Source of the DNA: Geobacteraceae bacterium
GTDB taxonomy: Bacteria; Desulfobacterota; Desulfuromonadia; Geobacterales; Geobacteraceae
Assembly: GCA_023701365.1 (NCBI GenBank)
Contig: JAMPXD010000007.1
Span: 1 to 44,754 of the forward strand
Length of the DNA stretch: 44,754 nucleotides
Direction: 5' to 3'
Shown: piece by piece, positions 1-44,754 of the stretch
Position numbering within the stretch: the first letter of the stretch is position 1
Layout: every line of letters starts with the position of its first letter
Made by a program: the position numbers and the translations under genes
The notes under the pieces: model-generated
What the model saw: the letters and a program-made list of their open reading frames with translations, nothing else
The model's database searches: none
What the model was told of the DNA's origin: nothing

Positions 1-2
1 CG

Positions 3-1745
3 ATGGGGTGCTACGACGACCTCGATCTCGGGGATACCTTCTTCCTCTGGGGGGCCAACATGGCCGAGGCGCATCCGGTGCTGTTCTCCCGCCTGCTCGA
101 CAACAAGCTGAAAAATCCCGCTGTAAAGATCATCGACCTCGCCACCCGGCGGACCCGCACCACCCAGTTGTCCGACATGTACGTGCCGTTCCGGCCCCAG
201 ACCGACCTGGCGCTCCTGAACGGGATCGCCCATGTCATCGTTCGGGAAAAGCTCTACGACGACGCGTTCATCCGCAAGCACGTCGTCTTCAAGAAGGGGA
301 AGGAGAACATCGGCTACGGCCTGGAGGACAAGTTCAAGTTCGATGACGAGCCGAAGGGGATCACCTTCGAGGAGTACCAGGAGTACCTGAAGACCTACAC
401 CCCGGAGCATGTCTCCAGGCTCTCCGGGGTCCCGGCCGAAACGGTGGTCGAGCTGGCGCGCATGTACGCCGACCGCAAGCGCAAGGTCAACACCCTCTGG
501 ACCATGGGGTTCAATCAGCACTCCCGCGGCACCTGGGTCAACAACCTGGCCTATAACCTCCACCTCCTCACCGGCAAGATCGGTCGTCCCGGCGAGAACC
601 CGCTGTCGCTCACCGGCCAGCCCTCCGCTTGCGGCACCGCCCGCGAGGTGGGGACCTTCGGCCACCGGCTCCCCGCCGACATGGTGGTGATGAACCCGGA
701 GCACCGGGAGAAGACGGCCAAAATCTGGGGGGTCCCGGCCGCGAAGATCCCGGCCAAGCCGGGCCCGCACGCCACCGAGATGTTCAAGGCCCTTGACCGG
801 GGCGACATCAAGGTGATGTGGATCCAGGTGACCAACCCGTTCCAGTCGGCCCCCAACCTCAGCCGCTACCGCAAGGGGGCCCGCAAGGAGGGGCGCTTCA
901 TCGTGGTCTCCGACATCTACCCGACCCGTTCCACGGAGCTCGCCGACGTGATCCTCCCCTCCGCCTCCTGGGTGGAGAAGGAGGGGATGTTCGGCAACAC
1001 CGAGCGCCGCAACCAGCACTGGTTCAGGATGGTGGAGCCCCCCGGCGAGGCGAAGAACGACCTGTGGCAGACCATGGAGCTGGCGCGACTGCTCGGCCAC
1101 GGCAACCTGTTCCCCTACAAGGAGGTGGAGCGGGAGATGTGGGAGGAGTACCGCCAGTTCACCATCGGCACCGGCAAGGACCTGGCCCCGTACGAGGCGT
1201 ACGTCAAGGCGCGCGGGCTGCGCTGGCCGGTGATCGACGGCAGGGAGACCCTCTGGCGCTACGCCGAGGGGCACGACCCCTACGTGAAGAAGGGGGAGGA
1301 GCTCAGGTTCTACAAGAACAAGGCGGCCGACGGCAAGGCGGTCATCTGGGCCCGCCCCTACGAGCCGGCCGCCGAGTCCCCCGACGGGGAGTACCCCTTC
1401 TGGCTCTGCACCGGCCGGGTGCTGGAGCACTGGCACACGGCGACCATGACCGGCCGGGTCCCCGAGCTGAAAAGGGCCTATCCCGCGGCGGTGGTGGAGA
1501 TCCATCCCGAGGACGCGAAAAGGCTCGGGCTGAGGAACCGGGACAAGGTGCGGCTCTCCTCGCGGCGGGGCACCATAGTGCTGCCGGCGGAGCTGAACGG
1601 CAGGGGGAAACCGGAGAAGGGGAACGTCTTCGTCGCCTTCTTCGACGAGACCAAGCTGATCAACGAGCTCTGCATCGACGCCTACTGCCCGATCTCCAAG
1701 GAGCCGGATTACAAGAAGTGCGCGGTGAAAATCGAAAAGGCGTAA
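3..1745 (+). CDS. napA: Periplasmic nitrate reductase catalytic subunit NapA (5' truncated by window edge)
   Basis: This is the C-terminal 580 residues of a molybdopterin oxidoreductase that reduces nitrate to nitrite in the periplasm. The frame is open from the first bases, so the start, the Tat signal and the N-terminal [4Fe-4S]/Mo-ligand region lie outside the window. Family hallmarks include FLWGANMAEAHP, TGKIGRPGENP, the LTGQPSACG segment, SASWVEKEGMFGNTERR, and the C-terminal molybdopterin-dinucleotide domain with LCTGRVLEHWHTATMTGR. The WHTATMTGR and FGNTERR signatures point to NapA rather than formate dehydrogenase. It is followed by napB, a napF-like ferredoxin and an octaheme nitrite reductase, which fits nitrate reduction to ammonium. 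The NapA call is strong; only the missing 5' part prevents a check of the cofactor ligands. Confidence 0.93.
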   Translation: MGCYDDLDLGDTFFLWGANMAEAHPVLFSRLLDNKLKNPAVKIIDLATRRTRTTQLSDMYVPFRPQTDLALLNGIAHVIVREKLYDDAFIRKHVVFKKGKENIGYGLEDKFKFDDEPKGITFEEYQEYLKTYTPEHVSRLSGVPAETVVELARMYADRKRKVNTLWTMGFNQHSRGTWVNNLAYNLHLLTGKIGRPGENPLSLTGQPSACGTAREVGTFGHRLPADMVVMNPEHREKTAKIWGVPAAKIPAKPGPHATEMFKALDRGDIKVMWIQVTNPFQSAPNLSRYRKGARKEGRFIVVSDIYPTRSTELADVILPSASWVEKEGMFGNTERRNQHWFRMVEPPGEAKNDLWQTMELARLLGHGNLFPYKEVEREMWEEYRQFTIGTGKDLAPYEAYVKARGLRWPVIDGRETLWRYAEGHDPYVKKGEELRFYKNKAADGKAVIWARPYEPAAESPDGEYPFWLCTGRVLEHWHTATMTGRVPELKRAYPAAVVEIHPEDAKRLGLRNRDKVRLSSRRGTIVLPAELNGRGKPEKGNVFVAFFDETKLINELCIDAYCPISKEPDYKKCAVKIEKA

Positions 1746-1753
1746 TACAGATG

Positions 1754-1820
1754 GGAAGCCTGAAGAGCGGAAGCGCGGAAGTCAAGATCAACTTCCGCTC
1801 TTTCGCTCTTCCGTGCTTCC
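1754..1820. repeat. Long imperfect inverted repeat between napA and napB
   Basis: Two arms of about 29 bases (1754-1782 and 1791-1820) built from GGAAG/GCGGAAG words pair around the loop CAAGATCA with only a few mismatches. No T-run follows, so this is not a standard terminator. It could protect napA mRNA from 3' decay or set different napA and napB levels. The same word style recurs near 25820-25855. Confidence 0.75.
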
Positions 1821-1843
1821 TCTCTACTAACAGGAGGAGAAAG

Positions 1844-2137
1844 ATGAATTATTTGATCCGGATTCTGGCAGTTGCAGCGCTGATGAGCTTCCCGGCGTTG
1901 CCGGCGCTGACCGCCGAGGGAGTGCCGACCGAACAGGAGATCCGGCAGGCCGAGGGGGAACCGCCGGTGATCCCGCACCGGGTAAAAGACACCGACATCG
2001 CCGGTGATTGCCTGAAGTGCCACGAGAAGGGGAAGAAGGGCGCCCCGGTGACCTCTCATCCCGAGCGCAAGAGCTGCACCCAGTGCCATGTCCGGGGAGA
2101 GGTCAAGGCGTCGAAGCGGGCAAATAAGCGAAAATGA
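1844..2137 (+). CDS. napB: NapB-like diheme c-type cytochrome
   Basis: A 97-residue exported cytochrome c. It has an N-terminal signal peptide (hydrophobic ILAVAALMSFPALPAL, cleavage near LTA-EG) and two CxxCH heme sites, CLKCH and CTQCH. The IPHRVKD segment before the first heme and CTQCHV at the second match the NapB family, the electron-transfer subunit of periplasmic nitrate reductase. It is short for NapB (usually about 130-150 residues), mainly because the inter-heme segment is trimmed. The start ATG has the strong ribosome-binding site AGGAGGA at 1832-1838. The same frame is open far upstream inside napA, but that part is only a shadow of napA. Its stop overlaps the next ATG as ATGA. 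Confidence 0.85.
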   Translation: MNYLIRILAVAALMSFPALPALTAEGVPTEQEIRQAEGEPPVIPHRVKDTDIAGDCLKCHEKGKKGAPVTSHPERKSCTQCHVRGEVKASKRANKRK

Positions 2138-2676
2138 CCATGGACCGCAAGACCTTTCTCAAGAAGGGGATACTCTCCCTTGGGGAGATGTTTCTCCACC
2201 CCGGCTCCCTCATGGCGGGGCCGGCAGAGGAAGAGCCGTTGCGCCCTCCCGGTTTCGCTGAGGAAGCGGTCGCTTCCTGCGCCGGATGCGACCGCTGTCT
2301 GAACGCCTGCCCCGGGGAGCTGCTGTTGAAACGGGAAGGGATCGAAGGGCCTCTTTTCGATCCGTCCCGCGGCGGCTGCACCTTCTGCCATCTCTGCGCC
2401 GGGGCTTGCCCCGCCGGGGTGCTGGCCTTTCCGGAGTCCGGAAAGCCGCTGCGGCTCGGCCTGGCGGTCCCCGACAACGGGCATTGCCTGGGGCAGCGCG
2501 GCGGCTGTTTCACCTGTCTTGAGCAGTGCCCGCAGGAGGCGATCACCATTGAGCCGGGACAGGGGCTCAAGGTGGATCACGACAGGTGCGACGGCTGCGG
2601 GGTCTGCGAGCATGTATGCCCGTTGGCGCCGGCGGCTTTAAGGGTTAAGCGGCTGGAAACCGTGGAAAATGCCTGA
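2134..2676 (+). CDS. napF: NapF-like ferredoxin with four [4Fe-4S] motifs
   Basis: A 180-residue iron-sulfur protein with four cysteine clusters in order: CAGCDRCLNACP, CTFCHLCAGACP, a wider-spaced CLGQRGGCFTCLEQCP, and CDGCGVCEHVCP. It begins MDRKTFLKKG, a degenerate RRxFLK-like stretch, followed by only a weak hydrophobic segment, so export is doubtful. NapF proteins help NapA maturation or electron delivery; NapG is a periplasmic relative with a true Tat signal. The first ATG overlaps the napB stop (ATGA); a second ATG two codons later is also possible. Its place between napB and the nitrite reductase supports a nitrate-respiration role. NapF is the best label, but NapG cannot be fully excluded. 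Confidence 0.75.
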   Translation: MTMDRKTFLKKGILSLGEMFLHPGSLMAGPAEEEPLRPPGFAEEAVASCAGCDRCLNACPGELLLKREGIEGPLFDPSRGGCTFCHLCAGACPAGVLAFPESGKPLRLGLAVPDNGHCLGQRGGCFTCLEQCPQEAITIEPGQGLKVDHDRCDGCGVCEHVCPLAPAALRVKRLETVENA

Positions 2677-2805
2677 ATCAGCTTTGCCGCGCTTGCAATG
2701 GCGGCATTTCCTGATTAACTAGTTCTTACAGGAATCATGAAGTAATCGGATGCGGTCGCAGCATCCGCACAAAATAACCGCGGTAGAGAAAGGAGAAGCA
2801 AGATC

Positions 2806-4416
2806 ATGGGGAACAAAAAGTTGGCCGTATTGGCCGTCGTTGGCGGAACGGCCGCCCTGCTGTCGCTGCCGGTGTTCACCTCGGCGGCAAAGGAGAAACC
2901 GGCGGCAAAGATGATCAATGACGGCAGGGGCAAATGCTACGAATGCCACGATGAGATCAAGGCGATGAAGGAAGGGTCCAGGCATGCGAAGCTAGCCTGT
3001 GCAACCTGTCACGACAAGCTCAAGGAGCACTTGGCCAATCCGGAGGTGAAGCCGGTCACCCCCATCGACCAGGCGCTCTGTGGCAAGTGCCACAAGGACC
3101 AGTACGACAGTTTCTACCAGGTGAACTACGAGAACCCCTGGAAGAAGGAGAAGAGCGCCCCGAACGGTCGCTCCCCGATGCAGGAGAAGCTCCTCGCCCA
3201 GCACGGCTTCAACAAGGAGCATAACGAGCCGCGCGGCCACGCCTTCATGGTGATCGACCAGTTCCAGGTCGACCGCTTCGCCGGCGGCCGGTTCCAGTTC
3301 AAGAAGGGGCTCTGGGGGATGGACGCTACCGGCAAGACCTGGGACGTCCTGACCGACACCGGCAAGGACCTTCCCGAGACCGCCAAGGCGGGGAACCCGA
3401 CCTGTATCCAGTGCAAGACCTCCGACCACATCCTGAAGTGGAAGTTCCTGGGTGACAAGGACCCGCGGGCCAAGTGGGACCGGACCTCGAACGTCATCGA
3501 CGTTGCCAGGGACACCAACAATCCGGTGGGGTGCATCCACTGTCACGACCCGCACGGCGCCCAGCCGCGAGTTGTGCGCGATGCCCTGATCCAGGCGGTT
3601 GACAAGGACAGGGGAGGGAACATCTTCGCCAGGGACGGCAAGACCGATCTTAAAGTGGTCGACTTCCGCGGTTTCCGCAAGATCGGCGTGATGCAGAAGA
3701 CCGATTCCCGCCAGATGTGCGCCCAGTGCCATGTGGAGTACAACTGTAACGCCGGTTCCCAGTGGAGCGACGGCGGCAAGGTGGGCTATGACAACCAGCG
3801 CACCAACCACTTCCCGCTGAAGAACGCCAAGGACCTCCTGGAGCACTACAAGAAGCTCGACTTCTTCGACTACAAGCACGAGGTGACCGGAGCGCGGCTG
3901 ATCAAGATGCAGCACCCCGAGGCGGAAGCCTATGCGGGAAGCGTCCACGACCGGGCCGGGGTCCAGTGCCACGACTGCCACATGCCGAAAGTAAAGGGGA
4001 AGAGCGGCAAGACCTTTACCACCCACGGCGTGGTCAAGCCGATCGACCACGTGAAGGAGGCGTGCCTGCGCTGCCATCCGAAGAGCACAGTGGCGCAGAA
4101 GAAGTGGATGATCGAGACCTCCCGCAATTACATCAAGGGGAAGATGCGCAAGTCCGAGTACTGGATGGGCAAGCTGATCGACAGCTACGCCAAGGCGAAG
4201 AAGGCCGGGGTCGACGAGGCGGTCCTGGCCGAGGCGCGGGCCAGGCATGAAGAGGCCCATGTCCTCTGGGAGTTCTGGACCGCCGAGAACAGCGACGGCT
4301 GGCACAACCCCGAACTGGCGAGGGAGACCCTGACCGCTTCCATCACCGCCTCGAAGGCGGGGATAGCGGCCCTCACCAAGGCGATGGAGCCGAAGAAGGA
4401 GGAGCCGAAAAAGTAG
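2806..4416 (+). CDS. Octaheme cytochrome c nitrite reductase (ammonia-forming, ONR type)
   Basis: A 536-residue secreted multiheme cytochrome with a signal peptide ending near TSA-AK. Eight heme-binding motifs are visible: C44YECH, C65ATCH, C92GKCH, C200IQCK, C243IHCH, C305AQCH, C388HDCH and C420LRCH. The fourth is CxxCK, the lysine-ligated catalytic heme of the NrfA/ONR superfamily. Three extra N-terminal hemes make it ONR-like rather than pentaheme NrfA. Probable catalytic residues are R143, Y312 (CHVEY) and H370 (QHPE). The 58-residue Tyr-His spacing equals that of Thioalkalivibrio ONR (Y303/H361). C314, two residues after Y312, sits where that enzyme has a Tyr-Cys crosslink. The role is six-electron reduction of nitrite to ammonium in the periplasm. 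The ribosome-binding site is AAAGGAG. It follows the nap genes after a 129-base gap. Confidence 0.93.
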   Translation: MGNKKLAVLAVVGGTAALLSLPVFTSAAKEKPAAKMINDGRGKCYECHDEIKAMKEGSRHAKLACATCHDKLKEHLANPEVKPVTPIDQALCGKCHKDQYDSFYQVNYENPWKKEKSAPNGRSPMQEKLLAQHGFNKEHNEPRGHAFMVIDQFQVDRFAGGRFQFKKGLWGMDATGKTWDVLTDTGKDLPETAKAGNPTCIQCKTSDHILKWKFLGDKDPRAKWDRTSNVIDVARDTNNPVGCIHCHDPHGAQPRVVRDALIQAVDKDRGGNIFARDGKTDLKVVDFRGFRKIGVMQKTDSRQMCAQCHVEYNCNAGSQWSDGGKVGYDNQRTNHFPLKNAKDLLEHYKKLDFFDYKHEVTGARLIKMQHPEAEAYAGSVHDRAGVQCHDCHMPKVKGKSGKTFTTHGVVKPIDHVKEACLRCHPKSTVAQKKWMIETSRNYIKGKMRKSEYWMGKLIDSYAKAKKAGVDEAVLAEARARHEEAHVLWEFWTAENSDGWHNPELARETLTASITASKAGIAALTKAMEPKKEEPKK

Positions 4417-4446
4417 TAAAACCGGCTTGATGTAGAACGCAAAAAA

Positions 4447-4481
4447 AGCCCGGATCGGTTAAACCGATCCGGGCTTTTTTT
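4447..4481. terminator. Bidirectional rho-independent terminator
   Basis: A 12-bp perfect stem, AGCCCGGATCGG and CCGATCCGGGCT, with loop TTAAA. It is preceded by seven A and followed by seven T, so it can work on both strands. It lies 30 bases past the nitrite reductase stop and downstream of the convergent typA. Confidence 0.95.
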
Positions 4482-4600
4482 ATGAAATGAAGCGGGCTGG
4501 CGGGAGGTCAGAACTCTTTCCGGAGCTTTCTCGGCTGCAACAGCATGCCTGCTCGCAGGGAATTCATCCCCCCCACCATGCTGCTTGACGGCTATTCCTG

Positions 4601-6409
4601 TCAGGCCCCCTTGCTCGTCCGCTTCCTCCTGTTCGGGTCGAGCTCCTTCTTCCGGAGCCGGATCGACTTGGGGGTGACCTCCACCAACTCGTCGTCGTCG
4701 ATGAACTCCAGCGCCTGCTCCAGGGTGAGGTTGCGCGGCGGCGTCAGCTTGATGGCGTCGTCCGAGCCGGAGGCGCGGACGTTGGTGAGCTTCTTCCCCT
4801 TGCAGGGGTTGACGTCCAGGTCGTTGTCCTTGGCGTGCTGGCCGATGATCATCCCGCCGTAGACCTCCACGCCGGCGCCGATGAACAGCACCCCGCGCGG
4901 CTGCAGGGCGTCCAGGGCGTAGGCGGTGGTCTCGCCGTGCTCCATGGCCATCAGCACGCCGTTCTTGCGCCCGGGAATATCTCCCCGGTAGGGGGCGTAT
5001 TCATGGAAGGTGTGGGTGAGGACGCCGGTGCCGCGGGTCTCGGTCAGCACTTCGCCGCGCAGTCCGATCAGGCCGCGGGCCGGGATCACGAATTCGAGGC
5101 GGATGGTCTCGCCCATGGGGCTCATGGCAACCATCTCCCCCTTGCGCGGCCCCATCTTCTCGATGATGGCCCCCTGGTACTCGGCCGGCACGTCCACCAC
5201 CAGGTATTCCATCGGCTCCAGCCTCTTGCCCCCCTCCTCGCGGTAGATCACCTCCGGCTTGGAAACCGCCATCTCGAAACCTTCCCGACGCATGTTCTCG
5301 ATCAGGATGGAGAGATGCAGCTCGCCGCGGCCGGAAACCTTGAAGGTGTCGGCGTTGACGGTATCCTCGACGCGGAGCGAGACGTTGGTGCGCAGCTCCT
5401 TGTCCAGCCGTTCGCGGATGTTGCGCGAGGTGACCAGCTTCCCTTCCCGGCCGGCAAACGGGGAGTTGTTGACGATGAAATTCATGGAAATGGTCGGCTC
5501 GTCGATGGAGACATAGGGGAGCGGGATCGGGTTTTCCGCGCTGGCCAGGGTCTCGCCGATACCCACCTCGTCGAAACCGGCCACGGTGATGATATCGCCG
5601 GTGCTGCCTACGGCCACATCCACCTGCTTCAGCCCTTCGTAGCCGAGGAGCTTGGAGATTCGCCCTTTGACGATGCTGCCGTCACGCTTGATATGGGCGA
5701 TGGTTTCGCCGGCTTGCACTCTTCCGTTGAACACCTTGCCGGTGGCGATCCGGCCGATGTAGTCGTTGTAGTCGATATTGGTGACCAGCATCTGGAACGG
5801 CGCATGCGGGTCGCCGCCGGGAGGGCGGACATTGCTCTCGATCACCGCGAACAGCGGCTCCATGCTGGTGGAGGCGGCATTCATGTCGAGCATGGCGTAG
5901 CCGAGCTTGGCGCTGGTGTAGACGATGGCGAAGTCGAGCTGCTCGTCCGAGGCATTGAGCTCGCAGAACAGGTCGAACACCATGTCCACCACCTCGCTGG
6001 GGCGCGCTCCCGGCCGGTCGACCTTGTTGATCACCACGATCGGCTTCAGCCCCAGGTCGAGGGATTTCTTCAGGACGAAACGGGTCTGCGGCATGGGGCC
6101 GTCGAGGGCGTCCACCAGCAGCAGCACCGAATCGACCATCTTCAGCACCCGCTCCACTTCGCCGCCGAAATCGGCATGGCCCGGGGTGTCGACGATATTG
6201 ATCTTGTAACGGCCGTGGTGGACCGACAGGTTCTTGGAAAGGATGGTGATCCCCCGCTCCTTTTCCAGGTCGTTGGAGTCCATCACCCTCTCGGTGATGG
6301 CCTCGTTCTCCCGGAAAACCCCGGCATGGCGCAGCATGGCGTCCACCAGGGTGGTCTTGCCGTGGTCTACGTGGGCGATAATGGCGATGTTTCTGATTGA
6401 TTCCTGCAT
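4601..6409 (-). CDS. typA: Ribosome-associated translational GTPase TypA/BipA
   Basis: A 602-residue translation-factor GTPase. G motifs are AHVDHGKTT near the N-terminus, [11 protein letters not shown] and [10 protein letters not shown], followed by EF-G-like domains and the BipA-specific C-terminal domain ([39 protein letters not shown]). BipA binds the ribosome and supports 50S assembly and growth under stress or cold. I start it at the ATG of [15 protein letters not shown] (6409), which has AAGGAG upstream; an in-frame ATG 36 bases further upstream would add a tail foreign to the family. It is monocistronic and diverges from the HEAT-repeat gene. The 353 bases between the two (6410-6762) hold the promoter region listed next and no gene that I can support. 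Confidence 0.97.
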
Positions 6410-6597
6410 GGTTCGATTGACTCCTTGCTCTGGGAAGATGGCCAAAATAAAAAGACGAGCATTTATGCCCGCCTTGGGAAAATCAACTAATTATGCCAAT
6501 TATCGGTTGATATTACAAGGTTAAATTTGAACTGCCGCCCCAGTCCGGGATTCTGCTCCGTCCAGGGCAAAGGATGACTTTCTCGGTAATGAGTAGT

Positions 6598-6626
6598 TTG
6601 TGGAAACTTTTTTAAATCTGTAGTAT
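6598..6626 (+). promoter_or_regulatory. Putative sigma-70 promoter for the HEAT/HD-domain pair
   Basis: TTGTGG at 6598-6603 and TAGTAT at 6621-6626 are separated by 17 bases in a locally AT-rich stretch, about 135 bases before the chosen ATG. The spacing is ideal but the hexamers are only moderate matches. Confidence 0.5.
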
Positions 6627-6762
6627 ATAGGACATGCGTTTCCCGGGGAGGGAGCCGGTCATCGACCCGCTCCCGGCTCCCACGGTAAATTCCCCCTCCC
6701 CTGACGGGAGGGAGCCTCTTGTGGCCCGTATCGTCATGGATTCAGGGCAAGGAGCGTCCCCT

Positions 6763-8475
6763 ATGCCGGAACAGATTGTCGCCGGGCCGAATGAAACCGT
6801 TGAAGCCCCGGAGGTGAGCAAGGAAGAGATCACCCTTGCCACCGAGGTCATGCAGGCCTTCGTGAAGACATCCAAGGGGTTCAGGATGTATCTCCCGAAT
6901 AACCCGCTCCTTGCCCGCTTCGTCGAGGAGTTGAACGGGAAGATGGGAAAACATCTCTCTCTCTATGGCGACTTCAGGCTCGATATCGACCAGTTCGAGC
7001 TGCGGTACAAGGGGAAAACCGTTTACGAGAATCGCGATCCCAAGGATAGCATGGCCTTCAAGATGTACTCCGACGGTATTCGATTCCTCATCTTCAACGA
7101 GGGGGTGGAGGAGCACGAGCTCTGCGAATTCCTCGAAATCGTCGGAAAGGACCGGCCGAGCGATCTGGATGACGACATCGTCACCCTTCTCTGGGAGAAG
7201 AACCTCCCCAATATCAGCTACGTCCTTGCCGAGGACTTCCTGGAGTTCGATTCGGCGGGAGGGGGGGCGCTCTCCGCTGAATCCCAGCAGGAAAAAATTC
7301 ACGGCATCTACCGGTCGATCGCTTCCTCGACCCCCCCCGCCGCGCCCCTCCTCATCCCCCAGAAGATCCTCGTCCTGACAGGGGAGGAGTCCGACTGGCT
7401 GAGGAAAAGCAGAGAGGCGGAAGAGAAGAGGAAGCCGCTGGATGAGGTGATTCAGATCATTTCCGCGATCCTCGTCGGGGAAAAAGATCCGGAGATGTTC
7501 GCTGAGTTTGTCGAGATCATGGCCAAGCTCACCGAAAGCCTCGCCAATGCGGGGGAAATAAAATATACCTTCAGTCTCGCCAGGTTCTTGGCAAATCTGG
7601 CCAGGAATGAAAACATCTCTCCCGCCAACAGGGGGAAGATCGACCGGTCCATGGGGCAGATATTCTCCGAGAGGACCGTGAAGGTGCTGGCCCGGATCCT
7701 CGATACTACCGAACTGGTCGCCCCGGAAGAGCTGCTGGAATTCCTCCATCTCTTCGGCAGGCCCGCGATCGGCCAGATCTGCGAACTCCTCGGCCTCCTG
7801 GAAAAGATGAAGATGAGAAAGGTTGTCATCCAGGCGCTCATCGAGATCGGCCATGACGCTCCGGAAACCTTTTTCCCGTTTCTGGCGGACCAGAGGTGGT
7901 ATGTGGTGCGGAACATGGTCTTCATCCTGGCCAGGCTCGGCACTCCCGCGGCGCTCGACCGGCTGGTGGCGCTGATGTCCCATAAGGAGCCGGCGGTAAG
8001 GAGGGAAGTCCTCAACTACCTGGAGAGGACCCCCGACGGCAAGGCCAAAACGTATATCCTCAAGTTTCTCCGGGACGAATCGAGCGCCATCAGGGTCCGG
8101 GCGCTCCAGGTGCTGGCGGGCTCCAGGTGCACCTTTGCCCTGAAGCCGATTGCCGCCATTGCCACCTCCGAGCAGTTTTCGGAAAAGGAGCTGCAGGAGA
8201 AAAAGGCGGTGTTCGAGGCAATGGGGGAACTCGGCGCGGACCAGGTGCTCCCGCTGTTCAGGGAAGTGCTGATGAAGAAGTACTGGTTCAACAAGGCAAA
8301 GGAGAAAGAATCGGTGCTCTGCGCCGTTTCAGGGTTGCTGAAGGTGCGGAGCGAGGCGGCCGTCAGGCTCCTTGAAGAAGCGCGCGCCGTCAAGGGGGAT
8401 GAGGTGCGGGAGATATTGACCCAGGCCCTCGAAACCATGACTGCCGAAAGCGGCAGGAATGTCACCGGGCCATAG
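6763..8475 (+). CDS. HEAT-repeat protein with conserved N-terminal domain
   Basis: A soluble protein of about 570 residues with no signal peptide or membrane segment. The N-terminal ~180 residues (from EITLATEVMQAFVKTSKGF to ELCEFLEIVGKDRP) form a domain that seems related to the N-terminus of the next gene's product. The C-terminal half has helical repeats of HEAT type (DAPETFFPFLADQRWYVVRN; HKEPAVRREVLNYLERTPD; DESSAIRVRALQVLAGSR), which usually act as protein-binding scaffolds. I start at ATG 6763 (MPEQIVAGPN), with AAGGA nine bases before it, rather than at the in-frame ATG 43 codons upstream. It is nine bases from the HD-domain gene, so the two are cotranscribed. The function is unknown; a scaffold for the HD protein is an inference. 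Confidence 0.8.
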   Translation: MPEQIVAGPNETVEAPEVSKEEITLATEVMQAFVKTSKGFRMYLPNNPLLARFVEELNGKMGKHLSLYGDFRLDIDQFELRYKGKTVYENRDPKDSMAFKMYSDGIRFLIFNEGVEEHELCEFLEIVGKDRPSDLDDDIVTLLWEKNLPNISYVLAEDFLEFDSAGGGALSAESQQEKIHGIYRSIASSTPPAAPLLIPQKILVLTGEESDWLRKSREAEEKRKPLDEVIQIISAILVGEKDPEMFAEFVEIMAKLTESLANAGEIKYTFSLARFLANLARNENISPANRGKIDRSMGQIFSERTVKVLARILDTTELVAPEELLEFLHLFGRPAIGQICELLGLLEKMKMRKVVIQALIEIGHDAPETFFPFLADQRWYVVRNMVFILARLGTPAALDRLVALMSHKEPAVRREVLNYLERTPDGKAKTYILKFLRDESSAIRVRALQVLAGSRCTFALKPIAAIATSEQFSEKELQEKKAVFEAMGELGADQVLPLFREVLMKKYWFNKAKEKESVLCAVSGLLKVRSEAAVRLLEEARAVKGDEVREILTQALETMTAESGRNVTGP

Positions 8476-8484
8476 GAGTTATTG

Positions 8485-9927
8485 ATGGAATCGGATATCA
8501 GACCCGAACAATTGGACCGGGAGATGATCCGGCTTGGCAAGGCGCTGGTCACCCATCTCTTCGTCCTTCTCAAGACCGCCCAGAACTATAACGAAGGGCA
8601 TGCGGCCACCAATGCCCCCCTCACCAATGCCTTCAACGTGATCGGCGAGATCCATCGCAGGAACGAGGAGGCCTCGCTCCGGCTCAGGCATGGCTATCTC
8701 ATGCTGGGAGAGCTCCGGTTGAAACCGGATGCCGCCGGTTTCGACACCTTCAAGTTTCTGATGGGGGAGATGAAGAGGTATCTGATCGGGGGGATCAGCT
8801 TCTCGCCGGAGGTAACCGCCGAGGAGATAGGGAGGTTCGCCTACGTCTTCAACGAGATCGAGCCGATTCCCTCACCCCAGACCTTCACGAAATTCCTGGA
8901 GCGGATGCAGCAGCGGATGGTAGTCCATATCGAACTGGAGAGCCTCGGCGAGGATGAGGAATGGTCCGGGGATTTCGACGAGGCCGAACTGACCGACAAC
9001 CGGGTAAGGTCGCGGAAGATCTACCACCAGACCATCCATGCGGTTTCGGAGGTGATGGACAACGCCAAGATGGGGCAGACGCTCCGTCTCAGGAAGTCCA
9101 AGAGGGTGGTCCAGAATCTGATCGATCAGCTGCTTGCCGCCGAGACGAACCTGATAGGACTGACCACCATCCGCTGCCACGACGAATATACCTACAACCA
9201 CTCCGTCAACGTCTGCATCCTCACCCTCGCCATGGGGCAGCGGATCGGCCTTTCCAAGACGAAGCTGTGCGAGCTGGGGATGGCCGCCCTGTTCCATGAC
9301 ATCGGCAAATCCGATATCCCGCTGGCGATCCTCAACAAGACCACCGAGTTTTCCCGCGAGGAGTGGGCGATCATGCAGAAGCACCCCCTGCTCGGGGTGA
9401 AAAAGCTGATGAAGCTCAAGGGGCTCGACGCCCTGAGCGCCAGGATAATCAGCGGCGCCTTCGAGCACCATCTGAACTGCGATCTGTCGGGCTATCCCCG
9501 GCTTCCCTACAAACGGCTCAGCCTGTTCGGCCGCATCATAGCCATCGCCGACTGTTACGACGGCCTCACCTCTTCCCGGGTCTACTGCAGGGTTCCCCAT
9601 GCGCCGGACAAGGCGCTCCGCTTCATGCTGGCGAAGGCGGGGAAGGCCTACGACCCCATCCTGATGAAACTCTTCATCAACTGCGTCGGCATCTATCCGG
9701 TCGGGGCGCTGCTGCTCCTCGACAGCCAGGAGTTGTGCGTTGTCATGGAGAACAACCCCGATCCCGAAAAGTGGAACGCTCCGCGGGTCAAGATCATTGC
9801 GGATGCGCGGGGCAACGAGACAGATGGCGAGATTGTCGATCTTGCCAGCCACGCGGGGGGGAGGACGGTGGTGGATGCGCTTGACCCCTACCGTCACAAG
9901 TTCGATGTGAGCAAGTATTTTGCCTAG
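8485..9927 (+). CDS. HD-GYP-like domain protein with degenerate GYP motif
   Basis: A 480-residue cytoplasmic protein. The C-terminal half is an HD-type phosphohydrolase domain: NHSVNVCILTLAMGQRIG, then FHDIGKSDIP, where the HD pair is intact. Canonical HD-GYP cyclic-di-GMP phosphodiesterases carry HHExxDGxGYP. Here the equivalent is HHLNCDLSGYP, so the E and the first G are lost while HH, D and GYP remain. Activity may therefore be weakened, changed or absent. The N-terminal ~170 residues carry a domain similar in layout to that of the upstream HEAT protein. The start ATG 8485 has AGGAG six bases before it; a TTG one codon earlier is too close to it. A signalling role is likely from the family, but the substrate is open. 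Confidence 0.85.
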   Translation: MESDIRPEQLDREMIRLGKALVTHLFVLLKTAQNYNEGHAATNAPLTNAFNVIGEIHRRNEEASLRLRHGYLMLGELRLKPDAAGFDTFKFLMGEMKRYLIGGISFSPEVTAEEIGRFAYVFNEIEPIPSPQTFTKFLERMQQRMVVHIELESLGEDEEWSGDFDEAELTDNRVRSRKIYHQTIHAVSEVMDNAKMGQTLRLRKSKRVVQNLIDQLLAAETNLIGLTTIRCHDEYTYNHSVNVCILTLAMGQRIGLSKTKLCELGMAALFHDIGKSDIPLAILNKTTEFSREEWAIMQKHPLLGVKKLMKLKGLDALSARIISGAFEHHLNCDLSGYPRLPYKRLSLFGRIIAIADCYDGLTSSRVYCRVPHAPDKALRFMLAKAGKAYDPILMKLFINCVGIYPVGALLLLDSQELCVVMENNPDPEKWNAPRVKIIADARGNETDGEIVDLASHAGGRTVVDALDPYRHKFDVSKYFA

Positions 9928-9964
9928 TACCAGTTTCCAATCAAGACGGCACTTCTATCAACCA

Positions 9965-10180
9965 CCCCCCAGCCCCTCCTCAGTTCGCGGTAAGTGGAAC
10001 AATCCTGGCGCTGGGAGTTGCGGAGAAATCAGCTACCGGCGGCAGGAGTTAAAATGTGGGAGTAATGGTCGTGTTGACATCCAAGGTCGTAGTGCAGGCC
10101 CCCGTACCGCTGCATCCACCGCCTGATCAGCCCGTAAATAAGGAGTTGGCATCTGGTGCCGCTTGCAGCGATATCACTGA
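9965..10180 (-). pseudogene. Decayed B-repeat/PKD fragment of a secreted island protein
   Basis: No intact gene lies between 9928 and 10258. Reading the minus strand from about 10176 gives LQAAPDANSLFTG, a stop where the family has Trp, SGGGCSGTGACTT, VNTTITPTF, another stop, then LLPPVADFSATP and a third stop. This matches the B-repeat-to-PKD junction of the protease at about 12520-12700 almost word for word (LQAAPDSNSTFAGW, GGGCSGTGACAV, TTITPVFTLLPPAADFSATP). It is a scar of a lost paralogue or of a tail exchange downstream of the barstar gene. The rest of the spacer shows nothing I recognise. Confidence 0.85.
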
Positions 10181-10258
10181 AAAGGACATGGGATTAAAAC
10201 TCAAAATGTTACAAAATTCGGGGCTCTTTGCCATTTTGTCAATTGTTGAGCTCTGGTC

Positions 10259-10654
10259 CTATGGCTTATTTTGGGGTCCACCACATAATTGTTCTAGATT
10301 TGTCTTTGTTCCTATTGGGAAAGAAACTACAACGTTAAATGTGTTTTCCTTATGCCAGAACATCACAAATTTAATAAGAATATGCAGATAAACATTAAGT
10401 TCATCCAATTTCATATTAGGAATTACAAGGTGATTAATAATCAATGTCTTTGCTGCCAGCCACGATAAATCATGCAAACATTCCTCAAAGGCATCCCAGT
10501 TATCTCCAAAGTAATCTGGAAAATGTAGAGCATCACAATAGTGTTTGAATAATTCCTTCTTGTCTGTTATTGCGGCAGGAACATTCATGACAATAGTATT
10601 ATCAAAAGATAGAGCATTATGTTCGGAGAATATAAACAATTCAGTTAAATTCAT
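10259..10654 (-). CDS. Barstar-family immunity protein
   Basis: A 131-residue protein of the barstar fold, which inhibits barnase-type ribonucleases by plugging the active site. The signature is KELFKHYCDALHFPDYFGDNWDAFEECL, here split for reading as KELFKHYCDALHFPDYF and GDNWDAFEECL. It matches barstar's YYGENLDALWDCL region: the Asp equivalent to barstar D35 is kept and the D39 position carries Glu. It begins 16 bases after the stop of a secreted protein with a barnase/RNase Sa-like toxin domain, and AAGGAG precedes its ATG. It has no signal peptide, so it acts in the cytoplasm, where incoming toxin would be active. It is AT-rich relative to the flanking chromosome. The toxin-immunity pairing is well supported by family and position. 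Confidence 0.93.
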   Translation of the reverse strand: MNLTELFIFSEHNALSFDNTIVMNVPAAITDKKELFKHYCDALHFPDYFGDNWDAFEECLHDLSWLAAKTLIINHLVIPNMKLDELNVYLHILIKFVMFWHKENTFNVVVSFPIGTKTNLEQLCGGPQNKP

Positions 10655-10669
10655 TTTGTTTGCTCCTTT

Positions 10670-11545
10670 TTATTTAACTGGAATAAATGTCTTGTAATGA
10701 TTAGGCGTATAAAAAACCTCGCCGCCTTGTCCAGTTACAACCCGTTGCGGACCAGGTCCATTTGTGTTTGGTGTAGGGACTACATGCTCTTTGTAGTATC
10801 CTGAGTTTTTCCGCGGAAGTAGGCCCTCTCGATTCTCGAAAACGCCACCGTCATTGCCATGAGGATATTTAACCCCGCTATTTATTCTTTTTAAAGTAGG
10901 TTGTAAATCCACAGTTCCTCGTCCAATAACTTGTCCACGAGATTCAACAGTTACGCCGCTTATAAATCTAGATGATGAAATCTCTGCGGAAGTGGTGCGT
11001 ATTCCACTTCCTCCCCCTCCTGTGGGCCTTGCCATCGTGCCCTCAGAAGCGCTACGAATACCACCGCCACCAATCAAAACTTTGTTAGTTCCCATTTCTT
11101 CGGCTGTCAGCAGAGGCGCCTTCCCATCCGGGTCGATATACCGATAGGGATTGTTCAACGCATACGCATAGGTATTCAGCCGTTGCGGATTTAGCAACAT
11201 CTTCTCATTCGTCTTGCTGGTCTTCGGGTCTACCGCCCGCACCGGGTCGGGCGCGATGAACCTGCCGGTCTTCGCATCCATGTAACGAGCGCCGAAGTAG
11301 GACAACCCGGTCTCCGTATCCTTCTCCTTGCCGACGAACCGCTTGTCATTCACCTGCGTCTGTGTGACGCTCTGCTCCTCCCCAAAGGGCCTGTAGTCCG
11401 CCTTCCAGACCACCTTTCCGGTCGAGTCAGTCATGGCAAGAGGTGTCCCTGCATGGTCGGTGTGATAGAAGAAGACCTGCTCGGCTGCAAACGCGGCCTG
11501 TGCAGTCACCAGGATCATTAACAGTATCGACAATACTCTTTTCAT
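10670..11545 (-). CDS. Secreted RHS-core 'tip' protein with barnase/RNase Sa-like toxin domain
   Basis: A 291-residue protein. Residues 1-20 are a Sec signal peptide (cleavage at AFA-AEQ). Residues 21-143 are an RHS-associated core: FFYHTDHAGTPLAMTD, WKADYRPFGEE, GLSYFGARYMD, GRFIAPDP, NNPYRYIDPDG. A Gly/Ser-rich linker follows. Residues ~226-291 match microbial guanyl-specific ribonucleases (ENREGLLPRKNSGYYKEHVV; RVVTGQGGEVFYTPNHYKTF). The catalytic set E253, R268 and H283 is intact, with spacing close to E54/R69/H85 of RNase Sa. It carries no cage repeats; a normal Rhs has the core fused to the cage. The start ATG 11545 has AAGGAG eight bases before it. An in-frame ATG at 11569 overlaps the protease stop, so the genes are probably coupled. 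The barstar gene follows. Confidence 0.92.
   Translation of the reverse strand: MKRVLSILLMILVTAQAAFAAEQVFFYHTDHAGTPLAMTDSTGKVVWKADYRPFGEEQSVTQTQVNDKRFVGKEKDTETGLSYFGARYMDAKTGRFIAPDPVRAVDPKTSKTNEKMLLNPQRLNTYAYALNNPYRYIDPDGKAPLLTAEEMGTNKVLIGGGGIRSASEGTMARPTGGGGSGIRTTSAEISSSRFISGVTVESRGQVIGRGTVDLQPTLKRINSGVKYPHGNDGGVFENREGLLPRKNSGYYKEHVVPTPNTNGPGPQRVVTGQGGEVFYTPNHYKTFIPVK
11117..11485 (-). repeat. RHS-core coding repeat, direct copy of 16670-17038
   Basis: The core-coding parts of the two tip genes are strongly similar at DNA level. They include runs of tens of identical bases, for example across the segment coding KEKDTETGLSYFGAR, whereas the toxin ends are unrelated. Both copies lie on the same strand about 5.6 kb apart, so recombination between them could swap or delete toxin ends and everything between. 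Confidence 0.8.
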
Positions 11546-11565
11546 CGCATCTTCTCCTTTCAACA

Positions 11566-13425
11566 TCACTTGATGGCCAGCTTGTCAACCGTGAGCGAAC
11601 CGCCGGTAATAGTCAGCGTTCCGGTCACTACGGTCGTTTCCGTGTCCGTGGTGAAGTTGCCGTTGTAACCACCGGTCAGTGATACAGTGACAGGGTTGAC
11701 AAGGTTCAGGCCTTCAGTAAAACCGACTGCCTGGGACTGGATGACCTGGCCATCCTGCGCGGCATCGAAAGCGGCTTGCAGGGTGGAGTAGGATACAGGG
11801 GGACTCCCGAGAATCTGCACTCCATTGACCGGCGTAAGCGTAATTGCTACAAGATTGTTTTTGGTAACGGTATTACTGCCGCTTGCGTTGGAGGCCTGCA
11901 AGGTCACCGAGTAGGTTCCCGGCTGCGTGTAGGTGTGCGAGGGGCTTTGCAGGCTGCTGGTCGTGCCGTCGCCGAAGTTCCATGACCATGTATCGGCCCG
12001 CAAGGAGGTGTCGGTGAAATCTACCGTAAAGGGGGCTATTCCTGTAGTGGGAAAGGCTGAGTATCCGGCAACAGGGGAGATGATGGTAAAATCGGCTGAT
12101 ACAGTCGCGTAATCATTCAACGATATCGTGCAGGCGCCGGTACCGCTGCACCCTCCTCCGGACCAGCCGGTGAAGGCGGAATCAGCATCGGGTGTTGCCT
12201 GTAACGTGACCGCAGAGCCTAAACCGAAGAAACTGCTACAGGTGCCGCCGCAGGATATGCCCTCAGGGGTGCTTGTGACTGTCCCTCCGCCTGTTCCGCT
12301 GTTGTTGACGGTCAGGCTGACAGGATTCCAGACGGTGATGTAGTTGCTCTTCATCACCGTGCTGTTGCCGCTCGTTCCGATGGCTTGCATGGTTACAGAG
12401 TACGTTCCCGCATGGTCATAGGTGTGAGAAGGGTTCTGCAGGTTGCTTGCAGGGCTGTTATCCCCGAAGGTCCACACCCAGGCGTTGGCCCGCAGGGAAT
12501 TGTCGGTAAAGTTCACCGACAGCGGCACAAGCCCGGAAGTGGGGGTAGCGGAGAAATCGGCTGCCGGTGGCAGAAGCGTGAAAACGGGGGTAATGGTTGT
12601 ATCTGCGGTCAAGGTTACCGCACAGGCACCGGTGCCGCTACATCCTCCGCCGAACCAGCCGGCAAAGGTCGAATTTGAATCGGGTGCCGCCTGCAACGTG
12701 ATCCCTGTTCCTGTAGGAAAGTATGTGCTGCAACCGCTGACGTAGTTGACGCACGTTATGCCGGAAGGGGTGCTGGTGACAGTGCCGCCGCCGTTGCCGG
12801 TCTTACTGACGGTAAGCTTATTGGTTGCGCCCTTGAGAGTGCTAGTCCATGTATGGTGGTCCGGCGCGTAGACGACCCAACTGTAAGGTTGAAGCGTATC
12901 TCCGTTCCCCGGCCAAGGATCCATGTACCAAAGGTTTTGACCGTCCAGTTCATACCCGTCTCCGACAAGGAAGTGCCCACCTCCTGATGGCCATCCGAAC
13001 CGCATAAGGAAGGGCCTTCCCGAGTTGATCTCAGCAACACAAGTCGTTTGAGATAGAGCAGATGCTAACGCATTTGTATTCACACCCCAGTGCGTCAGAA
13101 TACCCTGCAAGCTACCTCCTGGCACATCGTGATCATTGTTGGGACCCCACATATAATTCCACCAGTTACAGGAAGTGTTTGCCCAATAGAATATTCCGTT
13201 CCCACAACAATCGCTTCTTCCCCAAGCCCAGTTGGCAATATCACATTGGGCCACAACTGTGCCATAGTATTCAAGCATCGCCTGACTCGAACCCGCCCAG
13301 CACCATTGGTCATGCTCCTGGATCTTTTCAGGGACGCTCAGATGGATATCAATGCTGAAGACCGAGGGCACGTGAACAAGTCCTAAGAGGGCCGATAAAT
13401 AAATCGGCATTATGAATTTCTTCAT
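11566..13425 (-). CDS. Secreted papain-like cysteine protease with B-repeat and PKD domains
   Basis: A protein of about 619 residues. A signal peptide (residues 1-24, ending SVFS) is followed by a papain-like C39/C70-type protease domain. The likely triad is C42 (in HDQWCWAGSSQAMLEYYG), H151 (GGGHFLVGDGYE) and D169 (WYMDPW). Then come a B-repeat (GCSGTGACAVTLTADTTITP), a PKD domain (FGDNSPASNLQNPSHTY), a second B-repeat and PKD, and a C-terminal module of about 85 residues ending LTITGGSLTVDKLAIK. The B-repeat, PKD and C-terminal parts are close to those of the RHS protein at 17166-21818. A start at 13434 (MREMKK) is equally possible. Its stop overlaps an in-frame ATG of the toxin gene. Possible roles are toxin processing, a second effector, or a carrier that replaces the RHS cage. 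Confidence 0.88.
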   Translation of the reverse strand: MKKFIMPIYLSALLGLVHVPSVFSIDIHLSVPEKIQEHDQWCWAGSSQAMLEYYGTVVAQCDIANWAWGRSDCCGNGIFYWANTSCNWWNYMWGPNNDHDVPGGSLQGILTHWGVNTNALASALSQTTCVAEINSGRPFLMRFGWPSGGGHFLVGDGYELDGQNLWYMDPWPGNGDTLQPYSWVVYAPDHHTWTSTLKGATNKLTVSKTGNGGGTVTSTPSGITCVNYVSGCSTYFPTGTGITLQAAPDSNSTFAGWFGGGCSGTGACAVTLTADTTITPVFTLLPPAADFSATPTSGLVPLSVNFTDNSLRANAWVWTFGDNSPASNLQNPSHTYDHAGTYSVTMQAIGTSGNSTVMKSNYITVWNPVSLTVNNSGTGGGTVTSTPEGISCGGTCSSFFGLGSAVTLQATPDADSAFTGWSGGGCSGTGACTISLNDYATVSADFTIISPVAGYSAFPTTGIAPFTVDFTDTSLRADTWSWNFGDGTTSSLQSPSHTYTQPGTYSVTLQASNASGSNTVTKNNLVAITLTPVNGVQILGSPPVSYSTLQAAFDAAQDGQVIQSQAVGFTEGLNLVNPVTVSLTGGYNGNFTTDTETTVVTGTLTITGGSLTVDKLAIK

Positions 13426-13447
13426 TTCTCTCATCCAATCTAGACTT

Positions 13448-14152
13448 TCAATTATCAAGGTCTTTGAAAGACCTAATAGCATCCCTGTCCATTTGCATAT
13501 TCTGTCTGACGACAGGCCGCAAATCCATCAATACCGCGCTTGGGGCACGCAGGTCTCTAAGATCGAATACACCTCTTGGTCTCTCTTTCTTAACAATCAA
13601 GGAAGTCAAGGGAATGATGCCAAGGACCTTACCTTCCAGGGAGAGTTCTAACAAGTCCGATGTTGCCTGATATACTCTGATAAACCTGTACTGATACCCG
13701 GAAGACGCGGGCCATGCCGCCAGAAAGCCACTCAGTTCTTTTGCGAGTACCGATGCACCTATTCCAACAGGAATCCATTTACCGTCAACAAAGTTGACTT
13801 CCAAGAGCGCATTTGCCTTGTCCCCAGTTACTACAAGAAATTTCCATTGATTAGTGGGAGCCACGAGGGACTGAAAATCCATAGAAACAGACTCATCCAG
13901 GAGTTTGCTGGGATGGATAGTGAATATCTGAAACCCCTCACCCAATTCAGCACTGTCAATATCTGCCCGGCTCTCAAAACCGAGACGGTGAAGACCACCA
14001 ATCCGGCTATCCTTCAGAAAGACGGCAATCCCTTCATTGGCCGCTCTCTTGATGTCATCGGAAGGAGCGCCACCCGCAGCTGCTAGATATGGTGCTGACA
14101 GTGCAAGAACAAGTATCATAAGAAAAGCGCCATAAACAAAAGTTCTCGTCAT
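13448..14152 (-). CDS. Secreted protein of unknown function, upstream of the papain-like protease
   Basis: A 234-residue protein with a clear signal peptide (MTRTFVYGAFLMILVLALSA, cleavage near LAAA-GG). The mature part begins with an amphipathic stretch (DDIKRAANEGIAVFLKD) and contains NQWKFLVVTGDKANALLEV. I do not recognise a family with confidence. It lies 22 bases before the protease start on the same strand and is very probably cotranscribed. Secreted proteins in this position next to papain-like enzymes can act as inhibitors, propeptides in trans or chaperones, but nothing in the sequence proves this. Confidence 0.75.
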   Translation of the reverse strand: MTRTFVYGAFLMILVLALSAPYLAAAGGAPSDDIKRAANEGIAVFLKDSRIGGLHRLGFESRADIDSAELGEGFQIFTIHPSKLLDESVSMDFQSLVAPTNQWKFLVVTGDKANALLEVNFVDGKWIPVGIGASVLAKELSGFLAAWPASSGYQYRFIRVYQATSDLLELSLEGKVLGIIPLTSLIVKKERPRGVFDLRDLRAPSAVLMDLRPVVRQNMQMDRDAIRSFKDLDN

Positions 14153-14270
14153 CTATACTTCTCCTTCTCAAATCTACAAAGGCAGGGCAAGTGTTGTTAT
14201 TTTAGAATATCTCTGCGTATACCCGATAAACGAAATCTCCTTATGGAAGACCGACATATTTAATCTTGAT

Positions 14271-14693
14271 TTAATTATTTGTAGGGGTATTAACTGCCAT
14301 CACCCCAGGACCTGCGTTGCTGTTTTCTCTTACGGAGAGATAAGCGCAGATGCACGTCTGGTCTTTCGCGAGTATCCAAAGGTACAAAGGCTCGCTTGAG
14401 AATTTCTCTGTAATGCTATACTTGATTGCGGATATGCTTTCTCCCGCATGTGGAATCAGCGAATAGCCAGCCTGCTCACACACATTTTCTTTAACTCCCC
14501 AATTTGCATCGTTAAACTGTTGAGGCAAAGTGAGGGGCGTAGTGGTGGGCGAGCCTTCAACATGAAAATTATACTGCTGAATGATTTCCGCCCCAGGCAG
14601 AGAGCTGGATGTGTTGGACGAACTTCCGCACCCCATGATTGAGAAAGAAACGGAAATATAAATAATTAGAATAAAATAGGATGCGTTTCGCAT
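14271..14693 (-). CDS. Putative small lipoprotein
   Basis: A 140-residue protein with a lipoprotein signal: hydrophobic FILIIYISVSFSI and a lipobox-like SIMGC at residues 17-21, followed by GSSSNTSSS, a typical flexible linker. The mature part has four further cysteines (NVCEQAGY and DQTCICAYLSV). I do not recognise the family. It precedes the secreted 234-residue gene by 118 bases and shares the lower GC of the island. It could be a periplasmic immunity factor or a surface anchor; there is no direct evidence for either. Confidence 0.7.
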   Translation of the reverse strand: MRNASYFILIIYISVSFSIMGCGSSSNTSSSLPGAEIIQQYNFHVEGSPTTTPLTLPQQFNDANWGVKENVCEQAGYSLIPHAGESISAIKYSITEKFSSEPLYLWILAKDQTCICAYLSVRENSNAGPGVMAVNTPTNN

Positions 14694-14758
14694 GCAATCT
14701 CCTTTACAATTGCTGATGAACTATTAAATTCAGCAGTGCTACAGAGTCAGTTGGAACT

Positions 14759-15120
14759 TTAATTATATTCTTGATAATCTTCAAATTCCCAATAACCGAG
14801 ACGACTAAGTTTGGCTGCGACATCCTTCCATGTGTTGCCATAACATGTTTGCACATATTTATTAATATAATTTTGAATTCGATCTGAATTATACTCTAAT
14901 ACAATCAATTTATGCCTTCCGTTAATTACATCTTCTTTGTTGTGTTTACTTAATAGCCACTTTGGGGTGCAAATTTCAACATCAAAGGATTCCTCACCAT
15001 CTTCACCTTTAGGCCCGACAATTAACCTCAACAAAAAACTAAAGCTCTCTGTATCTTCAGGGAAGTAACTATCAAATCTTGAACATCATTAAGATATAAC
15101 GCTTTTATCTCTGCTTGCAT
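14759..15120 (-). pseudogene. Imm8-like immunity gene broken by a one-base frameshift
   Basis: The downstream frame encodes 91 residues from MLRLIVGPKGEDGEESFDVE through CTPKWLLSKHNKEDVI to the end. The segment upstream to ATG 15120 encodes MQAEIKALYLNDVQDL in another frame and then runs into a stop. Loss of one base around 15070-15078 explains it: shifting frame there gives FPEDTESFSFLLRLIVGPKG, which continues the family pattern. The whole product would be about 120 residues, the usual Imm8 size. Imm8 proteins are immunity factors of polymorphic toxins. No cognate toxin is adjacent, so this looks like an orphan in decay, unless the deletion is an assembly error. Confidence 0.7.
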
Positions 15121-15193
15121 TTGTCACCTAATGTCAATGATTCTGGTGGGTGCTATTTATCTTGTGCATCTGTGGCTCTATAAATAACACTCA

Positions 15194-15532
15194 CTACTTA
15201 CACATTATATATTTCTTTAGTGCCTCTATCTTAGCAATATAATTTTCTCCATACAGAATAGGATTAGCTAGTCTATTAACCACCTCCTGAAAAGACTCTT
15301 CTTCAAATCCTAAATCTTCTCTACATTCAATAGCATTAGCCCAATCTTCGAGGACTTTGGCACTTATTTCACCACTAATATACGAGTCTAACATTTTACA
15401 AATATCGTGAGAGGTCAAAATTAGTAATGGCTCTTCGCAGTCCCAAGGAAATTTTGATAACTCTTGCACTAAACTTGAAATATCCTGTTTGTTTCGAACT
15501 AAATCATTTAGTATATCTTTTCTTTCTCTCAT
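15194..15532 (-). CDS. Putative immunity protein for the adjacent toxin fragment
   Basis: A 112-residue acidic, soluble protein without signal peptide. It contains FPWDCEEPLLILTSHDIC, LDSYISGEISAKVLEDWANA and IECREDLGFEE, a pattern I associate with small proteins found next to polymorphic toxins, though I cannot name a family. It starts two bases after the stop of a toxin C-terminal fragment, the usual toxin-immunity order. It is AT-rich. The immunity role is an inference from position and style. Confidence 0.7.
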   Translation of the reverse strand: MRERKDILNDLVRNKQDISSLVQELSKFPWDCEEPLLILTSHDICKMLDSYISGEISAKVLEDWANAIECREDLGFEEESFQEVVNRLANPILYGENYIAKIEALKKYIMCK

Positions 15533-15534
15533 AT

Positions 15535-15843
15535 TTATTGTCCTATTTTGTCTTTGATATGTACAATTTGCCCTTTAGGGTCTACAGTTGTCTTCAAATA
15601 GCCTGTTGTCTTGCCGGCAGCATCGACTGTCTTTTCATAAATTGCTTTTGAACCAGGAACCTCTCCAGGGGAAGTGGCTGTAAATCGATACCCACCACTT
15701 TCTATTGATTCTATAGCAGCACTTGATTTTGAATTTGCGGGTATCTTTTTCACAAAACGAGCGAAGTTACTCTGTATAGCAGAAGGAATCTCTGCTGCTC
15801 CCTTAATTTCTCTTACGGGAAAAACTTTACAAATAAGTTCATG
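15535..15843 (-). pseudogene. Headless toxin C-terminus (orphan RHS-type tip fragment)
   Basis: About 102 codons are open up to the end of the DUF4279 gene, but without a start codon or ribosome-binding site at the head. The only candidate start is a GTG at 15753, giving 72 residues. The tail SGGYRFTATSPGEVPGSKAI, YEKTVDAAGKTTGYLKTTVD and PKGQIVHIKDK resembles a toxin tip I know from the ends of RHS and related polymorphic toxins. No RHS core or signal peptide precedes it. This is the pattern of a displaced toxin cassette kept downstream of the active one, with its presumed immunity gene directly after it. It could become active if recombined behind an RHS core. Confidence 0.72.
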
Positions 15844-16231
15844 CGATATAAATATCTACATCAAGGCTAGCTTGAATTCTGCTTATCAAATAAATAATTT
15901 CTTTTGGGAAATTCAGCTCCGGACTTTCATCACCTTCAATAGTACAGTTAAAATATATCTCACAGTCATTAAAAAGTTTAGCAAATTTATCAATTGAAGG
16001 TTCAACTCTCTCAAATAGTTTTTTGATCTGTTTGTCAAGAGGAACTTGATTTAAAGAAGGGTCAGAAACTATAAACCAAGCATGCTGTTCAAATTTCATC
16101 ACACTTGACCTAGGCGAACGTGGCATTCCCATTACCCAGCATTGGTCATAAGCAATTGTTAATAATTTATTAATTTCTTCTGCCGAATATTTTTTTGAAT
16201 AAATACCCAATTTTATCCCATATTTAACCAT
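15839..16231 (-). CDS. DUF4279-like putative immunity protein
   Basis: A 130-residue soluble protein. The layout resembles DUF4279: an N-terminal strand with KYGIKLGIYSKKYSAEEINK, a central HAWFIVSDPSLNQVPLDKQI with the conserved Trp, then FERVEPSIDKFAKLF and a terminal ISRIQASLDVDIYI. Proteins of this family often sit right after polymorphic toxins. It starts four bases after the stop of the RHS-core tip protein, with AAGGAG in reach, so it is the likely immunity gene for that tip. The family call is moderately sure; the immunity role comes from position. Confidence 0.75.
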   Translation of the reverse strand: MVKYGIKLGIYSKKYSAEEINKLLTIAYDQCWVMGMPRSPRSSVMKFEQHAWFIVSDPSLNQVPLDKQIKKLFERVEPSIDKFAKLFNDCEIYFNCTIEGDESPELNFPKEIIYLISRIQASLDVDIYIA

Positions 16232-16234
16232 TAC

Positions 16235-17098
16235 TTACTCCTTATAATTTTTCATATTTAAGCCAGTAGACTCCCCTCCGCCTTTTCCACCTTTACGAAA
16301 TTGAAATATTTCTCCAGATTTATCCTTGTATAAATCATACTGTGATGCTCCTCCTGTCCCCTTTATGGCATGTATATCTTCACCTGCATTTTTGAGCATT
16401 TTAATTTCGCCCTTTGTAACTTTTCTCATATCTTTTGCAAGGGCGACCCCCTCCATTTTTTCAAGAGCGTTTGCTGACGTTTTCCCTGGCGAGACAGGTG
16501 CACTCATCAATGCAAGGCCGAGTTGCTCCAGTCTTCCAGCCCCTGAGATTTCATTTCCTCTGAAGTCATAACCAGTCAACGCAGCATTTAGCTGGCTGGC
16601 ACCAATGGCTTCACCAAAACGTATGAAAGCTTCACTTGATACCATTCTATTCCCCAACTCACTTAAGGGCTCCCTTCCATCAGGGTCTACATATCGATAC
16701 GGATTATTCAACCCATAGGCATATGTGTTCAGCCGCTGCGGATTCAGAAGCATCTTCTCATTGGTCCTGCTGGTCTTCTCATCCACCGCCCGCACCGGGT
16801 CAGGAGAAATGAATCTGCCAATTTTATCGCTCTCATATCGGGCACCGAAATAAGACAACCCGGTCTCCGTATCCTTCTCCTTGCCGACGAAACGCTTATC
16901 GTTCGGGATGGTGGAGGTAACTGATTGCTCTTCCCCGAACGGCTTGTAGTCAGCCTTCCAAACAACCGTGCCGCTGGAGTTGGTCATGGCGAGCGGCGTT
17001 CCGGCCGGGTCGGTGTGGTAGAAAAAGACCTGTTCGGCGGCACCCGCTGTTTGCACCATAATCAAGATGATAAACAAGATTGGTAGAAATATTTTCAT
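16235..17098 (-). CDS. Secreted RHS-core 'tip' protein with type-33-like toxin end
   Basis: A 287-residue protein. Residues 1-20 are a signal peptide (cleavage at AGA-AEQ). Residues 21-143 are an RHS-associated core almost identical in plan to the RNase tip (FFYHTDPAGTPLAMTN, WKADYKPFGEE, GLSYFGARYES, GRFISPDP, NNPYRYVDPDG). After a linker, residues ~226-287 (KVTKGEIKMLKNAGEDIHAI, SQYDLYKDKSGEIFQFRKGG, STGLNMKNY) resemble what I know as the polymorphic toxin type 33 domain; I cannot give its biochemical activity. It starts 67 bases after the stop of the RHS cage gene. In single-chain Rhs proteins this core would continue directly from the cage's YLNGKLVAKV end, so the chain is split here. A DUF4279-like gene follows. 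Confidence 0.88.
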   Translation of the reverse strand: MKIFLPILFIILIMVQTAGAAEQVFFYHTDPAGTPLAMTNSSGTVVWKADYKPFGEEQSVTSTIPNDKRFVGKEKDTETGLSYFGARYESDKIGRFISPDPVRAVDEKTSRTNEKMLLNPQRLNTYAYGLNNPYRYVDPDGREPLSELGNRMVSSEAFIRFGEAIGASQLNAALTGYDFRGNEISGAGRLEQLGLALMSAPVSPGKTSANALEKMEGVALAKDMRKVTKGEIKMLKNAGEDIHAIKGTGGASQYDLYKDKSGEIFQFRKGGKGGGESTGLNMKNYKE

Positions 17099-17165
17099 TG
17101 GCTCATTCGCTCCTGTATTCTTTGCTCAATGTAGCATCGTTCATTGAAAATGCCACCATCCACTG

Positions 17166-20100
17166 TTAGTAGTAGTCAAAACCCACGAATTGTTGCTGAA
17201 GCGGTGCAAGGGGAGGCGTAGCCGGATCACCCAGCAAGCTGACGTTATTAACGATAACGACGCCATTAGTCACTGTAAGCGTGCCAGTTATCACCGTAAG
17301 CCCTGTATTTGCGGCATAGTCGGGGCTGTACCCCCCATTGAGCGTGACGCTGCCAGATAGATTTATATTCAAGCTCTCCGTGAATGTGAGAGCCTGGGAC
17401 TGGACAACCTCGCCATCCTGGACCGCATCGCAAGCGGCCTGTAAGGTGGGAAAGTAAGCCAGGGGCACACGGGGGATCTGGACGAGAGGCGCGACGTAGA
17501 TGAGGTTGTCTTTCGTGATCGTATTGCTGCCGCTTACGACATTAGTCACCTTGAGGCTTACTGAGTAGGTGCCCGGCTCCGTGTAGGTATGCGAAGGGTT
17601 TTGGAGGTTATCGGTCGTCCCGTCGCCTAAAGTCCATTCCCAGATGTTGGCGCGCTGCGAGAGATCGGTGAAGGAGACGGAAAGCGGCATGTTGCCGGTG
17701 GTCGGGGAGGCGGAAAAATCTGCGACGGGAGGCAGAAGGCTAAAGATTGCTTCTATAGTGGTATTGCCACTCATGGTGATGCCGCAGGGGCCTGTACCGC
17801 TGCAAACGCTTTTCCAACCGCCAAACGAAGAATCCGGCGCCGCTGTAGCTTGCAAGGTCACAGCCGTTCCGGTAAGGAAGGTGCTGCTACATACGCCGCC
17901 GCAGTCTATGCCGGGCGGCAAGCTGGTAACTGTGCCGCTTCCTGTCCCGCTTTTTGTGACAGTGAGAAGCGGATAGATGCCGTTGCCATTCAAGGATACG
18001 GGTACATTCGGTGTGTCGGGATCATCGGAAGGGATGTTGAGCGTGGCGCTCTTTGCGCCGATGGCGGTGGGTGTGAAGGCTATGTCTATGGTACAAGGGT
18101 TGCCGGCAACAAGTATCCGACCTGAGCAGTTATCGGCCGTTTTGGCGAATTCCGTAGGATTGGCCTCGGTCAGGGTGATGGTCCCGATCTGAAGATCGGC
18201 TCCCGTCGTATTACTGATAGTTATCTGGCTGACAGATGCAGTTGCAACCGGGACATCGCCAAAATTTTTCGAGGTCGGGGCAATTGAGATATTTGGAATT
18301 GCCGCAACCTTGGCAACAAGCTTTCCGTTCAGATAAACATAGTCGGCGATGAAGTTGCCATTTCCGTCATCTTCCGACAGAACCCTGCCCCCTTGGTCGG
18401 AGTGATAGACGGTCTTTGAACCATTGGCCGTTTTGGCGACCCGCATGCCGTCTCCATCATATGCGAAGTCGGCTAGCGACGGCACTCCCAGCTTGTAAGC
18501 CGTCAGGTTATCGAAGTCATCGTAAACGAGAGTGTAGCTCCCCCCCTGCCATGACCCGCCCGCGAGCGTGCCGTTATCGTTGTAACTGTAGGACGCCGGC
18601 TCGGCGCCAGTCGATGACGTCAGCCTGTTCTTGGTGGCATAGGAATAGGATGTCACCGCGCCGGCGACCGTTTTGCTCTTGCGATTTCCGAGGCCGTCCG
18701 GATGATACTCGTACGAACCGCCTCCCCAGGCGCCATTGAACGTGGTAATCCTGCTAAGATTGTCATAAAGGAATGATTGATTTTTTGTACTATCCAAATG
18801 ATTGGTAATCGGGCTGGTATTGCCCCTGCTGTCGAAGCCGTATCCAAGGTTTACTACCGAGCCTGCGACTATTGAATCGGCAAGATTTCTGCCGTTGTAG
18901 TGAATAGTGCTACTTATTCCGTTCGAGTAGGAAAAGTTGGTGGGCAAGCCGGCAGTGTTGTACCGGATGGGATTGCTGGCCGACGAAACACTGCCTCCGA
19001 ATCCTGTCACGTAATTCACTTCGTTATTGTCGTTGTAGTGATATGTAACCTCCCTTTGGGTGACCGGGTAAGTTATGACATCTACTAAATCGTTGGCATT
19101 ATAGTGATATTTAGTTGTGTAGCTCCTTCCGGCCATGGTTTCGTTTTTCTCATATTGCCTGTTGACCTCATCGTATTTAAAAGTGATCGATGCCGAAGGG
19201 GAATTGAGTAAGGTTCTGTTGTTGGCATTGTCGTAGTCGAACGTAATTGTTGTTCCTGTACAAGAATTATTGATAAGACTTATGCATTTAAGGTGATTTA
19301 AGCTATCGTAGATGTAATATTTAGTCCCCGAAGAGTCGGTTTTGCTGGTCATGTTGCCGACCTCATCCCTGCCGTAGGTAATGGTACCGGTTTCGGGATT
19401 TGTCTCCGACATGAGGAAGGTCTTTCTGTCCTGATGAAGTGGGTCATTATATGAGAAGGTCCTGGATATGGTGCCTTGCCCTTGGGAGATGCCGGTTAGA
19501 TTACCCTGGATATTGCGGCTGTAGGATGTGGTCTTTTGATCCTGATCGGTGACAGAAACAATATACTTCTCATCGGGATTGCCGAAAGCGTGGTAAGTCA
19601 GTGTATATGTCTTGTTATTTTTATCAGTGACTGTGACTTTTGGGTTAGTATCATAATTATAAGTTTCGTAATAATCATCCTTGTCTGTCACCTTTGTCGG
19701 GCGGCCGAAATAGTCGAGTTCAACCTTGTCTCCAATGTTTGAATCAGTGAAATCCTTTACCCCGTAGGCGTTGTAGCTTGTAGTCGTGGTAACCCCTTTG
19801 CTGTCACTACTTCCTGTTGGCCTGCCGAAACCATCGTAGGAATAAGTTGTGCTGAACCCACCTCGTGTGACAGTCTTGGTGGAGCTGTCCGGGGAATACG
19901 TTATTTTTGTTGAATTAGATACCGTGGCTGGATTTCCATTATATGGGATTATGTCCGTCAACCTGAGATTGTCATCATACTTGTAGCTTGTTTTGTAACC
20001 TCTGCCATTTATTTCATCATCTGCGTAGCCCTTGACGTTTATGGTTCGATACTCTGTGTACATGGGATTCTGTTTTTTTGATATTAACCCATATTTCCAC

Positions 20101-21818
20101 CAATAATAGGTATAATACGTGAGACCATTTTTTACCCATTTCTCCCATTTTAGATTTCCGTTATCATCATAATCATAATCCTTTACAACCCCGTCCTTGT
20201 TGACCTTGGTGACATTCCCGCTATTATTGTCATAGGTCCAAGTCGTTGTGGTAGAACCTGTAAACGTGCCGGTCACAGTTTCAGTATGAGGTTTACCCTT
20301 GACGATATTTTTTGAGGCATTGGTCCAGTAATCCACACTGCGGATGCGGGAGATATCGCCTGTTTCTGAAATGAGCTTGGGATTCCCATAGTCATCATAA
20401 TAGTTAATGTCATAGCTGGTGGTGTATGTCTTGTTGTCACGCGTGATGATCTTATTGGTAAGAAAAGGAACATAAATCGCGGAATCGTAGACCCACCCGC
20501 CCGTACCATTCCAGTTCGCATTCCCAATCCGATCATTGGAGACCAAAGTACCTTGTCCCCATGTGTAGGATTCCGAAAGAGAAAAATCCCCGCTGAATTC
20601 TTTGCTCATCGGCAGACCGACTTTCCATAAATAATTGCTACCCGTATTACCCCATCCGTAAAATTTATGAGTTTCGGTCACTCCGGGAGCGGTGATCGTC
20701 GTAGTGTGGTCACCAGAAGAAGGAGCATTGTAAGAATATATCCAGGTGCCGTCTTGCGGCCCGCCCCGCTTATATGTCGTTTTGCCCGTAACAACCCTGA
20801 ATTTAACGGTGGCAGATGATACACCTGTGGCAAATGAAACATCGCTGTAACTGTATGCGATGCGTCCGCCTGTTGGGTATGTGATGGAGTTGAGTTCGTA
20901 GGTGTTGCTGCCCGGTTCGTAGTCGTAGGTCCAGGTGTTGCCGACGGGCGGGGTGAACGATGAAAGGTAATTGTAGCCGTAGATCGTTTTATAACCGTAA
21001 TTTAAAGTCCTGTTGTCGACGGTAATTGATGTTAGCTTGTGAGCGGGGTAATCATAATTGAATGTAACTGTGCGATCAGCAGTTTCGGAGCTGGTTTTCG
21101 GAATGGTAATAGTCTTAAGATAAGAATATCCGTTGTAGTTATAATAGCTGATGTTTATTGAGGCAGTATTGTCAGCATTTCGAATTTTAGTAACTTGGCC
21201 GATTTTGTCAATGACAGCGCCGAAATCATCGGTTATGCGATAACCGGCATTACCGGTGAAATATTCAAACGTGTATACTGTGCCATCGGTGAGGGTTAAT
21301 TCATACACGCCAGCGCTGATGTATTTGTATACCCAGAACTCTTTGCTGATGAAGCGGGAGGTGTCATTCTTGTCGTTATAAAATACATGCTTGGAACCAT
21401 CCGGCATTTCCACGATCGGATTATCAGGTTGGAAACTTTGCCAGTATCCGCTTCCTTGGCCAGCGGGATTGTGAACAATCCCCATATGCATCGTCCAACC
21501 AATGCCGAGGGGACTTCGCTCATTCTTTGCAACGAGGCCAGGGAAAGAGGTGTCCCGACGGCCCCAGATCATGCTGTTGTATGTGCGAATGAGATTGACA
21601 TCGAGCCCGCCGTTGCCTGGCAAGTGGAGATCGGTATGGGCCAGTGTGAGAATACCGGAGAACGGGTCAACGTTCTCGTAAACGGTGTTCGTTTCAGGCG
21701 CTGCAAAACTGCTTCCCCCTGTATAAAAGGGGTCTCGCGTAGGGTCTGCAAAAGCAAGAGATGACAGGCAGGCAAGGCATATCACAGAAACTATCGCGAT
21801 GATGTGATATTTCTTCAC
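17166..21818 (-). CDS. Secreted RHS/YD-repeat cage protein lacking the RHS core, with ASH-like, B-repeat and PKD tail
   Basis: A 1550-residue protein with a Sec signal peptide (MKKYHIIAIVSVICLACLSS, cleavage near AFA-DP). The N-terminal segment (DPFSGILTLAHTDLHLPGNG; NLIRTYNSMIWG) is typical of RHS wall proteins. RHS/YD repeats then run to about residue 1171 (YDDNGNLKWEKW, YDGFGRPTGSSDSKG, YDSLNHLKCI, YVYLNGKLVAKV). The RHS core expected next is missing. Instead there is an ASH/HYDIN-like domain (~1177-1281), a B-repeat (~1285-1365), a PKD domain (~1366-1445) and a C-terminal module (~1446-1530) also found at the end of the papain-like protease. The core is encoded by separate downstream genes. 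The start is GTG with GGAGG six bases before it. Rhs cages enclose toxins; export here would be through Sec. Confidence 0.93.
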   Translation of the reverse strand: MKKYHIIAIVSVICLACLSSLAFADPTRDPFYTGGSSFAAPETNTVYENVDPFSGILTLAHTDLHLPGNGGLDVNLIRTYNSMIWGRRDTSFPGLVAKNERSPLGIGWTMHMGIVHNPAGQGSGYWQSFQPDNPIVEMPDGSKHVFYNDKNDTSRFISKEFWVYKYISAGVYELTLTDGTVYTFEYFTGNAGYRITDDFGAVIDKIGQVTKIRNADNTASINISYYNYNGYSYLKTITIPKTSSETADRTVTFNYDYPAHKLTSITVDNRTLNYGYKTIYGYNYLSSFTPPVGNTWTYDYEPGSNTYELNSITYPTGGRIAYSYSDVSFATGVSSATVKFRVVTGKTTYKRGGPQDGTWIYSYNAPSSGDHTTTITAPGVTETHKFYGWGNTGSNYLWKVGLPMSKEFSGDFSLSESYTWGQGTLVSNDRIGNANWNGTGGWVYDSAIYVPFLTNKIITRDNKTYTTSYDINYYDDYGNPKLISETGDISRIRSVDYWTNASKNIVKGKPHTETVTGTFTGSTTTTWTYDNNSGNVTKVNKDGVVKDYDYDDNGNLKWEKWVKNGLTYYTYYWWKYGLISKKQNPMYTEYRTINVKGYADDEINGRGYKTSYKYDDNLRLTDIIPYNGNPATVSNSTKITYSPDSSTKTVTRGGFSTTYSYDGFGRPTGSSDSKGVTTTTSYNAYGVKDFTDSNIGDKVELDYFGRPTKVTDKDDYYETYNYDTNPKVTVTDKNNKTYTLTYHAFGNPDEKYIVSVTDQDQKTTSYSRNIQGNLTGISQGQGTISRTFSYNDPLHQDRKTFLMSETNPETGTITYGRDEVGNMTSKTDSSGTKYYIYDSLNHLKCISLINNSCTGTTITFDYDNANNRTLLNSPSASITFKYDEVNRQYEKNETMAGRSYTTKYHYNANDLVDVITYPVTQREVTYHYNDNNEVNYVTGFGGSVSSASNPIRYNTAGLPTNFSYSNGISSTIHYNGRNLADSIVAGSVVNLGYGFDSRGNTSPITNHLDSTKNQSFLYDNLSRITTFNGAWGGGSYEYHPDGLGNRKSKTVAGAVTSYSYATKNRLTSSTGAEPASYSYNDNGTLAGGSWQGGSYTLVYDDFDNLTAYKLGVPSLADFAYDGDGMRVAKTANGSKTVYHSDQGGRVLSEDDGNGNFIADYVYLNGKLVAKVAAIPNISIAPTSKNFGDVPVATASVSQITISNTTGADLQIGTITLTEANPTEFAKTADNCSGRILVAGNPCTIDIAFTPTAIGAKSATLNIPSDDPDTPNVPVSLNGNGIYPLLTVTKSGTGSGTVTSLPPGIDCGGVCSSTFLTGTAVTLQATAAPDSSFGGWKSVCSGTGPCGITMSGNTTIEAIFSLLPPVADFSASPTTGNMPLSVSFTDLSQRANIWEWTLGDGTTDNLQNPSHTYTEPGTYSVSLKVTNVVSGSNTITKDNLIYVAPLVQIPRVPLAYFPTLQAACDAVQDGEVVQSQALTFTESLNINLSGSVTLNGGYSPDYAANTGLTVITGTLTVTNGVVIVNNVSLLGDPATPPLAPLQQQFVGFDYY

Positions 21819-21893
21819 TTAATACCTCCGAAGTTTTCCCATAGTTTCAGTTCAGAGCAAAGGTTCCGCCTTATTCTTGTCATCCGGCAAATC

Positions 21894-21932
21894 AAAAAAC
21901 CGCTCCATCAGCCACTGCTGGCAAAAGCGGCT
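21894..21932 (-). terminator. Terminator-like hairpin in the leader of the RHS cage gene
   Basis: On the minus strand, CCGCT and AGCGG close a hairpin with an inner CAGC/GCTG pair, followed by six T. It lies about 76 bases before the GTG start and inside the transcript expected from the promoter at 22008-22036. The flanking words ATCCGG (21882-21887) and CCGGAT (21933-21938) could extend or compete with it. It may attenuate the island's transcription. Confidence 0.6.
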
Positions 21933-22007
21933 CCGGATAAATTGTCATGGCCCCAAAACATCACTCCTTGAGGGTTATAGGTAAGTAAACAAAACTAAAT
22001 GAGGGTC

Positions 22008-22036
22008 ACCTTACGCGCAGGCCTAGCAGGCGTCAA
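22008..22036 (-). promoter_or_regulatory. Putative sigma-70 promoter of the toxin island
   Basis: On the minus strand, TTGACG (22031-22036) and TAAGGT (22008-22013) are 17 bases apart; the -35 is good and the -10 is weak. The transcript would have a leader of about 180 bases. The spacer 21819-22209 holds this promoter, two terminator hairpins and no gene I can support. Confidence 0.5.
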
Positions 22037-22110
22037 TAAAAAACATTCATTATTTCACATGGTAATTCCGGAGACATCCATACTTAACTCTTAAGGGGTC
22101 GCCCCCGAAC

Positions 22111-22150
22111 AAAAAAACCGCCTCACCGGCGATATCCCGGCAAAGGCGGC
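22111..22150 (-). terminator. Rho-independent terminator after the pabB-pabC gene
   Basis: On the minus strand, GCCGCCTTTGCCGG pairs with CCGGTGAGGCGG around a short loop and is followed by seven T. It lies 60 bases past the stop of the minus-strand pabB-pabC gene. Confidence 0.88.
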
Positions 22151-22209
22151 TCTTCATGCGAATCGAATCGAATCCGTGAGATCCCAAGAGCAATGCCCTC
22201 CGTAGCAAT

Positions 22210-23961
22210 TCACCCAAGCCTCATCCGCCGCCACCGGCGCACGGAATTGATCAGGTAGACATCCTCCGCGGAAGACAGTTCCTCCCGCAGGATGACCCGC
22301 TCGCGGATGACCCCCTTCTCCAGCAGCTCCTCCCGGAAGACCCCCGGCAACAGGCCGCAGGCAAGGGGCGGGGTGATGAGTGCCCCGTCGATCTTTGCCA
22401 CAACGTTGTTGTTCGCCCCTTCGGTCACTTCTCCCCGTTCGTTGCAGAAGATGACGTCGGCACAGCCGGGGTGTCGGCCGATCTCGGCGGTGTTGAGGTC
22501 GCGGCGGGTGGTCTTGTGGTAGAGGAATGGGTCACGGGAGTCCACCCGCGCCTCCGCAAAGGTGGCGGCAACGGTCGTGCCGGGTGGCTGCGGCGGCAGC
22601 GGCTCGGTCTCGATGGCAAACGTCCCCCTCCGGGAGAGGAGGAGCCTCACCTTGTGGTTTCCCGCCAGCTGTGCGGAGCGCCGGGCCAGGGCCTGCCGGA
22701 CCGGGTCGGCGCGGAAGGGGAAGCCGAAATAGGCGGCGGAGCGCCTGAGCCGCTCCAGATGGCGCTCCAGCAGGAAATAGCCGGTCCCCTCCTCGAACAG
22801 GATCGTCTCGATCAGCTGAAACTCCGGCCGGCCTTCCCGGGCGAACACCCCCTTGGCGAGGCACTCGGCGAATTCGGCATCCGCCCGGGAATCCCAGGTG
22901 ATGCCGCTCCCCACCCCCAGCTCCCCCGTCCCGGTCGCGCTGTCGATGACCACGGTCCTGATGGCGACGCTGAAAACAGCTTCCTGCCCCGGCGAGATGT
23001 AGCCGATGCAGCCGGTATAGACGCCGCGCGGCGAGCTTTCCAGCTCTCTTATGATCTCCATGGCCCGCTTTTTCGGGGCGCCGGTCACCGAGCCGCACGG
23101 GAAGATGGCCCGGAACAGCTCGGCGAGGCCTGTCCCCAGTTTCATCCTGGCGCTGATGGTGGAGGTCATCTGGTGCAGGGTGGGGAGGGTCTCCACGTCG
23201 AACAGGGAGGCGACCCGGACCGACCCGGTTTCCGCCACCATCCCCAGGTCGTTGCGCAACAGATCGACGATCATCAGGTTTTCCGCCCGCTCCTTCGGGT
23301 CCTGCCGGAGCCGCTCCTTCGCCTCCTCGTCCTCTTCCCACCATCTCCCCCGGGGGGCGGTCCCCTTCATGGGGCGGACGGTGATGTGCCCGTCCCGCAG
23401 CCGGAAGAACAGCTCCGGCGAGGCGGACAGCAGCTGGAAGCGGCCGATGTCCAGGAAGGCGCAGAAAGGGGCCTGCTGGGAGCGGCAGAGGTCGCGGTAG
23501 AAGGCGGCCGGGTCGCCGGCAAAACGGAAGCGCCGGCGCAGGGTGAAGTTGACCTGATAGGCGTCGCCGGCGGCGATGTACTCCCTGATCCGGGCAACGG
23601 CCGCGGCGTGCTCGCCGGCGGACAGGTCGGTGCGCCATTCCCTCGTCCCGCTGGTCCCCGGAGCGGTGCTCTCCCCCTGGGGCGCGGTTACGGTGGTCCT
23701 CTTTTCGAATATCCCGAACCAGAGGAGAGGGAGCGGACCCGCCTCGTGGCTGGCAAGGATCGGGTCGAGCCCGCCGGCCGCCTCGTAGGAGATGAAGCCG
23801 GCGGCGTGAAGTCCCCGGGCGACTGCCGCCTCGATCCGGAGCAGAGCGGGAACCACCTCCGCGGCCGAGCGGGCCGTGATTTCCTCGACAAGACCGGCAA
23901 ACGCGTAGGAGGCGGAGTCCCGCTGCCGCTCGAACGAATCAAGAAGAACGGCCGGGCTCAT
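22210..23961 (-). CDS. pabB: Aminodeoxychorismate synthase component I / 4-amino-4-deoxychorismate lyase fusion
   Basis: A 583-residue bifunctional enzyme of p-aminobenzoate (folate) synthesis. The first ~360 residues are a chorismate-binding PabB domain: GDAYQVNFTLRRRF, SPELFFRLRDG, RPMKGTAPRGR with the Lys that marks PabB rather than TrpE, NLMIVDLLRNDLG, PCGSVTGAPKKRAMEII and GVGSGITWDS. The rest is a PLP-dependent class IV aminotransferase-fold lyase, PabC: FQLIETILFEEGTGYFLLE, FLYHKTTRR with the probable PLP Lys, ADVIFCNERGEVTEGANNN and PLACGLLPGVFREELLE. The fusion is known in several bacterial groups. The start ATG 23961 overlaps the upstream stop by four bases; a longer in-frame start 23 codons upstream is unlikely. 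Confidence 0.95.
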   Translation of the reverse strand: MSPAVLLDSFERQRDSASYAFAGLVEEITARSAAEVVPALLRIEAAVARGLHAAGFISYEAAGGLDPILASHEAGPLPLLWFGIFEKRTTVTAPQGESTAPGTSGTREWRTDLSAGEHAAAVARIREYIAAGDAYQVNFTLRRRFRFAGDPAAFYRDLCRSQQAPFCAFLDIGRFQLLSASPELFFRLRDGHITVRPMKGTAPRGRWWEEDEEAKERLRQDPKERAENLMIVDLLRNDLGMVAETGSVRVASLFDVETLPTLHQMTSTISARMKLGTGLAELFRAIFPCGSVTGAPKKRAMEIIRELESSPRGVYTGCIGYISPGQEAVFSVAIRTVVIDSATGTGELGVGSGITWDSRADAEFAECLAKGVFAREGRPEFQLIETILFEEGTGYFLLERHLERLRRSAAYFGFPFRADPVRQALARRSAQLAGNHKVRLLLSRRGTFAIETEPLPPQPPGTTVAATFAEARVDSRDPFLYHKTTRRDLNTAEIGRHPGCADVIFCNERGEVTEGANNNVVAKIDGALITPPLACGLLPGVFREELLEKGVIRERVILREELSSAEDVYLINSVRRWRRMRLG

Positions 23962-24824
23962 GGTCTCCCCCCCTCGCACAGTTCGGTTATGGGACAGGCG
24001 GTGCAGCGGAGACGGTCCCTGCCGTCGCACCCCTCCGAGATCCCCAGGTGGCAGAGGGGGAAATCGTACTTGACCGGGTCAAAGGGGTCGAGCTCCCGCA
24101 GTGCCCGGGTGATCTCCCGGGCCATCCGCCAGTCGGCCTGGCTGCGCCGGGTGAGGCCGAGATAGCGGGAGATCCGCTGAATGTGGGCATCCACCGGGAT
24201 GACCAGTCTGGCGGGGGAGACCCCGTGCCAGAGCCCCAGGTCGATGCCGTCGGCGGGCCGGACCATCCAGCGCAGGTACATGCAGAGCCTCTTGCAGGCG
24301 CTCCCCGAGGCGGGGGAGGGGAACAGGAAGGGGAAATAGGAGCCGGCGGGGATCTCCCGGCTGCCGAACACCGCCGAATAGTCCATGGCAAGGATGGCGG
24401 CGCTGAACTCGGTGAGGGACGGGGTGATGTCGTCCGCGCTCTCGTCGTGGCACCCCAGAAAGAACGTGCCGATGGTGTCGGCCTCTTCGATCATGGTGCG
24501 CGCCGCCAGCAGGAGAGCGCAGAGGTCGCGGCCGTCGTTGAAACGGTGTTTGAACCCGGCGAACAGGAGAAGCCCCTGGGCCGGCTCGAATTCCTCGACG
24601 AACCGCCGCGGCGAGGGACCCATGCGCGCGAAGATGGTCTCCAGGTTCCTGAGGATGATTTTGACGTTGCCGTAGGCGAAGCAGGAGGCGATCAGCCCCG
24701 CGATCTCCCGGTCCTCGGCGGTCCGGTAGCGATGGCAGAAGGAGAGGGGGTCATTGGCCAGGTGGGCCAGGGAACGGGCCGCGTACAGATTTTCCAGGAG
24801 GGTCCTGAGTCTCGTGCTCTTCAC
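23958..24824 (-). CDS. TIGR02757 (DUF2400) family protein
   Basis: A protein of about 288 residues in a conserved but poorly characterised family. Seen are DPLSFCHRYRTAEDREIAGL, ASCFAYGNVKIILRNLE, a helix-rich middle, VIPVDAHIQRISRYLGL and a C-terminal cysteine set C-x7-C-x7-C-x2-C-x5-C. The DxH and cysteine layout resembles HhH-GPD base-excision enzymes of the endonuclease III type, so a DNA-repair-like FeS protein is plausible. The start is uncertain: I chose a GTG just after the dtd stop; a longer version would overlap dtd. It is coupled to pabB-pabC by ATGA. Its place in an operon with nfo, macrodomain and dtd gives a general quality-control flavour but no proof of function. Confidence 0.88.
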   Translation of the reverse strand: MKSTRLRTLLENLYAARSLAHLANDPLSFCHRYRTAEDREIAGLIASCFAYGNVKIILRNLETIFARMGPSPRRFVEEFEPAQGLLLFAGFKHRFNDGRDLCALLLAARTMIEEADTIGTFFLGCHDESADDITPSLTEFSAAILAMDYSAVFGSREIPAGSYFPFLFPSPASGSACKRLCMYLRWMVRPADGIDLGLWHGVSPARLVIPVDAHIQRISRYLGLTRRSQADWRMAREITRALRELDPFDPVKYDFPLCHLGISEGCDGRDRLRCTACPITELCEGGRP

Positions 24825-24834
24825 GCTGCACCAT

Positions 24835-25281
24835 TCACTTTTCACGGCTCTCCAGGATGAAGGTGACCGGTCCGTCATTGACCAGCGAGACCTCCATCAT
24901 TGCCTGGAATACCCCGGTTTCTACCGGCACTCCCAGGCTCTTCACTCTGGCGACGAAGCATTCATAGAGCCGGTTCGCCTCGGCGGGGGGGGCGGCGCCG
25001 TCGAAGGAGGGCCTCCTCCCCTTGGCGCAGTTCCCCGCCAGGGTGAACTGGGACACAGCCAGGAGCGCCCCGCCGATCTCCGGCAGAGCCTGGTTCATCT
25101 TCCCGGCGTCATCCTCGAAGAGGCGCAGGCCGACGATCTTGTCCGCCAGCCGCTCGGCGTCCCGCTCGCCGTCCCCCTTCTCCACCCCGAGCAGGACCAG
25201 GATGCCCCGGCCGATCCGACCGACCGTCTCCCCGGCCACATCGACCCGGGCGCTGCTCACCCGCTGGATTACCGCCTTCAT
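24835..25281 (-). CDS. dtd: D-aminoacyl-tRNA deacylase
   Basis: A 148-residue cytoplasmic enzyme that hydrolyses D-aminoacyl-tRNAs (and Gly-tRNAAla), recycling mischarged tRNA. It begins [20 protein letters not shown], carries the active-site SQFTL motif ([11 protein letters not shown]) and the C-terminal NDGPVTF motif of the Gly-cisPro type, and has the normal length. Its ATG overlaps the macrodomain stop by four bases. Every family hallmark is intact. Confidence 0.97.
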
Positions 25282-25796
25282 CCAAAAATCTCGTCGAACT
25301 TTTCCCGGTAGATGGCCAGCGCCTCCGCGCTGTACAGGGCAAAGACCACCTTTTCAATCTCCGGGTACTGCGCCAGGGCCGCTCTTGTCTCGGTCAGGGC
25401 GATCTCGCACGCCCGCTCCATCGGATAGCCGTAGACACCGGCGCTGATGGCGGGGAAGGCGAGCGATTTCAGGCCGCTCTCGTGGGCGAGCCGGAAGGAG
25501 CGACGGTAGCAGGAGGCGAGCAGCTCGGGCTCCCCCTTATCGCCGCCGTGCCAGACGGGACCTACCGTGTGGATCACATGCCCGGCCGGAAGGCGGTACC
25601 CCCTGGTGATCTTCGCGTCGCCGGTTTCGCACCCCATGAGCGTCGCGCATTCCTCGACCAGTTCCGGCCCGGCGGCCCGGTGGATGGCGCCGTCCACCCC
25701 GCCCCCTCCCAGAAGCGTCCTGTTGGCGGCGTTGACGATGGCGTCCACCGCCAGCAGGGTGATGTCGGTCTGGATGATCTCGATCTTTTCCTTCAT
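25278..25796 (-). CDS. Macrodomain protein, probable O-acetyl-ADP-ribose deacetylase
   Basis: A 172-residue macrodomain of the MacroD/YmdB type, which binds ADP-ribose and hydrolyses O-acetyl-ADP-ribose or mono-ADP-ribosyl esters. Motifs are [20 protein letters not shown] with the Asn/Gly-rich ligand loop, [27 protein letters not shown] and [15 protein letters not shown]. It overlaps nfo by four bases upstream and dtd by four bases downstream. Confidence 0.96.
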
Positions 25797-26698
25797 GGTT
25801 GCCTCCGGTGGGTTTCCCTTCCAGCCTTCCGCGCTTGCGCGCTTCCGCTCTCCACAAGGTCCCGCAGCACCTTGAGGTTCACCGCGTCCATCTCGTCGTT
25901 GTCCCCCTTGGGGGTCTCCAGGAGCTTGGGGACCCTGGCGAAGCGGGGGTCATTCATCAGGAAACGGAACGGGGCGAGCCCCATGGCCCCCTGGCCGATA
26001 TGCTCGTGCCGGTCGACCCGGCAGTTCAGCCCCTTCTTCGAGTCGTTCACGTGGAAGGCCTGGAGCCGGTCAAGACCGATGATCCGGTCGAACTCGGCGA
26101 AGGTCTGCCGGTACCCCTCCTCGGTGACGAGGTCATAGCCGGCGGCGAAGGCGTGGCAGGTATCGAGGCAGACCGCGAACCGCTCCGGGCAGGGGGAGCC
26201 GTCGATGATCGCCCGCAGGTGCTCGAAGCGGTAGCCGACGTTGGAGCCCTGGCCGGCGGTGATCTCCAGGAGGACCTTGCCGGTGTAGTCGGGAACCTGG
26301 GGGAAGAGTTGCTCGAAGGCCTCGCAGATCCGCCTGATGCCGGTCTCTTCGCCGTCGCCGGTGTGGGCGCCGGGGTGCATGACGATCTTCGTTATCCCGA
26401 GCCGGCTGCAGCGCTCCATCTCCTCCCGGAAGCCGACCAGGCTCTTGTCCCGGACCTCGCCCGGCGGGGCAGCCAGGTTGATCAGGTAGATGTCGTGGGA
26501 GACGATCTCGTGAAGCCCCGATTCGCCCCATTTCTCCCTGAACAGGGCGACGTCCGCGTCGGAAACCGGCTTTCCCCGCCACTGGTTGGAGTTCTGGGTG
26601 AAGACCTGGATCACCCCGCACCCCGCCTTCATCCCCCGCTCGGGGGCGAGGTGGATGCCGCCGGAGATCGACATGTGGGCGCCGAGATAGTCTTTCAT
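25793..26698 (-). CDS. nfo: Endonuclease IV (AP endonuclease)
   Basis: A 301-residue trinuclear-zinc AP endonuclease of base excision repair. It begins [20 protein letters not shown]. Metal-site motifs are [56 protein letters not shown] and GQGAMG. It is first in a tight minus-strand operon (nfo, macrodomain, dtd, TIGR02757, pabB-pabC). The C-terminal ~10 residues ([12 protein letters not shown]) are coded by a GCGCGGAAG-word repeat at about 25820-25855, so repeat DNA has extended or replaced the original tail. Confidence 0.97.
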
Positions 26699-26718
26699 GA
26701 GGGCCTTTCATCTGGCGT

Positions 26719-26782
26719 GGACTTAATGGACTGATTCAGTCCGTGTGAGTCCATGCCGTCCATCAAGTCCATGCCGTCCATG
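26719..26782. repeat. Short tandem words (GTCCATGCC/GTCCATCAA) in the spacer
   Basis: The spacer between the HIT gene and nfo is made of variants of a 9-base word around GTCCAT, including two copies of GTCCATGCCGTCCAT. It is one of several intergenic word arrays in the window. Confidence 0.75.
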
Positions 26783-26783
26783 T

Positions 26784-27203
26784 TCAGGTTCTGTGAAGTG
26801 CAGCCTTTATCGCCTGTATCCGCCCGGCATACTCTGCCGGCGCGAGGATCACCTCTTCATGGGGCTCGCTCCAGATCGGCCGCGGCCAGAGCGGGTCGCC
26901 CTGGAAGCGGGGGACCAGGTGCCAGTGCATGTGGGGGACCATGTTGCCGAGCAGCTCATAGTTCATTTTAGCCGGCTTGAAGAGGTTGTAAAGGGCCGCC
27001 GCCACCGCGTTCACCTCCTCGACCACGGCTGCCCGGGCCTGCCGGTCCAGGTGGAACAGCTCGGTGACGTGGTTTCTGGTGAACACGAAGGTGTATCCGG
27101 GAAAGAACTGGTCCCGGTTGAGAAGGACGTAGCAGCGATCCATCTCGGCGATGCGGAGCTCGGGCTGGTCGTGCCACATGGTGCACATGGGACAGGTTTG
27201 CAT
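26784..27203 (-). CDS. HIT family protein
   Basis: A 139-residue histidine-triad protein, a nucleotide hydrolase or transferase family. The triad is HMHWHLVPR (HxHxH) near residue 92. The N-terminus MQTCPMCTMWHDQPEL carries a CxxC pair often seen in HIT proteins as part of a zinc site. GYTFVFTRNHVTELFHL is also typical. The exact substrate cannot be read from sequence. It seems to form a single-gene unit, with repeat-rich spacers on both sides. Confidence 0.92.
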   Translation of the reverse strand: MQTCPMCTMWHDQPELRIAEMDRCYVLLNRDQFFPGYTFVFTRNHVTELFHLDRQARAAVVEEVNAVAAALYNLFKPAKMNYELLGNMVPHMHWHLVPRFQGDPLWPRPIWSEPHEEVILAPAEYAGRIQAIKAALHRT

Positions 27204-27256
27204 GAGAAACGCGCCTTTTCCGCAATATCTGCGTAAGTCTTCGGGGTTCCTTGTAC

Positions 27257-27354
27257 GGCGTAGCGCTGTTTATGCCCGCAGGGTGCTACGCCTCCGCGTC
27301 ACCCCTCGACAGCCTTGATCTTGCGAAAAAATCGCGTTTCTCAGGTCAAGGCTG
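27257..27354. repeat. Two inverted repeats in the dapF-HIT spacer
   Basis: GGCGTAGC (27257-27264) pairs with GCTACGCC (27285-27292), and CAGCCTTGA (27310-27318) pairs with TCAAGGCTG (27346-27354). Neither is followed by a T-run. They may be mRNA-end hairpins or remnants of a small palindromic element. Confidence 0.65.
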
Positions 27355-27367
27355 GTGCATGAACATA

Positions 27368-28204
27368 CTACAGGTTAATCTCCCCGGTAAACACCTCCAC
27401 CGCCGGGCCGGTCATGTACAGGTTGCCGTCCTCGGCCCATTCCAGCTCCAGGTCGCCGCCGGAGAGATGGTTGAGGATTTTCTTTTCGGTCACCCCGTTC
27501 AGCACCCCCGCCACGCAGACAGCGCTGGCGCCGGTGCCGCAGGCGAGGGTCTCGCCGGCGCCCCGCTCCCAGGTGCGCTGCCTGACCTCGGTGGGGGAGA
27601 TGATCTGCACGAATTCCACGTTGGTGCGGCGCGGGAACAGCTCGTGGTTTTCGATGAGCGGCCCGTACTTCTCCACCTGGAAGTTTGCCACGTCGTCCAC
27701 GAAGATCACGCAGTGGGGGTTCCCCATGGAGGCGCAGGTGATCCGGAAGGTGGTGTGGAGGATGTTGAGCGGCTCGTTGACCACCCGTGCCCCGGGTTCC
27801 CCCAGCATCGGGATTTCGGCGCGGGTCAGCCGCGGGTTCCCCATGTTCACCCGCACCCGGTCCACCCTGTTGCGGTCATCGGTGAAGAGCTGGAGGGTCA
27901 GGATGCCGGCGCCGGTCTCTGCGGTGATCTCCTTCCTGGAGACGATGCCGTGGTCGTAGGCGTACTTGGCCACGCAGCGGATGCCGTTGCCGCACATCTC
28001 CGACTCGGAGCCGTCGGAGTTGAACATCCGCATCCGGACGTCGGCCTTCTCCGAGGGCATGATGAGGATGAGGCCGTCCGAGCCTATGCCGAAGTTCCGG
28101 TTGGAAACCTTTATGGCCGCATCCCGCGGGTTGTCCACCTGTTCTTCGAAACAGTTCACGTACACATAGTCGTTGCCGGCCCCGTGCATCTTGGTGAATT
28201 TCAT
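27368..28204 (-). CDS. dapF: Diaminopimelate epimerase
   Basis: A 278-residue enzyme converting LL- to meso-diaminopimelate for lysine and peptidoglycan synthesis. The two catalytic cysteines are in place: C71 in [10 protein letters not shown] and C222 in [12 protein letters not shown]. The start [17 protein letters not shown] is the conserved N-terminus. The length is normal. It is monocistronic as far as can be seen. Confidence 0.98.
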
Positions 28205-28342
28205 CGGCTGACTCCTTTTCCCGGTGATTGCTGCCGCTCAAGTAATAGCAAAAAAGCCGGGCGGCAACAAGCAAAAACCGGCGCTCTTGCCCTCCGCAGG
28301 CTATTGATGTTATCATGAAAAAAATTGACAGGGAGGTCGCGG

Positions 28343-28552
28343 ATGGAACTGAAAAACAGGATATGGATGACCGGCAGCCTGGACTGGTACGCCTACATCG
28401 GCGAGGACGAGGTCTTCCTCGGCCGCCGCGAGGTCCCCTACCCCCTTGCCGAGGGGGACAGGTGGACCAACGAATTCGGGGACGTCTTCCAGGTGGTAGA
28501 CGGAGAAATACGCCTGCTGGAGCGCGTTGCGCCGCCCGAGAGGCATTGGTGA
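28343..28552 (+). CDS. Small conserved-looking hypothetical protein
   Basis: A 69-residue soluble protein, MELKNRIWMTGSLDWYAYIG onward, ending VAPPERHW. It has no signal peptide or cysteine motif. The start is fixed by GGGAGGT five bases before ATG 28343. Codon use is like that of the neighbouring chromosomal genes, which supports real coding. I do not recognise a family. Confidence 0.65.
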   Translation: MELKNRIWMTGSLDWYAYIGEDEVFLGRREVPYPLAEGDRWTNEFGDVFQVVDGEIRLLERVAPPERHW

Positions 28553-28637
28553 AGCGGGCCGACAATGTGCGGGAGCGGGGGTTCACCTAAACAAGTCGAT
28601 CTGGATGGAGAATCCATTGTTACATATATTTATGATC

Positions 28638-28666
28638 TTGACAAATTGGCTGTGTAACCGTATATG
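28638..28666 (+). promoter_or_regulatory. Strong sigma-70 promoter for the Rrf2 regulator
   Basis: TTGACA (28638-28643), a 17-base spacer and TATATG (28661-28666) make a near-consensus promoter 31 bases before the regulator's ATG. The short leader means the regulator could easily block its own promoter. Confidence 0.85.
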
Positions 28667-28696
28667 TTGAATTATCCCAAACCGAGGTAAAATCCT

Positions 28697-29164
28697 ATGA
28701 AGCTTTCGACGAAAAGTCGCTACGGCCTCCGCGCGCTATTCGACATTGCCTACAATTCCGGTAACCTTCCCGCCCAGATCCAGGACATCTCCCGCCGGCA
28801 GGACATCTCCCCCCGCTATCTGGAGCAGATCTTCCAGGGCCTGAAGAAGGTGGGGATTCTCAAGAGCAAGAGGGGCCCGCAGGGTGGCTATTTTCTCACC
28901 AGGAGCCCCGAGGAGATCACCGTCAAGGACATCGTCATCGCGACGGAAGGGGGGATGGCCCTGGTGGACTGCGTTTCCAGCAAGAGGAAGAAAAAAAACG
29001 CCTGCACCTTCGAGGGGTGCTGCGTTACCCAGACGGTCTGGGACGAGGCCACCGCCAGATTGAACGATTATTTTGCCACCCTTACCCTCAAGACCCTCTG
29101 CGAAAAGGGGCAGGCCATGGGGCTGAAGAGGGAACAGGACCACAGGTTCATGTATTACATTTAG
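28697..29164 (+). CDS. Rrf2 family transcriptional regulator (probably cysteine/Fe-S responsive)
   Basis: A 155-residue Rrf2/IscR/CymR-family DNA-binding protein. It begins MKLSTKSRYGLRALFDIAYN. The winged helix includes ISRRQDISPRYLEQIF and GILKSKRGPQGGYFL. The effector part contains C-x10-C-x4-CC (VDCVSSKRKKKNACTFEGCC), different from the IscR C-x5-C-x5-C spacing but rich enough for a cluster or thiol sensing. It precedes cysK, so it probably controls cysteine synthesis in response to Cys or Fe-S state. The pairing with cysK is seen; the regulation is inferred. Confidence 0.9.
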   Translation: MKLSTKSRYGLRALFDIAYNSGNLPAQIQDISRRQDISPRYLEQIFQGLKKVGILKSKRGPQGGYFLTRSPEEITVKDIVIATEGGMALVDCVSSKRKKKNACTFEGCCVTQTVWDEATARLNDYFATLTLKTLCEKGQAMGLKREQDHRFMYYI

Positions 29165-29275
29165 GTCGATAGACTGACCCGGCCGCCGCAGCTTGAGCTG
29201 CTTTGGCGGAGGAGGCAGGCTGAAGACTGTAAGGAATAAATCATACGTATCGCCGTCGATATCCTTGAATGATCT

Positions 29276-29330
29276 TCAACCTTCACCTTCAACCTTCAAC
29301 CTGCAATCTGCAGCCTTCAGCCTTCAGCCT
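29276..29330. repeat. Degenerate CTTCAACC/CTTCAGCC word array
   Basis: The spacer before cysK has about eight tandem variants of a 7-8-base word (CTTCAACC, CTTCACC, CTGCAATC, CTTCAGC). It has no coding sense and is of the same kind as the other word arrays in this window. Confidence 0.8.
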
Positions 29331-29356
29331 CAACACCTGATATAAAAGGAGTTACC

Positions 29357-30280
29357 ATGCCCGTTGCGAAAAGCGCGAACATTCTGGAACAGATCGGCAA
29401 CACCCCCATCGTCAGGCTCGAGAAGCTGGAGGAGCCGGGCTCGGCGGCAATCTACGCCAAGGTTGAAGCGTTCAATCCCGGCGGGAGCATCAAGGACCGG
29501 ATCTGTCTTGCCATGATCGAGGCGGCGGAACGGGACGGCTGCCTGAAGCCGGGTGGGGCGGTTGTGGAGCCGACCAGCGGCAACACCGGGATTGGCCTCT
29601 CCATGGTCTGCGCCGTCAAGGGGTACAAGGTGGTTCTGACCATGCCCGACACCATGAGCATCGAGCGGAGAAGGCTGTTGGCCGGCTACGGGGCCGAGCT
29701 GGTGCTCACCCCGGGAGCGCAGGGGATGCGGGGTGCGGTGCAGAAGGCCGAGGAGCTGGCCGCCACCCACGGCTACCTGCTTCCCCAGCAGTTCAAGAAC
29801 CCGGCCAACCCCGATGTCCACCGCAGGACCACCGGTCCCGAGATCATCAATGCCATGGCCGGCCTCCCCATTGACGCCTTAGTGGCAGGGGTGGGGACCG
29901 GCGGCACCATCACCGGGGTCGGCGAGGTGCTGAAAAAGTTCAACCCCCAGGTCCAGATCGTGGCCGTCGAACCGGCGGATTCCGCGGTCCTGTCGGGCGG
30001 CGAGCCCGGCCCCCACAAGATCCAGGGGATCGGCGCGGGGTTCATCCCCGACGTGCTGAACACCAAGGTCTACAGCGAGGTCGTCAAGGTCACTAACGAG
30101 GCCGCCTACGCAGCCACCAAGCGGCTGGCCCTCGAAGCCGGCCTGCTGGTCGGCGTATCGTCCGGCGCCGCTTTTGTCGGTGCGTTGCAGGTTGCGAAAA
30201 AGCTCGGCAAGGGTAAGAACGTGGTGGTGATACTGCCGGATACCGGGGAGAGGTATTTATCTACTGGAGTTTTCGATTAG
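29357..30280 (+). CDS. cysK: Cysteine synthase A
   Basis: A 307-residue PLP enzyme making cysteine from O-acetylserine and sulfide. The PLP lysine is K46 in NPGGSIKDR. The substrate loop [11 protein letters not shown], the phosphate-binding [10 protein letters not shown] and the C-terminal [12 protein letters not shown] are intact. The length is normal. AAAGGAG precedes the ATG. It lies downstream of the Rrf2 regulator, with a word-repeat spacer between, and ahead of a terminator. Confidence 0.97.
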
Positions 30281-30294
30281 GAATTTGACCAAAC

Positions 30295-30401
30295 GTAGGG
30301 GCGACGCAGCCATCTCCGCCAAAGCAGCTCCGGCTGCGACGGCCGGATGCGTCGCCCTGTTTTCGGAACGAGATAAAGGGCGAGGCGTGCCTCGCCCCTA
30401 C
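30295..30401. repeat. Palindromic GTAGGGGCGA...TCGCCCCTAC element
   Basis: A 107-base element bounded by GTAGGGGCGACGC and GCCTCGCCCCTAC, with a second inner inverted pair (GGGCGACGCA/TGCGTCGCCC). It looks like a small non-coding interspersed palindrome (REP- or MITE-like). It fills most of the cysK-larE spacer. Confidence 0.8.
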
Positions 30402-30406
30402 ATGGA

Positions 30407-30428
30407 TGCCCCTTTACGGGGCATTTTT
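30407..30428 (+). terminator. Rho-independent terminator directly before larE
   Basis: TGCCCC (30407-30412) and GGGGCA (30418-30423) with loop TTTAC are followed by five T. It ends only 11 bases before the larE ATG. It ends cysK transcription and may also reduce larE expression. Confidence 0.8.
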
Positions 30429-30439
30429 GTTGGAGAACC

Positions 30440-31246
30440 ATGGACCAACTGCACGAAAAATATGAGAAACTTAAGCAGATAATAACCGAGATGGGGTCGG
30501 TGCTGGTCGCCTTTTCCGGGGGGGTGGATTCCACCTTCCTGCTCAGGGTCGCCCATGATCTCCTCGGTGAGCGGGCCTGCGCCATTACCGCCACCTCCCC
30601 CACCTACCCGGAGTCGGAGTTCCGGGCGGCCGCGGAGCTGGCCCGACAGATCGGCGCCCGGCAGGTCGTGGTGGAGTCCAACGAGCTGGAGATACCGGGC
30701 TTTGCCGCCAACCCGAAGGACCGCTGTTACCACTGCAAGCGGGAGCTGTTCGAGTTGTGCGCGGCAAGGGCCGCGCAGTTGGGTTACGCCTTCATCGCCG
30801 ACGGGAGTAACTGCGACGACCTCCATGACTACCGGCCGGGGCGGCGTGCCCTGGCGGAGCTGGAGATCAGGAGCCCCCTCCTGGAGGCGGGGCTCGGCAA
30901 GGGCGATATCCGCGCCCTGAGCCGTGAACTGGGGCTCCCCACCTGGAACAAGCAGGCCTACGCCTGCCTTGCCAGCCGCTTTCCCTACGGGGTCGAGATC
31001 ACCCCGGAGCGTCTGGGCATGGTGGAGAGGTGCGAGGAGTTCCTGCGGAGGGCGGGATTCACCACCTACCGGGTCAGATACCACGGGGATACCGCCCGGA
31101 TCGAAGCGGCCGAAGGGGAGATGGCGCGCTTCCTGGAGCCCCTCTTCCGCTGCTCTCTGCTCTCGTTCTTCCGGGAAGCGGGCTTCACCTATGTGTCCCT
31201 CGACCTCCAGGGGTACCGGACCGGGAGTATGAATGAGGCGGGCTAA
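30440..31246 (+). CDS. larE: LarE-type ATP-dependent sacrificial sulfur transferase
   Basis: A 268-residue PP-loop protein. The ATP loop is SGGVDS (26-31). C176 in YACLASR matches the position of the sacrificial sulfur-donor Cys176 of Lactobacillus plantarum LarE. Other cysteines (C96/C99 in RCYHCK, plus C198 and C238) are spread along the chain. LarE adds sulfur to the pyridinium precursor of the nickel-pincer cofactor of lactate racemase. No larA, larB or larC is visible in this window, so the target is unknown; this is common for larE homologues. It follows cysK, which fits a sulfur theme. Confidence 0.9.
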   Translation: MDQLHEKYEKLKQIITEMGSVLVAFSGGVDSTFLLRVAHDLLGERACAITATSPTYPESEFRAAAELARQIGARQVVVESNELEIPGFAANPKDRCYHCKRELFELCAARAAQLGYAFIADGSNCDDLHDYRPGRRALAELEIRSPLLEAGLGKGDIRALSRELGLPTWNKQAYACLASRFPYGVEITPERLGMVERCEEFLRRAGFTTYRVRYHGDTARIEAAEGEMARFLEPLFRCSLLSFFREAGFTYVSLDLQGYRTGSMNEAG

Positions 31247-31317
31247 GGGCACAAGGCGCAAGGTTAAAGACTAAAGAAAAGACTTCCCCTTAGCCTTTAG
31301 CCTTGTGCCTTGTGCCC
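31247..31317. repeat. Near-perfect 23-bp inverted repeat between larE and hsp20
   Basis: Arms 31247-31269 and 31295-31317 (beginning GGGCACAAGGC, ending GCCTTGTGCCC) pair over 23 bp with only two mismatches, both G-T type. It begins at the base after the larE stop and ends three bases before the convergent hsp20 stop. It may serve as an mRNA-end hairpin for both genes. Confidence 0.85.
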
Positions 31318-31320
31318 GGT

Positions 31321-31764
31321 TTATTTCACTTCAACGGTGATCTGCTTCGGCTTCTTTTCTTCCCGCTTGGGGAGGATGAGGGTCAGCACCCCCCGCTCGC
31401 AGGTGGCCTTGACCTTTTCCTGGTCTATGGTGGGGGGGAGCGAGAAGCTCCGCTGGAAGGGGCCGTAGTAGCGCTCGACCCGGTGGTAATTCTCCTTCCT
31501 GATGGACTGGTCGAGCTTGCGCTCCCCCTTCAGGGTCAGGGTGTTGTCCTCGATCCGCACCTCGATGTCGTTCTGGTCGATGTCGGGGACCTCCGCCTTG
31601 ATCACCACGCTCTCCTCGTCTTCGTAGATGTCCACCGACGGCTGCCAGATCCCTTCCTTGACTTCTTCGCCGGCCTCCCGGTTCCATGCCAGGTCGAGCA
31701 GCCGGTTCATCTGTTCCTGCATGGTCCGCAGCTCCTTGAAGGGGTTGTACCTCACGATCGCCAT
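31321..31764 (-). CDS. Small heat shock protein (Hsp20/alpha-crystallin family)
   Basis: A 147-residue cytoplasmic holdase chaperone. It begins MAIVRYNPFKELRTMQEQMN. The alpha-crystallin domain runs from about residue 40, with PSVDIYEDEESVVIKAEVPD, TLTLKGER, YGPFQRSFSLP and the ERGVLTLILPK signature. A C-terminal I-x-V type anchor is seen as ITVEV. AAGGAGG precedes the ATG. It has a good promoter just upstream. Confidence 0.96.
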   Translation of the reverse strand: MAIVRYNPFKELRTMQEQMNRLLDLAWNREAGEEVKEGIWQPSVDIYEDEESVVIKAEVPDIDQNDIEVRIEDNTLTLKGERKLDQSIRKENYHRVERYYGPFQRSFSLPPTIDQEKVKATCERGVLTLILPKREEKKPKQITVEVK

Positions 31765-31796
31765 ATCTCTTGTCCTCCTTGGGCTCAGTTTACGTT

Positions 31797-31824
31797 AATA
31801 TAATGAGCTTTACCGCAAAGTCAA
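31797..31824 (-). promoter_or_regulatory. Sigma-70 promoter of hsp20
   Basis: On the minus strand TTGACT (31819-31824) and TATATT (31797-31802) are 16 bases apart; an overlapping TATTAA gives 18. It sits about 33 bases before the ATG. Its -35 overlaps the end of a 17-bp perfect inverted repeat. Confidence 0.7.
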
Positions 31825-31859
31825 GGGGGGAGGAACATATCCGTTCCTCCCCCCTTGAC
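31820..31859. repeat. Perfect 17-bp inverted repeat overlapping the hsp20 -35
   Basis: GTCAAGGGGGGAGGAAC (31820-31836) and its exact complement (31843-31859) flank the loop ATATCC. No T-run follows on either strand. It could be an operator for hsp20 or the mRNA-end hairpin of the small gene at 31901-32077. It does not match the CIRCE heat-shock operator. Confidence 0.8.
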
Positions 31860-31900
31860 GCCTTGCATGCCGGCCTGATGCCGGGCTTCTTTATGAGTTA

Positions 31901-32077
31901 TCAGGAAGATTTCATCCCTTTGGGTATCTTGTGCTTGAGTTTCTTCGAACCGTCGTAGAGCATCTGCTTGGCGACGGCCCGTTTTTCCTTCAGGTCCTTC
32001 TTGTCGTAGTCGGTTTCGAGAATGACTTCCGCCTTGTCGGCCAGTTGCTCGATGGTTTCCTCTTCTTTTTTTGTCAT
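31901..32077 (-). CDS. Small charged hypothetical protein
   Basis: A 58-residue, very lysine- and glutamate-rich protein (MTKKEEETIEQLADKAEVIL, then TDYDKKDLKEKRAVAKQM). It is probably helical and has no membrane segment. The start is set by AAAAGGAG five bases before ATG 32077; a start 21 codons upstream is less likely. I do not recognise it. Confidence 0.65.
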   Translation of the reverse strand: MTKKEEETIEQLADKAEVILETDYDKKDLKEKRAVAKQMLYDGSKKLKHKIPKGMKSS

Positions 32078-32279
32078 ACGAACTCCTTTTGGCGTTGATG
32101 GTGACATGTGATGGCCGCTATCAGCTTGGATCCTTGCCACCTCCTTTCTTTTTCAGATAGTCTACCAGATTCCGCATTTGATGCAATCCGGGAAAAGGGG
32201 GGTGATGGGGACTATTTGCCTTGAAGCAGTGGCGGTTATCGGCTAATATTCCGTGACAAAACCGGCGGGGAGGTGCTTA

Positions 32280-32456
32280 GTGCTGATATACAAGGTGGTG
32301 GAGCTGAACACCGTTTCCGAGGATATGCTGGAAGAGGTCCTCAACGAGTGGACCGCCAAGGGGTGGCACTTCGACGGGATGCAGTTCGCCATGCGGGAGT
32401 CGCAGAAACGGCCGAGCATGGCGTTCGTGCTCTTCACCCGGGAGGAGGGGGAGTGA
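32280..32456 (+). CDS. DUF4177-like small protein
   Basis: A 58-residue protein starting at GTG 32280, with GGGGAGG six bases before it: (V/M)LIYKVVELNTVSED, LNEWTAKGWHFDGMQFAM, PSMAFVLFTREE. The strand-helix-strand layout with a 'W..KGW.f' centre resembles DUF4177 proteins, whose function is unknown. It is monocistronic. Confidence 0.7.
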   Translation: MLIYKVVELNTVSEDMLEEVLNEWTAKGWHFDGMQFAMRESQKRPSMAFVLFTREEGE

Positions 32457-32632
32457 TAGGTGATCTGACTATTGTTCATTGAATTGAAAAATGGACTTGG
32501 CTGTATTTCAGTTGCATAAAATGGCCGCATGGAAAATGCTGGAATGCCCTTCCCGCCATTTGTGCCGGGTTGCCACGAGTTTGATATTTAGAGAAGCTCC
32601 CCAATACTTCCCATAGTTCATAGGTGGAATGA

Positions 32633-33334
32633 ATGTCATGTACCAAACTCCATGACGGCCACAGGGGGCGTCTGCGGAAACGCTTTCAGGATGAAGGCCT
32701 TGACGGTTTCGAGGATCATCAGATTCTGGAACTGCTCCTGTTCCAGGTAATTCCCCGTGGTGATACGAACCCGATAGCCCACCGGTTGATGAATCGGTTT
32801 GGCTCGTTGTCGGCAGTGCTGGAAGCCGATCCGAAGGATGTTGCGACCGTGGAAGGAATCGGCGATAAGGGGGCTGCTTTCCTTGCGATGATTCCCCAGG
32901 TGACGCGCCGTTATTTTCATGACCGGGTTCTGCGGGACCGTCCGAAACTGAACAGTTCAGAAGCGGTGGCGGAGTATCTCATTCCTCTCATGGCGGGCCG
33001 GCCGGAGGAAGTTTTCTACGTCCTTTGCCTGGACACGCAATGCCGTGTCGTCTATCCGGCGCTCATCAGCGAAGGGACGATCAAGGAAGCCGCCGTCTAT
33101 CCGCGTCACGTAGTGGAAGAGGCGATCCGGCATCGGGCCGCAGCGGTCATCCTGGCCCACAATCATCCGGCCGGCACTAGCAAGCCGTCCCAACAGGACC
33201 ACCAGCTTACTCGCCTGCTTGTCCAAGCGCTGGGGCCTCTGGATATCAAGGTGCTGGACCATATCATTGTTGCCGGGAACCAAGCATTCAGCTTTGCTGT
33301 TGAAGGAATAATGCCCTCTTTCGAGATTCGTTGA
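32633..33334 (+). CDS. radC: RadC family JAB-domain protein
   Basis: A 233-residue RadC protein. The N-terminal helix-hairpin-helix part has VEGIGDKGAAFLA. The JAMM metal motif is HNHPAGTSKPSQQD, with the upstream LCLDTQCRVV and SEGTIKEAAVYPRHV typical of RadC. Despite its name, a direct DNA-repair role is doubtful, and RadC genes often sit in mobile and defence regions. Here it is the first gene before a type III restriction-modification system, with 95 bases between. AGGTGGA precedes the ATG. Confidence 0.93.
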   Translation: MSCTKLHDGHRGRLRKRFQDEGLDGFEDHQILELLLFQVIPRGDTNPIAHRLMNRFGSLSAVLEADPKDVATVEGIGDKGAAFLAMIPQVTRRYFHDRVLRDRPKLNSSEAVAEYLIPLMAGRPEEVFYVLCLDTQCRVVYPALISEGTIKEAAVYPRHVVEEAIRHRAAAVILAHNHPAGTSKPSQQDHQLTRLLVQALGPLDIKVLDHIIVAGNQAFSFAVEGIMPSFEIR

Positions 33335-33429
33335 GGAGTCAATGGCCGCAAGTAAACAGCGGCGGCCTAGATTCACCGGGCAAGTCGCAGGACAAGCCAG
33401 CCTAATATTTAAACAGGAGAACAGCCGCC

Positions 33430-35367
33430 TTGACCTCCAAATATGAACGATACTCCAAAGAAGAGCTGGTCCGCATCATCGATGAGCGGGACCGCAAACC
33501 ACGGTTCGGCCTGGTCTGGGAGCGGGACGAGATCGATCACGACCGCTCGCTGAATCAGGATTTCGTGGCACTGGACCTACTGCCGGAACATTCCTGCGGC
33601 GACGGGCCGTGGGGGAATCTTCTGATCGAGGGGGACAACTTCGATGCCCTGCGCTACCTGCGGATGACCCATGCCGGGCGGGTCAAGTGCATCTACATCG
33701 ACCCCCCCTACAATACCGGCAACAAAGACTTCATCTACAACGACCATTTCATCGACAAGGATGACGCCTACAAGCACAGCAAATGGCTGGAATACCTTTA
33801 CCGCCGCCTGCTGCTGTCCCGCGACCTGCTGGCCGAGGACGGCGTGTTGCTGGTTTCCATCAATGACGAGAACCGGGCCAAGCTTGAGCTGCTGCTGGAT
33901 CAGGCGTTGCCGGGGATGCGAATTGGTTCGTTCGTCTGGCGGAGTCGTACCGGCGGGAATGATACGGGTGGCGCCTTCCTGTCAAGCAACCACGAGCATG
34001 TTCTGGTGTACGGCGGTGCAGCATTCAGGTTTTCCGGTGACGAGAAGAGTTATTCGATGTACCGCCATCAAGACGGAGATCGGCTATTCCGACTGGATAA
34101 TCTGACCTCACCGAAAGATTATACGGAACGCCCCAACACCTATTACCCTGTTTATGATCCAGAAACCGACATCTGGTATCCATGCAACCCCGATTGTGTC
34201 TGGCGATTTTCCAGCAAGCACAAACTGAAACCTGGACAAAAGACCCGTAGTGATACGATGGAGGAGTTGGTTGAAAAGAAACTGATCTGGTTTCCAAGGA
34301 ATCAGCGAGTGGAAACCTATCCGACCATAGAGGCGCTGTTGACGGCCATTGACTCCGGTGATGTCCCCAAGAGTGCCAAGACACAGCTATTGCGCCGCGA
34401 CCTGCCTGAGCTGGAAGCGTGGGTTGGCAAGAAAATCGGTTTCGGACGCCCGGCCTTCAAGCGCTACAAAGAGACCCTGAAGAACGAGAACCAGCCGATT
34501 TCCTCGTGGCTGACGCCGAAATCCGAGGCCGACACCGCCATTGAAGAGCTGAACATGCCGATTGTCGGTACTACCGAGGAAGGCTCGAACCAGGTCAGAG
34601 AAATTTTGGGCGGGAAGGCTTTTTCCTATCCCAAACCCCTTTCCCTGATTCAAAACCTGATTGCCCAGGCCACCAGTTGTGACGACCTGGTCATGGACTT
34701 CTTCGCCGGGTCCGGCACCACGGCCCAGGCGGTGCTGGAACTGAACCGGGAGGATGGCGGCAGCCGCCGCTTCATCATGGTTTCCGCCACCGAGACAACC
34801 GGTGACGAGCCGGAGAAAAACATCTGCCGCGATGTCTGCGCCGAACGTATCCGCCGGGTAATCGGCGGCTACGGCGGCAAGGAAGGAACCGGCGGCGACT
34901 TCGCCTATCTGCGGGTGCGGCGCATACCACAAGAGGATGTACTGACGGAGATTGACCATTCCCAGGTCTGGACTGCGCTGCAGTTGATTCACCGGCAGAG
35001 TCTCAATTCTCTCCCTCCCATTCAAGGGGAGGGTCGGGGAGGGGATGGGGTAGATTACGGAATTACTGTAAGTTGCCAGAACAAAACCCATCCCCATCCT
35101 AACCTTCCCCTTGAAGGGGAAGGAACTAAAATCTCTAAATCCCTCCCTTCGCTTCTGGAATCGGTTGATTCTAGCAGCGGCCTTGTATATGTGACAGACT
35201 TGCACGAAAAGACCATCAACCGCATTGCCGCCCTGGCCGGGCAACTGCCGCACCTGACGGTCTATTCATGGCAGCCTGGGCTGTTGCGGGAGCGCCTCCC
35301 GGCCCAGGGAATCACGGTTGAACAGATCCCCCACTTCCTGGTAAACCGGCTGGGAGGTGTGTCATGA
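33430..35367 (+). CDS. mod: Type III restriction-modification DNA methyltransferase (Mod)
   Basis: A 645-residue N6-adenine methyltransferase of the beta class. The catalytic DPPYNTGNKDFIYND (motif IV) comes first, around residue 95, and the AdoMet motif MDFFAGSGTTAQAV comes later, the type III Mod order. It methylates the recognition site and also guides Res. The start appears to be TTG 33430 (MTSKYERYSKEELVRI), with AGGAG 11 bases before it. The C-terminal region contains an unusual stretch (SLPPIQGEGRGGDG and THPHPNLPLEGEG) coded by a palindromic repeat at 35008-35127. The stop overlaps the res start by four bases. Confidence 0.93.
   Translation: MTSKYERYSKEELVRIIDERDRKPRFGLVWERDEIDHDRSLNQDFVALDLLPEHSCGDGPWGNLLIEGDNFDALRYLRMTHAGRVKCIYIDPPYNTGNKDFIYNDHFIDKDDAYKHSKWLEYLYRRLLLSRDLLAEDGVLLVSINDENRAKLELLLDQALPGMRIGSFVWRSRTGGNDTGGAFLSSNHEHVLVYGGAAFRFSGDEKSYSMYRHQDGDRLFRLDNLTSPKDYTERPNTYYPVYDPETDIWYPCNPDCVWRFSSKHKLKPGQKTRSDTMEELVEKKLIWFPRNQRVETYPTIEALLTAIDSGDVPKSAKTQLLRRDLPELEAWVGKKIGFGRPAFKRYKETLKNENQPISSWLTPKSEADTAIEELNMPIVGTTEEGSNQVREILGGKAFSYPKPLSLIQNLIAQATSCDDLVMDFFAGSGTTAQAVLELNREDGGSRRFIMVSATETTGDEPEKNICRDVCAERIRRVIGGYGGKEGTGGDFAYLRVRRIPQEDVLTEIDHSQVWTALQLIHRQSLNSLPPIQGEGRGGDGVDYGITVSCQNKTHPHPNLPLEGEGTKISKSLPSLLESVDSSSGLVYVTDLHEKTINRIAALAGQLPHLTVYSWQPGLLRERLPAQGITVEQIPHFLVNRLGGVS
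35008..35127. repeat. Palindromic repeat inserted in frame in mod
   Basis: Left arm 35010-35050 and right arm 35087-35126 are complementary with some mismatches. Both carry the core CCCCTTGAA/TTCAAGGGG flanked by CCCATCCCC-type words. It looks like an interspersed non-coding element, yet it keeps the mod frame open through about 40 codons. Confidence 0.8.
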
Positions 35368-37808
35368 TCGTCAAACCCAAGGGATACCAGAGCGCCGCCA
35401 AGGACAATGTCCTGGAGATCTTCCGCTATGCCAGTGCCCAGATCGACGGAGCACCGGACCCGGACAGCCGCCGGGCGGCCAGCGCCCACAATGGCTGTGT
35501 GCTGATCCAGGCCCCCACCGGTGCGGGCAAGACCCTGATTGCCGGGCTGGTGGCAGAGGAGTTCTCAAAGGATACCAAAATTGTCTGGCTCTGGTTCACC
35601 CCCTTCGCCGGGTTGGTGGAACAGGCGCGCATCGCCATCAAAAGCCAGTTTCAGGGCTTGCGGGTGCGGGATATCGGCGCTGACCGGGTGGCGCACAGCA
35701 GCAGAAGCGGTGATGTGTTCGTAACCACATGGGCGGCGGTATCCGGGCGCAAGGATGGCAAACGGCTGCGTCGTGACGGTGATGAATCGGTGTCGCTGGA
35801 CGGTCTGCTGGAACAACTGCGACGGCACGGCTTCAAGATCGGCGTGCTGGTGGATGAAGCCCACCACACATTTACGACCGGAACGGAATCGGTCAAATAC
35901 TATCGTGAGGTTGTCCAGCCCGATTTCACCCTGATGATCACGGCGACGCCCGATGATCAGGACGCTGAGAACTTCCGCAAGGCATCCGGCATTGCTGTCA
36001 TGCACCGGATCACCGTCAGCCGCCTGGACGCAGTGGAAGCCGGTCTTATCAAGGATGGCATCAAGTCGGTGGCCTATCTGGCCGGTGACCAGCACCGGGA
36101 GCTGATCGATTTCGGCCTGGCCGCTCTGGGAGACGGCGTCAGGGTTCATAACGCTATCAAGTCTGAATTGGCAGCGGCGGGGATCGACCTGGTGCCGCTG
36201 CTGCTGGTGCAGGTATCATCCACCGACAAGAGCGTGGACAAGGCGCGCAAGGACCTGCTGGCCCTGGGTATTCCCGATGACGCCATTGCCGTTTATACCT
36301 CGGATGAACCGAGTGACGACCTGATGGCCGTGGCGCGTGACGAGGCCAAAGAAGTGTTGATCTTCAAGATGGCAGTGGCACTGGGCTTCGACGCCCCACG
36401 GGCTTTCACTCTGGTCTCCATGCGCGGCGCCCAGGACAAGGATTTCGGCACCCAGATCGTCGGCCGCATCCTGCGGGTGGACTGGCGGCTGCAAGGCCGC
36501 AACATCAGTGATTTTCTCAAATATGGATATGTGTTTCTGGCTGACGCGGAAAAACAGTCCGGCCTGGTCGGCGCCGCCGATCGCATCAATGACCTGCGCA
36601 CGGAACTTTCCAGTGTCAGCCCCTTTACCATGCTGGTCAAGATAGGCGAGACCGCCACGTTGCAGGTGGTGCAGAACGGTCAGCCGGCGCTTATACCCAA
36701 GACTTGGACACCACCAGTTCCGGCAAAGTACGCCGATACACCCGAATCCGTCTTGAAACCGCAGGTTTCCACTCAAGACCTTTTGACAGGATTCATCTTC
36801 CCGCCTCGGTCTGCAGAGCCTGATGACATCTACAACCCCACAGCGCCATCAACTCCCTCGTCCTCACCGGGGACAAAACAGTACGGATTACGCGCCGGGA
36901 TGCCGAGGATTTTCAAGAAAGAACAGCTTTCTCTCAATACCTCCGGGTTGTTGCAGTGTGTTGAGAAGCGGATCCGAATCGACGACAAAGTGTTTACCGA
37001 GGCCTTTCGCCAGGCGGTGAACATCAAACGCAAGGAAGTCGATATTTTCACTCACGATGTCAGCTACGGCGAGTTCCAGGCTCATCTGTCCGACGGTGAG
37101 ATTGCCCGACGGGCGCAACGTCTGCTGTTCGAGCCCGATTACCTCGACCCTCGGGATTTGCAGGCCGCGCTGGTAAACAAGCTGAAGGCGGAGATCAAGG
37201 AACGGGGGATATTTCTGGAGCTGCTTGATTCTCCGGAGAAGCTGCGCCGGGCGGTGCACCTGATTCTGGTCTCTCACCCGAATCTGCTGCGCGATACGGT
37301 ACGGGGATGTTGTGCCGATAACGCAGAGGTGGTGGATACTGCTCCATTGCCGGAGTCGGTTTCCTGGCCGAGCGGCTGTACAACGGCACTCCTCGGCGCT
37401 TACGGCGCGTACCCGCCGGATATGAACAATGACGAAACAGCCTTTGCGCAACTGCTGGATGCGGATATGAGCGGCACGGTGGAGTGGTGGCATCGCAACG
37501 AACCGCGCAAGCCCCATTCGGTTGGCCTGGTCATGCCGGACGGCAAGGGTTACTTCCCGGATTACATGGTCAAGGTGAAGGGGAGGAATAAGGGAGAGGG
37601 CATCCTCTTAATCGAGGTGAAGGGCGAATACCTCATCAATAGCCTGAATACCCCGGACAAGGCGTTGGCTTCCCACAAGGTTTACCGCAAGCCGTTGATG
37701 GTCATGAAGGAAATTTCCGGGCGCTGGATGACGCTGCGTTTCAACGAAAAGACCGGCAAAAACGAGCCGGACGCGATCTTCCGGGTTGAGGCGATGTCAG
37801 AGTATTGA
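35364..37808 (+). CDS. res: Type III restriction enzyme Res subunit (helicase-nuclease)
   Basis: An 814-residue SF2 helicase with nuclease domain. Motif I is QAPTGAGKTLIA, motif II is VDEAHHTF, motif III is TATPDD and motif VI lies in GTQIVGRILRVDWRLQGRN. The C-terminus carries a PD-(D/E)xK-type nuclease, YFPDYMVKVKG with ILLIEVKGEY. Together with Mod it cuts DNA with unmodified sites after ATP-driven sliding. It overlaps mod by four bases, so the subunits are coupled. All key motifs are intact, so the system looks active. Confidence 0.93.
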   Translation: MIVKPKGYQSAAKDNVLEIFRYASAQIDGAPDPDSRRAASAHNGCVLIQAPTGAGKTLIAGLVAEEFSKDTKIVWLWFTPFAGLVEQARIAIKSQFQGLRVRDIGADRVAHSSRSGDVFVTTWAAVSGRKDGKRLRRDGDESVSLDGLLEQLRRHGFKIGVLVDEAHHTFTTGTESVKYYREVVQPDFTLMITATPDDQDAENFRKASGIAVMHRITVSRLDAVEAGLIKDGIKSVAYLAGDQHRELIDFGLAALGDGVRVHNAIKSELAAAGIDLVPLLLVQVSSTDKSVDKARKDLLALGIPDDAIAVYTSDEPSDDLMAVARDEAKEVLIFKMAVALGFDAPRAFTLVSMRGAQDKDFGTQIVGRILRVDWRLQGRNISDFLKYGYVFLADAEKQSGLVGAADRINDLRTELSSVSPFTMLVKIGETATLQVVQNGQPALIPKTWTPPVPAKYADTPESVLKPQVSTQDLLTGFIFPPRSAEPDDIYNPTAPSTPSSSPGTKQYGLRAGMPRIFKKEQLSLNTSGLLQCVEKRIRIDDKVFTEAFRQAVNIKRKEVDIFTHDVSYGEFQAHLSDGEIARRAQRLLFEPDYLDPRDLQAALVNKLKAEIKERGIFLELLDSPEKLRRAVHLILVSHPNLLRDTVRGCCADNAEVVDTAPLPESVSWPSGCTTALLGAYGAYPPDMNNDETAFAQLLDADMSGTVEWWHRNEPRKPHSVGLVMPDGKGYFPDYMVKVKGRNKGEGILLIEVKGEYLINSLNTPDKALASHKVYRKPLMVMKEISGRWMTLRFNEKTGKNEPDAIFRVEAMSEY

Positions 37809-37907
37809 TCACGATGCTGCCGTCGGACTTGGGCAGGTCAGGTGGGAGGGTTGAATTGTTGATTGCCGAGGAGGGGGAGATACTCTGATGGAGGGGAAGT
37901 GCTAATA

Positions 37908-38045
37908 ATGGAAAAATATCCAACAGATGCAAATAATTGCTTGCATTGTACTGTTTTACGATATAATATCCCTGAACCTTGCGTACCAGATGCATATAAA
38001 TGGGGGTATTGCCATGAATACCAAAATCAAAAAGATATATGTTGA
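37908..38045 (+). CDS. Candidate tiny Cys-rich protein overlapping the ATPase start
   Basis: A 45-residue reading frame, MEKYPTDANNCLHCTVLRYN onward, with five cysteines: CLHC, EPCVPD, GYCHEY and a terminal C. The first four fit a small zinc-ribbon pattern. GGAGGGGAAG lies about ten bases before the ATG. It overlaps the next gene out of frame by 32 bases, which would couple translation. It is too short to be sure; chance coding is the main alternative. The rest of the 37809-38013 spacer shows nothing else. Confidence 0.35.
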   Translation: MEKYPTDANNCLHCTVLRYNIPEPCVPDAYKWGYCHEYQNQKDIC

Positions 38046-39294
38046 CGGCTACAAAAACCTTGTCGATTGCGAGGCCGAGCTGCACGACTTTAACGTGCTC
38101 GTTGGTCCCAACAATAGCGGCAAGAGCAATTTCCTGGAAATTTTCACTTTTGTGAACGCCCTGTTATTCGGTTCAGAAGAACACAAAAAGAACATCTTCG
38201 AGAGCGCAGCCACGCCGCGCGGACACGCTTCTACTTGCCATATAGATGGACACCAATGCAAACCCATCTCGATTTCTTTTCTTCTCGATCATTTTGAAGG
38301 CAGCATCATTAGGGAGATAGAATATTCCCTGTCCATTCAATGCGCCGATCCTTTCATTGGTGTTGATGCAAGCAAGAAAAATATCGGCTTTATAAGCGAA
38401 ACTCTGACTATTAAAGACAAGACTAAAACCGGCAAGCCCGTAACTTTATTCAGGCGGAATTCCAATGTAGTGGAAATAAATAAAGAGGGAAGATTTTCAA
38501 AACACAAGATAGACAAACTAACATCAACGTGTAATGCAATCAGGGTTTTGTTCCCTGATTTTGAAGGCTTAGATCCTATATTTACGCTTGCTATGTCTAT
38601 TCTGGCGGATCTGTTCTATACAAGGGTTGTGTTTATTTCCCCATATGAAGTAAGGAAGAGTATTTATGGTGGGAAAGGTGTTGTTTACGACCCTTCGAGA
38701 GCAACCTCGCTTGATATTTTGCCCGCGATTGCTGAGATAGAAAAAGATAAACTCTCATATAATCAATTTAAGAATGTCCTTTGTCAGATACTGGATATTG
38801 AGGATGCAAATTTATCTTCCTTCAAGCTGCCAGCAAACGTTAGGAAAGAGATAAAGGGGGCGCCGGAAGTGTTGCATATGTTCCAGCTTAAAATGCCGGG
38901 ACAACCTTTTTCCGATATCATGAATTTTTCTGACGGTACTCTGATGGTTGTTGCGATTCTGGTGCTTCTTATGTCGCCGGAAAAGGATTGTCCCCTCATA
39001 TGCATTGAGGAACCGGAGAATTGCCTGCATCCCAAGGCTTTGAAGACATTGCTGTCTTATCTTAAACAGAAAACTACGGACTTCCAAATCCTGGTCACAA
39101 CCCATTCTCCATTTCTGCTGAATCAGGTAAGCCCTGAAGATGTTATAGTCGCAGGTGTGCAGGATGATGGGAGCACTCATTTCGAACGGATAAGCAATTT
39201 AAAAGAACTTTACAGAAAACTGAGGAAGGGATTCATAAGCTTTGGCGATATGCTGGAGACCGGATTTAAGGAAGATGCAGGGGTTATATTCTGA
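38014..39294 (+). CDS. ABC-type (AAA_21/OLD-like) ATPase of a two-gene defence module
   Basis: A 426-residue SMC/OLD-like ATPase. Walker A is G31PNNSGKS, the signature region is NFSDGTLMV, Walker B is CPLICIEEPENCLHP, and the H-loop is VTTHSPFLL. There is no fused TOPRIM domain, as in split OLD systems, and the TOPRIM-like partner is the next gene (one-base overlap, TGATGA). I start at ATG 38014 (MNTKIKKIYVDGYKNL), with TGGGGGT before it. An in-frame ATG 29 codons upstream would add a hydrophobic stretch foreign to the family. It is AT-richer than its neighbours, a sign of transfer. Related pairs (PARIS, AbiL) abort phage infection. Confidence 0.88.
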   Translation: MNTKIKKIYVDGYKNLVDCEAELHDFNVLVGPNNSGKSNFLEIFTFVNALLFGSEEHKKNIFESAATPRGHASTCHIDGHQCKPISISFLLDHFEGSIIREIEYSLSIQCADPFIGVDASKKNIGFISETLTIKDKTKTGKPVTLFRRNSNVVEINKEGRFSKHKIDKLTSTCNAIRVLFPDFEGLDPIFTLAMSILADLFYTRVVFISPYEVRKSIYGGKGVVYDPSRATSLDILPAIAEIEKDKLSYNQFKNVLCQILDIEDANLSSFKLPANVRKEIKGAPEVLHMFQLKMPGQPFSDIMNFSDGTLMVVAILVLLMSPEKDCPLICIEEPENCLHPKALKTLLSYLKQKTTDFQILVTTHSPFLLNQVSPEDVIVAGVQDDGSTHFERISNLKELYRKLRKGFISFGDMLETGFKEDAGVIF

Positions 39295-39905
39295 TGACTC
39301 GGGCCGCGGCTAGACAAAAAGAAGTCGCCCTCATTTACGTGGAAGGAGATACTGAAGAGGAATTTTATACGGAGCTCCTCAAGAAATACCTGAATGGCAT
39401 TCCAAAGTCTGTCAGAAATATGAATGGAATCTATAATATTCATCGTAAAGTCTTGGGGAAGACCGAGGCATTTCTTTATAGCCATAAAGAAACAGTAGTA
39501 CGGGTATACTGTTGCATTGATCGGGAAAGCAGGGACCATAACCCCCCATTGGATATTGACGAGCTTCGCAAATCCTTTAAAGAGATCAAAGGCTTCAAAA
39601 GAGTCTTGAGTGTCGATGCCATAATCGCCACTCAAATGCTGGAGTCATGGTTTTTTCATGATATGGAAGGCATTTACAAGTTTTTGAGAGTCCCGCGTAA
39701 AGAAAGAAATCCCTCCAAATTCACCCCTCCCGAAAAGTTTACTCACATTCACTTGGCGAAATTGTTCGAACGTTACGACAAAACATATATCAAGGGCCAT
39801 AAGTGCGCAAATTTTATCAGCAACCTTGATATTGAAAATATATACAACAACTGTAGAGAGCTCAGAGAAGGGATTGAACTGATCAAACGGCAGGCTGGCA
39901 GATGA
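39294..39905 (+). CDS. TOPRIM-like (DUF4276/RloB-type) partner of the ATPase
   Basis: A 203-residue soluble protein. It begins with a TOPRIM-like strand-loop VALIYVEGDTEEEFY, where E17 would be the catalytic Glu. RVYCCIDRES then gives D76-x-E78, and ATQMLESWFFHDMEGIYKFL resembles the 'E-W' segment of DUF4276/RloB proteins. In ATPase-plus-TOPRIM defence pairs this subunit is the toxic nuclease released when the ATPase senses a phage factor. Its start overlaps the ATPase stop by one base. The family assignment is moderately sure; DUF4276 and RloB cannot be told apart by eye. Confidence 0.75.
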   Translation: MTRAAARQKEVALIYVEGDTEEEFYTELLKKYLNGIPKSVRNMNGIYNIHRKVLGKTEAFLYSHKETVVRVYCCIDRESRDHNPPLDIDELRKSFKEIKGFKRVLSVDAIIATQMLESWFFHDMEGIYKFLRVPRKERNPSKFTPPEKFTHIHLAKLFERYDKTYIKGHKCANFISNLDIENIYNNCRELREGIELIKRQAGR

Positions 39906-39914
39906 GGAAATATT

Positions 39915-40232
39915 GTGACTAAGATAAACCCCTCCAAAATAGTCCAAACCTCCACCCGCATCCTTCCACCGCTCAAGGAGCAGAGCGCTTATTTCTCACT
40001 CGACGCCGTCCCCTGGCGGGAGGTCTTCCCGGAGGTCAGTGGGAACGAGGCCGGCGCTGCTCTGCGGGGGCTGAGGCTGAGGGAGGATCTGACCCAATCC
40101 CGGCTCTCCGAGCTTACCGGCATCCCCCAGCGGCATATTTCCGAGATGGAAAACGGCAAGCGCGCCATCGGCAGGGAAATGGCGAAAAAGCTCGCGGCTG
40201 TGCTCCATAGCAGCTACAAGGTTTTTCTTTGA
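39915..40232 (+). CDS. XRE-type helix-turn-helix regulator
   Basis: A 105-residue DNA-binding protein. The HTH is LRGLRLREDLTQSRLSELTG followed by IPQRHISEMENGKRAIG. The N-terminal 40 residues are an unusual extension (ILPPLKEQSAYFSLDAVPWR). The start is GTG, with a weak GAGG upstream. It lies nine bases after the TOPRIM-like gene, so it could regulate the defence module. It could also be an antitoxin of a type II system whose toxin has been lost. Confidence 0.85.
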   Translation: MTKINPSKIVQTSTRILPPLKEQSAYFSLDAVPWREVFPEVSGNEAGAALRGLRLREDLTQSRLSELTGIPQRHISEMENGKRAIGREMAKKLAAVLHSSYKVFL

Positions 40233-40257
40233 TTACCGACACAATAAGGACTGACTC

Positions 40258-42945
40258 ATGACACAACAAACCAAGCCACGCCCGACCCTCTACCTGATCG
40301 ACGGCTCCTCCTACATCTACCGGGCCTACTTCGCCATCCGCCACCTCTCCTCCCCCAGCGGCTTCCCCACCAACGCCCTGTACGGCTTCACCCAGATGCT
40401 CCTCAAGGTGCTCAAGGAGCGCCGGCCCGACCATGTCGCGGTGGTGTTCGACGCCGGCCGGCTGACCTTCCGCAACGAGATCTACCCCGAGTACAAGGCG
40501 AACCGGCTGGCCATGCCGGACGACCTGCGCCCCCAGCTCGCCCCGATCAAGGAGATGGTGCGCGCCTTCAACATCCCGGCCCTGGAGCTGGCAGGTTTCG
40601 AGGCGGACGACATCATCGCCACCATCGCCCGGGAGTGCGAGGAGCGGGGGCTGGCGGTGGTGGTGGTGACCGGCGACAAGGACCTGATGCAGATCGTCAC
40701 CGGCAACGTGCGCCTCTTGGACACCATGAAGGAGAAGGAGAGCGGCATCCCCGAGGTGGAGGAGCGGTTCGGCGTGGAGCCCGGGCGGGTGATCGACATC
40801 CTGGGGCTCGCCGGGGACAGCTCCGACAACATCCCCGGGGTCCCCGGCATCGGCGAGAAGACCGCCATCAAGCTGATCCGGGAGTTCGGCACCCTGGACG
40901 CGCTTCTGGAAAGGGCCGGCGAGGTAAAGGGGAAGATGGGGGAGAAACTGCGGGAGTTCGCCGGGCAGGCCCGCCTCTCCCGGCAGCTCGCCACGGTGGA
41001 GCGGAGCGTCCCGCTTGAATGGAGCTATGACGAGCTGGCGCTCTCCCCCCCGGACACCCGGCGGCTGGGAGAGCTGTTCAAGGAGTACGGCTTCACCACC
41101 CTGATGAAGGAGCTGACCGGCGCCGCCACCCTCGCCACCGACCAGTACCGCACGGTACTGGAGGAGGCCGCCTTCCAGGAGCTTATGGAGAGGCTCCGGG
41201 CGGAGGAGCGGTTCGCGGTGGACCTGGAGACCACCAGCCTCAACTCACTGGAGGCGGAGATCGTCGGGATATCCTTGAGCCTCCGCGACCACGAGGCGTT
41301 CTACATCCCGGTCGGCCACCGCTACCCCGGCGCCCCCGGGCAGCTCCCGAGGGAAGAGGTGCTGGCGGAGCTGGCGCCGCTCCTGACCGACCCGGCGAAA
41401 CGGAAGATCGGCCAGAACCTCAAGTACGACTACCAGGTGCTGCGCCGGGCCGGGGTTGAGATGGAGGGGGTCTGGTGCGACACCATGATCGCCTCCTACC
41501 TCCTCAACCCGGTCCGCTCCAGCCAGGGGCTCGATTCCCTGGCACTGGAGTTCCTCGACCACAAGATGGTCTCCTACGCCGAGGTGGCCGGCACCGGGAA
41601 GGAGCAGAAGAATTTCTCCCAGGTGGAGGTGGAGCGGGCCTCCACCTATTCCTGCGAGGATTCCGACGCTGCCTTCCTGCTCCACCGGTTGTTCCTGCCG
41701 CGCCTCGGGGAGCTGGGGATGGAGCGGCTCTTCTTCGAGGTGGAGATGCCGCTCGTCAAGATCCTGGCGGAGATGGAGCTGGCCGGGGTGAAGCTCGACC
41801 TCAAGCTCCTGCGCAAGCTCTCGGACGGCTTCGGCGAGCAGCTCGCCCTCCTGGAACGGGAGATCTACCGGCTGGCCGGCGGCGAGTTCAACATCAACTC
41901 CCCCAAACAGCTGGGGGAGGCGCTGTTCGTCAGGATGGGGCTCCCCACCGGCAAGAAGACCAAGGGGAAGTCCGGCTTCTCCACCGACATCTCGGTCCTG
42001 GAGGGGCTGGCGGAGGAGCACGAGATCATCCGCCAGATCCTCCAGTACCGGAGCCTTTCAAAGCTGAAGTCCACCTACACCGACGCCCTCCCCAAGCTGG
42101 TGGAGAGCTCCACCGGCAGGGTCCACACCTCCTACAACCAGGCGGTGACCAATACCGGCCGGCTCTCCTCGTCCGAGCCGAACCTGCAGAACATCCCGAT
42201 CCGCAGTGAGGAGGGGCGCAAGATCCGGCGCGCCTTCGTGGCCGAGCCGGGAAGCCTGCTACTGTCGGCCGACTATTCCCAGATCGAGCTGCGGGTTCTC
42301 GCCCACCTCTCCGGGGACCGGGTCTTCTGCGACGCCTTCGCCCGGGACGAGGACATCCACACCCGGACCGCCAGCGAGGTGTTCGACCTGTTCCCGGAGA
42401 TGGTCACCCCGGAGATGCGCCGCCAGGCCAAGACCATCAACTTCGGGGTGATCTACGGCCAGGGTGCCTTCAGCCTGGCAAAGCAGCTGGGGGTGGCGCC
42501 CAGGGTGGCCAGGGAATTCATCGACAACTACTTCGCCCGCCACAGCGGGGCACAGCTGTTCCTGGAAAGCTGCGTGAAAACCGCGGAGGGACAGGGGTAC
42601 GTCACCACCCTGCTCGGCCGGCGGCTGCCGATCCCCGACATCATGAGCAGCAACGGCAACGTCCGCGCCTTTGCCCAGCGCAACGCCGTCAACTACCCGA
42701 TCCAGGGGTCGGCGGCGGACATTATCAAGCAGGCGATGGTGAACGTCTTTGCCCGGATAAGGCGGGAGGGGCTCGCCAGCCGGCTGATCATGCAGGTCCA
42801 CGACGAGCTGGTGTTCGAGGTGCCGGAGGGGGAGCGGCTCGCCATGGAGCTGCTGGTGCAGCACGAGATGGAGCATGCCGTGGCGCTGCGGGTCCCGCTC
42901 AAGGTGGATATCAACTTCGGCCATAACTGGAGCGAGGCGCACTAA
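40258..42945 (+). CDS. polA: DNA polymerase I
   Basis: An 895-residue polymerase with three domains. The 5' nuclease occupies residues ~1-300 (YLIDGSSYIYRAYFAIR, VFDAGRLTFRNEIYPEYKAN, GFEADDIIAT, GDSSDNIPGVPGIGEKTA). The 3'-5' exonuclease (~310-500) keeps its catalytic FAVDLETTSL and DTMIASYLLNP. The polymerase (~520-895) has motif A SADYSQIELRVLAHLSGD, motif B RRQAKTINFGVIYG and motif C MQVHDELVFEVP. It fills gaps in repair and removes RNA primers. All three activities look intact. It marks the return to core chromosome after the defence region. Confidence 0.98.
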   Translation: MTQQTKPRPTLYLIDGSSYIYRAYFAIRHLSSPSGFPTNALYGFTQMLLKVLKERRPDHVAVVFDAGRLTFRNEIYPEYKANRLAMPDDLRPQLAPIKEMVRAFNIPALELAGFEADDIIATIARECEERGLAVVVVTGDKDLMQIVTGNVRLLDTMKEKESGIPEVEERFGVEPGRVIDILGLAGDSSDNIPGVPGIGEKTAIKLIREFGTLDALLERAGEVKGKMGEKLREFAGQARLSRQLATVERSVPLEWSYDELALSPPDTRRLGELFKEYGFTTLMKELTGAATLATDQYRTVLEEAAFQELMERLRAEERFAVDLETTSLNSLEAEIVGISLSLRDHEAFYIPVGHRYPGAPGQLPREEVLAELAPLLTDPAKRKIGQNLKYDYQVLRRAGVEMEGVWCDTMIASYLLNPVRSSQGLDSLALEFLDHKMVSYAEVAGTGKEQKNFSQVEVERASTYSCEDSDAAFLLHRLFLPRLGELGMERLFFEVEMPLVKILAEMELAGVKLDLKLLRKLSDGFGEQLALLEREIYRLAGGEFNINSPKQLGEALFVRMGLPTGKKTKGKSGFSTDISVLEGLAEEHEIIRQILQYRSLSKLKSTYTDALPKLVESSTGRVHTSYNQAVTNTGRLSSSEPNLQNIPIRSEEGRKIRRAFVAEPGSLLLSADYSQIELRVLAHLSGDRVFCDAFARDEDIHTRTASEVFDLFPEMVTPEMRRQAKTINFGVIYGQGAFSLAKQLGVAPRVAREFIDNYFARHSGAQLFLESCVKTAEGQGYVTTLLGRRLPIPDIMSSNGNVRAFAQRNAVNYPIQGSAADIIKQAMVNVFARIRREGLASRLIMQVHDELVFEVPEGERLAMELLVQHEMEHAVALRVPLKVDINFGHNWSEAH

Positions 42946-42951
42946 AGGCAG

Positions 42952-43040
42952 TTTTGAGTTTTGAGTTTTGAGTTTTGAGTTAACATCAAGATCGCGAATC
43001 CCGAATCCCGAATCCCGAATCCCGAATCCCGAATCCCGAG
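42952..43040. repeat. Two adjacent 7-base tandem arrays (TTTTGAG x4, CGAATCC x6)
   Basis: TTTTGAG is repeated about four times at 42952-42981 and CGAATCC about six times from 42995, both perfect. They fill the polA to L,D-transpeptidase spacer and end seven bases before the next ATG. Array length may therefore change translation of that gene. Confidence 0.92.
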
Positions 43041-43046
43041 AACCGG

Positions 43047-43916
43047 ATGAGATACGTCTGCATACTCATCGCTATTTTTTCCTCTCTGCCGCTGCCGGCG
43101 CATGGCGGGACCTATCCCGGCGACATGGAAATTGTCGGGATCGTCAAGAAGCATAAGGTCCGGCAGGGAGAGTCCCTCATCGAGCTCGCCCGCAGCTACG
43201 ATCTTGGCTACAATGAAATCGCCGCGGCAAATCCGAACCTCGACCCGTTCGTTCCCCCGACCGGGGCAACGGTCGTCATTCCCACCGCCTGGATCCTGCC
43301 CGCTGCCGTCGCGCCGGAAACCGTCGTCATCAACCTTTCCGAGATGCGCCTTTACTATCTGTCAGACCATGAGCAGAGCAGCCTCCTGGCGACTTTTCCG
43401 ATCGGCATCGGCAAAGAAGGGAGCGCAACACCTGCGGGGGACTACCGGATAGTCGAGAAGGCGGCCAATCCCTCCTGGACCGTCCCCTCGTCGATAAGAA
43501 AGGAGAAACCCTGGCTTCCCCGGGTGGTTCCCGCCGGTCCCGAGAACCCCCTCGGCAGCCATGCCCTGCGGCTCTCTGAAGGGTCTATCCTGATCCATGG
43601 CACCAACAGGCCGTTGGGGGTGGGGAGGCGGGCCAGTCACGGCTGCCTCCGGCTCTATCCGGAGGATATTCCCCGGCTGTTCGCGCTGGTTTCCATCGGC
43701 ACGGAGGTCGCCGTGGTACGGGAGCCGGTGAAGGTGGGGAGCAAGGGGAGACGGGTCTACATCGAGGTGCACCGGGACGATGAGCTGAAGATGGACTATG
43801 GCCGGGAGGCGAACCGGCTGCTGGCCGACCGGGAACTGCTGGAAAGGGTCGATGGCGGGAAGCTCGACGCGGCCATCCTGGAGAAGAGGGGTATCCCGGT
43901 CGACATTACGAAATAG
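43047..43916 (+). CDS. LysM domain L,D-transpeptidase
   Basis: A 289-residue exported enzyme. A signal peptide (residues 1-19, ending PAHG) is followed by a LysM peptidoglycan-binding domain at ~35-79 (KHKVRQGESLIELARSYDLG, NPNLDPFVPP) and a YkuD catalytic domain at ~92-230. The active site is H184 in ILIHGTNRPLGVG and C200 in RASHGCLRL. It forms 3-3 peptidoglycan crosslinks or attaches lipoproteins to the wall. A neighbouring Lpp-like lipoprotein is convergent with it, a possible substrate partner as in Ybi-type enzymes of E. coli. No ribosome-binding site is visible; the CGAATCC array occupies that position. Confidence 0.94.
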   Translation: MRYVCILIAIFSSLPLPAHGGTYPGDMEIVGIVKKHKVRQGESLIELARSYDLGYNEIAAANPNLDPFVPPTGATVVIPTAWILPAAVAPETVVINLSEMRLYYLSDHEQSSLLATFPIGIGKEGSATPAGDYRIVEKAANPSWTVPSSIRKEKPWLPRVVPAGPENPLGSHALRLSEGSILIHGTNRPLGVGRRASHGCLRLYPEDIPRLFALVSIGTEVAVVREPVKVGSKGRRVYIEVHRDDELKMDYGREANRLLADRELLERVDGGKLDAAILEKRGIPVDITK

Positions 43917-43932
43917 GGTGCCGGAAAACCAA

Positions 43933-43960
43933 GGGCCGCGGGCTCCGAGAGCCGCGGCCC
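43933..43960. terminator. GC-rich hairpin between convergent genes
   Basis: GGGCCGCGGGCTC and GAGCCGCGGCCC pair around CGA. There is no T-run, so this is a weak or factor-dependent terminator shared by the L,D-transpeptidase and the Lpp-like gene. Confidence 0.55.
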
Positions 43961-43977
43961 GGGGGCCGGCCGCCGGA

Positions 43978-44412
43978 TCATTTCTTCTGTTCCAGCTCGA
44001 AGGCCTTGACCGCCTTTTGTGCGGCCGTTTCCGCCCTGGTCGCCGCTTCTCCCGCCTTGGCCGCCGCGGCCTCGGCCCTGGTTGCCGCGGCTTCTGCCCT
44101 GGCTGCCGCGGCTTCTACCTTGGCTGCTGTGGAATTGGCCTTGGCCGAAGCTTCCTCAGCCGCTTTCATCGCCTTCTGGATCTGCCCCTTGGCCTCCTCC
44201 AGCTCTTTTCTCACCCCCTGCAGGTCGGCTGACTGGGCATCGACCTTTTTCGTCAACTCCCCCAGCCTGTCATCGACCGCCGCCATCCTGTGCTCCAGCT
44301 TCGCGATCCTTTCGGCCAGTGGCTCCGCCTGCTGCCGCACGTAAGATTTCGTAGCGCAGCCGAAAGAGAGCAGGGCGCACAGCCCGATCACCACTCCACG
44401 CACTCCATTCAT
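43978..44412 (-). CDS. Lpp-like alanine-zipper lipoprotein
   Basis: A 144-residue lipoprotein. The signal (MNGVRGVVIGLCALLSF) ends in the lipobox SFGC. The mature part is one long coiled coil: a heptad region (LAERIAKLEHRMAAVDDRLG) followed by Ala-rich repeats (AAARAEAAATRAEAAAAKAG) in 7-residue steps. It ends in FELEQKK. E. coli Lpp ends in a Lys that L,D-transpeptidases join to peptidoglycan; here two terminal Lys and the convergent L,D-transpeptidase suggest the same. The start is ATG 44412 with AAGGAGGA; a start ten codons upstream is unlikely. Confidence 0.85.
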   Translation of the reverse strand: MNGVRGVVIGLCALLSFGCATKSYVRQQAEPLAERIAKLEHRMAAVDDRLGELTKKVDAQSADLQGVRKELEEAKGQIQKAMKAAEEASAKANSTAAKVEAAAARAEAAATRAEAAAAKAGEAATRAETAAQKAVKAFELEQKK

Positions 44413-44498
44413 CGCGATTCCTCCTTTTCCGCTATTATCCACCCAGTATCAGGATACCTCCGGATTGGCCATAGTCAAATTTCAACATAACAACGGCA

Positions 44499-44646
44499 AT
44501 TGGACACGGATTTACACGGAAAAAGCGGATTAACGCCGATAAATCAGAGACATATCCTGCTTTAATACCACAACCTTTGGGTTAATGGTCACAATGGTTT
44601 AAATCCGTGAAAATCCGTACAAATCAGATTTGATCCGTGTTCAAAT
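44499..44646. repeat. Interspersed inverted-repeat element (ACACGGATTT type)
   Basis: The left end TTGGACACGGATTTACACGG and the right end, ending GATCCGTGTTCAA, are inverted copies, each with a second inner CACGG/CCGTG unit. It is about 148 bases long and non-coding. It takes up most of the gene-free stretch 44413-44754. Confidence 0.75.
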
Positions 44647-44732
44647 GCTTTTTCAGGTTCAAGGGTTTCCCCGGACCGGGGACTGAGGGACACTTCCCCG
44701 GGGAACGGGGAAGGCATGGCCCGGGCAGACAG

Positions 44733-44754
44733 AAAAAAAGCCGCTCCCGCCGGC
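44733..44754 (-). terminator. Partial terminator cut by the window end
   Basis: Seven A followed by GCCGCTCCCGCCGGC reads on the minus strand as a GC-rich arm ending in seven T. The other arm would lie beyond the window and would close a minus-strand gene there. Confidence 0.4.

Follow-up and report, generated by a model that had tools for sequence, protein, structure and literature searches.

A nap-linked octaheme nitrite reductase of Geobacterales and the Tyr-x-Cys pair in octaheme and pentaheme nitrite reductases

The window analysed here, a Geobacteraceae contig of 44,754 nucleotides taken at its full length, encodes an octaheme cytochrome c nitrite reductase (ONR) that we regard with high confidence as an ordinary Geobacterales ONR, an orthologue of the Trichlorobacter enzyme, paired with Nap and predicted to convert nitrite to ammonium, in which Tyr312 and Cys314 are very probably bonded. 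The survey around the ONR matters more than the window protein itself. The same Tyr-x-Cys pair (Y-x-C) was encountered in pentaheme, CxxCH-type NrfA enzymes carrying the sequence HVEYYC, which are common in Acidobacteriota and Planctomycetota. Features of the window and of the loci discussed are compiled in Table 1.

Table 1. Features of the window and of related loci; positions refer to the window unless preceded by a locus.
Feature	Position	Strand	Basis or remark
napA, 3' part, periplasmic nitrate reductase	3..1745	+	PRK13532, 794 bits; gene cut by contig start
Small secreted diheme cytochrome, NapB-like	1844..2137	+	PF03892, 28.5 bits, weak (cut-off 25.1)
4Fe-4S ferredoxin-type protein, NapF/NapG kind	2134..2676	+	TIGR00402, 66.6 bits, below cut-off of 102.2
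onr, octaheme cytochrome c nitrite reductase, 536 aa	2806..4416	+	PDB 8rv0, E 3.6e-232; 2ot4, E 4.6e-154; PF02335, 218 bits
Putative Sec-type signal peptide, residues 1-28 (MGNKKLAVLAVVGGTAALLSLPVFTSAA)	2806..2889	+	Read from sequence, without signal-peptide predictor
Heme 1 motif CYECH	2935..2949	+	
Heme 2 motif CATCH	2998..3012	+	
Heme 3 motif CGKCH	3079..3093	+	
R157, expected counterpart of catalytic Arg131 in Thioalkalivibrio ONR	3274..3276	+	Invariant in relatives; offset as for R143 = Arg117
Heme 4 motif CIQCK, residues 200-204, active-site heme	3403..3417	+	Lys ligand K204 = Lys188
Heme 5 motif CIHCH	3532..3546	+	
Heme 6 motif CAQCH	3718..3732	+	
Y312-N313-C314, counterpart of cross-linked Tyr303/Cys305 in Thioalkalivibrio ONR	3739..3747	+	Alignment
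Q369-H370, counterparts of Gln360 and catalytic His361	3910..3915	+	Alignment
Heme 7 motif CHDCH	3967..3981	+	
Heme 8 motif CLRCH	4063..4077	+	
Intrinsic-terminator-like hairpin and T run, directly 3' of onr	4448..4481	+	Read from sequence
HVEYYC NrfA, Geothrix	L128:5749-7317		nrfH-like gene directly upstream, 5216-5785
HVEYYC pentaheme loci	L128, L129, L133, L139-L141, L145-L174, L205-L207, L212, L216		
ONR with HVDYAC and KIRHPE	L069:6001-7608 and L030		Identical proteins, one Geobacterales lineage
ONR loci with CX4CH heme 8	L040, L042, L044, L045, L047, L050, L051, L053, L085, L100, L101, L109, L112		

The onr reading frame starts with ATG, preceded by an AGGAG element, and the putative signal peptide implies a periplasmic location of the product. 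Eight heme motifs were located, at residues 44, 65, 92, 200, 243, 305, 388 and 420, which sets the protein outside the pentaheme enzymes with their five c hemes. The mature protein matched octaheme nitrite reductases among the PDB sequences over its whole length. Motif positions and full-length match together uphold the earlier note, which had described an octaheme nitrite reductase with CxxCK as the fourth of eight hemes.

In the PDB ranking, 8rv0 was best and 2ot4 scored lower (E-values in Table 1), while pentaheme NrfA reached 2.5e-27 or worse. The octaheme cytochrome c nitrite reductase of entries 8rv0, 8rvm and 8rxu, which we take to be TaNiR of Trichlorobacter ammonificans, shares with the window ONR the eight hemes, CxxCK at heme 4, the sequence CAQCHVEYNCN and QHPE. 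At the protein level it differs by sequence divergence alone, the near-identical locus L038 being 66% identical to the window protein. Pentaheme NrfA has in common with the window ONR the PF02335 domain and, around the distal site, CxxCH-V-E-Y and QHPE, but it carries five hemes instead of eight, usually has Phe where the ONR has Cys, and forms a separate clade. The window protein grouped with the ONRs and separately from pentaheme NrfA in a 56-row tree (support 100/100), and the ONR clade stayed at 100/99 in a tree of 68 rows from which the trait columns had been removed. An ONR was present in 36 of the 48 genomes of the family; in one published study the Geobacter sulfurreducens enzyme served as reference for non-halophilic ONRs (PMC5433712).

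In some ONRs, belonging to several families and to Mucispirillum, the heme 8 motif is CX4CH (CLSAKCH, CLTSDCH). Loss of heme 8 in these proteins is thus only apparent.

Residue-by-residue comparison with the Thioalkalivibrio ONR was made on the phmmer alignment to 2ot4, which covers residues 43-528 (E 4.6e-154) at about 49% identity. The alignment equates K204 with residue 188, E311 with 302, Y312 with 303, C314 with 305, K367 with 358, Q369 with 360 and H370 with 361. C314 is therefore placed at the active-site position and not away from the tyrosine, in agreement with the earlier assignment of Y312 and C314 to Tyr303 and Cys305, and the Tyr-His spacing, claimed to be identical, was counted as 58 in both chains. 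The distal-site Arg, Tyr and His are all present, Tyr and His being mapped directly and Arg157 by offset and invariance, and the Ca-site residues Glu311, Lys367 and Gln369 are conserved. The window ONR thus has in common with the Thioalkalivibrio ONR (2ot4, 3f29 and others), whose host is haloalkaliphilic (PMC5433712), the catalytic residues, including the counterparts of Tyr303, Cys305, Gln360 and His361. No residue required for the known Tyr-Cys link is missing. According to Trofimov and colleagues (2012), the same tyrosine of the Thioalkalivibrio ONR is reportedly also bonded to Gln360, a residue overlooked in the earlier note, the counterpart of which is kept as Q369.

To place the pair in its family, relatives were gathered from 48 genomes of the family, 395 genomes of the phylum and a one-genome-per-species collection. 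Y-x-C was found in all 113 distinct ONRs covering the site (identical rows removed), where the patterns used for the species collection, C[AG]QCHVEY and WTAENSDG, favour the Tyr and do not require the Cys. A hunt for ONRs without the Cys among these 113 sequences returned none. The middle residue varies: N is the commonest, and A, T, I, S and V follow. As Y-x-C is fixed in ONRs, its presence here confirms ONR membership and gives no separate information, and the crosslink prediction likewise follows from family membership.

Two deep octaheme relatives (L121 and L122, one of them from Verrucomicrobiia), with 30-33% identity, keep both CxxCK and Y-x-C; their branch is long and joins the ONR clade at its base.

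The Tyr-Cys link has been described as an ONR feature (PMC12285233), and by analogy with the Thioalkalivibrio enzyme Y312 is very probably joined to C314 by a thioether bond. We consider it unlikely that Cys314 is unbonded or only partly bonded to Tyr312 and is kept in this ONR for some other reason: a covalent bond is not readable from sequence and in the literature consulted the crosslink is documented for Thioalkalivibrio only (PMC12285233), but Y-x-C is invariant in ONRs across many phyla, the residues flanking the pair match those of the Thioalkalivibrio ONR exactly (CAQCHVEYNCN in both), and C314 is the sole non-heme Cys of the window protein, just as Cys305 is in the aligned Thioalkalivibrio chain. 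An AlphaFold model of the window protein, built from an 11-row alignment, was set aside, its mean pLDDT being 57.6 and residues 310-315 scoring below 50.

With regard to gene order, the napA 3' part is followed by the genes of the NapB-like diheme protein and the NapF/NapG-like ferredoxin, 129 bases, onr and the hairpin; as the window is the whole contig, the 5' part of napA is missing. This partial nap cluster directly upstream, in a host that is a member of Geobacterales, bears out the earlier description of a nap-linked enzyme in a Geobacter-like organism. A Nap-linked ONR in Geobacterales is correct, and of a kind already known. In T. lovleyi the ONR gene lies immediately downstream of nap, and the ONR of T. 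ammonificans is likewise partnered with Nap (PMC11972089). Since a nap-adjacent Geobacterales ONR has already been published (PMC11972089), the linkage is not a new prediction. Among relatives, nap linkage is variable and not general: NapA was found within 6 kb upstream of the ONR in L059, L064, L066 and L081, and was not found within that distance at many other ONR loci. For the ONR of the nearest relative (G035, 85% identical), no Nap-like ORF was noticed by eye in the 12 kb upstream.

At that locus (L217, reverse strand 11159-12032) the place taken by nap in the window, directly upstream of the ONR, is occupied by a six-heme CxxCH cytochrome.

On the basis of homology, residue identity, gene order and the lack of any other detectable cytochrome c552 gene in the assembly, the following route is the most likely one. 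The nitrate reductase Nap, encoded by the adjoining genes, would convert nitrate to nitrite, and the secreted ONR would reduce nitrite to ammonium with six electrons at the Lys-ligated CxxCK heme 4, to which electrons would be handed on by the seven remaining hemes, three of them N-terminal. The distal Arg, Tyr312 and His370 would donate protons, a Ca site is predicted, and the Tyr-Cys bond would tune the tyrosine. For the window ONR we infer nitrite-to-ammonium activity, which is almost certain, as well as Ca binding, electron supply and the covalent bond.

TaNiR has been characterised biochemically and its ammonifying role in vivo proven (PMC12142623). That another substrate (hydroxylamine or sulfite) or detoxification outweighs respiratory nitrite ammonification in vivo could be argued from the reduction of both compounds by the Thioalkalivibrio ONR (PMC8840924) and from ONRs frequently not adjoining nap. 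We give this slightly less weight still than an unbonded Cys314, given the proven role of TaNiR, the position of onr directly 3' of the nap genes and a PF02335 search of the assembly (90.4% complete) in which onr was the sole match and no pentaheme NrfA was detectable. Respiratory nitrite ammonification stays the preferred role.

Among the 16 pentaheme NrfA sequences fetched as distant relatives, Phe replaces the Cys in 13, and the other three, from Geothrix (L128), Holophagaceae (L129) and a Planctomycetota bacterium (L133), have HVEYYC instead of HVEYYF. A DNA pattern for C[AG]QCHVEYYC matched in 39 of 396 genomes of the Geothrix phylum, and the reversed control pattern gave zero among the matches listed. 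All 30 HVEYYC loci that were read out encode five CxxCH motifs and have QHPE intact. With patterns open to both residues, the matched codons were counted in 149 genomes from each of two phyla: in the Geothrix phylum 17 encoded Cys and 20 Phe, and in that of L133 the figures were 16 for Cys and 17 for Phe. The HVEYYC enzymes formed one clade within NrfA (support 99/98, 56 rows), which stayed at 96/97 in the tree of 68 rows after removal of eight columns around the trait.

A tree uniting all Y-x-C proteins was rejected with p-AU 0.0015, a value accompanied by the program's warning of long ONR-NrfA branches; inheritance of the NrfA Y-x-C from an ONR ancestor was discarded on this test, made on 68 rows with the trait columns removed. 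A tentative reading, to which we give somewhat less than an even chance, is that the Tyr-Cys modification evolved twice, in all ONRs and in the one HVEYYC clade of pentaheme NrfA, and would be a repeated solution among ammonifying nitrite reductases and no octaheme speciality. No literature joining NrfA, Geothrix, cysteine and tyrosine was found, which is weak evidence of novelty.

A further variation concerns the Gln360 position. The ONR of L030 and L069, a single MAG-derived lineage, has Asp instead of Glu before the Tyr and Arg in place of Gln360, so that a Tyr-Gln bond is not formable. Fifteen Geobacterales pentaheme NrfA sequences with HV[TS]Y and IRHPE have Arg at the position matching the L069 Arg. 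Reviews report for G. lovleyi an NrfA that does not depend on Ca and has Arg in the Ca region, a type with four or more origins within NrfA (PMC12285233, PMC8840924); we infer that the Arg of these sequences corresponds to that in the G. lovleyi NrfA structure, and the L069/L030 ONR may possibly be Ca-independent.

For the organism, these findings add a further Geobacterales genome to those carrying this known enzyme class, and they support the Nap and ONR route of nitrate ammonification in an assembly where onr is the sole cytochrome c552 gene found. For the family, the HVEYYC and HVEYYF NrfHA enzymes offer a natural comparison for the role of the tyrosine modification, and the ONR with Arg for Gln360 offers a second one, in which the Tyr-Cys bond should be possible and the Tyr-Gln bond not.
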